Assembly (NCBI RefSeq): GCF_022429645.1
Contig: NZ_CP092480.1
Coordinates: forward strand, 1 to 64,000
Source of the DNA: Lutibacter sp. A80
Lineage (GTDB): Bacteria; Bacteroidota; Bacteroidia; Flavobacteriales; Flavobacteriaceae
DNA length: 64,000 bases
Direction of reading: 5' to 3'
Numbering within the stretch: the first letter of the stretch is position 1; the number at the start of each line of letters is the position of its first letter. Positions 1 through 64,000 of the stretch are shown piece after piece. The position numbers and the translations under genes are program-made. The notes beneath the pieces are model-generated. The model made no database searches, was not told the DNA's origin, and saw only the letters and a program-made list of their open reading frames with translations.

Positions 1-1428
1 ATGAGTAAAACTGCAACATCAGTTTGGACAGAATGTTTATCTTTTATACAAGATAACATAAAGCAGCAAGCTTACAAGACTTGGTTTGAGCCAATTAAGC
101 CTATAAAATTATCAGGTGAGGCTTTAACGATTCAGGTGCCAAGTAAATTTTTTTACGAGTGGTTAGAGGAACATTACATTAAATTGTTAAGAGTTGCATT
201 GGTAAAACAACTAGGTGAAGATGCTAAGTTGATTTATGATGTACGCATGGAAAATAATTACAGTAGTAATAATCCACATACTGTAAAATTTCCGAGTTCA
301 AACAGAAACCCGATGAATCCGCAAGGAGTTACGGTTCCAATAGATTTTGATAAGCGTGAACTAAAAAATCCTTTTATTATTCCAGGTATTCAAAAGGTAA
401 AAATTGAATCTCAGTTAAATCCAAACTATAATTTTCAAAGTTTTGTTGAAGGAGATTCAAACCGTTTAGCACGTTCAGCTAGTATGGCAGTGGCAAATAA
501 GCCTGGAGGAACATCTTTTAATCCGTTATTGGTTTATGGAGGTGTAGGTTTAGGAAAAACTCATATTGCGCATGCGATTGGTGTAGAAATAAAAGATAAG
601 TATCCAGATAAAACAGTTTTGTATATTTCATCTGAAAAATTTACACAACAATATATAGATTCCGTAAAAGGAAATACAAGAAATGATTTTATTCATTTCT
701 ACCAAATGATAGATGTATTAATAATTGATGATGTTCAGTTTTTGTCTGGTAAAACAGGAACACAAGATGTTTTCTTCCATATTTTCAATCATTTACATCA
801 AAATGGAAAACAGGTTATTTTAACTTCAGATAAAGCGCCTGTAGATATGCAAGATATTGAACAGCGTTTACTTTCTCGTTTTAAATGGGGTTTGTCAGCT
901 GAATTACAAGCACCTGATTATGAAACAAGAGTTTCTATTTTAGAAAATAAATTGTACAGAGATGGTGTTGAAATGCCAGCTGAAATTGTTCAATATATAG
1001 CTAAACATATCAAATCAAATGTTAGAGAATTAGAAGGAGTGTTAATCTCTATGATTGCGCAAGCTTCTTTTAATAGAAAAGAGTTTACATTATCTTTAAC
1101 TAAACAAATTGTAGATAAGTTTGTAAAAAATACAAGAAGAGAAGTTTCTATAGATTATATTCAAAAAGTGGTTTCTAATTATTTTGAATTAGATGTTGCT
1201 ACGTTACAATCTAAAACTAGAAAACGCCATATTGTACAAGCGCGTCAGCTAGCAATGTATTTTGCTAAAAGAATGACCAAAGCTTCATTGGCTAGTATTG
1301 GCTCTCAAATTGGAAAAAGAGACCATGCAACTGTTCTTCATGCTTGTAAAACTGTTGATAATTTAACAGAAACCGATAAGCAGTTTAGAAGATATGTTGA
1401 CGATTTAACAAAAAAACTTACTTTTTAA
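1..1428 (+). CDS. dnaA: Chromosomal replication initiator DnaA
   Basis: Replication initiator that binds DnaA boxes and melts oriC. At 475 aa it is full length. Domain I is about 1-75, a variable linker follows to about 125, the AAA+ core spans about 130-345, and DNA-binding domain IV about 380-475. Visible motifs are Walker A GGVGLGKTH (180-188), Walker B LIIDDVQF (240-247) and the domain IV signature RDHATVLHA near 440. The window begins on the ATG, so the chromosome was probably linearised here, and any adjacent oriC on the upstream side is outside this window. Nine bases separate its stop from the phosphatase gene, so the three genes to 2607 may share a transcript. Confidence 0.98.
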   Translation: MSKTATSVWTECLSFIQDNIKQQAYKTWFEPIKPIKLSGEALTIQVPSKFFYEWLEEHYIKLLRVALVKQLGEDAKLIYDVRMENNYSSNNPHTVKFPSSNRNPMNPQGVTVPIDFDKRELKNPFIIPGIQKVKIESQLNPNYNFQSFVEGDSNRLARSASMAVANKPGGTSFNPLLVYGGVGLGKTHIAHAIGVEIKDKYPDKTVLYISSEKFTQQYIDSVKGNTRNDFIHFYQMIDVLIIDDVQFLSGKTGTQDVFFHIFNHLHQNGKQVILTSDKAPVDMQDIEQRLLSRFKWGLSAELQAPDYETRVSILENKLYRDGVEMPAEIVQYIAKHIKSNVRELEGVLISMIAQASFNRKEFTLSLTKQIVDKFVKNTRREVSIDYIQKVVSNYFELDVATLQSKTRKRHIVQARQLAMYFAKRMTKASLASIGSQIGKRDHATVLHACKTVDNLTETDKQFRRYVDDLTKKLTF

Positions 1429-1437
1429 ATAACTAAA

Positions 1438-1890
1438 ATGACTAGAGTATTAATGGTTTGTTTAGGTAATATTTGCCGCTCTCCATTAGCAGAAGGAATT
1501 TTAAAATCCAAAGTAATTGGTTCTAAGGTTTTTGTTGATTCTGCTGGAACAGGAGCGTACCATGTTGGTGAGCAGCCAGATACACGATCTATTGCTATAG
1601 CCAATTTAAACGGTATTGATATTACAGATCAAAAAGCAAGAAAATTTAATGTAAATGATTTTGAATTGTTTGATATTATTTATGTAATGGATAATTCAAA
1701 TTATAAAAATGTTATTTCTTTAGCTAAAAATAGTCAGGAAAAATCTAAGGTTAAGTTAATTTTAAATGAAGTTTTTCCTAATGAAAATTTAGATGTTCCA
1801 GATCCTTACTATGGAGGGGAGTTTGGATTTAAAAATGTATATAAGATGTTAAATGAAGCTTGCGAAGTAATAGCAAAAAAAATAAATTAG
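1438..1890 (+). CDS. Low-molecular-weight protein-tyrosine phosphatase
   Basis: Cytoplasmic phosphatase of the LMW-PTP family, 150 aa, the normal length. The P-loop CX5R is visible at the N-terminus (VCLGNICRSP, Cys8 nucleophile and Arg14), and the general acid lies in the DPYYGG loop (Asp122). Family members dephosphorylate tyrosine or arginine phosphates on regulators of capsule, stress or cell-envelope functions; the target here cannot be read from the sequence. It sits between dnaA and the methylase gene with 9 bp upstream and no gap downstream, which suggests co-transcription. Confidence 0.93.
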   Translation: MTRVLMVCLGNICRSPLAEGILKSKVIGSKVFVDSAGTGAYHVGEQPDTRSIAIANLNGIDITDQKARKFNVNDFELFDIIYVMDNSNYKNVISLAKNSQEKSKVKLILNEVFPNENLDVPDPYYGGEFGFKNVYKMLNEACEVIAKKIN

Positions 1891-2607
1891 ATGAGCGATC
1901 AAAAAGGTAAATTGTATTTAATTCCTACTACTTTAGGTGATAATGAGCCTTTAGAAGTTCTTCCTCTTTCAGTAAAGAAAATAATTGAGGTGTTAGATAT
2001 TTTTATTGTAGAAAATGAAAAAACAGCACGTAGATTTATTAAACGAATTACACCTAGAAAATCACAACCTTCTTTAACAATTTTAAAGTTAGATAAGTAC
2101 GCCGATCAATTAGAGGTTAGAAGTTATTTAGATGTATGCGAAAGCGGTACCTCTGTAGGGTTACTTTCCGAGGCTGGAGTTCCTGCAATTGCAGATCCAG
2201 GTGCTGAAATTGTAAAATTAGCACACGAAAAAAATATAAGAGTTGTTCCGTTAGTGGGACCTTCATCTATTGTATTAGCAATGATGGCTTCAGGCTTTAA
2301 TGGGCAAAATTTTGCTTTTAATGGGTATTTACCTATTGATACTTCAGAAAGGAAAAGAGCTATTAAACAGTTAGAGAGGTTATCGAAAGAAAAAAATCAA
2401 TCACAAATATTTATAGAAACTCCATATAGAAATGATAAAATGTTTGCAGATTTAAAAAGTACGTTAACTCCAACTGCAAAATTATGTATTGCTTGTAATA
2501 TTACCTTAGAAGATGAGTATATAAGAACTCTTGAGATACAAGGCTGGAAAAAGGAGCATCCAGATTTACATAAAAAACCTACCATTTTTATAATTCATAA
2601 AGATTAA
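1891..2607 (+). CDS. RsmI-like tetrapyrrole-methylase-family SAM methyltransferase
   Basis: SAM-dependent methyltransferase of the tetrapyrrole methylase fold, 238 aa. The N-terminal strand KLYLIPTTLGD and the loop GLLSEAGVPAIADPGAE (about 90-106) with VPLVGPSSI (about 119-127) match the substrate and SAM-binding loops of RsmI, which 2'-O-methylates C1402 of 16S rRNA. The usual N-terminal TPIGNLxD motif is degenerate here (TTLGDNEP), as in a second RsmI-like paralogue common in Bacteroidota, so the rRNA substrate is inferred and not certain. It starts immediately after the phosphatase stop and is followed by a strong hairpin terminator. Confidence 0.85.
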   Translation: MSDQKGKLYLIPTTLGDNEPLEVLPLSVKKIIEVLDIFIVENEKTARRFIKRITPRKSQPSLTILKLDKYADQLEVRSYLDVCESGTSVGLLSEAGVPAIADPGAEIVKLAHEKNIRVVPLVGPSSIVLAMMASGFNGQNFAFNGYLPIDTSERKRAIKQLERLSKEKNQSQIFIETPYRNDKMFADLKSTLTPTAKLCIACNITLEDEYIRTLEIQGWKKEHPDLHKKPTIFIIHKD

Positions 2608-2611
2608 AAAA

Positions 2612-2648
2612 AGCGCTTAAAGAATAATAATTCTCTAAGCGCTTTTTA
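2612..2648. terminator. Bidirectional rho-independent terminator
   Basis: Inverted repeat with arms AGCGCTTA and TAAGCGCT extended by AGAA/TTCT across one A-C mismatch, a TAATAA loop, and A and T runs on the two sides. It lies between the convergent methylase (+) and hydrolase (-) genes and can serve both. Confidence 0.85.
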
Positions 2649-2665
2649 ATTAAATCAATATGTTT

Positions 2666-3298
2666 TTAAACACTTGGTTTTTTGTTCGCTTCAATAAATG
2701 AAGTATCATACCCTGAAAATTGTCTTAAATAATGTTGAATAGAAGATCCAAAAGCATCTTTAAAGGTAGTTCTACCATGGCTTCTTAAATATTTTTTAAC
2801 ATTACCAGCTCCAGATAAGTGTGCTGCAGCTAAAATTCCAGATTCTGTAATTACAACACCATTTATTTTTTTCCCAACACTTCTTTTAATGTCTTTTCTT
2901 AAAATCCATTTATTTAAAGAACACAACGCTACAAACGCATCTTCTTGTAATTCAGGAGTGTTTAGAAAGTTATGTGTATTGTAGATTTTAAATCGCTCTA
3001 ATGTTGTTCTACCAAATTGGTATTTTCCTAGATAACCTAATGAGTTTACAACGTGATATCTACCTTGAGACTCTTTAAAAGCAACTGCTTCTCTAAATCC
3101 GTTAAAAGAATTCCCTATAAAAGGAATTTTTACACTTAGTTCTAAAGATAAAAGGGCTTCTTGTTCGGTAGGTACAGAGCTAATCGCTGTTTCTGCTTCT
3201 ATGGTTCTAGTTTTTTCTGTGTTATTAGTATCTTCTGTAAAGGCTGACGCTATAACAATAATACTAATTAAACTTAAAAATACTATTATTTTTCTCAT
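2666..3298 (-). CDS. Secreted lysozyme-like (transglycosylase-type) protein
   Basis: 210 aa with an N-terminal hydrophobic signal (about 1-20, ending ASAF). A lysozyme-like region runs from about 68 to 185. FREAVAFKESQGRY places a candidate catalytic Glu at 76, followed by NSLGYLGKYQFG, the pattern seen in small lytic-transglycosylase/lysozyme-fold proteins of Bacteroidota. It probably acts on peptidoglycan in the periplasm. The gene stands alone with its own promoter (3335-3365) and shares the terminator at 2612-2648. The assignment rests on motif resemblance only. Confidence 0.65.
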   Translation of the reverse strand: MRKIIVFLSLISIIVIASAFTEDTNNTEKTRTIEAETAISSVPTEQEALLSLELSVKIPFIGNSFNGFREAVAFKESQGRYHVVNSLGYLGKYQFGRTTLERFKIYNTHNFLNTPELQEDAFVALCSLNKWILRKDIKRSVGKKINGVVITESGILAAAHLSGAGNVKKYLRSHGRTTFKDAFGSSIQHYLRQFSGYDTSFIEANKKPSV

Positions 3299-3334
3299 AA
3301 TTTAAAGGTTTTAATCCTTGTAAATTTCGGGGTG

Positions 3335-3365
3335 CAAATTTATAACATATTTTTAATAACGCAAA
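3335..3365 (-). promoter_or_regulatory. Bacteroidota-type promoter of the lysozyme-like gene
   Basis: On the minus strand TTTG (3362-3365) is followed after 19 bp by TAAATTTG (3335-3342), matching the -33 TTTG and -7 TAnnTTTG elements used by the Bacteroidota primary sigma factor. The ATG lies 36 bp downstream. Confidence 0.6.
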
Positions 3366-3501
3366 TAAATACGTGAAAATTATTTTTTTTAATAAAGTTT
3401 TAACAATATTTAAAAAATAGAATGAATTATTAAATTTAATAAATTGATATAGTATTTTTATTGAGAAGAATATAATTGAGCCTAGTAAAACCGCTTGCTA
3501 G

Positions 3502-4536
3502 CTATCGATTTACACCTTGCTTGTTTAACCAAAGTTGGTACTTAAACGCATTTCTGTTATGTTGTGATAACGTTTTCGCAAATTCATGGCTTCCAATGTT
3601 GGTTACACTTGCACACATGTAGTAATAGTTGTGTTTTTTTGCGTTTAATACTGCTTTAATAGAAGTTATGTCTGGCATACCAATTAACCCTGGAGGTAAA
3701 CCGTTGTTTTTGTATGTATTATAAGGAGAGTTTATTTCTAAGTCCTTTTTTAAAACTCTTTTAATAACAGTTTCTTCACCTAATTTAGCTTTTAAAGCAA
3801 ATATTATTGTTGGATCAGCTTGAAGTGGCCATTTATTTCTTAATCTATTTAAATATAAACCAGCTACCGTTGGACGTTCACTTATATTAGCGGTTTCCTT
3901 TTGAACTATTGAAGCTAAAGTGATAACTTCATTAGGAGTTAAATTTAGTTTTTTAGCTTTTTCTAATCTGTCGTTATTCCAAAATTTATGGTATTCATTT
4001 AGCATTTTCTTTCTAAATGATTGAGCTGATGTATTCCAATAAAACTCATAGGTGTTTGGAATATACATTCCTAATGCTGTGGTTTTAGAAAATCCATTTT
4101 CAGTATAAAAAGCACTGTCCTTAAAACTATTGAGTAGCGAAATTGAGTCTGCTTCAATTTGTTGAGAAATTCTACCAGCTAATTTTTCAAAAGTATCTTG
4201 GTTATTAAAAGATAATTTAATAGGTGTTTGTTTGCCACTTCTTAATAAATTTACCAAATCATTATTATTCATTCCTTTGGTAATTTTATACTTTCCCGGT
4301 TTAATAGTGTTAGGGTAATTTTTTTTTGAAGCAACCCAAGTAAATGGTTTTACTCTTTTTAAAAAAGGACGTATTAAATTTTCAACATCGTTAAATTTAC
4401 TATTAGTAGGTATGTATAAATACCCTTCTTTAACGGTGTTAGTATTATATATTTTAGCGTAATAACTATAAGCTAAAAAGCTTCCAATTATAAACAATAC
4501 TCCGATAATTAATAAGATACCTTTTTTTAAATTCAT
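3502..4536 (-). CDS. mltG: Endolytic murein transglycosylase MltG
   Basis: Inner-membrane endolytic transglycosylase that cuts nascent glycan strands and thereby limits their length. 344 aa with one N-terminal membrane helix (about 7-25), a LysM-like region (about 35-105) and the YceG catalytic domain. The catalytic glutamate lies in LASIVQKETANISER (Glu214), followed by the family signature GLYLNRL and the C-terminal YNTYKNNGLPPGLIGMP. It is the last gene of a tight reverse operon dapF-GNAT-mltG, one base after the GNAT stop, linking diaminopimelate supply and glycan processing. Confidence 0.95.
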   Translation of the reverse strand: MNLKKGILLIIGVLFIIGSFLAYSYYAKIYNTNTVKEGYLYIPTNSKFNDVENLIRPFLKRVKPFTWVASKKNYPNTIKPGKYKITKGMNNNDLVNLLRSGKQTPIKLSFNNQDTFEKLAGRISQQIEADSISLLNSFKDSAFYTENGFSKTTALGMYIPNTYEFYWNTSAQSFRKKMLNEYHKFWNNDRLEKAKKLNLTPNEVITLASIVQKETANISERPTVAGLYLNRLRNKWPLQADPTIIFALKAKLGEETVIKRVLKKDLEINSPYNTYKNNGLPPGLIGMPDITSIKAVLNAKKHNYYYMCASVTNIGSHEFAKTLSQHNRNAFKYQLWLNKQGVNR

Positions 4537-4537
4537 T

Positions 4538-5059
4538 TTAACTGTTTATTAATTGGTATAAAATCTCGTCTTTATAACTTGAATTTGAATATAGCCAATC
4601 TTTTTTGATGCCAACTTTTTTAAAATTATTTTTTTCAAATAATGCAATACTTTTTAAGTTTGTTGACATAATGTTTGCATAAATTTGATGTACACTTAAA
4701 TAAGTAAAAGCATATTCTATAACCATTTCAAGAGCATCAGAAGCATATCCTTTGTTTTGGTATTTAGGAAGTATAATAATTCCAATACCAACTCTTCTAT
4801 GTTGTGGATCAAAATCAAATAAGTCTATTAAGCCAATAGGAGTATCTTTTTCATTGCAAATTACAAATCTATATTGTTTAGCTTCATAAATATCTTGATG
4901 CGCATTTTCAATATATTGTTGTAAAATATATTTAGAGAAAGGAAGTTGTGTGCTGCTAACTTCCCAAAAATCTTCGTTATTTTCGGTAGAAAACAAAAAT
5001 TCTAGATCTGTGGGTTCTAAGGCTCGTAAATTTATATGTTTTCCAGATAAAATAGCCAT
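4538..5059 (-). CDS. GNAT family N-acetyltransferase (RimJ/RimL-like)
   Basis: 173 aa acetyltransferase of the GNAT fold. The acetyl-CoA binding segment is visible as GIGIIILPKYQNKGYASDAL (about 91-110), followed by the RimJ/RimL-like pattern in which a neighbouring residue is acetylated (NLKSIALFEKNNFKKVG). The substrate is unknown. Its start overlaps the dapF stop by one base (TAATG), and mltG follows after one base, so it is translationally coupled in a cell-wall operon. Confidence 0.88.
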   Translation of the reverse strand: MAILSGKHINLRALEPTDLEFLFSTENNEDFWEVSSTQLPFSKYILQQYIENAHQDIYEAKQYRFVICNEKDTPIGLIDLFDFDPQHRRVGIGIIILPKYQNKGYASDALEMVIEYAFTYLSVHQIYANIMSTNLKSIALFEKNNFKKVGIKKDWLYSNSSYKDEILYQLINS

Positions 5060-5838
5060 TATAAAGAGATGTTACCTTCAAAAACAAATTGTGCAGGTCC
5101 TTTTAAGAATACATTCGTATAAGAATTTCCTATTTTTTCAAAAGATACTTCTAAGTTACCGCCTAACACTTCAACTTTTATATTAGTAGCATTTGTTTTA
5201 TTTGTTTTATGTGCTGCTATTGCCACGGCAGTAACTCCAGTTCCACAGGCTAAAGTTTCATCTTCAACACCACGTTCGTAAGTTCTAACTTTAAAAGCAT
5301 CTGTAGCTGTTTTTTCAGTAAAATTTACATTTGTTCCTGTTTCAAAATATGGAGCGCCATATCTAATTTTAGCACCAACTTCTTTTACATTTAAATCTGA
5401 AATATTTTCGGTAAAAGAAACATGGTGTGGTGATCCAGTATTTAAAAAAGCATATTCATTAGAAACTTCAACTTCAGTTACATCAATCATTTTAAGACTA
5501 ACAATTTCATTTTCTATTGTTGCAAAATGTAAACCGTCAACAGCATTAAAAGTAGTTTTGTTGTTAATTACGGCCAGTTGTTTTGCAAAAGCAACTATAC
5601 ATCTACCTCCATTACCACACATACTACCTTCGTTTCCGTCTGCATTAAAATATACCATAGTAAAATCTTCATTATCTGAAGGCTCTAACAATATAAGTCC
5701 GTCTGCTCCAATTCCAAAGCGTCTATCACACAGTTTATTAATTAGTTGTGTGTTTTTTTTAGGGAAACTTAGGTCTCTATTATCAACCATTATAAAATCG
5801 TTTCCAGCTCCTTGATATTTGTAAAAATGTATTTTCAT
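5059..5838 (-). CDS. dapF: Diaminopimelate epimerase
   Basis: Converts LL- to meso-diaminopimelate for lysine and peptidoglycan synthesis. 259 aa, typical length. The two catalytic cysteines are in MCGNGGRC (Cys74) and LACGTGVTA (Cys198), and the N-terminal KYQGAGNDFIM motif is intact. It heads the operon with the GNAT gene and mltG. Upstream on the minus strand TACATTTG (5844-5851) fits a -7 element, but no -33 TTG occurs at the usual 17-23 bp distance, so the promoter is uncertain. dapA, an earlier pathway step, is at 16618. Confidence 0.97.
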   Translation of the reverse strand: MKIHFYKYQGAGNDFIMVDNRDLSFPKKNTQLINKLCDRRFGIGADGLILLEPSDNEDFTMVYFNADGNEGSMCGNGGRCIVAFAKQLAVINNKTTFNAVDGLHFATIENEIVSLKMIDVTEVEVSNEYAFLNTGSPHHVSFTENISDLNVKEVGAKIRYGAPYFETGTNVNFTEKTATDAFKVRTYERGVEDETLACGTGVTAVAIAAHKTNKTNATNIKVEVLGGNLEVSFEKIGNSYTNVFLKGPAQFVFEGNISL

Positions 5839-6001
5839 TGCTGCAAATGTAGTAAATTCAAAGTAGTTTTTAATAGCAAAAATATTGTTGTAAGCAAAAA
5901 TGTTAAAATTGGTTAAATGAGCGTTAATGTAGCGTTAAAGCTATTTTTCGAATATAATAAAGTTTTAAATTTGAATGTTAAATAAATAAAATTATATAAA
6001 A

Positions 6002-7411
6002 ATGAAAAAAATATTAAGCATTGTGTTGTTTTCGGCTTTAGGTGGAGCATTAACGCTCGGCACATATAAATTATTTATAGAAAAGCCGCAAATGGTAATT
6101 GAAAAATCAATTGAGGAAGGTCCTGTTACAGTTGCAGCAAATTATACAAGGTCTATGGGTGATGCTATAGAGGAAACAGATTTTACAGTTGCGGCTGAAA
6201 AAACATTAAATGCTGTTGTGCATGTAAAAAATACATCTTATAAAACAGTTAGAGATCCTTTTGCAGAATTCTTTTATGGACAAGGAAGTGGTACTAAACA
6301 ATATTCTCAAGTTGGTACAGGAAGTGGTGTTATTTTTTCTTCAGATGGTTATATAATTACAAATAATCATGTGGTTAAAGATGCTACAGAGATAGAAGTT
6401 ACCTTAAATAATAAAAAAGTATATAAAGCAGAGTTAATTGGGTCTGATGCAACAAATGATATTGCATTGTTAAAAATTAAAGAAAATAATTTACCATATA
6501 TAACTTTTGCAAATTCCGATGCTGTTAAGGTAGGTGAGTGGGTTCTAGCTGTTGGAAATCCTTATAATTTAACTTCAACTGTTACCGCAGGAATTATTAG
6601 TGCAAAAGGAAGAGATTTACATGGTAATGGAGTGGTTACAGATTCGTTTATTCAAACAGATGCCGCTGTAAATCCAGGAAATAGTGGAGGAGCATTGGTT
6701 AATACACGTGGAGAACTTATTGGAATAAATACAGCAATTTCTTCTAGAACGGGTTCTTTTATAGGGTATTCGTTTGCAGTACCTTCTAATATTGCAAAAA
6801 AAGTTATTGAAGATTTAATGGAGTTTGGAAATGTGCAAAAAGCAGTTTTAGGTGTTAAAGGAGGTGAACTTAATGGAAAGGTTGCGGAAAATTTAGATAT
6901 TGATGTTTCTGAAGGATTTTATATCTCTAGTGTAATTGATGGTTCAGGAGCTGCAAAAGCTGGATTGGAAAAAGACGATATAATTATTAATGTAGATGGT
7001 GTTAAAATTACTTCGTTTGCAGATTTAACAGGTTTTTTAAATACTAAAAGGCCAAATGACAGTATTGAAGTGACTTTTATTAGAAACGGTGAAGAAAATA
7101 AAACAAATGTAGTTTTAAGTAAAAATGAAATTAGTAAAGTAAGTTCTTTAGGTTTAGAATTAAAAAACATAGAAGCTGAAGAATTAAAAAAACTAAATAT
7201 TGATAATGGTGTTAAAGTTGTTGATATTACCAATGAGGAATTGTTGTATTATGGTGTAAAATCAGGCTATATTATTACAGCAATTAATGGCGAGAAAGTG
7301 TACTCTGTAGATAATCTAAATTCAATTATTTCAACCAAAACTAGTGGACAAGTTTTAAGAATTGAAATGTTAAATTTAGAAGGAGAAACAGAGCGATATA
7401 TATTTAAATAA
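6002..7411 (+). CDS. Periplasmic serine protease of the DegP/HtrA family
   Basis: Envelope quality-control protease and chaperone. 469 aa with an N-terminal signal anchor (about 3-25), a trypsin-like domain and two C-terminal PDZ domains (about 280-375 and 385-469). The catalytic triad is intact: His123 in NNHVV, Asp153 in TNDIALLKI and Ser228 in NPGNSGGAL. Single-copy context with its own upstream region; TAAATTTG at 5966-5973 is a possible -7 element but lacks a clear -33 partner. A hairpin terminator follows. Confidence 0.95.
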   Translation: MKKILSIVLFSALGGALTLGTYKLFIEKPQMVIEKSIEEGPVTVAANYTRSMGDAIEETDFTVAAEKTLNAVVHVKNTSYKTVRDPFAEFFYGQGSGTKQYSQVGTGSGVIFSSDGYIITNNHVVKDATEIEVTLNNKKVYKAELIGSDATNDIALLKIKENNLPYITFANSDAVKVGEWVLAVGNPYNLTSTVTAGIISAKGRDLHGNGVVTDSFIQTDAAVNPGNSGGALVNTRGELIGINTAISSRTGSFIGYSFAVPSNIAKKVIEDLMEFGNVQKAVLGVKGGELNGKVAENLDIDVSEGFYISSVIDGSGAAKAGLEKDDIIINVDGVKITSFADLTGFLNTKRPNDSIEVTFIRNGEENKTNVVLSKNEISKVSSLGLELKNIEAEELKKLNIDNGVKVVDITNEELLYYGVKSGYIITAINGEKVYSVDNLNSIISTKTSGQVLRIEMLNLEGETERYIFK

Positions 7412-7430
7412 TTGTTTAGTTGATTTATTT

Positions 7431-7468
7431 AAAGCTGGCTAAAAAGTAACTTTTTTAGTCAGCTTTTT
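7431..7468 (+). terminator. Rho-independent terminator after the HtrA gene
   Basis: Inverted repeat AAAGCTG-GCTAAAAAGT paired with ACTTTTTTAGT-CAGCTTT around a very short loop, ending in a T run, 20 bp after the stop. Confidence 0.75.
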
Positions 7469-7614
7469 ATTTTAATTATAGTTAGATATGTAACCTTAAA
7501 ATGTAAAAGAATTATATTTAGTTTTATTTTTGAAATTTAATAATATAAATTTCAGGAACTCAGCTTTTTAAAATTAAAGCAGTTTTAAACACTAAAGAAT
7601 CTTAAAAAATATGA

Positions 7615-9645
<2,031 letters not shown>

Positions 9646-9721
9646 TTTTTGTAAAATCTACTTAACGATACTCGAAATTGTTTGATAGTAAACAAAATTA
9701 AAAATTTAGTTTATAGCAAAC

Positions 9722-10375
9722 TTAAATATGGTCTATAATAATTCTATTACGTCTAATTTTAATTTTTCCTTCATTTTCAAGTATTTTTAAAAGTCTAGAA
9801 ACAACAACTCTAGAAGTATTTAGGTCGGCTGCAATTTCTTGATGTGTTATTTTTAAGATATTGGTATTCATTATTTTAACTTTGTCAGTTAAATATTTTA
9901 ATAGCCTATCGTCTAGTTTTTTAAAAGCTAAACTATCTATAGATTGCACCATTTCAATCAAACGCATATGGTAACTATCTATAATAAAACGTCTCCAACT
10001 TTCGTATTTAACAAGCCAATTATCAATTTTATCAACGGGTATAAAAATACTTTCTGTATGTTTTTCAGTAATACCTCTAAACATACTTTTGGTTTTGTGA
10101 ATACAGTTTACAAACGAAATAGCGCAAGTGTCTCCTTTTTCTAAAAAATAGAGCGCAATTTCATCACCATTATCATCTTCTCGAATTATTTTAACGGCAC
10201 CACTTAATATTAGTGGAATATGAGTCATTCTATCACCAATGTCAATTAGTAATTCGTGACTGTCAATTGTTCTTAAAATTCCTGTTTCAATTATTTCATC
10301 AATTAATTCTTTTTCAAAAATAGTTGAGTAATAATCATTTAATTTGTCTTTGAGGATATCTTTATCAGTAGTCAT
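9722..10375 (-). CDS. Crp/Fnr family transcriptional regulator
   Basis: 217 aa regulator with an N-terminal cyclic-nucleotide-binding-type beta barrel (about 30-130) and a C-terminal winged helix (about 150-215; recognition region HQEIAADLNTSRVVVSRLLK). There is no N-terminal cysteine cluster of the Fnr iron-sulfur type, so an Fe-S oxygen sensor is unlikely; the ligand is unknown. In Bacteroidota such proteins often control respiration or redox genes. Its upstream region contains a long inverted repeat (10425-10507) that could be an autoregulatory site. Confidence 0.92.
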   Translation of the reverse strand: MTTDKDILKDKLNDYYSTIFEKELIDEIIETGILRTIDSHELLIDIGDRMTHIPLILSGAVKIIREDDNGDEIALYFLEKGDTCAISFVNCIHKTKSMFRGITEKHTESIFIPVDKIDNWLVKYESWRRFIIDSYHMRLIEMVQSIDSLAFKKLDDRLLKYLTDKVKIMNTNILKITHQEIAADLNTSRVVVSRLLKILENEGKIKIRRNRIIIDHI

Positions 10376-10424
10376 TTTGTAAAATCAAAGTTGATACTCA
10401 AATTTACAAAAAAAAAGAGCATAA

Positions 10425-10507
10425 AAAAACTACACTTGTTACTCAAAGGTAAAGTTTAATTGTGGGATTGTTCTTTAGTCTAAAAAAAGAGTAACAGTGC
10501 AGTTTTT
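10425..10507. repeat. Long interrupted inverted repeat upstream of the Crp-type gene
   Basis: Arm 1 (10425-10444, AAAAACTACACTTGTTACTC) and arm 2 (10489-10507, GAGTAACAGTGCAGTTTTT) are near-perfect reverse complements with one substitution and one indel, separated by 44 bp. It fills the 157-bp gap between the Gfo/Idh stop and the regulator start. It could be an operator pair or an RNA hairpin. Confidence 0.5.
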
Positions 10508-10532
10508 ATAAATTAAAATTTATAATATGTTT

Positions 10533-11720
10533 TTAAATGTTAAATTCAGGTTTCCAATAAATAATTTCATTTTTATGCATGGCCTCAATCCCCATCTGAA
10601 CACAAATTGCTGTTTTTCCTCCAGTAATTACATTAGAAAGAGGAGTTGTATTATTTAAAATATTATCTCTAAAATCTAATAAAGCTTGTTGAGTAGGATT
10701 TTTATGTTCAATATTAATAGGTTCGCCATAATTATTATGTTGTATTTGCGCTGTAGCTCCTGAAACACCATCTACATCTTTTAATTTACTTTTCTGTTTT
10801 TCTTCAGAAGAAAACCAAGCTTTTCCAGTGCCAAGTGTAATAGTTCCTTTATCTCCTAATACTTTTATTTGATAGCCGTCTTTTGCATTACTTGTTAGGC
10901 AAGTAAAGCTAGCTTTTACACCATTTGGATAATTATAAATTAAATGTGTGTTATCAAAAGTTTCTCTACCGTCTTTCCAGTAATTAACACCGCCCATTCC
11001 CATAACTTTTTCAGGTGTAGCTTCTAAGACCCAATTAACAAAATCTATTTGGTGTGAAGATAATTCAGCTGTAAGTCCTCCAGAAAACTCTTTATACATT
11101 CTCCAGTTAATTGCTTTCTCTAATGAAGGATCTGGTACAGGTCTTCTCCAATTACCGTTTCTGTTCCATTGGCATTGAAAAGATGTTATTTTACCTACTT
11201 TACCGTTTTTAATTAAATCTACTACGTGGGTGTATAATCTACTGCTATGGTATTGATGTCCGGTTTGAAAAATGATATTTGAGTTTTTAACTTTTTTTGA
11301 AAGCTCTAAAATTCCATCATAACCTTTTACCATTGTTTTTTCGCAGTACACATGTTTTCCTGCTTTTATAGCATCCATAGCAATTTTATGGTGCTCACTG
11401 AAAGTCACTGAAATTAAAATAGCATCAATATTTTTATCATTTAATAACTGTTTATAATCAGAATAGGTTTTTGCAGTACCGTTAGTTCTATCTAATCCAT
11501 TTTGTAATCTAAAGGGAAGGATATCGGAAATAGCAGTAACATTTAAATTTTCAATTTTATTAATAATTGAAATTAAGCCACAGCCTCTAGCTCCAGTTCC
11601 AATAACTCCTATTTTTATTTCTTTATTGAAATTATAATCCATGTTTCCAAGTACTGTGCTTGAGGTTAATACAGCTGCTGTTGCAAGGCTACTTTTTTCT
11701 AAAAATTTTCGTCTATTCAT
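10533..11720 (-). CDS. Gfo/Idh/MocA family oxidoreductase with Tat-type leader
   Basis: 395 aa. The N-terminus NRRKFLEKSS followed by a hydrophobic stretch (to about 25) is a twin-arginine export signal, so the enzyme is probably periplasmic. A Rossmann domain follows (KIGVIGTGARGCG, 36-48), then a C-terminal alpha/beta domain (about 155-390). The usual EKP motif reads EKT (Glu127-Lys128), keeping the catalytic lysine. Exported family members in Bacteroidota act on sugars or glycosides (some are GH109-type glycosidases); the substrate cannot be told here. No neighbour suggests a pathway. Confidence 0.88.
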   Translation of the reverse strand: MNRRKFLEKSSLATAAVLTSSTVLGNMDYNFNKEIKIGVIGTGARGCGLISIINKIENLNVTAISDILPFRLQNGLDRTNGTAKTYSDYKQLLNDKNIDAILISVTFSEHHKIAMDAIKAGKHVYCEKTMVKGYDGILELSKKVKNSNIIFQTGHQYHSSRLYTHVVDLIKNGKVGKITSFQCQWNRNGNWRRPVPDPSLEKAINWRMYKEFSGGLTAELSSHQIDFVNWVLEATPEKVMGMGGVNYWKDGRETFDNTHLIYNYPNGVKASFTCLTSNAKDGYQIKVLGDKGTITLGTGKAWFSSEEKQKSKLKDVDGVSGATAQIQHNNYGEPINIEHKNPTQQALLDFRDNILNNTTPLSNVITGGKTAICVQMGIEAMHKNEIIYWKPEFNI

Positions 11721-12191
11721 AATTTATGTTTAATTTTTTCCCGAAAATTCTTAATTTATCAGGAATAATCATTTATTTATAAAAATATTGTTGCTTTTTT
11801 TGTTATCCATTATTTTTGATTTTAAATGTTTGTTTTAAGTAAAATAGTAATCAAAATTTGATTCAAAAATTATAAGATAATGTTTTGCCAATATCTACAA
11901 ATTTAAGTATTTGTTTAAATTATTTAAAGGAGTTTTGAATTTTTATTTACGTTTTTTAAGTAGTTTTTGCTGTTATTTGTTGTGTATTTTTTTTAAGATT
12001 TATAATTATTGAAATCAAGTGTTTTGATTCTTGATTTTTTAATGGTAATATTGAATAGAAATTTTGTTTATTAAATTTTGGATAGTTAAAATTATATATT
12101 TAAATGCTTATTTATTTTTTAAACAATGAGTTTTGTTTGTTATAAGTCAATTATATTTGAATGTTTATAGCGTAATTAATTTTTAATATGT
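11721..12191. other. AT-rich divergent intergenic region, 471 bp
   Basis: Separates the divergent Gfo/Idh (-) and lysoplasmalogenase (+) genes. No open reading frame worth calling. It contains a candidate plus-strand promoter at 12132-12159 and, on the minus strand, a lone TAAATTTG (11898-11905) without a -33 partner. Confidence 0.6.
12132..12159 (+). promoter_or_regulatory. Candidate promoter of the lysoplasmalogenase gene
   Basis: TTTG (12132-12135), 16 bp, then TATATTTG (12152-12159), close to the Bacteroidota -33/-7 consensus, 32 bp before the ATG. The spacing is one base shorter than usual. Confidence 0.45.
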
Positions 12192-12848
12192 ATGCATAAT
12201 TTTAAGCTTACTTTTTTATTCTTTTTAATTTCATTTATAGATATTATTGGAATTATTTTTAAAATTGATAGTTTAGTATTTCTGTTTAAACCATTTATTT
12301 TATTGTCGCTTTTATTTTTGTATTCACATACTGTTGATATCAAAAATAGATGGTACGTGTTAGCTTTAATTTTTTCTTTTTTGGGAGATGTTTTCTTACT
12401 GTATTCAGGTGATGTGGTATTTAAATTTGGATTGGGCTCTTTTTTAATTGCACACCTTATATATATTGGAATTGTGGTAAAACGCATTAAAAAAGCTTCG
12501 ATGATTAGAGTTTTTAAAGCAATAACTCCATTTACAATAGTAGTTTTAGGATTGTTATTTTTTTTGAAAGACTATTTAAATGAATTAATGATTCCTGTAG
12601 TGATCTATGCGTTTACTATTGCAGTTTTTGGAATGGTTTCAATGTTAGATTATTTGAATGAAAAAAGTAAAAAAGCTGTATTTATGTTAGTAGGATCTAT
12701 AATTTTTATAGTTTCAGATGCGGTTTTAGCAATTAATAAATTTTATGAGGGCACACATATATATCAAATTATAGTAATGGTTACTTATGTTTCTGCACAA
12801 TATTTAATTTACCGTTCAATGGAATTGGATGGAAAAAGAACTTCTTAA
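12192..12848 (+). CDS. Lysoplasmalogenase (YhhN/TMEM86 family)
   Basis: 218 aa integral membrane protein with about seven or eight hydrophobic helices over its whole length and the family patterns FSFLGDVFLLY (about 58-68) and SDAVLAINKF (about 177-186). YhhN/TMEM86 proteins hydrolyse the vinyl-ether bond of lysoplasmalogens; in bacteria that lack plasmalogens the role is unclear. Its stop overlaps the stop of the convergent DoxX gene within the palindrome TTAA (12845-12848). Confidence 0.85.
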   Translation: MHNFKLTFLFFLISFIDIIGIIFKIDSLVFLFKPFILLSLLFLYSHTVDIKNRWYVLALIFSFLGDVFLLYSGDVVFKFGLGSFLIAHLIYIGIVVKRIKKASMIRVFKAITPFTIVVLGLLFFLKDYLNELMIPVVIYAFTIAVFGMVSMLDYLNEKSKKAVFMLVGSIIFIVSDAVLAINKFYEGTHIYQIIVMVTYVSAQYLIYRSMELDGKRTS

Positions 12849-13228
12849 AACTTATTTCCAATTATTGGTAATTTTTTGCGCTGATTCCATAAGGTTAAAG
12901 TACTTAAAATAAATACTATAACTGCCATGTAAAATAGCTGACCACCATCATTATTTATTTCAATACCAAGTTGAGTTAAGTGCATAATAACCGCACCTCC
13001 AATTATTCCAATTGTTAGTAAGCTACCTGCCCAAATAGTTTTTGGTATTAAAATTAAAATTGAAGCTATAAGTTCTAATATACCAATACCAATGCGACCG
13101 TAAGGTTCTAATCCAATTTCCGAAAAAATATAAACGCTGTCTGGATGTGCAGTAAATTTAAAACGAAGTGTTTGAATTAGAATTATAGCGATAATAATTC
13201 TTATAACTAGAAATATTTTAGAATTCAT
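12845..13228 (-). CDS. DoxX family membrane protein
   Basis: 127 aa with four predicted transmembrane helices (about 5-22, 48-66, 70-88, 98-116) and the DoxX-like pattern GIGILELIASILILIP (about 47-62). DoxX proteins are small quinone-linked or redox-associated membrane proteins; function here is not determined. Its 3' end overlaps the convergent lysoplasmalogenase gene by four bases. It starts just downstream of the guaC terminator, so it is probably transcribed separately or by readthrough. Confidence 0.8.
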   Translation of the reverse strand: MNSKIFLVIRIIIAIILIQTLRFKFTAHPDSVYIFSEIGLEPYGRIGIGILELIASILILIPKTIWAGSLLTIGIIGGAVIMHLTQLGIEINNDGGQLFYMAVIVFILSTLTLWNQRKKLPIIGNKF

Positions 13229-13232
13229 AAAT

Positions 13233-13266
13233 AAAAAACTTTCTCTTTTAGACGAGAAAGTTTTTA
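13233..13266. terminator. Terminator of the nucleotide-salvage operon
   Basis: Perfect stem AAAAACTTTCTC / GAGAAAGTTTTT with an 8-nt loop (TTTTAGAC) and A/T tails, located 24 bp past the guaC stop on the minus strand. Confidence 0.85.
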
Positions 13267-13289
13267 TTTATTACGTATTTAGGTTTAAT

Positions 13290-14330
13290 TTATTTCGAAA
13301 AAACCTGATTATGTTGTTCTTGAACTCTAATAAAAGTAGTTCGTTTAGTTAATTCTTTTAATTTACTAGCTCCTACATAAGTACATGTAGAGCGCAATCC
13401 GCCAAGAAAATCTTGTACTGTTTTTTCAACAGGGCCTCTATAAGGTATTTCAACAGTTTTTCCTTCAGAAGCTCTGTAATTTGCTACACCACCAACATGT
13501 TTATTCATAGCTGTTTCTGAGCTCATTCCGTAAAATTGTTTGTATTTTTCACCATTAACTTCTATGGTTTTTCCACCGCTTTCTGTATGTCCAGCAAGCA
13601 TACCGCCGAGCATTACAAAATCTGCTCCACCTCCAAATGCTTTTGCTATATCTCCAGGTATTTTACAACCACCATCAGAAACAATTTGTCCGCCCATACC
13701 ATGTGCAGCATCAGCACATTCAATAATTGCTGAAAGTTGTGGGTAGCCTACACCTGTTTTTACACGAGTTGTACAAACAGAACCAGGTCCAATACCAACT
13801 TTTATAATATCTGCACCTGCTAATAATAATTCTTCAACCATTTCACCGGTTACAACATTACCTGCCATAATAACTTTGTTTGGATATTTTTTTCGGGTTT
13901 GTTGTACAAAATCTACAAAGTGTTCGGAATATCCATTAGCTACATCAATACAAATAAATTTTATTTGAGTGTGTTTGTTTAAAATAGTTTCAAGTTTTAT
14001 TGAATCGGGTTTTCCGGTTCCTGTACTAACAGCAAAATAATCAATAAAATCAGAAGGAATAGATTTTATAAAATCATCCCATTCTTGTATTGTATAGTGT
14101 TTATGTATAGCTGTAAATATTTTGTGTTTGGCAAGTTCTAAAGCCATTTCAAAAGTACCAACAGTATCCATATTTGCAGCCATTATTGGTACACCAGTCC
14201 ATGTGTGGTTGCTATGTAAAAAAGTAAATGTTCTGTCCAAAGATACTTGTGATCTAGAGCTAAGTGTTGATCTTTTTGGACGAATCATTACATCTTTAAA
14301 CCCTAATTTTAAACCTGTTTCAATTCTCAT
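13290..14330 (-). CDS. guaC: GMP reductase
   Basis: Reduces GMP to IMP with NADPH, recycling guanine nucleotides to the adenine branch. 346 aa TIM barrel of the IMPDH/GMPR family without a CBS insert, which favours GMP reductase over IMP dehydrogenase. The catalytic cysteine is in [17 protein letters not shown] (Cys186), and [14 protein letters not shown] is the phosphate-binding region. It is the third gene of a reverse operon with a split 5'-nucleotidase, 18 bp after the previous stop, consistent with purine nucleotide salvage. Confidence 0.95.
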
Positions 14331-14348
14331 GTTTCTTTTATATGCTTT

Positions 14349-15263
14349 TTATACAATTATACTTTTTCCTTTACTAATTTTAGTTGCATCACTGTCGAAA
14401 TAAAAATCGATCCTCCCAACGTTTAAACCATAACATCCAACTTGATTTACCAATACATTTTCTCCAATACTGTTTTTGGTTATTGTTGGTTTAGGTAAAA
14501 ATGTGTGTGTATGTCCACCAATAATTAGGTCGATATCTTTTGTTTTAGATGCTAACACTAAATCACTTACAATTTCAGGATTGTTTTTGTAAAAATATCC
14601 TAGATGCGATAGGCAAATTACCAAATCACAGTGTTGTTCATCTTTTAAAATGCGAGTCATATCTTGTGCTATTTCAATAGGATCTAGGTATTTAGTTTCT
14701 TTATACATTCTAGGATCTACTAAACCTTCTAGTTTAACACCTAAACCAAAAATACCAATTTTTATGTCGTCTTTAATAAATACTTTATAAGGTTCTACAA
14801 AGCCATCTAAAACGGTATTTTTAAAATTGTAGTTAGCAGATAAAAAATCGAATTTTGCATGTGGTAATTGAGCTAATAAGCCATCAATGCTATTGTCAAA
14901 ATCGTGATTTCCAATTGTTGCGGCATCATATTTAAGCATGCTCATTAGTTTGAATTCCAATTCGCCTCCATAAAAATTAAAAAAAGGAGTTCCTTGAAAA
15001 ATATCTCCAGCATCTAATAATAAGGTGTTGGGGTTTTCTTTTCTAATATTTTCAATTAAAGTAGCACGTCTAGCAACACCTCCTTGATTAGGTGTTTTAT
15101 AGTGATCGCTAGGAAAAGGTTCTATATGGCTATGGGTATCATTTGTGTGTAGTATAGTAATGTGCTTTTCTGTGTTTTTTGAAAAAGACTGTAAAGATAA
15201 GCCACCTAATGTTAAAAAAGCTGTTGCTGCTGTTGATTGCTGTATAAAATTTCTTCTTTTCAT
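14349..15263 (-). CDS. Exported metallophosphatase, 5'-nucleotidase N-terminal domain
   Basis: 304 aa with a twin-arginine-like leader (MKRRNFIQQS, hydrophobic to about 27). The calcineurin-type metallophosphatase domain of UshA-like nucleotidases is complete: ITILHTNDTHSH (about 34-45), DAGDIFQGTP, GNHDFD and GGHTHTF (about 250-256). The substrate-binding C-terminal domain of classic 5'-nucleotidase is missing here and is encoded by the upstream gene at 15291. Together they probably form a two-piece periplasmic nucleotidase. guaC follows 18 bp later. Confidence 0.9.
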   Translation of the reverse strand: MKRRNFIQQSTAATAFLTLGGLSLQSFSKNTEKHITILHTNDTHSHIEPFPSDHYKTPNQGGVARRATLIENIRKENPNTLLLDAGDIFQGTPFFNFYGGELEFKLMSMLKYDAATIGNHDFDNSIDGLLAQLPHAKFDFLSANYNFKNTVLDGFVEPYKVFIKDDIKIGIFGLGVKLEGLVDPRMYKETKYLDPIEIAQDMTRILKDEQHCDLVICLSHLGYFYKNNPEIVSDLVLASKTKDIDLIIGGHTHTFLPKPTITKNSIGENVLVNQVGCYGLNVGRIDFYFDSDATKISKGKSIIV

Positions 15264-15290
15264 TTTATTGCTAATTTTTATTATTTTAAA

Positions 15291-16043
15291 TTATTTTTCT
15301 ACTCTAAATCTTCCGTCTAAACTGGTTTTAAGAGTATCGGTTTCTTTAAAATAATCTATTATGGCATTTCTAAGTTTATAGTCTATATTGGTAATTGAAA
15401 CTGGATTTTTAAAAAAGTTCATACTATCTCCTCCATTTTGAAGGTAGTCTGATGTTAAAACAAAATAAGTTTTGTCGTTTTGTAAAGGTTTGTTATTAAT
15501 TTTAAGTGAATATCCGTTCTTAGTAATTGCTAAATTAAAGTTTTTAGAAACAGGATGTGCTTTGTTGCTTTTAATTAAATATGCTACAAGTTCTTTAATT
15601 TTATCAGCGGTTAGTTCTACAGCAACCAAACCATTTTCAAAGGGCATTAAGTTAAATGCATTTTCCATTTTAACATCTCCTTTAGTAATTCCAGCTCTAA
15701 TTCCACCATAGTTAAACATAGCAAAATCTATATTTTTAGTTGTTCTAGAATTAAAAACAGGATTAGATCTTTGGTAGCATAAATCTGCCATTAAATTACC
15801 TAATGTACTTTCAAGTTCACTGTCAGTTCTTACCAAGTCTATTGCTGTGTACGAAAGTACTGTATTCATTTCTGCAGCAACTTTTTGTTTATAGGGCTCA
15901 ATAAAATCGTTAATTTCTTTTACAGGTTTAATATTTTGGTCAATTGGTAGTAATTTTCCCTCTATTTTAACCAGCTGTTGTGGTTCATTTTTACAACTAG
16001 TAAGTGCTAGAATTGTAAATAATGAAATAATAAAACTTTTCAT
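15291..16043 (-). CDS. Lipoprotein, 5'-nucleotidase C-terminal domain
   Basis: 250 aa lipoprotein (lipobox ALTSC, Cys17). The body is the 5'-nucleotidase C-terminal domain that holds the nucleotide base: ESTLGNLMADL, FAMFNYGGIRAGITKGDV (about 109-126), LMPFENGLVAVELT and SDYLQNGGDSMNFF. It lacks the metallophosphatase half, which is the next gene 27 bp downstream. It is first in the operon with that gene and guaC. Its start codon region overlaps the divergent promoter at 16046-16075. Confidence 0.9.
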   Translation of the reverse strand: MKSFIISLFTILALTSCKNEPQQLVKIEGKLLPIDQNIKPVKEINDFIEPYKQKVAAEMNTVLSYTAIDLVRTDSELESTLGNLMADLCYQRSNPVFNSRTTKNIDFAMFNYGGIRAGITKGDVKMENAFNLMPFENGLVAVELTADKIKELVAYLIKSNKAHPVSKNFNLAITKNGYSLKINNKPLQNDKTYFVLTSDYLQNGGDSMNFFKNPVSITNIDYKLRNAIIDYFKETDTLKTSLDGRFRVEK

Positions 16044-16045
16044 TG

Positions 16046-16075
16046 TTGAAATACTAATGATTTTAATTAATTTTG
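16046..16075 (+). promoter_or_regulatory. Promoter of the DUF6913-dapA unit
   Basis: TTG (16046-16048), 19 bp, then TAATTTTG (16068-16075), a full match to the Bacteroidota primary-sigma consensus, 20 bp before the ATG at 16096. It begins 2 bp from the divergent lipoprotein start codon. Confidence 0.65.
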
Positions 16076-16095
16076 TGATTCAACGGTAAATATAA

Positions 16096-16617
16096 ATGAT
16101 TTTTACAGGAATTAAACGAAAAAGTAACCAATTATTTTTTAATAAAAAAAATAAAGAATTAGCAGCTGTTACTTCTAAAATCGCTTCTAGAAAAATAAAA
16201 AATGTAATTATTTTATTAGATGACATCTCTTTAAAGGATGAAATATTAAACAATATTAAAAGTAATTTAGGTTTAAAAGTGGAAGCTATTGAGTTGGTGA
16301 TTTTTCAACAAAAAAAAGCAAAAGACACTAGTGATACTCAAATTTTTTCATCAAAAGATTTTGGTTGGTACGGTAAAATTAAGAATGAAAATTTGAAAGG
16401 TATTTTAACAAAAAAATACGATTTGTTAATAAACTATAACAAAGTTGATAATTTATACAATAACTTATTATTATTGCAAATTCAAGCAGCTTTTAAAGTT
16501 GGGTTTGCAAATTTAGATAATCGTTTTTACGATTTGTTGATAAATTGTAAAGTAGATGAAATAGAGTTGTTTAATAAGGAGTTAAAAAAATATTTAGAGA
16601 TTTTAAACAAAGTATAA
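16096..16617 (+). CDS. DUF6913 family protein of unknown function
   Basis: 173 aa, no signal peptide or membrane helix, rich in Lys, Asn and Leu. It resembles a Bacteroidota-restricted uncharacterised family typically found beside dapA. Visible features are a basic N-terminus (GIKRKSNQLFFNKKNK), an alpha/beta pattern around VIILLDD (about 38-44) and the stretch FGWYGKIKNENLKGIL. dapA starts directly after its stop, so it is co-transcribed from the promoter at 16046-16075. No function is proposed. Confidence 0.8.
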   Translation: MIFTGIKRKSNQLFFNKKNKELAAVTSKIASRKIKNVIILLDDISLKDEILNNIKSNLGLKVEAIELVIFQQKKAKDTSDTQIFSSKDFGWYGKIKNENLKGILTKKYDLLINYNKVDNLYNNLLLLQIQAAFKVGFANLDNRFYDLLINCKVDEIELFNKELKKYLEILNKV

Positions 16618-17493
16618 ATGAAAGAATTGTTAGGAGCTGGGGTAGCATTAGTAACACCTTTTAATGAAGATTTATCGGTAGATTTTGAAGGGTTAGCTCG
16701 TTTGGTGAATTATCAAATAGATAATGGTGTTGATTATTTAGTTGTTTTAGGTACAACAGGAGAACCTGCAACTTTAACTGCTGAGGAAAAAGCCTTGGTA
16801 AAAGAAACAATTATTAAAGAAAATAATGGGAGATTGCCTTTAGTTCTTGGAATTGGAGGTAACAATACTATGGCAGTTGTAGAAGAAATTAAAACCACAG
16901 ATTTAACCGAGTTTTCTGCCATACTTTCAGTATCACCATATTATAATAAACCTACCCAAGAAGGAATTTACCAACATTTTAAAGCAATCTCTAAAGCAAG
17001 TCCCAAACCAATAATTATATATAACGTTCCAGGTAGAACGGGTAAAAATATGGAGCCTTCAACAGTTTTAAGATTGGCAAATGATTTTAAAAATATTGTA
17101 GCTGTTAAAGAGGCAGCAGGAGATTTGGTACAAGCTATGCGTATTATTCAACATAAACCAACTGATTTTATGGTAATTTCTGGCGACGATATGATTGCTT
17201 TACCAATGGTTTTAGCTGGTGGAGCAGGTGTAATTTCAGTTATAGGTCAAGGTTTACCTAAAGATTTTTCTAAAATGATTGCATTAGGTTTACAAAAAAA
17301 TGTTGAAGAAGCTTATAAATTACATTATAAAATAATGGATAGCGTAGATTATATTTTTGAAGAATGTAATCCCTCTGGAATTAAAGCTTTATTGCAAAAA
17401 CAAGCAATTTGTATTTCTAATGTGCGTTTACCATTGGTTAAAGCTACTGAAAAATTAGAACAAAAATTAATTAGCTTTATAGATAATTATTAG
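16618..17493 (+). CDS. dapA: 4-hydroxy-tetrahydrodipicolinate synthase
   Basis: Condenses pyruvate with aspartate semialdehyde, the first committed step to diaminopimelate and lysine. 291 aa TIM barrel, full length. The Schiff-base lysine is in [11 protein letters not shown] (Lys164), the Tyr of the proton relay in [10 protein letters not shown] (Tyr135), and [10 protein letters not shown] (44-53) holds the Thr pair. It is directly coupled to the DUF6913 gene with no spacing. dapF of the same pathway is at 5059. Confidence 0.97.
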
Positions 17494-17542
17494 TAATTTT
17501 ACATTTGTAAAATAGTGAATTAGTAATAAAAAAAAGTCAATT

Positions 17543-18061
17543 ATGTTATCAGAAAATATGCAGTTAGCTTTAAATAAGCAAATTAGAATTGAAGCAGAAT
17601 CTTCTCAAATATATTTAGCAATGGCTTCTTGGTCAGAATTAAAAGGCTTAGAAGGGGTTTCACAATTTATGTATGGACAATCAGATGAGGAACGTCAACA
17701 TATGTTGAAATTTTTTAAATATATTAATGAAAGAGGAGGTCATGCAAAAGTTTCTGAATTAGCAGGACCAGCATTGGAGTTTGGATCAATTAAAGAAATG
17801 TTTGAAACCTTATTTAAACATGAAGTATTTGTATCGCAAAGTATTAATGAATTAGTACATATTGCTCTAGAAGAAAAAGATTACGCAACACATAACTTTT
17901 TACAATGGTATGTTGCTGAGCAAATTGAAGAGGAAGCTCAGGCTAGAACTATTTTAGATAAAATTAATTTAATTGGAGACGATAAAGGAGGCTTGTATTT
18001 GTTTGATAATGATATAAAACAAATAACAGTTGTAAGCTCAGTAGCACCTCCTGCAGTTTAA
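17543..18061 (+). CDS. ftnA: Non-heme ferritin
   Basis: Iron-storage ferritin that oxidises Fe2+ and stores it as a mineral core in a 24-mer. 172 aa four-helix bundle. Ferroxidase ligands are recognisable in RIEAESSQIY (Glu17), SDEERQHM (Glu50, His53) and the EQIEEEAQAR helix. There is no heme-ligand context typical of bacterioferritin. A TACATTTG (17510-17517) lies 25 bp upstream and may be a -7 element, with no clear -33 partner. Confidence 0.95.
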   Translation: MLSENMQLALNKQIRIEAESSQIYLAMASWSELKGLEGVSQFMYGQSDEERQHMLKFFKYINERGGHAKVSELAGPALEFGSIKEMFETLFKHEVFVSQSINELVHIALEEKDYATHNFLQWYVAEQIEEEAQARTILDKINLIGDDKGGLYLFDNDIKQITVVSSVAPPAV

Positions 18062-18213
18062 CAATTAACAAACAATTAAGATTGCTACATACTATATATT
18101 GTAAAAGCAAGTTATTTTTGTGGTTAATTATAAAATAATTAAATAATTTTTTAATTATTTCTATAAATAAAAAATCATTTTAATAATCCATAATAAATAA
18201 CTATTTTTGCCAA

Positions 18214-19041
18214 ATGCTTAAAAATAAAATATATATTCTAATTTTATTAGTTACTGTTGGTGTTTCATCTTGCGGTGAATATCAAAAAGTATTAAATAAA
18301 GGTACGGTTGAAGAACAGTATGCTATGGCTTCACAATTGTATGAAAGCCAAAAGTATAATAAAGCAATACAATTATTTGAAAAAATTACGCCTTCATATA
18401 GAGGAAAACCTCAAATGGAGCGTATTCAATTTATGATTGCACAATCACACTACAATACAAAACAGTATACATTAGCGGCTTATTATTTTGATAAGTTTGC
18501 AAAAAACTATCCTAAAAGTTCTAAGATAGAAGAAGCTGCTTATCTTTCTGCTCATAGTTATTTTTTAGCTTCACCAGTATTTAGTTTAGACCAAAAAGAT
18601 ACGCAAGAAGCTATTACAGCATTGCAGAATTTTTTGTATAAATATCCTGAATCTGATAAGGTAGCCGAAGCAAATGAAAATATAAAAACGCTTACAAAAA
18701 AATTAGAAAGAAAATCTTTTGAAATAGCAAAACAATATTATCATACAGAAGATTATATTGCAGCAATAGCAGCATTCGATAACTTATTAGCAGATTATTT
18801 AGGTACTTCATATAAAGAAGAAGCTATGTACCTTAAATTTAAAGCAGCAAATAATTTAGCTGTAAATAGTTATATTTTGAAAAAAGAAGAAAGGCTAAAT
18901 AACGCTATTAAAATTCACGAAAGATTTAAAAGAAGCTTTCCAAAATCAGATTATTTACCTGAAACTAACGAATTACTACTTAACCTAAATAACGAGTTAA
19001 ACTCTTTAATTGCATTAAAAACGGAAACAAATGGACTATAA
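18214..19041 (+). CDS. bamD: Outer membrane assembly lipoprotein BamD
   Basis: Essential lipoprotein of the BAM complex that inserts beta-barrel proteins. 275 aa, signal peptide with lipobox VSSC (Cys20), followed by five TPR-like helical repeats (about 30-245; for example AMASQLYESQKYNKAIQLFE and TLAAYYFDKFAKNYPKSS). It starts the conserved Bacteroidota operon bamD-rpoZ-coaBC-DUF4835-recN and overlaps rpoZ by 11 bp. TATTTTTG at 18202-18209 sits only 4 bp before the ATG, so if it is a -7 element the transcript would be nearly leaderless. Confidence 0.93.
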   Translation: MLKNKIYILILLVTVGVSSCGEYQKVLNKGTVEEQYAMASQLYESQKYNKAIQLFEKITPSYRGKPQMERIQFMIAQSHYNTKQYTLAAYYFDKFAKNYPKSSKIEEAAYLSAHSYFLASPVFSLDQKDTQEAITALQNFLYKYPESDKVAEANENIKTLTKKLERKSFEIAKQYYHTEDYIAAIAAFDNLLADYLGTSYKEEAMYLKFKAANNLAVNSYILKKEERLNNAIKIHERFKRSFPKSDYLPETNELLLNLNNELNSLIALKTETNGL

Positions 19042-19363
19042 AAACACAAAAGCAGCACCTACTACTATAACTTACGACAAAGACTTTATAGAGGCTCCAA
19101 CTAACAATATCTATGAAGCTATTACAATTATAGCTAAACGTGCGGAACAAATTAGTGGAGATTTAAAAAGCGAATTAATCGAGAAATTAGAAGAGTTTGC
19201 TACTTACACCGATAGTTTAGATGAGGTTTTTGAAAATAAAGAACAAATTGAAGTTTCTAAATTTTACGAAAAATTACCAAAACCAACTGCAATAGCTGTT
19301 GAAGAATGGTTAGAAGGTAAAATTTACCATAGAAACCCAGACATAGATACAAATAAAGAATAG
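19031..19363 (+). CDS. rpoZ: RNA polymerase omega subunit, Bacteroidota type
   Basis: 110 aa. The central segment NNIYEAITIIAKRAEQI (about 26-42) matches the conserved omega motif, in which the N-terminal helix packs on the beta-prime subunit. Omega aids polymerase assembly. The Bacteroidota version is longer and more acidic at its C-terminus than the E. coli one. The ATG lies inside bamD (11-bp overlap), suggesting coupled translation, and coaBC follows after one base. Confidence 0.88.
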   Translation: MDYKNTKAAPTTITYDKDFIEAPTNNIYEAITIIAKRAEQISGDLKSELIEKLEEFATYTDSLDEVFENKEQIEVSKFYEKLPKPTAIAVEEWLEGKIYHRNPDIDTNKE

Positions 19364-19364
19364 G

Positions 19365-20579
19365 ATGTCAATTTTAAGCGGTAAAAACATACTTTTAGGC
19401 GTTACCGCAGGTATTGCTGCTTATAAAACAGCACATTTAGTACGACTTTTTATTAAGGCAGGTGCACAAGTAAAAGTTGTAATGACTCCTGCTTCTAAAG
19501 ATTTTGTTACTCCATTAACATTAGCTACATTATCCCAAAACCCAGTATATTCTACTTTTTTTGAAAAAGGAGATCAAGAAACTGAAGAATGGAATAGTCA
19601 TGTAGATTTAGGTTTATGGGCAGATTATATGGTTGTAGCTCCTGCAACAGCAAATACATTATCTAAAATGACTAATGGTGTTTGTGATAATTTATTGCTA
19701 GCAGTATACTTATCCGCAAAATGTAAAGTATATTTTGCTCCAGCAATGGATTTGGATATGTATAAACATCCTTCAACCAAAACTAGCATTGAAAAATTAC
19801 AAGGCTTTGGAAATGTGTTTATTCCTCCATCAACTGGTTTTTTAGCGAGTGGTTTAGAGGGAGAAGGACGTATGGAAGAGCCTGAAAATATTGTTTCTTT
19901 TATAGAAAATGATATTGTAAAAGGTTTGCCTTTATTTAATAAAAAGGTGCTAATTACAGCAGGACCAACATACGAAGCAATAGATCCTGTTCGTTTTATT
20001 GGAAATCATTCTTCTGGTAAAATGGGATTTGAAATAGCTAAAAAAGCAGCAAGTTTAGGTGCAAATGTGTATTTGGTTACAGGACCTTCTCATCAAACGG
20101 TTTCTCATAGTTTAATTAAAAGAATTGATGTTGTTAGTGCTGAAGAAATGTATAACGAAGTTCATAACTATTTTAGTTCTGTAGATATTGCAATTCTTTC
20201 TGCAGCAGTTGCAGACTATAAACCTAAAAATGTTGCAGCACAAAAAATAAAAAAGAAATCAGATTCAATGGCTATTGAATTGGTAAAAACTAAAGATATT
20301 TTAGCATCATTAGGAAACATTAAAAAACAGCAGTTTTTAGTAGGTTTTGCTTTAGAAACTAACAACGAATTAGAGAATGCAAAGGGCAAATTAAAAACTA
20401 AAAATTTAGATTTAATCGTTTTAAATTCATTAAACGATTCTGGTGCTGGATTTAAAAAGCCTACAAATAAAGTTACAATAATTGATAAATCCGAAAATAT
20501 TTCCGAATTTAGTCTAAAATCTAAAGCAGCAGTTGCAGAAGATATATTTAATGTAATTTTGAATAAAATATATGCGTAA
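19365..20579 (+). CDS. coaBC: Bifunctional CoaBC (phosphopantothenoylcysteine synthetase/decarboxylase)
   Basis: Carries out two successive steps of coenzyme A synthesis. 404 aa. The N-terminal flavin-dependent decarboxylase CoaC (1-180) has ILLGVTAGIAAYK and the active-site His in NSHVDLG (His79). The C-terminal CTP-dependent synthetase CoaB (about 188-404) has LITAGPTYEAIDPVRFI, NHSSGKMG and the SAAVADYKP loop. Its last eight bases overlap the start of the DUF4835 gene (ATGCGTAA). Confidence 0.96.
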   Translation: MSILSGKNILLGVTAGIAAYKTAHLVRLFIKAGAQVKVVMTPASKDFVTPLTLATLSQNPVYSTFFEKGDQETEEWNSHVDLGLWADYMVVAPATANTLSKMTNGVCDNLLLAVYLSAKCKVYFAPAMDLDMYKHPSTKTSIEKLQGFGNVFIPPSTGFLASGLEGEGRMEEPENIVSFIENDIVKGLPLFNKKVLITAGPTYEAIDPVRFIGNHSSGKMGFEIAKKAASLGANVYLVTGPSHQTVSHSLIKRIDVVSAEEMYNEVHNYFSSVDIAILSAAVADYKPKNVAAQKIKKKSDSMAIELVKTKDILASLGNIKKQQFLVGFALETNNELENAKGKLKTKNLDLIVLNSLNDSGAGFKKPTNKVTIIDKSENISEFSLKSKAAVAEDIFNVILNKIYA

Positions 20580-21459
20580 AATAGTTCAAATAGTATTCGC
20601 CTTGTTTGCATTTATACAGTTGAATGCACAAGAATTAAATTGTACAATTACTGTAAATTCGGATAAAATACCTGGCTCTAACAAACAAATTTTTACGACT
20701 TTACAAAATTCATTAAATGAATTTGTAAATCAGAACAGATGGACAAATTTTAATTACAAACCTCAAGAGCTGATTAATTGTAATTTAACTCTAACTATTT
20801 TAGAGCAATCTGGAACTGATTTTAAAGGGCACATACAAATACAATCATCGCGTCCTGTTTATAATTCAAACTACGTAACTCCTGTTTTTAATTTTAAAGA
20901 TGATAATTTTTCTTTTCAATATACAGAATTTGAACCTTTACAGTTTAACGAAAACTCTTTTGAATCTAATTTAGTTTCGATAGTTACATTTTATGTGTAT
21001 ACAATATTAGGGATGGATGCAGATACGTTTTCATTAAATGGCGGAACAGCATATTTCTCGAAAGCACAAGATATTTTAGTTTTAGCTCAACAGAGTGGTT
21101 ATACTGGTTGGAATCAAAATGATGGTACAAAAACACGATTTACTTTAATTGATAATATGTTATCTCCAACTTATGACATGTTTAGAGAGGCCATGTTTAA
21201 TTATCATTTTAATGGTTTAGATCAAATGAGTAGGGATGTAAAAACAGCAAAACAAACAGTTTTTAAGGTTATAGAAAATTTGAAAACTATTTATGATGCA
21301 CGTCCTAATGCATTTTTATTACGTGTTTTTATGGATTCAAAAGCCGATGAGATAGTTGATATTTTTTCTGATGGACCGCGAGTTGATACCAGTGAATTAA
21401 AAGAAGATTTATTAAGAATCTCTCCTTTAAATGCTTCTAAATGGGAAGCTATAAAGTAA
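20572..21459 (+). CDS. DUF4835 family exported protein (PorD-like)
   Basis: 295 aa with a signal peptide (about 1-19, ending LNAQ). The segments ELNCTITVNSDKIPGSNKQIF and NLVSIVTFYVYTILGMDADTF are characteristic of the DUF4835 family, which is listed in some annotations as the T9SS accessory protein PorD. If so it helps type IX secretion, for which this window holds one probable cargo (54768-57410). It overlaps coaBC by 8 bp and precedes recN by 24 bp. Confidence 0.82.
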   Translation: MRKIVQIVFALFAFIQLNAQELNCTITVNSDKIPGSNKQIFTTLQNSLNEFVNQNRWTNFNYKPQELINCNLTLTILEQSGTDFKGHIQIQSSRPVYNSNYVTPVFNFKDDNFSFQYTEFEPLQFNENSFESNLVSIVTFYVYTILGMDADTFSLNGGTAYFSKAQDILVLAQQSGYTGWNQNDGTKTRFTLIDNMLSPTYDMFREAMFNYHFNGLDQMSRDVKTAKQTVFKVIENLKTIYDARPNAFLLRVFMDSKADEIVDIFSDGPRVDTSELKEDLLRISPLNASKWEAIK

Positions 21460-21483
21460 TTTCTTAATTTTCAAACCTATAGA

Positions 21484-23136
21484 ATGCTAATACATCTTTC
21501 CATAAAAAATTATGCTTTAATTGAAAGTTTGTCTGTAAATTTTCAAGATAATTTATCTATAATTACAGGAGAAACTGGAGCTGGTAAATCTATTTTATTA
21601 GGAGCTCTAGGTTTGGTATTAGGTAAAAGGGCAGATTCATCTACCTTAAAGGATACTTCTAAAAAATGTATTATTGAAGGGCAATTTTCAATTTCAAATT
21701 ATCAATTAAAATCTTTTTTTGAAGAAAAAGATTTAGATTTTGAAGAAGAAACAATTATTAGACGCGAAATTTTACCAAGTGGAAAATCACGTGCTTTTAT
21801 TAATGATACTCCAACCACAGTTCAAACACTACAATTACTTAGTGAAAAACTTATAGATGTACATTCACAGCACCAAACAGTACAGTTGTCGAATGACGAT
21901 TTTCAGTTTTATATAATAGATGCATTAGCCAATAACGCAGAAAAAATAGCATCGTACAAAAGGGGATTACTTATTTTTAATAAATTAACAAAAGAGTTAA
22001 AAACACTTAAAAACGAGCAAGAAGCCGCAAAAGAACAGTACGAGTACAATTTGCATTTATTTACTGAATTAGAAAAAGCTAATTTAAAAGCTGATGAACA
22101 AGAAGTTTTAGAACAGCAGTTAGATAAAGAAAATAATATTGAAGAAATTAAATTAAATTTAATTGAAGCACAAGCATTAGCTTTAAATGAAGAAATTGGT
22201 ATACAAGCTTTAATGCTTGCATTTACAGCTAATTTAAATAAAATTAAGTCTTTTTCTTCAGAATATAAAGAGCTTTATGAGAGGGCTTTAAGTTTAAAAA
22301 TTGAATTAGATGATGTTTCAGCTGAAATTGAAAATTTAAATGAAAATATTGAATTTGATCCTTCTGAACTAGAAAAATTAAACGATAGGTTGCAGTTAAT
22401 TTATAACTTGCAAAAAAAACACACTGTAAATTCCATTGCAGAATTATTAGAAATTAAAGAAGCGCTTTCTGTAAAAGTGGATGCTGTTCAAAATTCTTCA
22501 AGTGAAATTGAAGCGAAGGAAGCTGAAATAAAATCTGTAGCAGAAAAGATAGATAAATTAGCAAGTTCAATTTATAGCAAACGAAAAAAAGCAATTCCTA
22601 TTTTAATAAAAAAGTTAGAATTAATTCTATCTAATTTAGGAATGGAAAATACGCGTTTTAAATTTGATATTAGACAAACTGATAATTATTTTTCTAATGG
22701 AAAAGACGCATTACATTTGTTAATTTCTGCAAATAAAGGAGCTAACTTTGGAGAGCTTAAAAAAGTAGCTTCAGGAGGAGAATTATCTAGAATAATGTTA
22801 GCAGTAAAAGCCATTCTTTCTGAATATTCTAAACTACCAACTATTATTTTTGATGAAATTGATACGGGAGTTTCTGGAGATGTTTCTCAAAAAATGGCTG
22901 ATATTATGCAGCAGATGAGTGCTAATATGCAAGTAATTACCATTACACATTTACCACAAATTGCAGCTAAAGGTCAACAACATTATAAAGTATATAAAGA
23001 AGATAAAAATAATAATATAATTACACAATTGAGGCAATTAAATGTAGATGAGCGTGTTAAGGAAATTGCAGAGATGTTAAGTGGTAAAAATATTACAGAT
23101 ACAGCAATTGAGCACGCAAAACAATTGTTAAATTAA
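21484..23136 (+). CDS. recN: DNA repair protein RecN
   Basis: SMC-like ATPase for double-strand break repair. 550 aa, normal length. The N-terminal ATP-binding half has Walker A GETGAGKS (29-36). A coiled-coil region follows (about 150-370). The C-terminal half has the ABC signature ASGGELSRIMLA and Walker B PTIIFDEIDTGVSG (about 450-465). It is the last gene of the bamD operon; the fabI promoter overlaps its 3' end. Confidence 0.96.
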   Translation: MLIHLSIKNYALIESLSVNFQDNLSIITGETGAGKSILLGALGLVLGKRADSSTLKDTSKKCIIEGQFSISNYQLKSFFEEKDLDFEEETIIRREILPSGKSRAFINDTPTTVQTLQLLSEKLIDVHSQHQTVQLSNDDFQFYIIDALANNAEKIASYKRGLLIFNKLTKELKTLKNEQEAAKEQYEYNLHLFTELEKANLKADEQEVLEQQLDKENNIEEIKLNLIEAQALALNEEIGIQALMLAFTANLNKIKSFSSEYKELYERALSLKIELDDVSAEIENLNENIEFDPSELEKLNDRLQLIYNLQKKHTVNSIAELLEIKEALSVKVDAVQNSSSEIEAKEAEIKSVAEKIDKLASSIYSKRKKAIPILIKKLELILSNLGMENTRFKFDIRQTDNYFSNGKDALHLLISANKGANFGELKKVASGGELSRIMLAVKAILSEYSKLPTIIFDEIDTGVSGDVSQKMADIMQQMSANMQVITITHLPQIAAKGQQHYKVYKEDKNNNIITQLRQLNVDERVKEIAEMLSGKNITDTAIEHAKQLLN

Positions 23137-23152
23137 GAATTTACTATATTTG
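23125..23152 (+). promoter_or_regulatory. fabI promoter
   Basis: TTG (23125-23127), 17 bp, TATATTTG (23145-23152): a strong match to the Bacteroidota consensus. The -33 element lies inside the last codons of recN, and the fabI ATG is 37 bp downstream. Confidence 0.65.
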
Positions 23153-23189
23153 TACTCAATTAAATTAAATCGAAAACAACATTAAAATT

Positions 23190-24029
23190 ATGTATAATTT
23201 ATTAAAAGGTAAAAGAGGTATTATTTTCGGAGCATTAGATTCAAAATCAATTGCTTGGAAAGTTGCTGAAAGAGCTCATGAAGAAGGAGCAACATTTGTT
23301 TTAACAAATGCACCAGTTGCAATGCGTTTTGGAACTATTTCGGAATTGGCTGAAAAAACAGGTTCACAAATAATACCGGCCGATGCAACATCTATGGAAG
23401 ATTTAGAAAATTTAATTGATAAATCTGTTGAATTATTAGGTGGTAAAATAGATTTTGTATTACACTCAATAGGTATGTCTGTTAATGTACGTAAAGGAAA
23501 CCATTATACAGAACAAGATTATAATTATACAAAAACAGGATTTGACGTGTCAGCCTTATCATTTCATAGAGTAATGAGTGTTTTATATAAGAAGGATGCA
23601 ATGAGTGAATGGGGAAGTATTGTGGCTTTATCTTATATGGCTGCACAACGTGTTTTTCCAGATTATAATGATATGGCAGATAATAAAGCGTATTTAGAAT
23701 CTATTGCTAGAAGCTTTGGTTATTTCTTTGGACGTGATAAAAAAGTAAGAGTTAATACAATTTCACAATCTCCAACTCCAACTACAGCAGGTAGTGGTGT
23801 AAAAGGATTTGATGGTTTTATTGCTTATGCAGAAAAAATGTCGCCACTAGGAAATGCTACTGCATTAGAATGTGCTGATTATACAATTTCAATGTTTTCA
23901 GATTTAACAAAAAAGGTAACACTTCAAAATTTATTTCATGATGGAGGATTCTCAAATATGGGAGTAAGTGATGCTATTATGGGAAATTTTATGGAAACTT
24001 TCGAATCTGAAAACGGAGAAGAAAAATAA
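23190..24029 (+). CDS. fabI: Enoyl-[acyl-carrier-protein] reductase FabI
   Basis: NADH-dependent last step of each fatty-acid elongation cycle; target of triclosan. 279 aa SDR fold. KGKRGIIFGALDSKSIAWK (about 5-23) is the cofactor loop. The catalytic Tyr-x6-Lys is in DYNDMADNKAYLE, and SQSPTPTTAGSGV is the substrate-binding loop. The GLAK of enterobacterial FabI reads ADNK here, as I recall for flavobacterial FabI. It is monocistronic, with a clear promoter upstream and a terminator downstream. Confidence 0.95.
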   Translation: MYNLLKGKRGIIFGALDSKSIAWKVAERAHEEGATFVLTNAPVAMRFGTISELAEKTGSQIIPADATSMEDLENLIDKSVELLGGKIDFVLHSIGMSVNVRKGNHYTEQDYNYTKTGFDVSALSFHRVMSVLYKKDAMSEWGSIVALSYMAAQRVFPDYNDMADNKAYLESIARSFGYFFGRDKKVRVNTISQSPTPTTAGSGVKGFDGFIAYAEKMSPLGNATALECADYTISMFSDLTKKVTLQNLFHDGGFSNMGVSDAIMGNFMETFESENGEEK

Positions 24030-24056
24030 AAATAAACGAACACAAGTTTACTGAAG

Positions 24057-24089
24057 AAAGCGAAGATTTAAAAATTTTCGCTTTTTTTT
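24057..24089 (+). terminator. Terminator after fabI
   Basis: Ten-base-pair stem AAAGCGAAGA / TTTTCGCTTT (one G-T pair) with an 8-nt loop and a run of T, 28 bp after the fabI stop. Confidence 0.8.
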
Positions 24090-24132
24090 ATGAAATATAA
24101 AATAGAATAAAATTAGATAATTAAAGCTTAAT

Positions 24133-24165
24133 TTTGAATTAGCTGTTTTAAAATCTGTAAATTTG
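24133..24165 (+). promoter_or_regulatory. Promoter of the glycosyltransferase gene
   Basis: TTTG (24133-24136), 21 bp, TAAATTTG (24158-24165), then 22 bp to the GTG start. Both elements match the Bacteroidota consensus exactly. Confidence 0.65.
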
Positions 24166-24187
24166 AAATTCTTTAAAAAAATAATTT

Positions 24188-25141
24188 GTGGAACTACAAT
24201 TTTCAATAATTATACCTGTTTATAACCGTCCTCAAGAAATTGATGAATTGTTACAGAGTTTAACAAAACAAACCTATCAAAAAAGTTTTGAAGTTATTGT
24301 TGTTGAAGATGGTTCTAGTTTAAAATCGGAAAACATTGTAAAGAAATATTCAGAAAAACTGAATTTATTTTATTTTTTTAAGCCAAATAGTGGAGCAGGA
24401 GCAAGTCGGAATTTTGGTATGCAAAAAGCTAATGGAACTTATTTTATTATTTTTGATTCTGATTGTATTATACCTCCAGATTATTTAGTTGAAGTAGAAA
24501 ATGCCTTAGAAAAAAAATATACAGATGCGTTTGGTGGTGCAGATGCAGCTCATCAATCTTTTACAGCAATACAAAAAGCTATAAATTATAGTATGACTTC
24601 TTTTTTTACAACAGGAGGAATTAGGGGTAGTAAAAAATCGGTTGATAAATTTCAACCTAGGAGTTTTAATTTGGGAATTTCTAAAAATGCATTTGAACAA
24701 ACAGAGGGTTTTAGTAAAATGAAGATTGGAGAAGATATTGATTTAACTTTTAGATTGTGGAGTCATAAATTTGAAACACAATTTATTGAGAATGCATTTG
24801 TATATCATAAAAGGAGGTCAACTTTTAAACAGTTTTTTAAACAAACTTTTGCATTTGGAAATGGAAGACCATTTTTAAATAGAAAATATCCAGAAACTGC
24901 AAAAATTACTTATTGGTTTCCTTCTGTATTTATTTTAGCATTTATTTTTTCAATGCTTTTACTTGTTTTTAATATAAAAATATTTGCATTGCTTTTTGGA
25001 GCTTATTTTGCAATTATTATTATAGATTCTTTTCTAAAAAACAGAAATATTGGAGTTGCTTTTTTAAGTGTTATAACAACTTTAATACAATTTACAGGTT
25101 ATGGTTTTGGATTTTTAAAGGGATTAGTAATAATTAAATAA
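24188..25141 (+). CDS. Family 2 glycosyltransferase, membrane-bound
   Basis: 317 aa GT-A fold transferase. It begins with FSIIIPVYNRPQEIDELLQS (5-24), contains VVEDGSS and the metal-binding FDSDC (about 94-98), and ends with two or three hydrophobic helices (about 240-317). The donor and acceptor are unknown; a role in envelope glycan synthesis is likely for the family. The start is GTG because the fold begins at residue 3 and no upstream ATG is in frame. Its stop lies 3 bp before the IS3-element target duplication, so the insertion separated the gene from its former terminator. Confidence 0.88.
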   Translation: MELQFSIIIPVYNRPQEIDELLQSLTKQTYQKSFEVIVVEDGSSLKSENIVKKYSEKLNLFYFFKPNSGAGASRNFGMQKANGTYFIIFDSDCIIPPDYLVEVENALEKKYTDAFGGADAAHQSFTAIQKAINYSMTSFFTTGGIRGSKKSVDKFQPRSFNLGISKNAFEQTEGFSKMKIGEDIDLTFRLWSHKFETQFIENAFVYHKRRSTFKQFFKQTFAFGNGRPFLNRKYPETAKITYWFPSVFILAFIFSMLLLVFNIKIFALLFGAYFAIIIIDSFLKNRNIGVAFLSVITTLIQFTGYGFGFLKGLVIIK

Positions 25142-25147
25142 TATGTA

Positions 25148-25173
25148 TGTCTAGTCCTAAATAACCAATACAG
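25148..25173 (+). repeat. Left inverted repeat of the IS3 element
   Basis: Reads TGTC-TA-GTCCT-AAATA then ATACAG. It aligns to the reverse complement of 26515-26540 at TGTC, GTCCT, AATA and ATACA with a one-base gap. It is the transposase 3' end. Confidence 0.8.
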
Positions 25174-25198
25174 ATTATTAAAGGGTAAAAGTTAAAAA

Positions 25199-26050
25199 TT
25201 AAAGCTGAATAATGACATCATTGTTCAGCTTTTTTGATTTGTATTGTTTTGGTTTAATTTTTTTTTGTGCGTGCATTTGTATTGGTGTTAGCATTTCGTT
25301 AGATAAATGAGGTCTTATATTGTTGTATATTTCTATTGCATTTTTGACCAGTTTCTTCTTTACTTTAAAATCTTGAATCTTCTGTGCTACACTAAATTCC
25401 TGTTTTAAAATTCCATTTATTCGCTCTGCAACTGCATTTTCATATGGATCATATTTTTCAGTCATACTAGGCTTAATCTCATTGTTTTCTAATAGTCTTT
25501 GATATTCATTCGAGCAATATTGCAACCCTCTATCAGAGTGATGTATTAATGGACTTTCTTTGTATTTTCTATTATTTATAGCCATTTCCAATGCCCTCAA
25601 TGAACCATCCATTGATAAAGATTTTGACACATCATATCCTACAATCTTTTTAGAATAAGCATCTGTGATTAATGCCAGATACGAAGGGTTGGTTCTCGTT
25701 CCGATATATGTAATATCACTCACCCAAACTGATTCAGGCCCTTCTATATCCATTGAGCTGACAAGGTTTCTGTGCTTTCTAAATCTATGATGAGAGTCTG
25801 TAGTTATGTGGTAGCTTCTTTTAGGTATTATTAACATATGGTTAGCTTTTAGTATTCTAAACAATTTATCTCTTCCTACTTTTAATAGTGATAATTTATC
25901 CTTTAACAGAAAGTATAATTTCTTACCACCCAATCTTGGCATTAGCATCCGAATATCACGAACCAAAACGATAACTTTTTGTGCTACAGTTTGTTTATGA
26001 AGTCTTGATTTTATGGATCTATAGTAAACCTGTCTGTTTACCCCGAGCAA
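25199..26050 (-). CDS. IS3-family transposase, OrfB (DDE integrase core)
   Basis: At least 283 aa from a TTG codon. The same frame stays open upstream past the frameshift site at 26116-26122, so the true product is probably an OrfAB fusion of about 430 aa. An HTH-21-like region lies near the start (VLVRDIRMLMPRLGGKKLY), then the rve/DDE core: Asp in WVSDITYIGT, Asp in HHSDRGLQYCS and Glu in NAVAERINGILKQEF. The core is complete with no stop, so the element may be active. Confidence 0.93.
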   Translation of the reverse strand: MLGVNRQVYYRSIKSRLHKQTVAQKVIVLVRDIRMLMPRLGGKKLYFLLKDKLSLLKVGRDKLFRILKANHMLIIPKRSYHITTDSHHRFRKHRNLVSSMDIEGPESVWVSDITYIGTRTNPSYLALITDAYSKKIVGYDVSKSLSMDGSLRALEMAINNRKYKESPLIHHSDRGLQYCSNEYQRLLENNEIKPSMTEKYDPYENAVAERINGILKQEFSVAQKIQDFKVKKKLVKNAIEIYNNIRPHLSNEMLTPIQMHAQKKIKPKQYKSKKLNNDVIIQL

Positions 26051-26064
26051 ATCACAGGTAGAAA

Positions 26065-26499
26065 CTAAAGTTTCTTTATATTCTTCTTTGAAGATGTTGA
26101 TAAGTCGGGTGTGTAATTTTTTCTTATTTGAATATCATATTCCTTTTCTGCCATATCAACAAGCATATCGAAAATAATAACCTTTTTATCAGCACGTTCT
26201 GCTAGATGTTCAGCTCTAGCTTTCTGTTTTTCAAGGAGCTTTATTTTAGCTTCAAGCTCAAGTATTTTTTGTTCTGGAGTTTTTGACATCGTTTTTGGAA
26301 CTTGGTTTTCCCAATCAAAGTTACCATATTTTTGCAACCATTTGGTTACTGTAGCGTCTCCCTGAATACCATATTTACGCTTGGCTTGGGTTTTTGTTAA
26401 AAATCCTTGTTCTACTTCTTCAACTAATTGAAGTTTAAAAGAAAGCGAGTAATCTTTTTGAGTTCGCTTTGCTGCACCTGATTTGTCTGATGTTTTCAT
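26065..26499 (-). CDS. IS3-family transposase, OrfA (helix-turn-helix)
   Basis: 144 aa DNA-binding subunit. A helix-turn-helix of the transposase-8 type lies at about 16-60 (SFKLQLVEEVEQG ... ATVTKWLQKYG), followed by a leucine-zipper-like coiled coil (about 73-105, EQKILELEAKIKLLEKQKAR) that pairs OrfA and OrfAB. It ends 15 bp before the annotated OrfB start, in the frame from which OrfB is reached by a -1 shift. Confidence 0.9.
   Translation of the reverse strand: MKTSDKSGAAKRTQKDYSLSFKLQLVEEVEQGFLTKTQAKRKYGIQGDATVTKWLQKYGNFDWENQVPKTMSKTPEQKILELEAKIKLLEKQKARAEHLAERADKKVIIFDMLVDMAEKEYDIQIRKNYTPDLSTSSKKNIKKL
26116..26122 (-). promoter_or_regulatory. Candidate programmed -1 frameshift heptamer
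   Basis: On the minus strand the heptamer A AAA AAT lies in the correct phase of orfA (codons AGA AAA AAT). After a one-base backward slip, reading continues AAA AAA TTA CAC in the OrfB frame without a stop, as in other IS3 elements that use A-rich slippery sites. Confidence 0.6.
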
Positions 26500-26514
26500 T
26501 ACACTTGTGTTTTA

Positions 26515-26540
26515 GTGTATCGCTATTTCAGGACGGGACA
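26515..26540 (-). repeat. Right inverted repeat of the IS3 element
   Basis: On the minus strand it begins TGTCCCGTCCTGAAATAG and pairs imperfectly with the left end. It is the transposase 5' end, followed directly by the second GTA of the target duplication. Confidence 0.8.
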
Positions 26541-26550
26541 GTATTTATAA

Positions 26551-26595
26551 AAAAAAGGCTGTTTTAAAAGTTAAACTTTTTAAACAGCCTTTTTA
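26551..26595. terminator. Bidirectional terminator downstream of clpC
   Basis: Stem AAAAAGGCTGTTTTAAAAG / CTTTTTAAACAGCCTTTTT with a TTAAA loop, 16 bp after the clpC stop on the minus strand. Before the IS insertion it would also have lain about 17 bp after the glycosyltransferase stop. It now insulates the IS from clpC transcription. Confidence 0.85.
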
Positions 26596-26611
26596 AAAAT
26601 TTTATATTGAA

Positions 26612-29152
26612 TTATTCTTCAATATTTTTTTCTCCATTGCTAATTTTAATAGTTAATTCGGTTTTTTCTTTATTTAAATCCATAAAAATAGAATCACCTT
26701 CATTTAGTTTAGAGTTTACAATTTCTTCAGCTAAAGCATCTTCAATATATTTTTGAATAGCACGTTTTAAAGGTCTAGCTCCATATTGTTTATCAAAACC
26801 TTTATCTGCAATATAATCTTTAGCTTCTTCAGTTAAAATTAATTTATAACCTAAATCTTCAATTCTATTAACTAGCTTTTTAAGTTCTATGTCAATTATT
26901 GAATGTATATCTTCACGTTCTAAAGCATTAAATACAATTACATCATCAATTCTATTTAAAAATTCAGGAGCAAAAGATTTTTTAAGAGCACTTTCTATTA
27001 CTTTTTTAGCATTTTCATCTGCTTGTTGTTTTTTGGATGCTGTTCCAAAACCAACACCAGAGCCAAAGTCTTTTAATTGACGAGACCCAATGTTAGAAGT
27101 CATAATTATAATTGTATTCCTAAAATCAACTTTTCTTCCAAGACTGTCGGTAATATGTCCATCATCTAAAATTTGTAATAACATATTAAAAACATCTGGA
27201 TGTGCTTTTTCAATTTCATCTAATAAAACAACCGCATAAGGTTTGCGTCTTATTTTTTCAGTAAGTTGTCCACCTTCTTCATATCCAACATATCCAGGAG
27301 GCGCACCAATTAAACGAGAAATAGCAAATTTTTCCATATACTCGCTCATATCAATTCTTACTAGGGCATCTTCATTATCAAATAACTCAGTAGCTAACAC
27401 TTTAGCTAGTTGTGTTTTACCAACACCTGTTTGACCTAAAAATATAAATGAACCAATTGGTTTATTTGGATCTTTTAGTCCAACTCTGTTACGCTGAATG
27501 GCTTTTACAACTTTTGAAACAGCTTCATCTTGACCGATTACTTTTCCTTTAATTAGATTTGGTAGGTCGTGTAATCTGTGGCTTTCAGCTTCAGCAACTC
27601 TGTTTACTGGAATTCCAGTCATCATAGAAACTACTTCAGCAACATTATCTTCGGTAACAATTTCACGGTTTAACTTAGAAGATTCCTCCCATTTTTTCTG
27701 TTCGCCTTGTAGTAAGCTTTCAATGCGTTTTTCATCATCTCTTAATCTAGCAGCTTCTTCATATTTTTGACCATTAACAGCATTGGTTTTATCAATTTTA
27801 ATGGTTTCTAATTCTTTTTCAAGTTGAAGCACCTCTTTAGGTACTACAATATTTGTAATATGTATGCGAGAGCCTGCTTCGTCCATAGCATCTATTGCCT
27901 TGTCTGGAAGAAACCTGTCGGTCATATATCTATTTGTTAATTTTACACAAGCTTCAATAGCTTCACTTGTAAAATCTACATTGTGATGATCTTCGTATTT
28001 ATCTTTTATATTATTTAGTATTTGAATTGTTTCTTCAATGGAAGTAGGTTCTATTATTACTTTTTGAAACCTTCTTTCTAAAGCACCATCTTTTTCAATA
28101 TTTGTTCTAAATTCATCTAAAGTAGTTGCTCCAATACATTGTATTTCTCCACGAGCCAATGCTGGTTTTAACATGTTTGAAGCATCTAAAGAACCCGTAG
28201 CTCCACCGGCTCCAACTATGGTATGAATTTCATCAATAAATAAAATAATATCATCATTTTTTTCCAATTCATTCATCAACGCTTTCATACGTTCTTCAAA
28301 TTGTCCTCTGTATTTTGTACCAGCAACTAAACTTGCTAAGTCTAAAGAAATAATACGTTTATTAAATAAAATACGAGAAACTTTTCGTTGTATAATTCGT
28401 AAAGCCAATCCTTCAGCAATGGCAGATTTACCAACACCTGGTTCTCCAATTAACATTGGGTTGTTCTTTTTTCTACGACTTAAAATTTGAGAAACACGTT
28501 CTATTTCTTTTTTTCTACCTACTACAGGGTCTAAGTTTCCTTCTTCCGCTAAGCGTGTTAAATCACGTCCAAAATTATCTAGAACAGGTGTTTTAGACTT
28601 CTTTTGAGGGGCTTGTTCACTCTTAGAGTGTTCAAACGGATTGGATCTTGATGATTCAAAATCGTCGTCAGATTTATTTTCTGCTCTTGGTAATTCAATT
28701 TCTTCGTTGAGAAAAAGTTGCTTATAAACAGTTTTAACATCTTCGTAAGTAGCCTCAAAATTATTTAATAATTTTGTTGTAGGGTCGTTTTCATTTCGTA
28801 AAATACAGAGTAGTAAATGTGCAGTGTTAACAGATTCACTTTGGTAGAGTTTAGCTTCTAAAAAAGTAGTTTTTAAAGCTTTTTCTGCTTGCCTTGTTAG
28901 CCGTAAACTTTTCTTTTCAATAGATGTGTTGTCTATTATAGAGTTTATAGGGCTTAAGCCTTCTATTTTTTTACGTAAATGTTCTAGATTAATAGTTAAT
29001 GAGTTTAAAATATCTATTGCTTTTCCAGTTCCTTTACGAATTAGACCCAGCATTAAATGCTCGGTTCCAATAAAATCATGCCCCAAACGCAGTGCCTCTT
29101 CTTTGCTGTATGCAATTACATCTTTAACTTTTGGTGAAAAATTATCGTCCAT
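26612..29152 (-). CDS. clpC: ATP-dependent Clp protease ATP-binding subunit ClpC
   Basis: AAA+ unfoldase that feeds substrates to ClpP. 846 aa. Two Clp-N repeats (about 1-75 and 80-150), first AAA+ with Walker A GEPGVGKS (236-243), a middle region with a UVR motif ([12 protein letters not shown], about 445), then second AAA+ with GQTGVGKT (about 570) and a C-terminal ClpB-D2 domain. The UVR motif and short middle domain favour ClpC over ClpB. It is divergent from gyrA across 257 bp; no clear promoter motif was seen there. Confidence 0.96.
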
Positions 29153-29409
29153 TATATTGTGTTTATATTGTAAAATTAACTGATTTTTTTCTTTTTATAA
29201 TGCAAAAACGGCACCAGTTTTTAAATATTTAAAAAACGCTTGTGTTTTATTGATGGTATATAATTGACTATCAATAGTTTAGAGGGTGTGTTTTTTAACT
29301 ATTTATTGTTGATAAAAAATAAAAAAACAAGCTGACAAATTGGGTGTAAAAAAATGAAATATCGTATATTGCTTTGTTAAAAAATGACACTAAAATAAAT
29401 TAAAAACAC

Positions 29410-31923
29410 ATGGCAGAAGGAGAAAAACTGATACCTATAAATATAGAAGATGAAATGAAATCTGCGTACATTGATTATTCAATGTCAGTGATTGTTTCAA
29501 GAGCATTACCAGATGTTAGAGATGGTTTAAAACCTGTACACAGAAGGGTTCTGTATGGGATGCACGAATTAGGTATTAAAGCTACAGGAAGTTATAAAAA
29601 ATCAGCAAGAGTTGTTGGGGAAGTATTAGGTAAATACCATCCACATGGAGATACATCGGTGTACGATTCTATGGTTCGTATGGCTCAAGATTGGAGCGTA
29701 CGTTATATGATGGTAGACGGTCAAGGTAACTTTGGTTCTGTTGATGGTGATAGTCCTGCAGCAATGCGTTATACAGAGGTGCGTATGCAAAAAATATCTG
29801 AAGAAATGCTTTCAGATATTGAAAAAGAAACAGTAGATCACAAATTAAACTTTGATGATACGTTAAATGAACCAACTGTTTTACCAACTAGAATTCCAAA
29901 CTTGTTGGTGAATGGAGCTTCAGGTATTGCAGTAGGTATGGCAACTAACATGGCTCCTCATAATTTAACTGAAGTAATAAATGGAACTTTAGCATATATA
30001 GATAATAGAGAAATTGAGATTTCTGAATTAATGCAACATATTAAAGCTCCAGATTTTCCAACAGGAGGTATTATTTATGGATATGAAGGTGTTAAGGAAG
30101 CATTCGAAACAGGAAGAGGAAGAGTTGTAATACGTGCTAAAGCTACTATTGAAGAAGTAAAAGGTAGAGAATGTATTATTGTTACTGAAATTCCATACCA
30201 AGTTAACAAAGCAGATATGATTAAAAAAACTGCAGATTTAGTTAACGAGAAAAAATTAGAAGGCATTGCGAATATTAGAGATGAATCTGATAGAAACGGA
30301 ATGCGTATTGTTTACGTTTTAAAAAGAGACGCAATTCCAAATATTGTATTAAATAAACTTTATAAATATACTGCACTTCAAACTTCATTTAGCGTTAATA
30401 ATATTGCGTTGGTAAATGGACGTCCAGAACAATTAAATTTAAAAGAATTAATACATTATTTTGTTGAACATAGACATGAAGTAATTGTTAGAAGAACTGA
30501 ATTTGAGCTTAGAAAAGCAGAAGCAAGAGCACATATTTTAGAAGGATTAATTATTGCAAGTGATAATATAGACGAAGTAATTAAAATTATTAGAGGATCT
30601 TCTAATGCTGATGAAGCTCGTGAAAGCTTAATGACACGCTTTGAATTAACAGAAATTCAAGCAAAAGCAATTGTGGAAATGCGCTTACGTCAATTAACAG
30701 GTCTAGAGCAAGATAAATTACGTGCTGAATACGATGAAATTATTAAAACTATTGCAGATTTAAAAGATATTTTATCAGATGAAGTAAGAAGGTACTCAAT
30801 TATTAAAGAGGAATTAGAAATTATAAGAGATAAATATGGTGATGACCGTAGATCTGTAATAGAATATGCAGGAGGAGATTTATCTATTGAAGATATGATA
30901 CCTAATTCTAAAGTAATTGTTACAATTTCACATGCAGGTTACGTAAAGCGTACAAATTTAGACGAATATAAAGTTCAAAATAGAGGAGGACGCGGCCAAA
31001 AAGGAGTAACAACCAGAAATGAAGATTTCTTAGAGCATTTATTCCTAGGTACTAATCACCAATACATGCTATTCTTTACACAAAAAGGAAAAGTATTTTG
31101 GATGCGTGTTTACGAAATTCCTGAAGGTAGTAAAACCTCTAAAGGAAGAGCACTTGTTAATCTAATAAATTTAGAACAAGACGATAAAGTAAAAGCATTT
31201 TTAGTAACAGAAGATTTAAAGAATGAAGAATATGTTAATAATCATTATGTGATTATGGCAACTAAAAAAGGTCAAGTTAAAAAAACCTCTTTAGAACAAT
31301 ATTCTCGTCCAAGAACTAATGGAATTAATGCAATTACTATTAAAGAAGATGATGAATTGCTAGAAGCAAAATTAACCAATGGTGATAGTCAAGTAATGAT
31401 GGCTTTAAAATCTGGTAAATCTATTCGTTTTGAAGAAGGCAAAACACGACCAATGGGTAGAAATGCTTCAGGTGTAAGAGGTATAAGATTAGCAGATGAA
31501 AAAGATGAAGTTGTTGGAATGGTAGCTGTTAACGATTTGGAAAGCAATATACTTGTAGTTTCAGAAAATGGTTATGGTAAACGCTCTAATTTAGAAGATT
31601 ATAGAATAACAAACCGTGGAGGTAAAGGTGTTAAAACTATTAACGTTACAGAAAAAACAGGTGGTTTAGTTGCTATTAAAAATGTAACAGATGAAGATGA
31701 TTTAATGATTATTAATAAATCTGGTATTACTATTAGATTGGCTGTTGCAGATTTACGTGTTATGGGACGCGCTACCCAAGGTGTTAAATTAATAAATATT
31801 AAAGATAACGATTCAATTGCTGCAGTTGCAAAAGTGGTACATGAAGAAGAAGTTGAAATTGATGAAAATGGAAATGGCACGGAAATTGAAAACACTAATG
31901 ATGAGAGTACAAATAAAGAATAA
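29410..31923 (+). CDS. gyrA: DNA gyrase subunit A
   Basis: Breakage-reunion subunit of gyrase. 837 aa. The active-site tyrosine is Tyr121 ([10 protein letters not shown]), and the quinolone-determining region reads [11 protein letters not shown] with Thr82 at the position of E. coli Ser83. The C-terminal beta-pinwheel (about 505-815) contains a GyrA box variant [10 protein letters not shown]. An acidic tail rich in Glu and Asn closes the protein. The TPR gene follows after 20 bp and is probably co-transcribed. Confidence 0.98.
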
Positions 31924-31943
31924 TAAAGAATAAATCAATTAAA

Positions 31944-33218
31944 ATGAAAAAACAATTAATATTTCTATCTGCCTTATTTATTACTATAACGGTATTTGGG
32001 CAAAAAAATGAATTAAAAACAGCCGATAAAGCTATAAAGAACGGTGATTTTTCGTCTGCTTTAGCAGCAATTAATCAAGCTGAGAGTTTAATCGGTTCTG
32101 CAGATCAAAAACTAAAAGCTAAATATTACTATTTAAAAGGAAAAGCTTTATATCAAGAAGGAGCTAATTCAAATGTAGAAGAAGTAGCAGTAGCTTTTAA
32201 TGAATTATTAGCGTATGAAAAAGAAACTAATAAATTAAAATATTCTAATGAAATTAAGGAATTAATTAATTCTTTGGTTCAAAGTACAGCTGGAAATGCA
32301 TCAAAAGATTATGAAGTAGCTACACAAAGCAAGTTGCCTGCAGATTACGTAAAAGCTGCTAAAGGATTTGCACAAGTATATGCTTTAAGTCCTACAGATA
32401 CTACATTTTTAGATAATGCAGCCTTAGTATATTTTATGGGTGAAGACTATAACAGTTCTAAAGAAGCTTATCAAAAATTATTAGATTTAAATTATACAGG
32501 AATCTCAACTGTTTATATAGCTAATAATAAATCAGATGGTAAAGAAGTTGTATATCCAACAAAAAAAGCAATGGATGTACAAGTTAAATTAGGTATTGCA
32601 GAAAATCCAAGAGAAGAAGTTAAAGAATCTAGGAGAGAAATGATTTTCAAAAATTTAGCTCAAAATTATGCAATGTTAGAAGATTCTGAAAAAGCGTTAG
32701 AAGTAATTACTCAAGGTAGAGAAGAATTTCCATCTAGCTATTCATTATTAATAGATGAAGCTAATTTGTATTATAAAGCAGGAGATAACGATAAATTCAA
32801 AGAAAAATTAGAAGAAGCAATTAGTTTAAACCCTACAGAACCTACTTTATACTATAATGTTGGTGTAATGAATATGGGTCAGGGAAACTTAGATGAGGCT
32901 ATAAGTTCTTTTGAAAAAGCAGTTGAATTAAAACCTGATTATGCAGATGCTTACAATAATATAGGTGCAGCAATTATAGAAAAAGCAACTCCAATTATTG
33001 ATGAGATGAACAAAAATTTATCTGATTTCGATAAGTATGATAGTTTGCAAAAAGAACAATTTGAAATTTATAAAAAGGCTTTACCTTATTACGAGAAAGC
33101 TTATGAAATAAATAATGAAAACATTAGTGTAATTCAGACTTTAATGGGATTATATGAAAACCTTGAAATGACTGATAAATTGAATGAAATTAAAGCAGTT
33201 TATGATGGTTTAAAATAA
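31944..33218 (+). CDS. Exported tetratricopeptide repeat protein
   Basis: 424 aa with a signal peptide (about 1-19, ending VFGQ) and at least four TPR units. The clearest are YAMLEDSEKALEVITQGREE (about 238-257), PTLYYNVGVMNMGQGNLDEA and PDYADAYNNIGAAIIE near 300-350. A scaffolding role in the periplasm is inferred from fold only. It lies 20 bp after gyrA, and a strong terminator follows. Confidence 0.85.
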   Translation: MKKQLIFLSALFITITVFGQKNELKTADKAIKNGDFSSALAAINQAESLIGSADQKLKAKYYYLKGKALYQEGANSNVEEVAVAFNELLAYEKETNKLKYSNEIKELINSLVQSTAGNASKDYEVATQSKLPADYVKAAKGFAQVYALSPTDTTFLDNAALVYFMGEDYNSSKEAYQKLLDLNYTGISTVYIANNKSDGKEVVYPTKKAMDVQVKLGIAENPREEVKESRREMIFKNLAQNYAMLEDSEKALEVITQGREEFPSSYSLLIDEANLYYKAGDNDKFKEKLEEAISLNPTEPTLYYNVGVMNMGQGNLDEAISSFEKAVELKPDYADAYNNIGAAIIEKATPIIDEMNKNLSDFDKYDSLQKEQFEIYKKALPYYEKAYEINNENISVIQTLMGLYENLEMTDKLNEIKAVYDGLK

Positions 33219-33240
33219 ATCATAAAAAACCTTTTATAAA

Positions 33241-33270
33241 AAAACCTCTCAAAATTTGAGAGGTTTTTTT
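33241..33270. terminator. Bidirectional terminator between the TPR and NlpC/P60-like genes
   Basis: Stem AAAACCTCTCAAA / TTTGAGAGGTTTT with almost no loop, followed by eight further T residues on the plus strand, placed between two convergent genes. Confidence 0.88.
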
Positions 33271-34041
33271 TTATATAATTTTTTTAATTACTCTAAGTTT
33301 ATGAGTGTGTTTTTGTAAGTCGAGATTAAATATTCCGCTATGGTCTATCATATCTACTCTTACCTTACCATAGGCATGTATAATATAATTATCTTTCATA
33401 ATAATACCAACATGGGTAATTATTCCTTCGCTATCATCAAAAAACGCTAAATCTCCAGGTTCACTTTCTTCAATAAAACTTAGTACTTCTCCTTGGGTTG
33501 CTTGTTGAGAAGCATCTCTTAATAATTTATAACCACAAAGTTTATATACCATTTGTGTAAAACCAGAAGAGTCTATTCCAAAAGGAGTTTTTCCACCCCA
33601 TAAATAAGGTGTATTTAAAAACTTATAGGCAATATCAGTAATTGAATCTTTAGGAGATTTGGCATCTAAAATTGCACCTTCATAATAAAATTTAGTGTTA
33701 TTCACTAAAATGTTTTTTGTATTGTAAAAAGGTAAATTAGAGCCAATACATACAGTTGCAAAATTGTTGTTATTGTCTGTAGCAAAGTCAATTAAATCAG
33801 CTGCTAATGTAATAGCCGAGCTGTTTAATGTTTTATATGTTTCTTCTGAAATTTCTTCATATTGTTTATTATCTATCCAACCTTCATAATTATCGAAAGC
33901 AATTCTTATTTTACTCCAATTTTTTCTAGATTCTAATACTTTAAAATGTTCTCCAAATAATAGTTGAGAAACCATTTCAGTAATGTTGTTAGGTTCAATT
34001 CTAACAGGGATAATACTTAAATTACAAATACCGTATTGCAT
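33271..34041 (-). CDS. SH3 plus NlpC/P60 (C40) domain protein with Cys-to-Ser at the active site
   Basis: 256 aa, no obvious signal peptide. An N-terminal SH3-like region (about 1-60, WSKIRIAFDNYEGWI), a second SH3-like stretch and a C-terminal NlpC/P60 domain (about 130-256) are visible. Family enzymes cut gamma-D-Glu-diaminopimelate bonds with a Cys-His-His triad. Both histidines are present (ITHVGI, His210; IIHAYG, His222), but the nucleophile position reads GIDSSGF (Ser158, codon TCT) where the family has GIDCSGF. So it may be a binding pseudoenzyme or a weak serine variant. The thiolase gene ends 8 bp upstream. Confidence 0.87.
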   Translation of the reverse strand: MQYGICNLSIIPVRIEPNNITEMVSQLLFGEHFKVLESRKNWSKIRIAFDNYEGWIDNKQYEEISEETYKTLNSSAITLAADLIDFATDNNNNFATVCIGSNLPFYNTKNILVNNTKFYYEGAILDAKSPKDSITDIAYKFLNTPYLWGGKTPFGIDSSGFTQMVYKLCGYKLLRDASQQATQGEVLSFIEESEPGDLAFFDDSEGIITHVGIIMKDNYIIHAYGKVRVDMIDHSGIFNLDLQKHTHKLRVIKKII

Positions 34042-34049
34042 AAATATAA

Positions 34050-35225
34050 TTATATTCTTTCAATTACTATTGCACTTGCACCACCACCTCCATTACAGAT
34101 TCCGGCGGCACCAATTTTTGCGTTTTTTTGTTCTAATATAGATGTTAAAGCAATAACTATTCTTGCTCCAGACATTCCAAGTGGGTGACCTAAAGAAACT
34201 GCTCCACCGTTAATATTTACCTTGTTAGCATCTAAATTAAGAAGTTTTATGTTAGCTAATCCAACAATAGAAAACGCTTCATTTAGTTCAAAATAATCAA
34301 CTTTGTTTTGCGAGATTCCTGCTTTTGCTAGGGCTTTAGGAATAGCCTTTGCTGGGGCAGTTGTAAACCATTTAGGTTCGTTTGCGGCATCAGCATAACC
34401 TAAAATTTTGGCTATAGGCTTTAAATTTAATTCATTAGCTTTTTCTAAACTCATAAGAACCAATGCTGCAGCTCCATCATTTAAGGTAGATGCATTTGCA
34501 GCTGTAACAGTACCATTTTTATTAAAAACAGGTCTTAATGTTGGTATTTTATCTTTATAAATATTTTTGTATTCTTCATCTTCAGAAAATATAATTGGAT
34601 CGCCTTTTCTTTGTGGAATTTCAACAGGAACAATTTCATTTTTAAAGTAACCGTTTTCCCAAGCTTTGGCAGATTTATTATAAGATGCTATTGCAAAATT
34701 ATCTTGATCTTCTCTTGTAAAATTATATTCTGTAGCGCATAAATCACCACAAGTTCCCATATGTTTTTGGTCATAAACATCGGTTAATCCATCTAATAAA
34801 AGACCGTCAACAGCGTTTATATTTCCTAGTTTTGTAGTTTTTCTTCCAGAAATATAATGAGGAATACTACTCATATTTTCCATACCACCAGCAACTATAA
34901 TTTCAGCATCACCAGCTTTAATTGCTTGCGTGGCTAACATAATTGATTTCATACCAGAAGCACATACTTTGTTGATAGTTGTACAAGGAGTAGAAGTTGG
35001 AATACCGGCAAAAATAGCAGCTTGTCTAGCAGGAGCTTGACCAAGTCCTGCAGAAATTACATTCCCCATATAAACTTCATCAATTAATTTAGTATCTAAA
35101 TTTATTTTATCTAAAGCACCTTTTATAGCAATTGCTCCTAATTTTGGAGCAGAAATATTAGCTAAACTGCCTAAAAAACTACCAATGGGAGTACGTGCTA
35201 CAGAAACAATTACAACTTCTTTCAT
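34050..35225 (-). CDS. Acetyl-CoA C-acyltransferase (thiolase)
   Basis: 391 aa thiolase, cytoplasmic. The acyl-accepting cysteine is Cys88 (INKVCASGMKS), the base histidine is in GGAVSLGHPLGMSGAR (about 336-351), and the second cysteine is in GICNGGGGAS near the C-terminus. Both degradative (beta-oxidation) and biosynthetic (acetoacetyl-CoA) members look like this; the direction is not readable. It precedes the NlpC/P60-like gene by 8 bp, a functional mismatch that suggests simple co-transcription. Confidence 0.94.
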   Translation of the reverse strand: MKEVVIVSVARTPIGSFLGSLANISAPKLGAIAIKGALDKINLDTKLIDEVYMGNVISAGLGQAPARQAAIFAGIPTSTPCTTINKVCASGMKSIMLATQAIKAGDAEIIVAGGMENMSSIPHYISGRKTTKLGNINAVDGLLLDGLTDVYDQKHMGTCGDLCATEYNFTREDQDNFAIASYNKSAKAWENGYFKNEIVPVEIPQRKGDPIIFSEDEEYKNIYKDKIPTLRPVFNKNGTVTAANASTLNDGAAALVLMSLEKANELNLKPIAKILGYADAANEPKWFTTAPAKAIPKALAKAGISQNKVDYFELNEAFSIVGLANIKLLNLDANKVNINGGAVSLGHPLGMSGARIVIALTSILEQKNAKIGAAGICNGGGGASAIVIERI

Positions 35226-35444
35226 GGGTTTATATTCTTTTTACGGTTATCATTCAATTTAATAAGGTACAATAATGTTATTTTATTACGAAATGATAAA
35301 CGTATTATTCAATTAAATTACTAACTGCGAATTTAATCAAAATTAGGTAATCTATCGATTTTTAACATACAGTTTAATTTTTGAAAAAATATATCTTAGG
35401 TTTCAATAAAGGTAAATAAATAGAAAAAACTTTATAAAATAAAA

Positions 35445-35460
35445 ACATTTGCAAATGTTA
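35445..35460. promoter_or_regulatory. Palindromic operator candidate upstream of the HD hydrolase
   Basis: The 16-bp perfect palindrome AACATTTGCAAATGTT occupies about 35444-35459, in the 278-bp divergent region, 18 bp before a TATTTTTG -7-like box (35477-35484) and 44 bp before the GTG start. A dimeric regulator could bind it. Confidence 0.4.
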
Positions 35461-35503
35461 TTGTAATAATAATTGTTATTTTTGAAATGAAAACGGATAC
35501 TTC

Positions 35504-37558
35504 GTGAAAAAAATTATTAATAAATTACTTGTAAACCATTCTTTAATATATAAATTGTTTTTATATATAACTACTATTGTTTTAGTTGTTTATTTATTTC
35601 CAAAAGGAGGGCAGTTTAAATACGAATTTCAAAAGGGAAAACCTTGGGAATATGAAAATTATTATGCTCCATTTGATTTTGCTATACAAAAAACAGCAGA
35701 AGAAATAGCCTTAGAAAAGGAACAAATAACAGCATCATCAAAACAATTTTATGAATATGATGAAAATATAGTTTTACAGGTAAAAAATGCAATTAATACA
35801 AAAGTAGAAGATGCATTAATAAATGCTGAAATTACTGAAATTGAAAAAAATAAATTAAGAGAGTTAGTATCTCAAATAGTTGATAATATCTACGAATACG
35901 GCTATTTAGAGGTTACTACAGATATTAAAAACAAATTACCAGTAATTACACTGCGAAGAGGTAATAAGAGCCAGGAAATTGATATAAATAAGTTGTTTAA
36001 AACTTCGCAAATTTTAGATTACATAAATTTAAAAATTGGGAATCAGCCATTTTCGCAAATAGAAAATATTATTTTAAATATTATTTATGAAGAATTAAAG
36101 CCCAATGTAAAGTTTGATGTTGATTTTACTCAAAGAGTTTTAGAAGAAAATTTAAGTAAAATATCATACACAAAAGGTTTAGTTTCTGAAAACGAAAGAA
36201 TTATATTTAAAGGAGATATTGTACAAGGAGAGAATTTAAGAATTTTAAATTCTGTTAAAAATGAATTTGAATCTCAAGTGTGGAGTAAGTCAAGTTATAA
36301 TTGGATAGTTTCAGGTTATACAATTTTAGTTGCATTAGCATTTTTAATGTTGTTGCTTTTTTTAAGAAAATACCGCTTAGAAATATTTGAGAATAATACT
36401 AAAGTGACATTTATATTTTTTAATGTTGTTTTAATTGTTTTATTGATAACACTTATTGTAAAATACGATGCACAATATATTTATATAGCACCAATTGTAA
36501 TTTTACCTTTAGTTTTAAAAGCTTTTTTTGATGCTAGGCTAGGGTTGTTTACACACGTACTAACAGTTCTGTTATTGGGCTTTATAGTGCCAAATAGTTT
36601 TGAGTTTATTTTTTTACAAATTATAGCAGGAATTGTCACGATTTTAACTATCTCTGAGCTGCATAAAAGAGCTAATTTATTTATATCTGTAATACAAATT
36701 ACATTTGTTTATTTTATAGCATATTTTGCTTTTTCGATTATACAAGAAGGAAACGCTCAAAATTTAGATTGGGATAAATTTGTGTATTTTACCATAAATG
36801 GAGGTGCTACATTGTTTGTTTTACCATTAATTTATGTTTTTGAAAAATTATTTAGTTTAGTTTCAGATGAATCTTTAAAAGAACTATCTAATACAAATTC
36901 TAAGCTTTTGAGGGCATTGTCTGAAAAAGCACCAGGAACTTTTCAGCACTCATTACAAGTTGCTAATTTGGCAGAAGCTTGTGCAAATGAAATTGATGCA
37001 AATTCTATGTTGGTAAGAACTGGGGCTTTATATCACGATATTGGGAAAATGATAAACCCAATGTATTTTACAGAAAATCAGTCTACAAATGTAAATCCAC
37101 ATAACGAATTAACACCTAAAGATAGTGCGCAAATTATAATAAACCACATTATTGAAGGTGTAGAATTGGCTAAAAAGAATAGAATTCCAGATAGAATTAT
37201 AGATTTTATACGTACACACCACGGAACAAGTTTAGTTTATTATTTTTACAAGAGAGAAGAAGATTTAATAGGCTCTACACCCGACAAAAAATATTTTCAA
37301 TATCCAGGACCAATTCCTTTTTCAAAAGAAACAGCAATTTTAATGATGTGCGATTCAGTAGAAGCCGCTTCAAAAAGTATTAAGGAGCCAACAGCACAAG
37401 CATTTGATAATTTAGTTGAAAAAATTGTAAATAAGCAAATGGAGGAAGGACAATTTATGAATGCAGATATTACATTTAAGGAGTTACAAACAATTAAGAA
37501 GTTGTTAAAGAAGAAGTTAAAGAATATTTATCATCTTAGAATAGAATACCCTGAATAA
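35504..37558 (+). CDS. 7TM-HD family membrane phosphohydrolase (PgpH-like)
   Basis: 684 aa. An N-terminal helix (about 17-35), an extracytoplasmic 7TMR-HDED domain (about 40-260), about seven transmembrane helices (268-460) and a cytoplasmic HD domain (about 475-660). Metal ligands: His in FQHSLQVA (about 482), LYHDIGKM (about 511-512), the histidines of NHIIEG and RTHHGTS. PgpH relatives hydrolyse cyclic di-AMP to pApA, so a second-messenger phosphodiesterase is likely but inferred. The start is GTG; the ATG at 35487 is out of frame and stops after six codons. Confidence 0.9.
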   Translation: MKKIINKLLVNHSLIYKLFLYITTIVLVVYLFPKGGQFKYEFQKGKPWEYENYYAPFDFAIQKTAEEIALEKEQITASSKQFYEYDENIVLQVKNAINTKVEDALINAEITEIEKNKLRELVSQIVDNIYEYGYLEVTTDIKNKLPVITLRRGNKSQEIDINKLFKTSQILDYINLKIGNQPFSQIENIILNIIYEELKPNVKFDVDFTQRVLEENLSKISYTKGLVSENERIIFKGDIVQGENLRILNSVKNEFESQVWSKSSYNWIVSGYTILVALAFLMLLLFLRKYRLEIFENNTKVTFIFFNVVLIVLLITLIVKYDAQYIYIAPIVILPLVLKAFFDARLGLFTHVLTVLLLGFIVPNSFEFIFLQIIAGIVTILTISELHKRANLFISVIQITFVYFIAYFAFSIIQEGNAQNLDWDKFVYFTINGGATLFVLPLIYVFEKLFSLVSDESLKELSNTNSKLLRALSEKAPGTFQHSLQVANLAEACANEIDANSMLVRTGALYHDIGKMINPMYFTENQSTNVNPHNELTPKDSAQIIINHIIEGVELAKKNRIPDRIIDFIRTHHGTSLVYYFYKREEDLIGSTPDKKYFQYPGPIPFSKETAILMMCDSVEAASKSIKEPTAQAFDNLVEKIVNKQMEEGQFMNADITFKELQTIKKLLKKKLKNIYHLRIEYPE

Positions 37559-37584
37559 AATTATTTAAAAAAAGTGAAAAAATG

Positions 37585-37615
37585 TTGTGTAAATGCATTT
37601 CAAATGTTACATTTG
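37585..37615 (+). promoter_or_regulatory. Promoter of the tRNA operon
   Basis: TTG (37585-37587), 20 bp, TACATTTG (37608-37615): full consensus match. The first tRNA begins 36 bp downstream and a strong terminator follows the third, defining one transcription unit. Confidence 0.7.
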
Positions 37616-37651
37616 CACTCGCAAAAATAGGTTCTTATACATATTTTTATT

Positions 37652-37735
37652 GGAGAGGTGCCAGAGTGGTAATGGAGCAGATTGCTAATCTGTCGACGGG
37701 TAACTGTCGCCAGGGTTCGAATCCCTGTCTCTCCG
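37652..37735 (+). tRNA. tRNA-Ser(GCT)
   Basis: Acceptor stem GGAGAGG / TCTCTCC, anticodon loop TTGCTAA with anticodon GCT, long variable arm typical of class II tRNA, and T arm CAGGGTTCGAATCCCTG. No 3' CCA is encoded. Confidence 0.95.
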
Positions 37736-37755
37736 CAAAATTAAGATAATCATTT

Positions 37756-37830
37756 CGGGGTGTAGCGTAGCCCGGTTATCGCGCCACGTTTGGGACGTGG
37801 AGGCCGCAGGTTCGAATCCTGCCACCCCGA
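37756..37830 (+). tRNA. tRNA-Pro(TGG)
   Basis: Acceptor stem CGGGGTG / CACCCCG, discriminator A, anticodon stem CACGT / ACGTG enclosing TTTGGG with anticodon TGG, and T arm GCAGGTTCGAATCCTGC. Confidence 0.95.
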
Positions 37831-37875
37831 CAAAATGATAAATTATAAATGATTTATCTTATTTTTTGAAATAAT

Positions 37876-37949
37876 GGTCGCGTAGCTCAGCTGGATAGAG
37901 CATCTGCCTTCTAAGCAGACGGTCACAGGTTCGAATCCTGTCGCGATCA
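37876..37949 (+). tRNA. tRNA-Arg(TCT)
   Basis: Acceptor stem GGTCGCG / CGCGATC (one G-T pair), D arm GCTCAGCTGGATAGAGC, anticodon loop CTTCTAA with anticodon TCT, and T arm CAGGTTCGAATCCTG. It marks the left edge of the accessory stretch. Confidence 0.95.
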
Positions 37950-37973
37950 CTACAACACTTATCAAACGGTGGT

Positions 37974-38007
37974 AAAACCTTGTAAATCCTATGATTTACA
38001 AGGTTTT
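37974..38007 (+). terminator. Terminator of the tRNA operon
   Basis: Perfect 15-bp stem AAAACCTTGTAAATC / GATTTACAAGGTTTT with a 4-nt CTAT loop, 24 bp after tRNA-Arg. Confidence 0.85.
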
Positions 38008-38108
38008 GTAGTTTTAGGACTATCATATAATTTGATATAAAAGGTTCACAAATCGGTCAACAAAAATAAAACGATTTACAGAATAAAGTATTCAACATTT
38101 AAACGGGA

Positions 38109-39182
38109 TTATTTAACAAAATCCGGCCATCTTTTTAGGTAGGTTATAAACTTTTCACTCAAGCCTTCTTTTTTTAGATGCGCTTCTGAAACAGGAATTG
38201 AAATTGGATTAAAGTTTGGATTTTTAATAACCAAATTTGGAAAGTTATGATGCAGTATTCCCGAAGTTCCAATTGAAACAAAATCTACACCAGCATCTAA
38301 TACATTTTGAACATCTTCAGCATTGTATATTTTTCCGGCTACTGTCCATTTTACATTTTTAAAATCTAAGGTACTAAAGTGTTCTAATAAAGTTTTGTTT
38401 TGATAATTTTCTTCACTGGGCATTTTATAAACGTCCCAAAGCGATATGTCTAAAAAATCAATATTTCCTCCTTCAATTAGTTGTTCACAAACCCATTTAA
38501 TCTCGTTAATATCCATTCCAAATCTTTCAGGGGATAATCGTACTCCAATTAAAAAGTTAGGACCACATTTAGCCCTAATACCATCTACTATTTCAAACAA
38601 AAGTCGAGACCTATTTGACAAAGAACCGCCATATTCATCTGTTCTTTTATTTATTTCAGAACTTAAAAATTGTGTTAATATATAACCATGCGCTCCGTGA
38701 ACTTCAACTCCGTTATAGCCACATTTTTGAGAACGAATGGCTGCTTCAATAAAATCCTCTTTTAATTGTTTTACTTCGGCTAAAGTAAGTCCGCGCGCAT
38801 TGGTTTTTTTATTATCAGAAGGACAAACAGGTTTTCCTTTAATAAGTTCGGCAGGTGTGCGCATTCCTGCATGATGCAGTTGAATTACCGCAATACTTCC
38901 TAGCTCTTTAATGTTAGCTGCCAATCTTTTATGCCCTTCCATTAAGTGATCACCAAAAATTCCTAACTGACAAGAAAACCCTTTTCCAATTTCTTGAACA
39001 TGTGAGGCACAAGTCATAACCATTCCAAAACCGCCTTCAGCTCTCATCGTTAACCATGTCAATTCATCATCCGAGAGTTGTCCGTCCTCAAAACTTTGTC
39101 TGTTGGTTAACGGTGCCAACATAAATCTATTTTTTATAGTTGTACCACAAGAAAAAGTGATGGGAGAATTAGCTTTGGTCAT
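38109..39182 (-). CDS. Old Yellow Enzyme family NADH:flavin oxidoreductase
   Basis: 357 aa FMN-dependent TIM barrel. Recognisable segments are NRFMLAPLTNRQSFEDG (about 18-34), LHHAGMRTP with the substrate-side histidine, GVEVHGAHGYILTQFLS with the His-x2-His-like pair and the NKRTDEYGGSLSNRSR signature (about 193-208). OYE members reduce activated alkenes; the substrate is unknown. It stands alone beyond the tRNA operon. On the minus strand TAAATTTG (39208-39215) may be its -7 box. Confidence 0.93.
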   Translation of the reverse strand: MTKANSPITFSCGTTIKNRFMLAPLTNRQSFEDGQLSDDELTWLTMRAEGGFGMVMTCASHVQEIGKGFSCQLGIFGDHLMEGHKRLAANIKELGSIAVIQLHHAGMRTPAELIKGKPVCPSDNKKTNARGLTLAEVKQLKEDFIEAAIRSQKCGYNGVEVHGAHGYILTQFLSSEINKRTDEYGGSLSNRSRLLFEIVDGIRAKCGPNFLIGVRLSPERFGMDINEIKWVCEQLIEGGNIDFLDISLWDVYKMPSEENYQNKTLLEHFSTLDFKNVKWTVAGKIYNAEDVQNVLDAGVDFVSIGTSGILHHNFPNLVIKNPNFNPISIPVSEAHLKKEGLSEKFITYLKRWPDFVK

Positions 39183-39328
39183 AATAAAAACTTAAAAATA
39201 TTAGGCTCAAATTTAAACAGAAATTTTAGTACAGTTAAATAAAATAAGGTATAATATTTAGTTAAAAAGAGATGAGTGAATGTTTAACTTTATAAATTTT
39301 AATGAAAACTCAAAAGTAATTTTTAATC

Positions 39329-39352
39329 CGTCACACTGAGTCTGTTGAAGTG
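39329..39352. repeat. Possible degenerate copy of a dispersed intergenic repeat
   Basis: CGTCACACTGAGTCTGTTGA followed by AGTG resembles the CACTGAG-CCTGTCGAAG type of intergenic repeat that I recall from many Bacteroidota genomes. Only one copy is visible here. Confidence 0.3.
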
Positions 39353-39869
39353 TTGTTTTAGGGTTTTGTCAATTCAAATATATCATCACAAATCTTGATT
39401 TTGTTTCTTTTTAATAATCTAAAAGTGAAGCACATTATGAATACAAAAAAAATAAGGTGAATGGAGTAAAATGAAAAATAACAATGCTTTACGGAATTCC
39501 ATAACAAAATTTACAATAAATCCATTAATTTGAGAAGATTGAAAATTGTTGAAGGAAAAAATCACCTCATTAAGGTGGAATAAAAAAATGTTATTAATGA
39601 ACTTAAACTATTTTAGAAGTGGATTTTTTTAAGTCTAAAAAATAAAATAACAACAATTTAAAAATATAGAATACTATTTGTAATCATTTAAAATATAAAA
39701 TATTTTTTCAAACTCAATTTTATTCAATATTTATTGTGCCAAAAACCGATTAAAAGTAACCAATAAAAAAATAACATTTATCATAAAGCACATTATTTAT
39801 TATTATTAATTTTAAGCTTTTTGATAAAACGTATGATGTATTAGATTAAAAAAATTAAAATTTCAATAA

Positions 39870-40010
39870 AAGCTCTACAATTGCTATGAAAGACTTTTCA
39901 GTTTTTTTTCATTAGAAACTCCGCTAAAAGCGGGCGCAATGATAAATATCTTAAGAGCATCTGGCTATAATTTAAAAATTTCAATTGCTGAGGTTATAGA
40001 TAAAAGTTGA
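39870..40010 (+). pseudogene. Possible gene remnant of unknown family
   Basis: Open stretch of 46 codons without an ATG, ending at TGA. The tail LKAGAMINILRASGYNLKIS has ordinary protein composition, unlike the surrounding frames. I do not recognise the family. It could be the end of a deleted gene or chance. Confidence 0.25.
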
Positions 40011-40168
40011 GATAAAGTATATCTATATGAAATAAGAAAACTATTATTTTGCCAAAATTTTAAAAGGAAACATTTTTTTATTAACACAATTATTTCAGAT
40101 AGTAAAACATTGTATATGATAGATACTAAAATTTAATATCATAATATTAGCAAATAAACCAATTAAGT

Positions 40169-40537
40169 ATGAGCAAAGAAAAACTAATAAATATTATTGC
40201 GGCACCTATTAGCGAATTAAAAAAGTTGAAAATAGGGATAATGGTTAGAGCAACATTACCCCTAATTCTTAAATTGGAATTAATAACAGATCTTGAAATT
40301 GAAAGATTGCAAAAGTCAGATTATAGCAAAATGACATTCGACTTAAATTATCCTGTTCTTAAAAAAGTAGATGAAAAAATATCGATAGTTGAGAATAGAA
40401 CAATAGGTAAATATACCAGGTATTATGCAAAGCCTCAAAAAAATAAGAATTCACATTATTTAATAACAAGCGAATGGTATGATCTAAATCAAGAGGATTA
40501 TATTAGATGGTTAAAAAGGAAAGTAAAAACGGATTAA
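40169..40537 (+). CDS. Unknown 122-aa protein preceding the McrBC-like genes
   Basis: Not recognised. 122 aa, basic, no signal or membrane segment. The N-terminal half is helical (IIAAPISELKKLKIGIMVRA). The C-terminal half (about 52-118) is a compact pattern with RYYAKPQKNKNSHYLITSEW and a final YIRWLKRK, which could be a small winged-helix or beta-rich module. It lies 68 bp upstream of the McrB-like gene on the same strand, so it may be a component or regulator of that locus. No function is claimed. Confidence 0.7.
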   Translation: MSKEKLINIIAAPISELKKLKIGIMVRATLPLILKLELITDLEIERLQKSDYSKMTFDLNYPVLKKVDEKISIVENRTIGKYTRYYAKPQKNKNSHYLITSEWYDLNQEDYIRWLKRKVKTD

Positions 40538-40605
40538 AGAATTATATAGCCATCTAGATAAATAAAAAGTATTAATTTTATAATAAAATAAAGAGTAATC
40601 TTCCT

Positions 40606-43302
40606 ATGTTTATTGACCCAAATAACCTTTATTCAGAGTATAATAATTCTAATATAAAAGATGAAGTTAAAGATGCTGCAAATTTCTTTTTAGAAATTTT
40701 TAAATATAATAAGATTTTTAATATTGAATTAAAGAATAAAGGAGATAAGATTGATATTCAAATATCTTTAAACGATGAACGTTGGTATGATATTTTTGGA
40801 CATCGAACAACACATCCTTTTTCTTTACTTGTAGGAGTAAATTCCATGACATTTTATTTTAGAATTAATCATGTTTTTTTTAACGATGGTAGTTCTGATT
40901 TGGCTATTATAAAATCTAAAACTAAAAAACTAGGAGGGGAAAGCTTTCTAAGGTTATATAATATTGAGGATACAATAAAAATGATCGATTTTGTATTTAA
41001 TCAAAAAATGGGTTTGAAAACACCGTTGAATGTTCAATCTAATCGAATAGAAACGAAAGGTTTAAAAATAAAAAATATGCTATTTAATAAAGTGACTCTT
41101 GAAAATATAAAAACCGCAGTTAAGGAATTTAATGAAAAAGGAACTCCTGAAGGGTTTAGCACCTCCAAATATTATGATATAAAAATTGAAGGCGTTTTGT
41201 ACCCGCCAAAACCCATTATGGCCATTGCCAATTATTATGCTACGGGTAAAGAAATTGAAAATTATTTTCCAGGAGGTATAAATACGCCGTGTTTTAAAGC
41301 TTATGAACGATTAGGAATTGAAATAGTAACTAAGTCAAATAAAATGGATTCATTAAATATTTTTCAAATTATAGTTTCAAAAGGTCATTCTGATAAAGCC
41401 GGAAACTATTTAATTGCTAAAATGCAAATTATAGAAAATGGTTATTTATTATTGAAAGGATCTTATATTTTTAAAGAACCTAAGCCAAGTTTTTTAATTC
41501 ATTCATATTTTAAGCTTATTTCTAGTTTTTTAAATGATAAGTATGTAAATGATACTTCATTTGGTGAATTTTATGTATTAAAAAAAGATATTTTATTCAA
41601 TTCACCTTCTGCAGCTGCTTCAATGGTGTTAAATAGAGCAGCAAATGGACCAAATGAATGGAAGACTATAGGAGGTGTTACTCTCAGGGAATGTGAGAAA
41701 AAGTTTAATTTTAGTGAAATTGTAGGGAAATTTTTAAAACAAGCAAAAACAACCAATCTAAAAACAAAAAGTTATCCTAAAATTTATAGTGAATTTAAAG
41801 TTAAAGTAAGTTTTGGAGCTGGAAATCAAGCCAAAATTCCTTGGATTGCATTGTTAAAAGAGCCTAATGAAGTTACAGAAGGTATTTATCCTGTTTATCT
41901 TTATTTTAAAAGTATAGAAAAATTAATATTAGCGTATGGATTAAGTGAAACAACAAATCCAGTAGCTCAATGGAATATTGATAACCCAGTTACTATAACT
42001 AATTTTTTTTACAAAAATAACTTAGGGAAACCGGATAGGTATGGCAGTTCTTTTATCTACAAGGTTTATGATGTAAATAATTTGCCTGATGAAATGATTT
42101 TAAATGATGAGTTGGATATGCTTTTAGATTTTTATAAAAATCAAGAAACTCCTATTATAGATACTGAAATTGAGAATTTAATTGAACAAGAAGATTTTCA
42201 ATTGTCAAAATTTATTGAAGATACAAAAGCATCAGGCTTGCTATTCACAGATACATTGTTAACACGCTTCGTAAGCTCACTAATTACAAAGCCATTTGTA
42301 TTGTTGAGTGGATTATCGGGATCAGGTAAAACAAAATTAGCACAAACCTTTGCAAAATGGGTATGCGAAACTGATAAACAATATTGTGTGGTACCCGTTG
42401 GAGCAGATTGGACCAATAGAGAACCCTTATTAGGGTATGAAAACGCATTGAATAATGAAGAATATATTTTACCAGAAAATGGTGCTTTACAGCTAGTTAT
42501 CAATGCTGATCAAAACTTAAATAAACCTCATTTTTTGATTTTGGATGAAATGAATTTAAGTCATGTGGAACGTTATTTTGCGGACTTTTTAAGTGTTATG
42601 GAATCCAAAGAAAAATTTAAACTTCACAGCGATCTTGGAGCTGTTAAATCAACAGTACCTTCAGAACTCAGCTGGCCAAAAAATTTATTTGTAATTGGTA
42701 CCGTAAATATTGATGAGACTACTTATATGTTTAGTCCGAAAGTATTGGATAGAGCCAATGTTATTGAGTTTAGAGTTCAAGAGGAAGAAATAGCTACTTT
42801 TTTAAATGCGCCAAACGATATTAATTTCACTAAACTAATTGGAAATGGAAGTACTATGGCGGTGGACTTTATTAAAATGGCAAGCAATGGAACCAATGAT
42901 ACTATTTCTCCAGAATTGAATGAAACCTTAGTCAAGTTTTTTACTCAGTTAAAGAAAACAGGTGCTGAATTTGGGTATAGAACAGCAATGGAAATTCATC
43001 GCTTATTTCATCAATTAGAGGTGGTAAATTCAGAATTAACAACCAATCAAAAAATAGACATTGCCATTATGCAAAAGCTATTGCCTAAGTTGCATGGCTC
43101 AAGAAGGAAACTGTGTCCAGTGTTAGAGAATTTGGGAGATTTATGCGTGCAGGAAATAGATGTTAAAAAAGAGTTTTTTGAAAACAATGAAGAGCTAAAT
43201 TTTGAAATAGATAACATTAGATATCCATTGTCTCTTGAAAAGATAACTAGAATGTACAAAGGAGCCATAGATAACGGATTTGCAAGTTACGCTGAAGCAT
43301 AG
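40606..43302 (+). CDS. McrB-like AAA+ GTPase with multi-domain sensor region
   Basis: 898 aa motor of a type IV (modification-dependent) restriction system. Order: an unrecognised N-terminal domain (1-140); a ScoMcrA-type head-like domain (about 163-239, YDIKIEGVLYPPKPIMAIAN); a DUF4357-like module (about 331-361, SPSAAASMVLNRAANGPNEW); an MrcB_N/DUF3578-like domain (about 388-500, VSFGAGNQAKIPWIALL); and the AAA+ domain with Walker A GLSGSGKT (569-576), Walker B LILDEMN (Asp647-Glu648) and NIDETTYMFSPKVLDRAN with Arg716. In McrB the N-terminal part reads modified DNA and the ring drives the nuclease. The nuclease gene follows after 3 bp. Confidence 0.88.
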   Translation: MFIDPNNLYSEYNNSNIKDEVKDAANFFLEIFKYNKIFNIELKNKGDKIDIQISLNDERWYDIFGHRTTHPFSLLVGVNSMTFYFRINHVFFNDGSSDLAIIKSKTKKLGGESFLRLYNIEDTIKMIDFVFNQKMGLKTPLNVQSNRIETKGLKIKNMLFNKVTLENIKTAVKEFNEKGTPEGFSTSKYYDIKIEGVLYPPKPIMAIANYYATGKEIENYFPGGINTPCFKAYERLGIEIVTKSNKMDSLNIFQIIVSKGHSDKAGNYLIAKMQIIENGYLLLKGSYIFKEPKPSFLIHSYFKLISSFLNDKYVNDTSFGEFYVLKKDILFNSPSAAASMVLNRAANGPNEWKTIGGVTLRECEKKFNFSEIVGKFLKQAKTTNLKTKSYPKIYSEFKVKVSFGAGNQAKIPWIALLKEPNEVTEGIYPVYLYFKSIEKLILAYGLSETTNPVAQWNIDNPVTITNFFYKNNLGKPDRYGSSFIYKVYDVNNLPDEMILNDELDMLLDFYKNQETPIIDTEIENLIEQEDFQLSKFIEDTKASGLLFTDTLLTRFVSSLITKPFVLLSGLSGSGKTKLAQTFAKWVCETDKQYCVVPVGADWTNREPLLGYENALNNEEYILPENGALQLVINADQNLNKPHFLILDEMNLSHVERYFADFLSVMESKEKFKLHSDLGAVKSTVPSELSWPKNLFVIGTVNIDETTYMFSPKVLDRANVIEFRVQEEEIATFLNAPNDINFTKLIGNGSTMAVDFIKMASNGTNDTISPELNETLVKFFTQLKKTGAEFGYRTAMEIHRLFHQLEVVNSELTTNQKIDIAIMQKLLPKLHGSRRKLCPVLENLGDLCVQEIDVKKEFFENNEELNFEIDNIRYPLSLEKITRMYKGAIDNGFASYAEA

Positions 43303-43305
43303 AAT

Positions 43306-45582
43306 ATGATAGGGAAAAGTTCCATTGTAATAGCATTAGATAATCTTAAAGAAGATTTAAAACTTTTTATAGATGATAGGAAGCACAATACTTTGTTTCA
43401 TAGGGAAGATGCAATTCAAAATAATGAAGCACCTTATCAACTACAAGAAGGTAATTTTTACGATTATGAGTTTAGCAATCCAGACTATTTTTTTCAACGA
43501 AGTGAGATTGTTCAACCACATCGTCGAAAAAGGTATTCAGGGCAAATAGCACCAAATATTTATGTGGGAACCTTAACCCTTGAAATTTATAAAGAGGGAA
43601 TTGATAAGCCAATAGGAGAATTAAAACTAGAAGTACAATCCATAAAGGCTACATATCGTGAAGATTATAGGTATATGCTGGAGAGTATCACCGAAAAATG
43701 TACCGATTTAATCCTACAATCAAACGCCCCAGTAAGCCATTCTTTTGAAACAGATTACAATACTGATAGTAAAACATTATACCAACGCTTTGCTTTCATA
43801 AAATCCATAATTCAATCAGATGATTTTGATGAAGCAATTCACAGAATAATCACATCTCCAACAACAATTTGGAAGGAAAAAGAAGAGCTAGTAGATGTTA
43901 GAAAAATTAAGCGTTTTAATGTGTCTACTGTAAAACAATTGTTAAATGCATCGAATAGATTACCTCTTGGTTCAGAACATCCATTAACTAAAAGAGGTCT
44001 TACTACTGTTGCAGGAAAAATAAATTCCAATAAAAAAATAGAAAATGTAGATACTTCTGAAAATAGGTTTATCAAACACGCATTGAAGATTTTTTTGAAG
44101 TTTTGTATAGATATTCAAAAACATAAGAATGCAACAGAAAGGTTACAAAAAGAAGCAGGATCAGTTGTTTATATGTTGGAAAGTCATTTACAACATAGTT
44201 TATTTAAACAAATATCCAGACCTGATACCTTAAAATTAAACAGTCCAATTCTTCAAAGAAAAGAAGGATATCGAGAAGTGTTAAAAGTATGGTTAATGTT
44301 CGATTTGGCAGCTAAATTAATTTGGGAAGGTGGTGATGATATTTATAGTGGAGGTAAAAAAGATATTGCGACTTTATATGAATATTGGCTGTTTTTCACC
44401 CTTCTTGATTTGTTTAAAAAGAAGTTTGAAATAGCTCCCAAGGCTTTAGAAAAGTTGACAAATTTCGATTCAAAAACCAAGAATTTAAACCTGCAATTGA
44501 AACAAGGTAAATTTACAGCACTTCAAGGGGTTTTTAAATCACATTCGCGGTGCCTTAATGTAAAATTTAATTATAACAGAAGTTTCTCAGGATCATCAAT
44601 ATATCCAAATTCAGGAAGCTGGACTACTGCAATGCGGCCAGATTACACACTTTCATTTTGGCCCAAAGAAATAAAAGAAAAAGTAGCAGAAGAAACAGAG
44701 CAAATAGTGCACATTCATTTTGATGCCAAATACAAAGTGAATGAGATTAAGGAAATTGTTGGTGATAATTTAAAAACAAATGAAGAAGAGATCTCAGAAG
44801 AAAAGCTAGAACATAAAAAAGGCATTTACAAAAATGCTGATTTACTAAAAATGCACGCTTATAAAGATGCAATAAGAAGAACGGGAGGAGCGTATGTGTT
44901 ATATCCAGGAACTGAACAAACAACAAAGATGGGGTTTCACGAGATTTTACCGGGTCTAGGTGCATTTTCTGTAAAACCTTCTAAAACAAATGTGGAAACA
45001 AGCCATCTTGAAGCATTCATAGATAAAGTAATTGCGCATTTTGTCAATAGAGCCACTCAACGTGAAAATCTCGCTGTAAAATCATATGATATTCATAAAA
45101 CAGCCATTATAAATAAACTGAAAGAACCAATACCAGAATATCTAAATAACAAAAAGTTGATTCCAGATGAAACGTCTATTTTGATTGGGTATTACAATTC
45201 AGAAGAACAGTTTAATTGGATAAATACAAAGAAGTTATATAATTTTAGAATGGGAAGTACTTCAGGATCTTTAATATTAGATAAAGAAACAGTAGATGCA
45301 AAATTTTTATTACTACATGGAAGAGGGGCGCAACATTCAAATGAATTATGGAAAATTATAAGTAAAGGTCCTAAAGTGTATTCTAAAGAGAATTTGATTT
45401 CAAAAGGTTATTTAAACCCTTCTTCCGATCATTATTTAGTTATTGAAATTGAAAAAGTTGATTTACAGAAATTTGGAAACAGAAAATGGAATTTTAAAAA
45501 TCTCAAAAATTATAAAAAAGGAAGGGCTTCATCTTTACCTTTTACTTGTACATTAACCGAATTGATGCAAAACGCTATTTAA
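43306..45582 (+). CDS. McrC-like DUF2357/PD-(D/E)XK nuclease with extra C-terminal domain
   Basis: 758 aa partner of the McrB-like motor. An N-terminal DUF2357-type region (about 1-300) precedes a PD-(D/E)XK nuclease core: ATLYEYWLFF with Glu359, then HIHFDAKYKV with Asp473 and Lys475. The helix ENRFIKHALKIFLKF (about 248-262) is typical of these McrC relatives. A further domain of about 135 aa (623-758, ILIGYYNSEEQF ... FRMGSTSGSL) has a beta-rich look reminiscent of PUA/EVE-like readers, an unproven idea. It is probably translated together with the motor gene; neither has frameshifts. Confidence 0.87.
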   Translation: MIGKSSIVIALDNLKEDLKLFIDDRKHNTLFHREDAIQNNEAPYQLQEGNFYDYEFSNPDYFFQRSEIVQPHRRKRYSGQIAPNIYVGTLTLEIYKEGIDKPIGELKLEVQSIKATYREDYRYMLESITEKCTDLILQSNAPVSHSFETDYNTDSKTLYQRFAFIKSIIQSDDFDEAIHRIITSPTTIWKEKEELVDVRKIKRFNVSTVKQLLNASNRLPLGSEHPLTKRGLTTVAGKINSNKKIENVDTSENRFIKHALKIFLKFCIDIQKHKNATERLQKEAGSVVYMLESHLQHSLFKQISRPDTLKLNSPILQRKEGYREVLKVWLMFDLAAKLIWEGGDDIYSGGKKDIATLYEYWLFFTLLDLFKKKFEIAPKALEKLTNFDSKTKNLNLQLKQGKFTALQGVFKSHSRCLNVKFNYNRSFSGSSIYPNSGSWTTAMRPDYTLSFWPKEIKEKVAEETEQIVHIHFDAKYKVNEIKEIVGDNLKTNEEEISEEKLEHKKGIYKNADLLKMHAYKDAIRRTGGAYVLYPGTEQTTKMGFHEILPGLGAFSVKPSKTNVETSHLEAFIDKVIAHFVNRATQRENLAVKSYDIHKTAIINKLKEPIPEYLNNKKLIPDETSILIGYYNSEEQFNWINTKKLYNFRMGSTSGSLILDKETVDAKFLLLHGRGAQHSNELWKIISKGPKVYSKENLISKGYLNPSSDHYLVIEIEKVDLQKFGNRKWNFKNLKNYKKGRASSLPFTCTLTELMQNAI

Positions 45583-45796
45583 TAAATTACAGTTTACAAT
45601 TCATTACATAAAAATGTTTAGTGAACATTTTAACAATTAAGCAAACTGAGAGTAGGTATATAAATCGAGGTTATTTATTTATAGAATAAAGTCAATTTCA
45701 CTTCATTTTTAAAAGTTAACCAACCTAAATTTAACATATTGGCAACTTTTTAATAATCAATCTATTTTTTAACTTTATATATTAATTCAATTCAAA

Positions 45797-46084
45797 ATGA
45801 TTGGAGCAACAATAGGAGATATTGTCGGATGATTCTACGAGTTCAACAATTACAAAAGTAAAGAATTTAAACTATTTCAAGAGAAAAGCACATTTACAGA
45901 CGATACAGTAATGACAGTTATTATTGCAGACTTTCTATGTTGTGGACACAGGAATCTTGGTCCAGCAAGATGCATTTCATATCTACATAAATGCTATAAG
46001 AAATTTCCAAAAGAATCTTACGGTGCTAAGTTTATACAATGGATAAAACAGTTTGCTAAAATATCAATAAATATAGTTGAATAG
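45797..46084 (+). pseudogene. Broken ADP-ribosylglycohydrolase (DraG family) gene
   Basis: The reading MIGATIGDIVG-stop-FYEF, then FTDDTVMTVIIADFLCCG, is the N-terminal signature of ADP-ribosylglycohydrolases, including the TDDT metal-binding motif. A TGA interrupts codon 12 (45830-45832) where the family has a serine or similar residue. The frame ends at 46082 after about 95 codons, whereas family members have about 250-300. Downstream DNA shows no continuation, so the 3' part is deleted. It sits between the McrBC-like locus and the sensor kinase. Confidence 0.8.
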
Positions 46085-46447
46085 ACAGTTTTAAAAATAC
46101 CAAGCAATATTTAAGGCAAGTACTAATATAAATGTTTCTATCTAAAGATGAAATTATTAAAACTCTTAAAATTATTGCAAAAAGGTAAAAAAAGAGAAGT
46201 GGAACTTAAAACCAAATTAAAATAAGCCCAATGCTTTTATTAATAAATTAAAGTGTAAAATAGTACCTCCTTTAGTAGTATTCCATTTAGTTGTAATGCT
46301 TTATGGGTTATTTTATATAAAAGCTAGATAATTCAATAATAAATAGATAGCTGTAAATCTAGTAATTTTATGTAAAAGTTATTTTAATAAGTCCAAAGCA
46401 AAAAAAAATGTGAAAGTTTTAAAAAAAAACTGTAATTTAGTAGGGCA
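46085..46447. other. Non-coding remnant region, 363 bp
   Basis: No gene visible between the truncated glycohydrolase and the sensor kinase. Short open stretches (for example around 46132-46186) are too short and compositionally biased to call. Confidence 0.5.
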
Positions 46448-49132
46448 ATGAAAAATTGGACCCTAGTATTTTTTATTTTTATCTTAAATTTATCGTTTGA
46501 TATATCTGCTCAGGAAAACAAAAATGTTTTGCTTATCAGTTCGTATAATTCTAGATTTCCAACTTATTTTGAACAAATAAACGGTATTAAATCAATTTTA
46601 GATACAACAGATGTAAATCTTGATGTTGAGTTTATGGACAGCAAAAGATTTATTTCTCCTGAAATATATAATTTATTCTATAAATCATTAAAAAGCAAGC
46701 TAGCAAATAGTCAAAAATATGATGCCATACTTACTGCCGATGATGATGCTTTTAATTTTGTATTGCAATACCAAGATGAGTTGTTTAAAAATATACCAAT
46801 AATTTTTTTTGGTGTAAATGATATTGAAAAAGCATTAAAACAAAATTCTAATCCTAATGTAACAGGTGTTGTTGAAGCTGTTTCAATGAAAGAGACGATT
46901 GAACTTATGGTAAATCTTTTTCCTGAAACAGGAAGTGTATATTGTATAAGCGATGGCACTAGTAGTGGTTTGGCCGATTTAGAACAGTATCGAGAAATAT
47001 CAAAGCAGCTTCCAGAAACAGCGTTTAAAGAGGTTAACCTTTCACAACTCTCTTTCTCCGAATATAAAGTTAAAATAAAAACAATTCCTTCTAGCGCTCC
47101 AGTATTACTCCTTTCTAGTTATCGCGATAAAATGCATAAAACTACTGATTTTGACCATGTTATGAGTTTACTTCAGGAAAATCTTGATGCACCACTTTTC
47201 CATTTATGGGAACATGGAATGGGTAATGGTGTTTTTGGGGGAAAACTTATTTCGCATTTTGAGCAAGGTAAAATAGCTGCAGAAATGGTTTATAGCATAC
47301 TTTTTAACAAATCTGTATCTAAAATTAAGATTGTAACCAAAAGTCCAAATATTTTAATGTTTGACTACAATCAACTAAATAAACATAATATTGAATTAAA
47401 CAAGCTTCCTAATAACGCTATTATTCTTAATAAGCCTATTACTTTTTGGGAAAAACATAAACTGTTAATTGTTCCTTCTCTAATAGTTTTATTAGCATTG
47501 TTAATATTAATTTTAGTTTTATCGGGTAATATTATTAAACGAAAAAAAATAGAATACCAACTTAAAATACAAAATAAAGATATTTTAAAATTAAACAGTA
47601 ATTTATTGTTGGCTAAGCAAAAAGCTGAAGAAGGTGAAGAAAAATTCAAACAGCTTTTTTACGATCATACAGCGGTTAAGTTATTAATATGTGCTGAAAC
47701 CGGACAGATTTTTGATGCGAATCCGGCTGCAGCTGAATTTTATGGGTGGAGTTTACAAAAACTTTGCCAAATGAATATTGGTGATATTAATACATTGTCT
47801 TTTTCGGAAATTGAAAAGATAATACCTTTGACCAACAAAAACAGAAAAGTTCATTATGAGTTTAAACACAGAAAGGCCGATGGTACTATTGCCGATGTGG
47901 AAGTTTTTTCTAGTAGTGTTAATATTTCAGAGAAAATTTACCTGTATTCAATTGTTCATGATGTAAGTGAAAAGAAAAAACAAGAGCATAGAATCAGTTT
48001 ATTGAGTCGTTCGATTGAACAAAGTCCTATTGCAATTGTAGTTAGCGATAAAAAAGGAATTATTGAATATGTGAACCCGGCTTTTACTAAAATAACGGGT
48101 TATTCGTATAATGAAGCTATTGGTAAAAATCCACGAATCCTTAAATCTAAAAAAACTTCAAAGAAAGTACATCAAGAACTTTGGAATACTATAAACTCGG
48201 GGAATACTTGGCAAGGAGAAATTCAAAATAAAAAAGCAAATGGAGATTCTTATTGGGTGAGTATGGCTATTTCACCCATTTATGAAAATAATGAATTGAC
48301 AAATTTTGTAGCGGTTAGCGAAGATATTACGGAAAAAAGAAAAACTTTTGAGGATTTAGTGAAAGCCAAAGAAAAAGCACAAGAAAGCGATCAATTAAAA
48401 TCAGCTTTCCTTGCCAATATGAGTCACGAAATTCGTACTCCTATGAATGGTATTTTGGGTTTTGCAGGGTTGCTTAAGGAACGAGAATTATCTGGTGAAA
48501 AACAAAAGAAATATATTGAAATTATTGAAAAAAGTGGCGATCGTATGCTTAATATTATCAATGATATTATTAATATTTCTAAGATAGAATCAGGAATAAT
48601 GGATGTTCACTTTTCAGAAACAAATATTAATAATCAGTTGCAATTTGTTTACGATTCTTTAAAGCTTGAAGCTGGCCGTAAAAACCTTCAACTATCATTT
48701 ACTTGTGCATTCTCGGAAAAGGATGCAGTTATTAAAACGGATAGTGAAAAGTTTTATGGCATACTTTCAAATCTTGTAAAAAATGCTATAAAATATACAC
48801 TTAAAGGAACAATAGAATTTGGATATGATTATAAAGGAGGAGCAGAAATTTTATTTTATGTAAAAGATACTGGGGTAGGTATTTCAAAAGAACAAATAGA
48901 CACTGTTTTTGAACGTTTTATTCAGGCTGATATTACAGATACAATGGCACACCAAGGAGCAGGACTAGGATTGGCTATTTCAAAAGCCTATGTTGAAATG
49001 CTGGGTGGTAAAATATGGGTAGAGAGTACTATATATATTGGTTCAACTTTCTTTTTTACAATTCCCTGGAATATGAATTCACAAGTAGGAATTAATAACC
49101 CTGATGAAAATTTATTTAAAAATATTGGTTAA
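46448..49132 (+). CDS. Sensor histidine kinase with periplasmic ABC-substrate-binding-like domain
   Basis: 894 aa. Signal peptide (about 1-21), a periplasmic domain like ABC transporter substrate-binding proteins of the PF04392 type (about 25-325, DDDAFNFVLQ, IIFFGVNDIE), one membrane helix (about 337-360), two PAS domains (about 400-515 and 525-635), a HisKA domain with the phosphorylated histidine in NMSHEIRTPMNG (His660), and an HATPase domain with NLVKNAIKYT, DTGVGI and GAGLGLAI (about 770-870). It ends after the ATPase domain, without receiver or HPt. No response regulator is adjacent, so its partner is elsewhere. The ligand is unknown. Confidence 0.92.
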   Translation: MKNWTLVFFIFILNLSFDISAQENKNVLLISSYNSRFPTYFEQINGIKSILDTTDVNLDVEFMDSKRFISPEIYNLFYKSLKSKLANSQKYDAILTADDDAFNFVLQYQDELFKNIPIIFFGVNDIEKALKQNSNPNVTGVVEAVSMKETIELMVNLFPETGSVYCISDGTSSGLADLEQYREISKQLPETAFKEVNLSQLSFSEYKVKIKTIPSSAPVLLLSSYRDKMHKTTDFDHVMSLLQENLDAPLFHLWEHGMGNGVFGGKLISHFEQGKIAAEMVYSILFNKSVSKIKIVTKSPNILMFDYNQLNKHNIELNKLPNNAIILNKPITFWEKHKLLIVPSLIVLLALLILILVLSGNIIKRKKIEYQLKIQNKDILKLNSNLLLAKQKAEEGEEKFKQLFYDHTAVKLLICAETGQIFDANPAAAEFYGWSLQKLCQMNIGDINTLSFSEIEKIIPLTNKNRKVHYEFKHRKADGTIADVEVFSSSVNISEKIYLYSIVHDVSEKKKQEHRISLLSRSIEQSPIAIVVSDKKGIIEYVNPAFTKITGYSYNEAIGKNPRILKSKKTSKKVHQELWNTINSGNTWQGEIQNKKANGDSYWVSMAISPIYENNELTNFVAVSEDITEKRKTFEDLVKAKEKAQESDQLKSAFLANMSHEIRTPMNGILGFAGLLKERELSGEKQKKYIEIIEKSGDRMLNIINDIINISKIESGIMDVHFSETNINNQLQFVYDSLKLEAGRKNLQLSFTCAFSEKDAVIKTDSEKFYGILSNLVKNAIKYTLKGTIEFGYDYKGGAEILFYVKDTGVGISKEQIDTVFERFIQADITDTMAHQGAGLGLAISKAYVEMLGGKIWVESTIYIGSTFFFTIPWNMNSQVGINNPDENLFKNIG

Positions 49133-49144
49133 GGTTTAATAAAA

Positions 49145-50806
49145 TTATACTTCTACATCTTTATACAAAAATCGTTTTATACTTTGTTTTGGTGTTTTTT
49201 CAAATGCTTCTGGATGGAGAATTATTTTAGTAATACGCATATAAGCAGGTAAATTTTTGTTGGCTTGTGCTCTATATTTCTCTAAAATGCTATCCAATGC
49301 CGATTCTTCTACATTAGTAAGTTTCATATGGTCGAAATCAGGATATATTAGTGCTACAAGTTTACCTTTTTTTTCAACTACTAGCGAATCTCCAATATAA
49401 GCCCGTTTATTTAAAATTGATTCAATTTCTTCAGGGAAGATGTTTTGTCCTGATGGACCAAGAATCATATTTTTGCTTCTACCTTTAATATAAATAAAAT
49501 TGTCTTTATCTATAAGGCCTAGATCACCTGTATGCAACCAACCGTCTTTGTCGATAGCTTCAGCCGTGGCTTCTGGATTTTTATAATAACCCAACATTAA
49601 ATGATCACCTTTTACCAATATTTCACCAACTTCATTAATTGGATCTTCAGAATCTATTTTAACTTGCATAGCATCTACTGGCTTACCGCAACTTCCAATT
49701 CGCATTTCTTTCCAAGAAGCATAGGATATTAATGGACCACATTCAGTCATTCCATAACCAATAGTAAAAGGAAATCCTATTTTCTTAAATAGTTTTTCAA
49801 TATCTTCATTAAACGCTGCACCACCAATAACAACTTCTTCAAAATTCCCTCCAAAACCATCGTTAAGTCCAGCAAGAACTTTCTTATAAATTAATTTGTT
49901 AAGCAGCGGTATTTTTAAAAGTGTACTTACAATTGGTTTTTCTATTTGAGGTTTAATTTTCTTTTTAAATATTTTTTCTATAACAAGTGGAACAGATAAA
50001 ATTAGCCTTGGTTTTATTTTTTTAAATGCTTGTGTTATTATTGCTGGCGAAGGTGTTTTTGTTAAAAAAGTAATATGGCATCCAATTGAAAAAGGAAATA
50101 AAAATTCAAAAGCCATACCATAAGCGTGAGCCAAAGGCAAAAACGATACAATTGCATCTCCACTTTTTAAAGGCATATTATCTTCTGCAAATTTAATATT
50201 TGAAGCCAAACTTTTATGATTAAGCATTACTCCTTTTGAAAAACCGGTGGTTCCAGAAGTGTAATTAATAGCTGCTAATTCATCATTACTAATGTTTTCA
50301 AACTTTAAATCTTCAGGCTTCAATCCATTTGGAAATAAATTATTATAATCTTTTTCAAATGAATCATAAGCAGTTTTAATTTTATCAATACGGTAATCCG
50401 AAAGGAAATTATCATTTAATATTAATATCCCTTCTAGTGTTTTCATTTCCTCAAAATTATATTTAGAATATAAATGATTAGAAACAAAAAATAATTTAGC
50501 ATCGGAATGTGTTACAATATGATGCACATCCGTTGATGTAAAATCAGGTAGTATTGGAACAACTACTGCTCCATAACTTACTATTGCCAAGAATGTTATA
50601 GCCCATTCAGCTGAATTTTTACCAATAAGAGCAATCTTATCTCCTTTTTTAATTCCAGATTTTTCGAAGAACAAATGAGTTTTCTTTATTCTTTCTCCTA
50701 ACTGACCGTATGTAAATTCAACTCCCTTATAATCAGCAAGTGCAAGCAAATCCCAATTATTAACAATACTTTCATTAAAATATTCAACAAGTGTTTTTTC
50801 AATCAT
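49145..50806 (-). CDS. AMP-dependent acyl-CoA synthetase/ligase
   Basis: 553 aa adenylate-forming enzyme of the long-chain fatty acid CoA ligase type. The AMP-binding P-loop is NYTSGTTGFSKGVM (181-194). GYGMTECGP (about 358-366), the HTGDLGLIDKDNFIYIKGR core (about 431-449) and the C-terminal lysine region TPKQSIKRF are intact. It probably activates fatty acids to acyl-CoA. It converges on the sensor kinase with 12 bp between stops. TATTTTTG on the minus strand (50811-50818) is a weak -7 candidate. Confidence 0.92.
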   Translation of the reverse strand: MIEKTLVEYFNESIVNNWDLLALADYKGVEFTYGQLGERIKKTHLFFEKSGIKKGDKIALIGKNSAEWAITFLAIVSYGAVVVPILPDFTSTDVHHIVTHSDAKLFFVSNHLYSKYNFEEMKTLEGILILNDNFLSDYRIDKIKTAYDSFEKDYNNLFPNGLKPEDLKFENISNDELAAINYTSGTTGFSKGVMLNHKSLASNIKFAEDNMPLKSGDAIVSFLPLAHAYGMAFEFLFPFSIGCHITFLTKTPSPAIITQAFKKIKPRLILSVPLVIEKIFKKKIKPQIEKPIVSTLLKIPLLNKLIYKKVLAGLNDGFGGNFEEVVIGGAAFNEDIEKLFKKIGFPFTIGYGMTECGPLISYASWKEMRIGSCGKPVDAMQVKIDSEDPINEVGEILVKGDHLMLGYYKNPEATAEAIDKDGWLHTGDLGLIDKDNFIYIKGRSKNMILGPSGQNIFPEEIESILNKRAYIGDSLVVEKKGKLVALIYPDFDHMKLTNVEESALDSILEKYRAQANKNLPAYMRITKIILHPEAFEKTPKQSIKRFLYKDVEV

Positions 50807-50953
50807 AGTGCAAAAATAATAATTCTTATCAATAGTGTCTTATCCTTTTAAAAATAAAAGTTACAGAGGCTAAATTACTTGTTTTATTTAGCAGTTAAGT
50901 TTTGGCAATAATGCTTAATTTTTACTAGTTTAATTATAAATATTTCTACTTAT

Positions 50954-51147
50954 TTGTTTGATTTCTATAACGAGCTTTTTGTAAATGTAAAAAGACCACA
51001 AAAAGCTTTTGAAATAACAACTGAAAATAACGATACATTTTTAACTAAAAGAATTATTTTTGCTAGTGGAAATAATTCAAGCCTTTTACTGCAGTTTATA
51101 TTGCAGGTTCAATTCTTAATAATACAATTGCAGAAGAAGAATTTTAA
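50954..51147 (+). pseudogene. Internally deleted thioredoxin-reductase-like flavoprotein remnant
   Basis: Frame one reads RPQKAFEITTENNDTFLTKR then IIFASG, the pattern that precedes the NAD(P)/FAD loop in thioredoxin-reductase-like oxidoreductases. In another frame, from about 51079 to the TAA at 51145-51147, KPFTAVYIAGS and NNTIAEEEF resemble the C-terminal GxYAAGD and final helix of the same family. The central domain of about 200 codons is missing. The enzyme cannot be functional. Confidence 0.6.
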
Positions 51148-51257
51148 TAAAACCAAAAGCTAGATAGATAAAGTATATAATTTTAATTGCTAGGTACAGT
51201 TTTTATTAAATAGCAATCTAACAGTTTATACTATTTGTGAATATAAAAAATAAAAAA

Positions 51258-51905
51258 ATGAAATTTAAAGCAGCAATTTTTGATTTAGATGGTACATTAG
51301 TGAACTCACTCCAAGACCTTTCGGATTCAATGAATATTGTACTAGAGCGTAATAATTACCCTACACATAGTTATAAAGAACATCAAAGTTTTATTGGAAG
51401 TGGAATTAGAAGCCTTGTAAGTAAATCTCTTCCATTAGCACATAATGATGAAAAAGAAGTGAATCGTTGTTTTAATTCTATGCTTGAAGTATATCGCGAT
51501 AATTGTACTATTAAAACAGCACCTTATGATGGGATTATAGAATTGTTAGATAATTTGGTTTCACGTAATGTTAAGCTAAGTATATTATCTAATAAAGCAG
51601 ATGAGTTTACAAAGAAAATTGCAGCTACTATTTTTCCTAATTATTTTAATCCAGTTATTGGTTTAAGTGATGAAAAACTTAAAAAACCAAATCCGTTTGG
51701 GGCTCTAGAAATAAGTAAAAACCTAGGGATAAAAGCTGAAGAAATAATTTACATAGGAGATACAGGTATAGATATGCAAACTGCCAATAATGCAAATATG
51801 TTTGCAGTGGGTGTATTATGGGGATACAGAACTAAAGAAGAATTAATTTCAAATGGGGCAAAATATGTATTAAATAATCCTTTAGATTTACTTAATATTT
51901 TGTAG
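51258..51905 (+). CDS. HAD family hydrolase (phosphoglycolate phosphatase-like)
   Basis: 215 aa when started at the ATG at 51258; an in-frame GTG at 51237 would add seven lysine- and asparagine-rich residues that lie before the fold, so the ATG is preferred. HAD motif I is FDLDGTL (Asp9 nucleophile, Asp11), motif II LSILSNK, motif III Lys in KKPNP and motif IV YIGDTGIDMQTA. The cap domain (about 18-85) is of the Gph type. The substrate may be 2-phosphoglycolate or another small phosphate ester. Confidence 0.9.
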   Translation: MKFKAAIFDLDGTLVNSLQDLSDSMNIVLERNNYPTHSYKEHQSFIGSGIRSLVSKSLPLAHNDEKEVNRCFNSMLEVYRDNCTIKTAPYDGIIELLDNLVSRNVKLSILSNKADEFTKKIAATIFPNYFNPVIGLSDEKLKKPNPFGALEISKNLGIKAEEIIYIGDTGIDMQTANNANMFAVGVLWGYRTKEELISNGAKYVLNNPLDLLNIL

Positions 51906-51951
51906 AATTATCTAAACATAACTTTATTCATTTAACTAATAAAAACATCAT

Positions 51952-52347
51952 ATGTCGGGAGAAACAAATTTGCATACATTAATTAAAAATATGACACCAA
52001 AACTGAATGATGGAGACTATGTGTTTTCTACTATAAAAGATAGTAACCTTATTGATAGAAAAGATACTATTTGTGAATTTAAAGAAAATGAAGGAACTAC
52101 TATTGTTATTGAAAAGAAAAAAGCTGATGCCTTAAATTTAAAATATCAATATATTGCTTCTTGGATTACACTTATGATTCATTCATCTTTAGATGCTGTA
52201 GGTTTAACAGCTTTATTTTCAGCGGAACTAGCAAAAAATAATATTAGCTGTAATGTAATTGCAGGCTATTATCACGATCATATTTTTGTAAATAAAAACG
52301 ATGCTGAAAAAGCAATTAGTGTATTAAAAGAATTGTCAGAAAAATAA
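51952..52347 (+). CDS. ACT domain-containing protein
   Basis: 131 aa two-part protein of the COG3602 type. The N-terminal part begins [21 protein letters not shown] (about 7-27), and the C-terminal ACT-like domain (about 60-130) has [20 protein letters not shown] and [12 protein letters not shown] folds bind amino acids; the ligand here is unknown. It follows the HAD gene by 46 bp and precedes cysteine synthase by 252 bp. Confidence 0.85.
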
Positions 52348-52599
52348 AATCAACTACTTAAAGCAAAATACGTTTTAAAAAAAAATACTGTTGTTGGTAA
52401 AATAATAAGCAGCATTTTACATTTCCTTATCTTTTCAACTATCAATTAGAGTCAATCTGCTATTATTCAAGGGTTTAGTATGTTTGTAATTGTAGGCATA
52501 ATTTTTGATGTTTAAAATGAGTAATTTTTTTAATAAAAAAACGACCAATAATAGTATTAGCAATTTAATATTTAGTTAAAATAATTTTAAAGGAAAAAT

Positions 52600-53514
52600 A
52601 TGAAAATCAATAATATTTTAGAAAGTATAGGTAGCACACCAGTGGTGAGATTAAGTAAATTATTTCCGAATGCAAATGTTTGGATGAAATTAGAAAAATC
52701 AAATCCAGGAGGAAGTATAAAAGATAGAATTGCATTAGCAATGATTGAAGATGCAGAGAAAAGAAATATTTTAACTAAAGATACGGAGATTATAGAACCT
52801 ACATCTGGAAATACCGGAGTTGGTTTAGCAATGGTTGCAGCTATTAAAAACTATAAGTTAACATTAGTTATGCCAGAATCAATGTCAGTTGAAAGAAGAG
52901 CGTTAATGGCAGCTTACGGAGCTAACTTGGTGTTAACTCCAAAGGAATTAGGTTTAGGAGGTACTATTGCAAAGGCAAAAGAAATGGTTGAAAATAATAA
53001 AAATGCGTGGATGCCTTCACAGTTTACCAATCAAGCTAATCCAGAAATTCATCGTACTACTACAGCTTTAGAAATTGCAGCAGATTTTCCTGAAGGTATA
53101 GATTATTTAATTACTGGAGTTGGTACTGGTGGACATATAACTGGAATTTCTGAAGTTTTAAAAAATAAATTCTCTAATTTAAAGGTATTTGCAGTAGAGC
53201 CAAATGATTCAGCAATTATTTCTGGAGATAAACCAGGACCACATCCTTTACAAGGTATTGGACCAGGATTTATACCTGAAGTATTTAATACGAATTCTAT
53301 AGATGGTGCTATAAGAATAACAAAAGAAGAAGCATTTTTAGAGGTTCAAAATATTGCAAAAAAAGAAGGTATTTTGGTAGGTATTTCAACTGGAGCATCT
53401 TTAGCTGCAGTTAGAAAGCAATTAAAAACTATTAATGCAGATGAAACAGTACTAACTATTAACTATGATACTGGTGAACGTTACCTTTCTATTGAAGGAC
53501 TTTTTACCAAATAA
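52600..53514 (+). CDS. cysK: Cysteine synthase (O-acetylserine sulfhydrylase)
   Basis: PLP enzyme making cysteine from O-acetylserine and sulfide. 304 aa fold-type II. The PLP lysine is Lys41 ([11 protein letters not shown]), the substrate loop is PTSGNTGVG (67-75), and the phosphate cradle is [11 protein letters not shown] (about 174-184). The sequence is also compatible with CysM; the two are hard to separate by eye. It is monocistronic with a perfect terminator. Confidence 0.93.
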
Positions 53515-53526
53515 AATTAAACTATA

Positions 53527-53557
53527 AAATTGCGGATATCAATCCGCAATTTTTTTC
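53527..53557 (+). terminator. Terminator after cysteine synthase
   Basis: Perfect 11-bp stem AAATTGCGGAT / ATCCGCAATTT with a 4-nt loop and a T run, 12 bp after the stop. Confidence 0.9.
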
Positions 53558-53725
53558 TTTTATATTTATTGAGTATTCGTTTTTTGAAAACGGTTTCATT
53601 TAAAATCTTTTATTTGAAATAGAATAAATTAAAAAAAAATAATAATTTAAATAAACAAAAAAACTAAATTTGCTGTCTAAAAATATATTTATAAATCCTG
53701 TTAGTATAGCATAAGAATTATAAAA

Positions 53726-54106
53726 GTGAAAGAACAACGGTTACATCAAATGTTAAAGATATTATTGCTCATTTCAATTTATTGTTTTGGCATATTTGTA
53801 CCTGTAAATATTGTACCTCTTTCTAAAGAGCAAGGGATAGAGAAAAGTAATGAGCAACAAGGTTATTTTTCAAATATATCTAAAGTACCTTATGTTCATA
53901 CACAAGAATCAGAAAGATTGCTTTCTGAAAGTACAGACTACATTTCGTTAAATTTTAATTTACTTTATAAAGGTGTTTGTATAACTTTATTTTCAAGTGA
54001 ATTATTATTAAAGAATAAATATAAACAATATCGAGCCTATTTCAGAAATTTACTTATTAGAAATAGGAAATCCGATTTAATTTTCCCATTCCATAATTTT
54101 TGGTAA
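53726..54106 (+). CDS. Unknown small membrane-anchored or exported protein
   Basis: 126 aa from GTG, or 118 aa from the ATG at 53750, which would put the hydrophobic segment at the very start. One N-terminal hydrophobic helix (ILLLISIYCFGIFVPVNIVP) is followed by a polar loop with two glutamine-rich stretches and a second weakly hydrophobic segment, then a strongly basic C-terminus (KNKYKQYRAYFRNLLIRNRK). No family recognised. TAAATTTG at 53665-53672 may be a -7 element. Confidence 0.6.
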   Translation: MKEQRLHQMLKILLLISIYCFGIFVPVNIVPLSKEQGIEKSNEQQGYFSNISKVPYVHTQESERLLSESTDYISLNFNLLYKGVCITLFSSELLLKNKYKQYRAYFRNLLIRNRKSDLIFPFHNFW

Positions 54107-54215
54107 TATTTTTAATTTAAAATTATCTTTTTAGATAATAGAAATTAAACTTTTAAATGCGTTGTGACTTTTCACTTCGCACAAATATTATTGTATTAAA
54201 TAAAAAATTATAAAA

Positions 54216-54698
54216 ATGGATTTTGGAACAGTCTTAATCGGTTCAGTATGCATAGCTTTATGTGCAATGCCTTTTGTATTAACAACTAGAGGTAGAAAAA
54301 AAAGAGAGAAAGAATTAATAATGTCACTTAAAAATTTAGCTAAAAATGAAAATAGTGAGATAACCCAATTTGAAACTTGTGGAAACTATGCTATAGGTGT
54401 AGATGAAATTAATAAAATTGTTTTTTTTCAATTAAAAGGTAAAGAAACATCCAAATATGAAATTGTAAAACTAGCCTCAATTAAAAAGTGTAGAATTGCA
54501 AACATTAGCAGTACAGTTAAAGGGGGTGATAAGATTATAGAAAAATTAAATTTACATTTAACTCCTATAACTAAAAGTAAAGAAGATACCATTTTAGAGT
54601 TCTATAATGCAGATTTAAGTTTTCAACTTAGTGGTGAATTACAATCAATAAATAAATGGAATTCTTTAATAAATAAGATATTAGTTGATAAAAACTAA
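54216..54698 (+). CDS. Unknown membrane-anchored cytoplasmic protein
   Basis: 160 aa. One N-terminal transmembrane helix (about 4-24) is followed by a basic stop-transfer segment (RGRKKREKE) and a soluble domain of about 125 aa with a beta-rich, PH-like alternation (NYAIGVDEINKIVFFQLKG, ILEFYNADLSFQLSGEL). Not recognised. The end of the gene forms the first arm of the hairpin at 54671-54708. Confidence 0.65.
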   Translation: MDFGTVLIGSVCIALCAMPFVLTTRGRKKREKELIMSLKNLAKNENSEITQFETCGNYAIGVDEINKIVFFQLKGKETSKYEIVKLASIKKCRIANISSTVKGGDKIIEKLNLHLTPITKSKEDTILEFYNADLSFQLSGELQSINKWNSLINKILVDKN

Positions 54699-54708
54699 TA
54701 TCTTATTT
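54671..54708 (+). terminator. Hairpin overlapping the gene end
   Basis: Perfect 16-bp inverted repeat AAATAAGATATTAGTT / AACTAATATCTTATTT with a GATAAA loop, containing the last codons and stop of the 160-aa gene. It is followed by a second hairpin at 54717-54752. Confidence 0.7.
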
Positions 54709-54716
54709 TAATGTAT

Positions 54717-54752
54717 AAAAAACACCTAATTATTACAAATTAGGTGTTTTTT
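54717..54752. terminator. Bidirectional terminator between the 160-aa gene and the C10 protease
   Basis: Stem AAAAACACCTAATT / AATTAGGTGTTTTT around a short loop, with A and T tails, between two convergent genes. Confidence 0.85.
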
Positions 54753-54767
54753 ATATAAATTACTTTT

Positions 54768-57410
54768 TTATTCCTTAATAAATTTAGTGCTATATGTGTT
54801 TTCTGTTGTTTTAAAGGTAAAGATATATAGTCCTGTTTTTAAATTAGAAACATCAATATTTAAGTTATTTATCCCATTATTTAAAGACACATTTTTTACA
54901 GATGCAATTTGCCCAATTTGGTTATAGATAATAATTTGCCCTTTTTGATTTGAATTGACTGTAATTGTATTTATAATTGAATTTTTTACAGGATTTGGGT
55001 AAATAGTAATAGTTTCTGGTAAGTTTATGGTTTTAGAAAATGTACTTTCACATTCAATACTTGTTTTTACTTGTACAAGGTCACCATTTTTTATGTCTAA
55101 AGAAAAGTTAGGATTAGATGTTTTAAATGTATCTTGTCCATTAACTGAGATTGTATAAGGTGCAGTTCCTTTGGCAATATCAATAAACAATTTTTTTGAT
55201 TGTAAACTAGTTTTTGCACTTATAGTAGTTCCTTCATTAATATTTATTGAAAAACATTGTTCGTAATTTTCAGCTTCAATTGATATGCAAAAATCATAGG
55301 TTCCTGGTGCTAAATTTTCAATGGTTTTATTAGTTGTAAAATTATAATTACTTCCTTTTATTGTAGTGCTATAATTTTGTGTTTCTTGAGCGGTAATTAT
55401 AAGTTGTCCATTATTTTTATTAGGACAAGTTTCTCCAACAGTTTCAATTTTAAAATTATTAGTTGGAAGTGTAAAGCAACCATTAGAGTTTACATTTGTT
55501 CCAGAAGTTGTGTTTGGACATAAATCGTTATCATTAAAAACACCATCGTTATCATCGTCTAATTGGCTATTGGAACAACCATTAGCATCTACTTCTTCGT
55601 CAATTGGAGTATTTGGACATAAATCAATATCATTATTAATTCCATCATTATCGTCATCTAATTGGTTATCAATTGTTGCCTCAAATTTCCATTCAACGTA
55701 ATTAGTATCGTTTTTAACAATTACACTTAAATTAGAAGCTTCATCTTTTAATCTAACATTATGAACATTTTGAAAGGGGAAATAGGCAATAGTGTTTGAA
55801 TCTATTTCATAAATTAAAGCTCTATTTGGGGTAAAGTTAGTTGCGTATCGTTTAGAAGAAGAAATTCTTAATTGATCTAAATCTGCTTTTATAAAATTAG
55901 AATAACCAACTACATATTTTTCGCCAATATTTAATGCATTGTTAGAACTTGTAAGGTTAAAATTGGTTCCTGTATCTTCATTTTGAAGTATTCCATTTAC
56001 ATATAATTTTGTTTGGTTTTGCGCGTGTGTAACCGCAATATGCGTCCATTCATTTATTGTTAAATCTTCATTAGAAATTAAACTGGTATTTGTTGTGTAT
56101 GAACTAAATTTAATAGCATAATTTGATGCAGTAATATTTGTAATTTCTAAACTAAATACATCTTGTTGGTCTAAAATTATATTTCCATTTGTGTTAGAGT
56201 CTTTTAAACGTATCCAAGTTTCAAACGTATAATCTTCAGTAAAATCTAGATCGTTATCTGGAGTTTGACGTGCATAAGCATATTGTTCACCTCCAAAATA
56301 TGCATATCCATTGTATGTGTTTATTGCGTGTACTTCAACTTCAGACCAAGAGTTTTCATAATACGAACCATTAATTTTTGCTTTTACTCTAAATTGATAA
56401 ACTTGACCTGTTGGATTTGTAATTGTGTAATTTTTTGAAGTAATTCCAGTGGAAACTTCTTCCCAGTCACCTTCATCTATTTTTTGTTCAAGTGTAAATT
56501 CATCACAAGTAATTTTATCACTTACTTCCCAATTTATAGTAAAACTATTGTTGGTTCCCGTACTTTCTATAGTGGTAATTTGAGGGTTTGGTAAAATGTC
56601 AAAAGCAGCTCCTGTAATTGTATTATAACCTGGAGAAGTACTTGTCCAACCCTGTATATTATACCAACCATTTATGTTATTATCGTTATGCCATCCCCAA
56701 TTTAAATGGTAATAAGGTACGCCGTCAACTTCTTTATAGCCATCAGCTATAAAAACATGCCCATCTCCTGTTCTACTTGCACTAACAGCAATTGGCACTG
56801 GAATACCCGCTAAGATATTTTCATTTAAACGTTGCCAAAAGAATTCCCACGTAATATCTTGATAATTGCTGGTGTATCTAAAGTGGTTTTGGTAAACAAA
56901 AGGAGTTTTGTTAATGTTTGATGTAGAACCACTAGGCTCATAATCCATTTGTAAGGCTACACCTGTATGATACATAAGCTCTCCAATAGCTTTTTGTTGA
57001 GTTTTTGTAGAAGCTTTGTTCATATACTCGTCTAACATATTATCCCAGTCATAGGTAACATTATCAAAAAAAGCTTGGTGACGAATTAATGTGCCATTAT
57101 AATTATCGTTATAAACATTACTACCAACACCTTTAATAGGCCATTTGTAATAGTATAAAATTTGTGACATTGAGATTGCAACACAGCCAGGAGATGCGTG
57201 ACTAGGAGTGTAGTAATTAGAAGGATATATGGTATTTCCTTCGTTGTCTTTGCAATTAACACTGCCCCAAACATCGGTTAAAATAGGGGATACGGTATTG
57301 CTTGTTTTAGAGTTAGTATTTTGAATATCAGGTTTATTTCCTTGAGAAAAGATAGTATTACTAAGTGTAAAAAGATATATGAATATTGTTTTTAGAAATA
57401 TTTTTTTCAT
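54768..57410 (-). CDS. Secreted C10 (streptopain-type) cysteine protease with LamG and T9SS sorting domain
   Basis: 880 aa. Signal peptide (about 1-22). C10 peptidase domain (about 45-275) with nucleophile Cys76 (SPGCVAISMSQIL), His218 (GDGHVFIADGY) and HLNWGW. Then an fibronectin-III-like domain (about 280-362), a LamG fold (about 370-545), two thrombospondin-3-like Ca-binding repeats (DDDNDGINNDIDLCPNT and DDDNDGVFNDNDLCPNT), beta-rich modules and a T9SS type A tail (YPNPVKNSI ... GLYIFTF). It is thus exported and released or anchored by T9SS. It lacks the long propeptide of streptopain. It is last in the SusCD locus, 101 bp after the LamG lipoprotein. Confidence 0.92.
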   Translation of the reverse strand: MKKIFLKTIFIYLFTLSNTIFSQGNKPDIQNTNSKTSNTVSPILTDVWGSVNCKDNEGNTIYPSNYYTPSHASPGCVAISMSQILYYYKWPIKGVGSNVYNDNYNGTLIRHQAFFDNVTYDWDNMLDEYMNKASTKTQQKAIGELMYHTGVALQMDYEPSGSTSNINKTPFVYQNHFRYTSNYQDITWEFFWQRLNENILAGIPVPIAVSASRTGDGHVFIADGYKEVDGVPYYHLNWGWHNDNNINGWYNIQGWTSTSPGYNTITGAAFDILPNPQITTIESTGTNNSFTINWEVSDKITCDEFTLEQKIDEGDWEEVSTGITSKNYTITNPTGQVYQFRVKAKINGSYYENSWSEVEVHAINTYNGYAYFGGEQYAYARQTPDNDLDFTEDYTFETWIRLKDSNTNGNIILDQQDVFSLEITNITASNYAIKFSSYTTNTSLISNEDLTINEWTHIAVTHAQNQTKLYVNGILQNEDTGTNFNLTSSNNALNIGEKYVVGYSNFIKADLDQLRISSSKRYATNFTPNRALIYEIDSNTIAYFPFQNVHNVRLKDEASNLSVIVKNDTNYVEWKFEATIDNQLDDDNDGINNDIDLCPNTPIDEEVDANGCSNSQLDDDNDGVFNDNDLCPNTTSGTNVNSNGCFTLPTNNFKIETVGETCPNKNNGQLIITAQETQNYSTTIKGSNYNFTTNKTIENLAPGTYDFCISIEAENYEQCFSININEGTTISAKTSLQSKKLFIDIAKGTAPYTISVNGQDTFKTSNPNFSLDIKNGDLVQVKTSIECESTFSKTINLPETITIYPNPVKNSIINTITVNSNQKGQIIIYNQIGQIASVKNVSLNNGINNLNIDVSNLKTGLYIFTFKTTENTYSTKFIKE

Positions 57411-57511
57411 AATAGGTAAATTTATTTTTTGAGTTAGTTACTGTAAATAAAACAGTAACTAACTCTCTATTTTACTATAACTATTAATCCAAATAATATT
57501 TTGTAATCTAA

Positions 57512-58405
57512 TTAATTTGATGGTATGGTGTAATCTTCACTTGTCCAAAATACGGTATTTACTACTTGTATGTAGTAACCGTAAACACCTTTAATTTCTA
57601 CTTTATCAAAAGAATTAACAGGATCAAAAGGAGTTAAATTTTCATCTAAATCCATTTGTAATAATGTATTGCTATCCACAACAAATCTTTCAAATTGATC
57701 AGGGGTAAAAGAGCTTGGGTATCTATCAACATAAGAAACTCTAATATTGTCAAAAGAACCTTTGTAGAAATTCATATTTCCACTTCTATACATATAATTA
57801 AAATCTAACCAAGTATCGTTTACAGGTTGTATCCATAAATCATCTTCACTAGAGTCTATTAAAACACCGTTAATATAGAATTTTGCAGTATTGTCGCTAG
57901 AAGATCTAGAGATTGCAACGTGTGCCCATTCGTTAAATTTTAAATTGATGTTAGATTCATCAGATTGCATAGTACCAACTGCTATATTATCTGAGTCTAA
58001 ACGGTTATATTTTATTGCAAAGTCTGCATTTGCATCATCGATTAAATACAATTCAAAATTTCTTCCACGTTCCATAATACAAGCCCCATTTGCATCTTTA
58101 CCAGAAACCGCATTTCTATCACCAATTAAAGCATCAGAATCAACTTTAATCCAAGTTTCGTAAGTCCAATCTTCACCAGACATAGAGCTTAAATCATTAG
58201 TATTTCCTCCACTAAAAGCATAAAATCTGTCATCTGAAGTATTAGATCCCGAAAAAGTAGGATATGTTAAATTAACACCTTCAACAAATACAGTATCAAT
58301 TTGAATTATGTTTCCAGGGTAAACAGGTAGTGGATCACTTTCGCATGAAGTAATTGTTAGACTTCCAATAAGCAATAAAAAGAATATAGGTTTTAATAAT
58401 TTCAT
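57512..58405 (-). CDS. LamG domain surface lipoprotein
   Basis: 297 aa. Lipoprotein signal with lipobox TITSC (Cys21), then a concanavalin-A/LamG-like jelly roll (about 60-260; GEDWTYETWIKVDSDAL, EWAHVAISRSS, AKFYINGVLIDSS). Such folds bind glycans or peptides. It lies directly downstream of susD (29 bp) and probably sits on the cell surface beside the SusCD complex. The LamG fold recurs in the protease encoded next, suggesting a shared ligand. Confidence 0.87.
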   Translation of the reverse strand: MKLLKPIFFLLLIGSLTITSCESDPLPVYPGNIIQIDTVFVEGVNLTYPTFSGSNTSDDRFYAFSGGNTNDLSSMSGEDWTYETWIKVDSDALIGDRNAVSGKDANGACIMERGRNFELYLIDDANADFAIKYNRLDSDNIAVGTMQSDESNINLKFNEWAHVAISRSSSDNTAKFYINGVLIDSSEDDLWIQPVNDTWLDFNYMYRSGNMNFYKGSFDNIRVSYVDRYPSSFTPDQFERFVVDSNTLLQMDLDENLTPFDPVNSFDKVEIKGVYGYYIQVVNTVFWTSEDYTIPSN

Positions 58406-58434
58406 GTTGTTTTATTTTTAAAGTTTTGTAATTG

Positions 58435-59949
58435 TTAGTTTTGAGGGTTGTACCATCCGTTAATTGAAACATCTTCATTTGGAACACCAAATTGTGGATC
58501 AAGTCCTCCAAAAGTGTAAAATGGTTCTACTAGTACTTCTAGTTGCTGTGCAGGTATTGGGAAATGCAATAATGAGCCATCTTGTAATTGACCACTTCTA
58601 CGCATATCAAAATATTCGATACCCATACCTGTAAGTGGTAATTCTATTGTTCTTTCATAGGTGATTGCTTTTTTAACATCATCTATACTTGCACTTGTAG
58701 ATAGAGGAGGTAAGCCACCTCTTGTTGTTCTTGTACCAGCATTAATTATATTTATGGCTTCTGGTATTCTGTTAAGTTGTACTAATGCTTCAGCTTTAAA
58801 CATATCTATTTCTGCTTTACGCATCATTATAACTGGAGCAAAGAAATTTAAATTTATCCAATCATCTAAACGAGAATATCTATATGTAGACCATCTCCAC
58901 AAACCTCTTTCTGGTCTATTATTAGAAGCATCGTATTGAAAATCTGTTAAAACTCTTTGATCGTTAGAAATAATTTTACCTTCATGTGGTAATGCGCTTA
59001 TACCTTCTTCTGGCCAATTTGCTGGTATTGTTTCATCTAGCATATTCACTATTCGCATATCTACTTTACCCCAGGTTGGTCTAGCTAAGTAATATTTATA
59101 CCAAGACATCCATTTTCTATCAGAAGCATTTCCATCACCTTCTACATTAAAATCACTGGTAATACCTTTTTCTGAATGTTCTAAAACTTTAGCCCAATCA
59201 ATAGCATTATTTTGTTCAATATTTCTAGCGGAATAAACCATTAATCGAGCAATAAATGAATGTGCTAATTTTGACATTTCAAGGTTAGAAAATGTATTTC
59301 CATTTATCCATTCAATAGGTAAAGTGAATTGATTGTTATCAAATACTTCTATTGCTTTTTCTAATTGACTTATTGCTATTTCTATTGATTCTTGGTAAGT
59401 TGTTGCGCCTAAAGTAGCATAATCGGTATTTTCATCTGAAGGATATGCTTTATCATATACCAAACCTATGTAGCCATTACCTAAGCCTTGCATAAAATAG
59501 CCCATTCCTTTAACCATCATAGTTTCGCTACCTTGATCGCCAATTTCAACACCATTGTCAATAGCTACCAGTACATCATTTGCAGTTGTTATAACAGCAT
59601 ACATTTGTTGCCAATAATTACGAATAATAGAATGGTATGCATACGATGGCGAATTATCTATAAAAATTCTAGGTTCTTCGCTCATATCTAATGTAGCATA
59701 ATTAGCAAAGGTAACTGTACCCCAATCTGCCATTACCCACATTGCAGGTCCAGGTGAACCAAAATTGTGTTGTTCTTGTATAAACCAAGTGTTAAATAAT
59801 CCAGAAGCTAAACTTTTTACACCATCGGAAGTTGATAATACAATATCTCTATCAGGATTGTTATAATTTTCTACATCTAAATCGCTACAATTTATATATG
59901 TAATACTTAAAATAATTAATAAAATATATTTATATGCTTTTTTTATCAT
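58435..59949 (-). CDS. susD: SusD/RagB family nutrient-binding outer membrane lipoprotein
   Basis: 504 aa. Signal with lipobox YINC (Cys21), TPR-like helical core typical of SusD (SusD-like-3 N-terminal part and RagB C-terminal part; for example RKAEIDMFKAEALVQLN, about 378-394). It binds the substrate as a lid over the SusC barrel. It starts 5 bp after the SusC stop, the canonical pair arrangement. The C-terminal FGGLDPQFGVPNEDVSINGWYN is variable and not diagnostic of a substrate. Confidence 0.95.
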   Translation of the reverse strand: MIKKAYKYILLIILSITYINCSDLDVENYNNPDRDIVLSTSDGVKSLASGLFNTWFIQEQHNFGSPGPAMWVMADWGTVTFANYATLDMSEEPRIFIDNSPSYAYHSIIRNYWQQMYAVITTANDVLVAIDNGVEIGDQGSETMMVKGMGYFMQGLGNGYIGLVYDKAYPSDENTDYATLGATTYQESIEIAISQLEKAIEVFDNNQFTLPIEWINGNTFSNLEMSKLAHSFIARLMVYSARNIEQNNAIDWAKVLEHSEKGITSDFNVEGDGNASDRKWMSWYKYYLARPTWGKVDMRIVNMLDETIPANWPEEGISALPHEGKIISNDQRVLTDFQYDASNNRPERGLWRWSTYRYSRLDDWINLNFFAPVIMMRKAEIDMFKAEALVQLNRIPEAINIINAGTRTTRGGLPPLSTSASIDDVKKAITYERTIELPLTGMGIEYFDMRRSGQLQDGSLLHFPIPAQQLEVLVEPFYTFGGLDPQFGVPNEDVSINGWYNPQN

Positions 59950-59954
59950 AATTA

Positions 59955-62900
59955 TTAAAATTTAAATTCTACTGAAAATGAATAATTTCTAAAATTAGGG
60001 TATCCAAAGTCGTCAAAAAGAAAACCATCGGAACCTGTTTGAGGATCATAACCAGAATAATCTGTAATTGTGACTAAGTTTCGGCCTATAACACCAATTT
60101 TAATTTGCTCTATATATTTAGTTGGAAAACCTTTTATTTTCTTATCAAGTGTATAATAAATAGAAGCTTCATTTAATTTAATGTATGATGCATCTTCTAC
60201 CCAAAAACCGTTTATTGCATCAGCATCGTATAAGGCTTGGTAGTAATCTACTGTTTTTTTATTTTCAGGTTTAACATGTATTTGATCTATAATACCTAGA
60301 CGGTTATCACGAACTAAATATTGAGAAGTGTGGTTGTATAAATCTCCTCCTTGTTTCCATTGCCATAACATATAAGCTGAGAAGCCTTTGTAGTTAAGAG
60401 TTGTATTTAGTCCTAGTCTAAAATCAGGATTAATATCTCCAATTTTTTGAATAGCTTCTGCACCATTTTCGTCTAAGATTACAAAAGGTGTTTCGTTTAC
60501 AGTACCAATATCACTAGTTTTAACAACTACACCGTCTCTATTTACTGAATAATCGCTAATAGCAGCGCCATCAGGTAATTGTTGTTGCATTTGTTCTAAG
60601 GTATTTACAAAATTTACACCATACATAGTTCCAAAAGTTTCACCTTCTTTAATTCTAAATGTATTTCTTGGACCTGTTGTATATTCAGGAATGTTTAGTT
60701 TTGTAATTTTTTGATTTGTTTTGTCGAATGTTAATGCAGCACTCCAATTTAAATCGTTTTTTGAAATTAGTTTAGCATTTAACATTGCTTCAAAAGTGTT
60801 GCTTTCTAACTCACCAGCATTTACATTTTGATATTTAAAACCTCCAGAGTGTGAAGCTAAAGGAGCTAGTAAATATTGGTCGGTAACTTTTGTTTTAGAA
60901 TATGTAGCTTCAAGTCTAAACCTATTTAAAAATGAAGATTCTAAACCAACTTCTAATTCAGCAGAACGAGAAGGTTTTAAGTTTTTATTACCAATAGTGT
61001 TTTTAGAAGTTACTCCATCAATTAAACTAAACGTTTCATCTTTATCTCCAAAGCTTGGTCTTAATCCAGAAGTACCATAAGCAGCCCTTAATTTTAATTC
61101 TTGAACTCCGGTAATTTCAACATCTTTAGTTAAACGGTATGCTCCAGATAAACGAAAATAATTTTGCCATCTTTCGTTTTCACCAAAAAGAGATGAACCA
61201 TCAACTCTAAATAAACCATCTAAAATATATCTGTCTTTATATACAAAAGATCCAATTGCAAAATAGTTGGTTGCTCTAATATCTGTAGTATAGTCGCTAG
61301 CATCAATATTTGCAGGGTCAAAATTGTTAAATGTTGGAAAGTCACTTAATATAAAAGAAGTACCATTTGTGGTTGTACTTTCAAAGTGATTATCTTCACT
61401 TAAATAACTTAATTTTCCATTAAAATCTAGTTCTCCCCAAGTTTTTTTGAAATCTACAGTAGCTCTAAAAGTTTGATTAAAAGCTTTGTAATTTTTTTTA
61501 CTTAATGCACCACCTGTATAAGATAATAAAAATGGATTACTTGAATTTAAAATTAAAGGATCTGCATTTGGGTCTAAATAATTTGGAAGTACGGCATCAA
61601 TAGTGTTTTGAGGAGATAATATTTTGTTATTAAAATGCTCTAATTCAAAAGCGTAAGATGCATTAAAGCTAACAACATCGTTTAGTTTCCAATTAATATC
61701 AGATGAACTTAACAATCTTGATTTTTCAGCAGTACTTTCTTTTTTCCATAAATCGTATAGAGGATTTGCAAACTGTGTATTCCATTGATTTGGATAAAAA
61801 TTATACTCTTGACCGTCTATGTTTTTTTGAAATAAATTCACATCAGGTTCTGTAGATAACACTTCAAAAAAGGCAGCGGTACCACCACCCATATAATCGT
61901 TATCTGTACGGATATAATTATTACTTACAGAGATTTTTAATTTTTCAGAAATAGAATGGTCGGCGTTAAATCTTAAACTTTGTCTGTTATAACCACCGGT
62001 TTCTACAACTACACCTTGACTCTCATTGTTTTCAAAAGATAAAAATAAGTTAGTGTCGTCTAATTTATAACCTAAACCAATATAGTTTGTTATATATTGA
62101 CCATCATTAAACATTTCTTCTTGTAAATCATTATTTACTCTATAAGGTAAATCTTGGTAATGATCTTCTTTTTCTACTCTATTACCATTAATTCTAGGAT
62201 CCCATCCAGCAACGTAATCACTTGGATAGTTAACAAATTGGTATTTTGTATATGTATCAGTGTCTAACCAAGTTGGATCTAGAAGGTAGTGATGCGATGT
62301 AGATAAATCTAAAAGGTTTGCTACTTGTTGAAAACCAAATTCATTTCTAACTGTTATTGATGTTTTTCCATTACTAGCTTCTTTACCTCTTTTAGAAGTT
62401 ACAACTATAACACCATTGGCAGCTTTTGAACCATATAATGAAGCTGCAGCAGCACCTTTTACTACTTCTATAGATTCTACATCATCAATATTTATATCAG
62501 CTAAAGATCCGCCCATTATAACACCGTCAATTAAAATCATTGGGTTGTTACCACCTCTAATAGAAGTTGAACCTCTTAAAACAATATCAGAACTTGCTCC
62601 TGGAGAACCACTAAACGAAGTAACTGTAACACCTGCAATTTTACCTTGTAATGAAGAAGAAACTGAAGATTGAGGCGCTTTTTCTAAAGCATCAGATTTA
62701 ATTTTAGCAACGGAAACGGATAATTTTTTTCTTGAAGTTCCTGATGCTACACCTGCAATTATTACTTCATTAAGTAGGTTTGAGTCAGTTTTTAAATTAA
62801 TAACTATAGAAGTTCTATTATTAATAGGTACAATCTCTTCTTGAAATCCTAAGTAAGAAAATATAAGTACATCATTAGGTAGTGCATTTATTATAAACTT

Positions 62901-63389
62901 TCCATCAAAATCTGTAGATGTACCTAAATTTGTATTTTTTATAATAATGTTTACTCCAGGTAATGGGTTTCCATTATCATCATTTACAATACCATTAATT
63001 CTAATTTTCTCTTGGATGTTGGTTTTTGTGGTCTTTGATCTTATAATTATATCACTATCTTTAATAGCGTATTCTAAGTCTAAATTTTTAAAAGCTATAT
63101 CAAGTGTTTCTGTTACTGGTGCATTTTTAACATTTAAAAGAACTTTAGAATTTAAGCTAGCGATATTGCTGTTAAAAAAGAAATCGTAATCTGTTTTACT
63201 AGAAATTAGGTCAAAAAGTTCTTGAATAGTTAACTCTTTATTTATAGTTAATAAGGGAGCTTGCTCTTTATCTGTTTTTACTGTTGTACCAGCAAAGGCA
63301 AAAGAAGATGCAAAGAAAATGCTTATAAAAATAGTAAATATTTTTAAGTTGAGTTTTTTGAAAAATCTTATTGTAATATGTTTACTCAT
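59955..63389 (-). CDS. susC: SusC/RagA TonB-linked outer membrane protein with STN domain
   Basis: 1144 aa. Signal peptide (about 1-33), an STN secretin/TonB signalling domain (about 45-115), a CarboxypepD_reg-like domain (about 130-212), the plug (about 220-345, RGSTSIRGGNNPMILIDGV) and a 22-strand-type barrel ending in NYSFSVEFKF. The STN domain marks it as a transducer that contacts a FecR-type anti-sigma factor; such a gene (63436-64000) lies directly upstream. It imports the ligand captured by SusD. Confidence 0.95.
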   Translation of the reverse strand: MSKHITIRFFKKLNLKIFTIFISIFFASSFAFAGTTVKTDKEQAPLLTINKELTIQELFDLISSKTDYDFFFNSNIASLNSKVLLNVKNAPVTETLDIAFKNLDLEYAIKDSDIIIRSKTTKTNIQEKIRINGIVNDDNGNPLPGVNIIIKNTNLGTSTDFDGKFIINALPNDVLIFSYLGFQEEIVPINNRTSIVINLKTDSNLLNEVIIAGVASGTSRKKLSVSVAKIKSDALEKAPQSSVSSSLQGKIAGVTVTSFSGSPGASSDIVLRGSTSIRGGNNPMILIDGVIMGGSLADINIDDVESIEVVKGAAAASLYGSKAANGVIVVTSKRGKEASNGKTSITVRNEFGFQQVANLLDLSTSHHYLLDPTWLDTDTYTKYQFVNYPSDYVAGWDPRINGNRVEKEDHYQDLPYRVNNDLQEEMFNDGQYITNYIGLGYKLDDTNLFLSFENNESQGVVVETGGYNRQSLRFNADHSISEKLKISVSNNYIRTDNDYMGGGTAAFFEVLSTEPDVNLFQKNIDGQEYNFYPNQWNTQFANPLYDLWKKESTAEKSRLLSSSDINWKLNDVVSFNASYAFELEHFNNKILSPQNTIDAVLPNYLDPNADPLILNSSNPFLLSYTGGALSKKNYKAFNQTFRATVDFKKTWGELDFNGKLSYLSEDNHFESTTTNGTSFILSDFPTFNNFDPANIDASDYTTDIRATNYFAIGSFVYKDRYILDGLFRVDGSSLFGENERWQNYFRLSGAYRLTKDVEITGVQELKLRAAYGTSGLRPSFGDKDETFSLIDGVTSKNTIGNKNLKPSRSAELEVGLESSFLNRFRLEATYSKTKVTDQYLLAPLASHSGGFKYQNVNAGELESNTFEAMLNAKLISKNDLNWSAALTFDKTNQKITKLNIPEYTTGPRNTFRIKEGETFGTMYGVNFVNTLEQMQQQLPDGAAISDYSVNRDGVVVKTSDIGTVNETPFVILDENGAEAIQKIGDINPDFRLGLNTTLNYKGFSAYMLWQWKQGGDLYNHTSQYLVRDNRLGIIDQIHVKPENKKTVDYYQALYDADAINGFWVEDASYIKLNEASIYYTLDKKIKGFPTKYIEQIKIGVIGRNLVTITDYSGYDPQTGSDGFLFDDFGYPNFRNYSFSVEFKF

Positions 63390-63435
63390 ATTTTTTTTGT
63401 TTTTAAATGATTAGTTGTGATAATTCTATTTATTT

Positions 63436-64000
63436 TTAATTGAAAAACAATTCTACCTTGTTTTCAATAATTTTATAACTAATGCCTTCAGTATATTTAA
63501 GCATTTGTAAAAAATGAATTAATTCATTTTCTTTTTTAAGAGTTCCAGTAAATCTAAATTGTTTTATTTTTTCATCTTTTAAAATAAAACTTACGTTATA
63601 CCAATTATCAAGTTTTGTTACAATGTTTTCTAACTTTTCATTTTCAAAAATCATTCTATTCATAGTCCAAGAAACCTCATTTTGAACATTTACATTTTGA
63701 ACAATAATTTTATTTTGATTGTGGTATAATTTAGCTTGAGTTCCAGGTTTAATTTTTTGATTTTCTCCGTGAGGATTAGAAACATTAATAGATCCATTAA
63801 TTAAAGTAGTACTTGTGTAACCATCATTTTCATAATTAGATACATTAAACTCTGTTCCTAATACTTCAATTTTTAAATCTGAAGATTGTACAATAAATGG
63901 ACGGTTTTTATTATGTGCTACATCAAAAAATGCTTCACCTAATAAGGCTACTTTTCGTTGTTTTGAAATTGTAGAATTATTAAAAGAAATAGTACTGTTT
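63436..64000 (-). CDS. FecR-type anti-sigma factor (5' part beyond the window)
   Basis: The open frame runs to the window edge, so the N-terminus with the membrane helix is missing; at least 187 codons are present. The visible part begins in the FecR periplasmic domain (LLGEAFFDVAHNKNRPFIV, LGTEFNV, about 63850-63950 on the minus strand) and ends with a DUF4974-like C-terminal domain (IFENEKLENIVTKLDNWYNV ... FRFTGTL). With the STN-type SusC it would relay ligand sensing to an ECF sigma factor, expected upstream and outside this window. Confidence 0.9.
   Translation of the reverse strand, partial: NSTISFNNSTISKQRKVALLGEAFFDVAHNKNRPFIVQSSDLKIEVLGTEFNVSNYENDGYTSTTLINGSINVSNPHGENQKIKPGTQAKLYHNQNKIIVQNVNVQNEVSWTMNRMIFENEKLENIVTKLDNWYNVSFILKDEKIKQFRFTGTLKKENELIHFLQMLKYTEGISYKIIENKVELFFN

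What the first reader, a model, noticed from the sequence alone, without database searches (positions are those of the whole stretch)
40169..45582. Three-gene McrBC-like locus with an unusually layered sensor on the motor
The McrB-like protein stacks, from the N-terminus, an unrecognised domain, a ScoMcrA-head-like domain, a DUF4357-like module and an MrcB_N-like domain before the AAA+ ring; the nuclease partner follows 3 bp later. Standard McrB has one N-terminal reader. Several stacked candidate modified-base readers in one motor suggest either broadened recognition or a variant type IV system. The domain assignments are from motif memory (VSFGAGNQAKIPWIALL for MrcB_N; SPSAAAS for DUF4357).
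Basis: partly seen in the sequence, partly recalled or inferred. Interest (0 to 1): 0.7.

Follow-up and report, generated by a model that had tools for sequence, protein, structure and literature searches.

The report
McrBC defence motor with four-layer sensor
This is a bacterial gene pair of the kind that defends cells by cutting chemically modified (phage-like) DNA; its DNA-reading front end is built from four stacked modules that near relatives keep, drop or exchange, so the machine is of a known kind while this arrangement is a new variant on a little-studied motor branch.

Summary
The 898-aa protein is a McrB-type AAA+ motor, and its McrC nuclease gene starts 3 bp downstream. Its N-terminus carries four segments: an orphan domain N1 (1-150), a ScoMcrA-head-like domain (154-247), a DUF4357 module (263-364) and a DUF3578/ADAM domain (370-512). 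Three have profile support: head vs ScoMcrA E=7e-4, DUF4357 E=5e-15, ADAM vs E. coli McrB E=5.5e-28. N1 is coding but without a convincing homologue in the sets searched. The reading needs trimming: only ADAM belongs to a family with a shown modified-base pocket, the ScoMcrA head has no known function, the DUF4357-RAMA link is not significant, and ORF122 is not kept beside the two nearest relatives. New points: (i) the motor has the shortened NxD signature, a branch described in 2024 as uncharacterised; (ii) among 23 NxD motors, head and ADAM come and go without significant tie to the motor tree, and head+ADAM also sits on one NxxD motor; (iii) the ADAM residue at E. coli Tyr41 is Ala, a change reported to compromise binding in E. 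coli, while the 5mC-contacting Tyr64 and Leu68 are kept. New variant of a known kind; function inferred, not shown.

The parts
40606..43302 (+). McrB-like AAA+ motor, 898 aa, NxD signature
   Evidence: ORF; families; Walker A residue 569, Walker B from 644, GTVNIDET from 698
40606..41055 (+). N1: orphan N-terminal domain, residues 1-150, coding, no convincing homologue found
   Evidence: two weak matches taken as chance; codon use; low-confidence models
41065..41346 (+). ScoMcrA-head-like domain, residues 154-247
   Evidence: alignments; 5zmm E=7e-4; profile matches in relatives
41392..41697 (+). DUF4357-containing module, residues 263-364
   Evidence: PF14267 E=5e-15; E=1e-16 on the piece; alignment with a GIY-YIG protein, L006
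41713..42141 (+). MrcB_N/DUF3578 (ADAM) domain, residues 370-512; A405 at E. coli Y41, Y428 at Y64, L432 at L68
42238..43299 (+). AAA+ ring domain, residues 545-898; Walker A 569-576, N701-I-D703-E704 signature
43306..45582 (+). McrC-like nuclease, 758 aa: DUF2357 (79-329) and PDDEXK_7 (356-537); D446...D473-A-K475 present
40169..40537 (+). ORF122: small protein upstream; membership in the system doubtful

Best explanation
This is a two-gene McrBC-type (type IV) restriction system of the NxD motor branch. The McrB hexamer is expected to bind modified-cytosine DNA through its ADAM domain, and to be switched by McrC into NTP-driven movement that leads the PD-(D/E)XK nuclease of McrC to cut. The three further N-terminal modules (orphan N1, head, DUF4357 module) are most likely extra nucleic-acid-contacting or specificity-setting modules on the same motor. 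In this family such modules are gained, lost and exchanged while motor and nuclease stay conserved. Shown here: domain identities of head, DUF4357 and ADAM; intact motor and nuclease motifs; modularity among relatives. Inferred: DNA restriction, the base read, and any role of N1, head and the DUF4357 module.
For: ADAM matches E. coli McrB-N at E=5.5e-28 and keeps the residues at Y64 and L68, which contact the 5mC methyl group (PMC3874153, passages). Walker A, Walker B, the signature asparagine and the PD...DxK motif are intact. A McrC homologue lies in 22 of the 23 NxD loci counted, about 1 kb away in L060 and L061; in L047 the held stretch ends before it (for L008 on the same contig as read in L071). 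Against the nearest named relative (Lutibacter agarilyticus, L010) head is 81%, ADAM 73% and AAA 83% identical, while N1 and the DUF4357 module have no match and a different segment lies between head and ADAM. On the tree of the 23 NxD motors, head and ADAM each need 6 changes, against shuffled means of 7.8 and 7.9, with 12-13% of 300 shuffles as low. L026 has head+ADAM on an NxxD motor. The host genome (one contig) has no C5-cytosine methyltransferase (PF00145) match; the control search found it in 10 of 14 genomes.
Against: E. coli Tyr41, which fills the gap left by the flipped base, is Ala405 here; Y41A and Y41Q compromised binding in E. coli (PMC3874153), so this ADAM may bind weakly or differently. 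No NxD motor had been characterised when PMC11090510 was written, so GTP use and DNA movement are extrapolated. The NCBIfam McrB model is matched far below its cut-off. N1 has no convincing homologue and only low-confidence models (pLDDT 36 and 48). The one other copy found with head, DUF4357 and ADAM (G023) is broken, so the four-layer form is seen intact in one gene only.
Confidence: 0.7

Rival explanations
1. The extra modules are not readers. Head, the DUF4357 module and N1 serve assembly, spacing or regulation, and ADAM alone sets specificity.
For: The ScoMcrA head has no known function and is flexibly attached (PMC6224610, passages). Relatives with ADAM alone exist (L013, L016, L057). 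RAMA similarity of DUF4357 is not significant.
Against: The modules recur on different enzymes that act on nucleic acid: head on NxxD motors and in front of an HNH-type C-terminus by eye (L051), DUF4357 on a GIY-YIG protein (L006). Three head-bearing NxD motors lack ADAM (L018, L020, L022), so something else must give specificity there.
Confidence: 0.35
2. It is a three-gene system in which ORF122 is a working part.
For: ORF122 ends 68 bp before McrB on the same strand. In G319 a 65% homologue abuts, in convergent orientation, a gene that by eye is the McrC of another McrBC whose motor has a head.
Against: Neither of the two nearest relatives of the motor has ORF122 beside it (L010; G023), and another homologue stands beside housekeeping genes by eye (L031). 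The domain also forms the C-terminus of unrelated proteins.
Confidence: 0.1
3. It is a relative of CoCoNuT systems that targets RNA, since it shares the NxD motor branch.
For: The signature is NIDE, matching the NxD motif usually followed by E.
Against: It carries an ADAM DNA-binding domain and an McrC with intact PD-(D/E)XK motif. No RNase model was matched in the three proteins. NxD motors outside CoCoNuTs are described in the same paper.
Confidence: 0.07
4. The locus is decaying and no longer works.
For: The G023 relative is broken; a flank holds what looks by eye like a gene remnant.
Against: All three reading frames are open, codon use is coding-like across the modules, and motor and nuclease motifs are intact.
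Confidence: 0.08

Closest known systems
EcoKMcrBC (E. coli K-12 McrB/McrC)
   Same: ADAM/DUF3578 domain ahead of an AAA+ motor; McrC with DUF2357 and PD-(D/E)XK type nuclease.
   Different: Three more modules in front of ADAM; NxD instead of NxxD signature; Ala in place of Tyr41; below the cut-off of NCBIfam's McrB model.
NxD-branch McrB GTPases (Bell et al. 2024, PMC11090510)
   Same: NxD motif followed by E.
   Different: No CoCoNuT layout recognised; small DNA-binding-type modules incl. ADAM sit on an NxD motor, whereas the paper calls such small modules typical of canonical McrB. Its supplementary tables were not read.
ScoMcrA (Streptomyces coelicolor)
   Same: N-terminal head-like domain (E=7e-4).
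   Different: No SRA or HNH model among the Pfam hits of the window protein; motor-driven two-gene system instead of one polypeptide.
GIY-YIG proteins with C-terminal DUF4357
   Same: The same ~100-aa DUF4357 module (L006, 35% identity).
   Different: No GIY-YIG domain here; the module sits between head and ADAM on a motor.
PADLOC PDC-M26A / PDC-S14 candidates
   Same: AAA part matches PDC-M26A (E=1e-48), DUF4357 part matches PDC-S14 (E=2e-21).
   Different: These are candidate families in PADLOC, and neither best stretch covers the whole protein.

Membership tests
Canonical McrBC (EcoKMcrBC type) | ADAM/DUF3578 reader on McrB | tested here: met
   MrcB_N over cut-off, 3ssc E=5.5e-28
Canonical McrBC (EcoKMcrBC type) | AAA+ motor with Walker A, Walker B | tested here: met
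Canonical McrBC (EcoKMcrBC type) | NxxD signature motif | tested here: not met
   GTVNIDET, i.e. NxD followed by E
Canonical McrBC (EcoKMcrBC type) | score over the cut-off of NCBIfam's McrB equivalog NF008457 | tested here: not met
   120.9 bits against 637
Canonical McrBC (EcoKMcrBC type) | McrC with DUF2357 and PD-(D/E)XK | tested here: met
Canonical McrBC (EcoKMcrBC type) | GTP-dependent cleavage of modified DNA | not testable with these tools
   needs biochemistry
NxD branch of McrBC | NxD signature, usually followed by E or D | tested here: met
   GTVNID also in the other 22 motors counted
NxD branch of McrBC | grouping inside the published NxD clade on a motor tree | not tested
   no published NxD reference sequences were placed on the tree
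CoCoNuT | long coiled-coil fused to the motor and tandem nucleases (HEPN or other) | tested here: inconclusive
   no such family hit in three proteins; no coiled-coil predictor was run
ScoMcrA | head domain | tested here: met
   E=7e-4 with a 22-row profile; 0.039 with 11 rows
ScoMcrA | SRA and HNH domains | tested here: not met
   one search lists none in the 898-aa protein at E up to 10
ScoMcrA | sulfur-binding domain (SBD) | tested here: inconclusive
   no Pfam hit names it, but whether the library holds an SBD model was not checked
RAMA | match to PF18755 over cut-off | tested here: not met
   E=0.19, 12.1 bits against a cut-off of 35.2
DUF4357 | match to PF14267 over cut-off | tested here: met
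   55.6 bits against 38.4

The most novel reading that the evidence does not exclude
A coincidence-reading restriction motor: the ADAM domain of this clade is weak by itself (Ala, Gln, Lys or Met where E. coli has the gap-filling Tyr41), and firing needs joint binding by ADAM and one or more of head, DUF4357 module and N1, so that swapping modules retunes what the NxD motor attacks.
Probability: 0.15. Interest if true: 0.72.

Novelty: new variant of a known kind. Interest (0 to 1): 0.5.

Why it matters
The NxD motors were described in 2024 as uncharacterised (PMC11090510, section 7 read). This family offers a natural series on one motor backbone (ADAM alone, head+ADAM, head+DUF4357+ADAM, head without ADAM), in which the job of each module can be tested by deletion and exchange. 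It also gives the ScoMcrA head, which had no known function in 2018 (PMC6224610), a wider setting: 11 of 198 genomes drawn from the host's phylum, host included, hold a match, several of them in front of McrB-type motors.

Tried and rejected
N1 as DUF5655: suggested by eye from the predicted secondary structure; rejected, because hhalign scored 10.4 against shuffled copies reaching 19.8. The DUF5655 side of that test held only two sequences, so it is a weak test.

N1 by structure: the AF2 model of 1-521 had pLDDT 35.7 and that of 1-150 had 48.4. Foldseek found nothing at E<=0.001 in PDB or BFVD. Five of the first 17 PDB rows are titled as E2 (CDC34) or Tsg101 UEV domains (E 0.08 to 0.97, TM at most 0.38). 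At this model confidence that is a lead only. The best BFVD row was an uncharacterised phage protein at E=0.0045.

N1 by sequence: no match in 295 other phylum genomes or in viral contigs; only matches of E 0.7 or worse in phages and plasmids. Two weak genome matches were taken as chance: L007 (residues 87-156, E=3e-4 for one genome, 60 genomes searched; sequence seen, not pursued) and L084 (residues 9-76, E=9e-4 for one genome, 319 searched), which lies in an ORF that reads as an amylase.

G023 contig break as a shufflon: rejected. The two contig ends look by eye like the ends of an insertion sequence inside the gene; the window held only short two-copy repeats.

N1 against the G023 N-terminal segment: no significant similarity. 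Only the part after the in-frame stop was compared.

PDB search with the DUF4357 profile gave only weak rows, the best a large toxin at E=0.01; taken as chance and not followed.

Viral scans for N1, DUF4357 and ADAM found no relatives; the head scan found two.

Rows dropped before the count of 23 motors: L025/L027 (pieces from one genome cut at contig ends, G216), L004 (same protein as L010 as far as held), L026 (NxxD), L011 (distant, outgroup only), and the window's own repeat loci. L008 was scored as head-bearing because the head lies on another contig of the same genome (L003). Many of the heads and ADAMs counted were themselves rows of the profiles A3 and A4, so their matches are by construction; L059 and L057 were not and matched.
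Full report
1. What is there. The 898-aa protein matches DUF4357 at 317-360 (E=5e-15) and MrcB_N at 365-449 (E=1e-13), both over Pfam's cut-offs. Residues 373-510 match the crystallised E. coli McrB DNA-binding domain at E=2e-26 (5.5e-28 when given alone). NCBIfam's McrB model is matched at E=6e-35 but at 121 bits against a cut-off of 637. The 758-aa protein has DUF2357 (E=1e-40) and PDDEXK_7 (E=3e-26), with an intact RPD...DAK motif. ORF122 has no Pfam, PADLOC or NCBIfam match. In the host genome (3.93 Mb, one contig) the motor protein has one match, itself.

2. The head. Residues 154-247 have no convincing Pfam match. I aligned them with 10 relatives, then with 21. The 11-row profile found full-length ScoMcrA (5zmm residues 4-94) first at E=0.039; the 22-row profile found it at E=7e-4, with the next row at 0.045. 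The ScoMcrA paper calls the head small, of unknown function and flexibly attached (PMC6224610, passages). In 198 genomes drawn at phylum level, 11 including the host hold a head match. Of the loci read, several carry it at the N-terminus of McrB-type motors (L047-L050, L052-L054), and one in front of a C-terminus that by eye is HNH-type (L051).

3. The DUF4357 module. It extends over about 263-364: PADLOC PDC-S14 (266-365, E=2e-21) and PHROG 12629 (271-366, E=5e-13) cover the same stretch. It is 35% identical to the C-terminus of a GIY-YIG protein (L006). RAMA scored E=0.19 here and 0.063 in L006, both far below cut-off, so a link to RAMA is a hint only. Reading of 6mA by RAMA itself is disputed (PMC11037411, passages). 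DUF4357 is listed among McrB 'aliases' in the CoCoNuT census (PMC11090510, passages), so DUF4357 on McrB is not new as such.

4. ADAM. The review PMC3874153 (passages) reports that E. [quoted passage not shown] The phmmer alignment, counted by hand, places A405, Y428 and L432 at Y41, Y64 and L68 (positions). In 13 ADAM domains read the Y41 position is Ala in 4 (window, L008, L010, L026), Gln in 6 (L013, L014, L016, L017, L025, L059), Lys in 2 (L015, L047) and Met in 1 (L057); none has Tyr. Most of these thus carry naturally the very residues that weakened E. coli McrB. The review calls this residue non-conserved, so it may only shift context preference; and ADAM-only relatives have Gln or Met there too, so the residue does not track the presence of extra modules.

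5. N1. Residues 1-150 have no convincing match in Pfam, PHROGs, phages, plasmids or viral contigs, or 295 other phylum genomes. Two weak matches elsewhere (L007; L084) were taken as chance; see Tried and rejected. Codon use in this frame scores 0.238 bits per codon and is negative in the other two forward frames, like the verified modules (the best reverse frame scores 0.023). N1 is therefore very probably real coding sequence. AF2 models are of low confidence and fold searches gave no significant match.

6. The motor. [quoted passage not shown] That paper sets the small modular DNA-binding domains of canonical McrB against the coiled-coil layout of the NxD CoCoNuT clade. The window protein has the former on an NxD motor. 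I did not place it on the published tree.

7. Relatives. Motor searches gave matches in 15 of 349 family genomes (E<=1e-30) and 8 of 325 class genomes (E<=1e-40), host included in each. A scan of genome contigs with the whole protein found one locus, Lutibacter agarilyticus L010. From these, and I kept 23 NxD motors (dropped rows are listed under Tried and rejected). Ten have a head, 11 an ADAM and seven both (L008 by inference from two contigs). All 23 read GTVNID. Layouts: ADAM alone (L013, L016, L057); head-ADAM (L014, L015, L047, L059); head-other-ADAM (L010); other-ADAM (L017); head without ADAM (L018, L020, L022); neither (L019, L021, L023, L024, L056, L058, L060, L061, L062); and the DUF4357 layer in the window and G023 only. 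A McrC homologue was found in 22 of the 23 loci. L026 carries head and ADAM on an NxxD motor, so the same pair occurs with both signature forms.

8. Modularity measured. On the motor tree of the 23, head and ADAM each need 6 changes; shuffled labels gave means of 7.8 and 7.9, and 12% and 13% of 300 shuffles were as low (7 and 6 on the tree with the outgroup). Module content is thus not significantly tied to motor ancestry at this sample size; 7 of 21 inner branches of the tree had full support, so the tree itself is only partly resolved. Against L010 the window is 81% (head), 73% (ADAM) and 83% (AAA) identical, with no match for N1 or the DUF4357 module; McrC is 82% identical. Against G023 it is 80% (head), 72% (DUF4357 module), 84% (ADAM) and 88% (AAA, partial) and 90% in McrC, with a different N-terminal segment. 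The G023 gene is broken by an in-frame stop in its N-terminal segment and by an insertion-sequence-like interruption between head and DUF4357 part.

9. ORF122. It is not next to the motor in L010 or G023 (a 50% homologue lies about 10 kb away). In G319 a 65% homologue abuts, convergently, a McrC-like gene (by eye) of another McrBC whose motor has a head. The same domain ends DUF2075-like, HNH-like and nuclease-like proteins by eye. I take it as a neighbour, perhaps part of the same defence traffic, but not as a shown part of this system.

10. How it likely works. By homology to E. coli and T. gammatolerans McrBC (PMC7680126, passages), a McrB ring is stimulated by a basic residue of McrC and drives cleavage by the McrC nuclease. 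The host genome has no C5-methyltransferase match (PF00145), where the control finds one in 10 of 14 genomes, which fits a system that would attack such marks; N4-cytosine methyltransferases were not searched. What head, the DUF4357 module and N1 do is unknown.

11. Novelty. Reader variety on McrB is well known: DUF3578, YTH and B3 (PMC7680126), EVE with further domains often present (PMC7641849, passages). In the paper searches, in an open-licence library only, neither the listings nor the passages I saw describe this layering, ADAM on an NxD motor, or the ScoMcrA head on McrB. I did not read those papers whole, and supplementary tables, including those of the McrBC census, could not be read, so this is no proof of novelty. 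I rate it a new variant of a known kind.

Noticed in passing
window 40169-40537; loci L030-L041: The ORF122 domain, without a Pfam match in the window protein, recurs as a stand-alone protein and, by eye, at the C-terminus of DUF2075-like, HNH-like, PD-(D/E)XK-like and PurN-like proteins.
   Followed up: partly
L003, L008, L071, L072 (G023): A second species of the genus has a motor gene with a different N-terminal segment, head, DUF4357 and ADAM, broken by an in-frame stop and an insertion-sequence-like interruption.
   Followed up: partly
L026: An NxxD motor with the same head+ADAM pair.
   Followed up: no
L021: An NxD motor whose N-terminus matches a phage-integrase SAM-like domain over Pfam's cut-off (PF02899, E=2.4e-5).
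   Followed up: no
L051 and L043: Head domains in front of an HNH-type C-terminus and of a nitrilase-like protein, the latter parts named by eye.
   Followed up: no
window 45780-46085: Short frame that by eye resembles the start of an ADP-ribosylglycohydrolase, truncated; likely a gene remnant.
   Followed up: no
window 25202-26511: Two overlapping frames that by eye look like an IS3-type transposase pair.
   Followed up: no
window 37652-37950: tRNA cluster Ser-Pro-Arg about 2 kb upstream of the locus, a possible landing site; not tested.
   Followed up: no
L075 7970-11200: Another head-bearing McrB-like motor (head match E=6e-29) with a McrC-like gene by eye, beside an ORF122 homologue in G319.
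   Followed up: no
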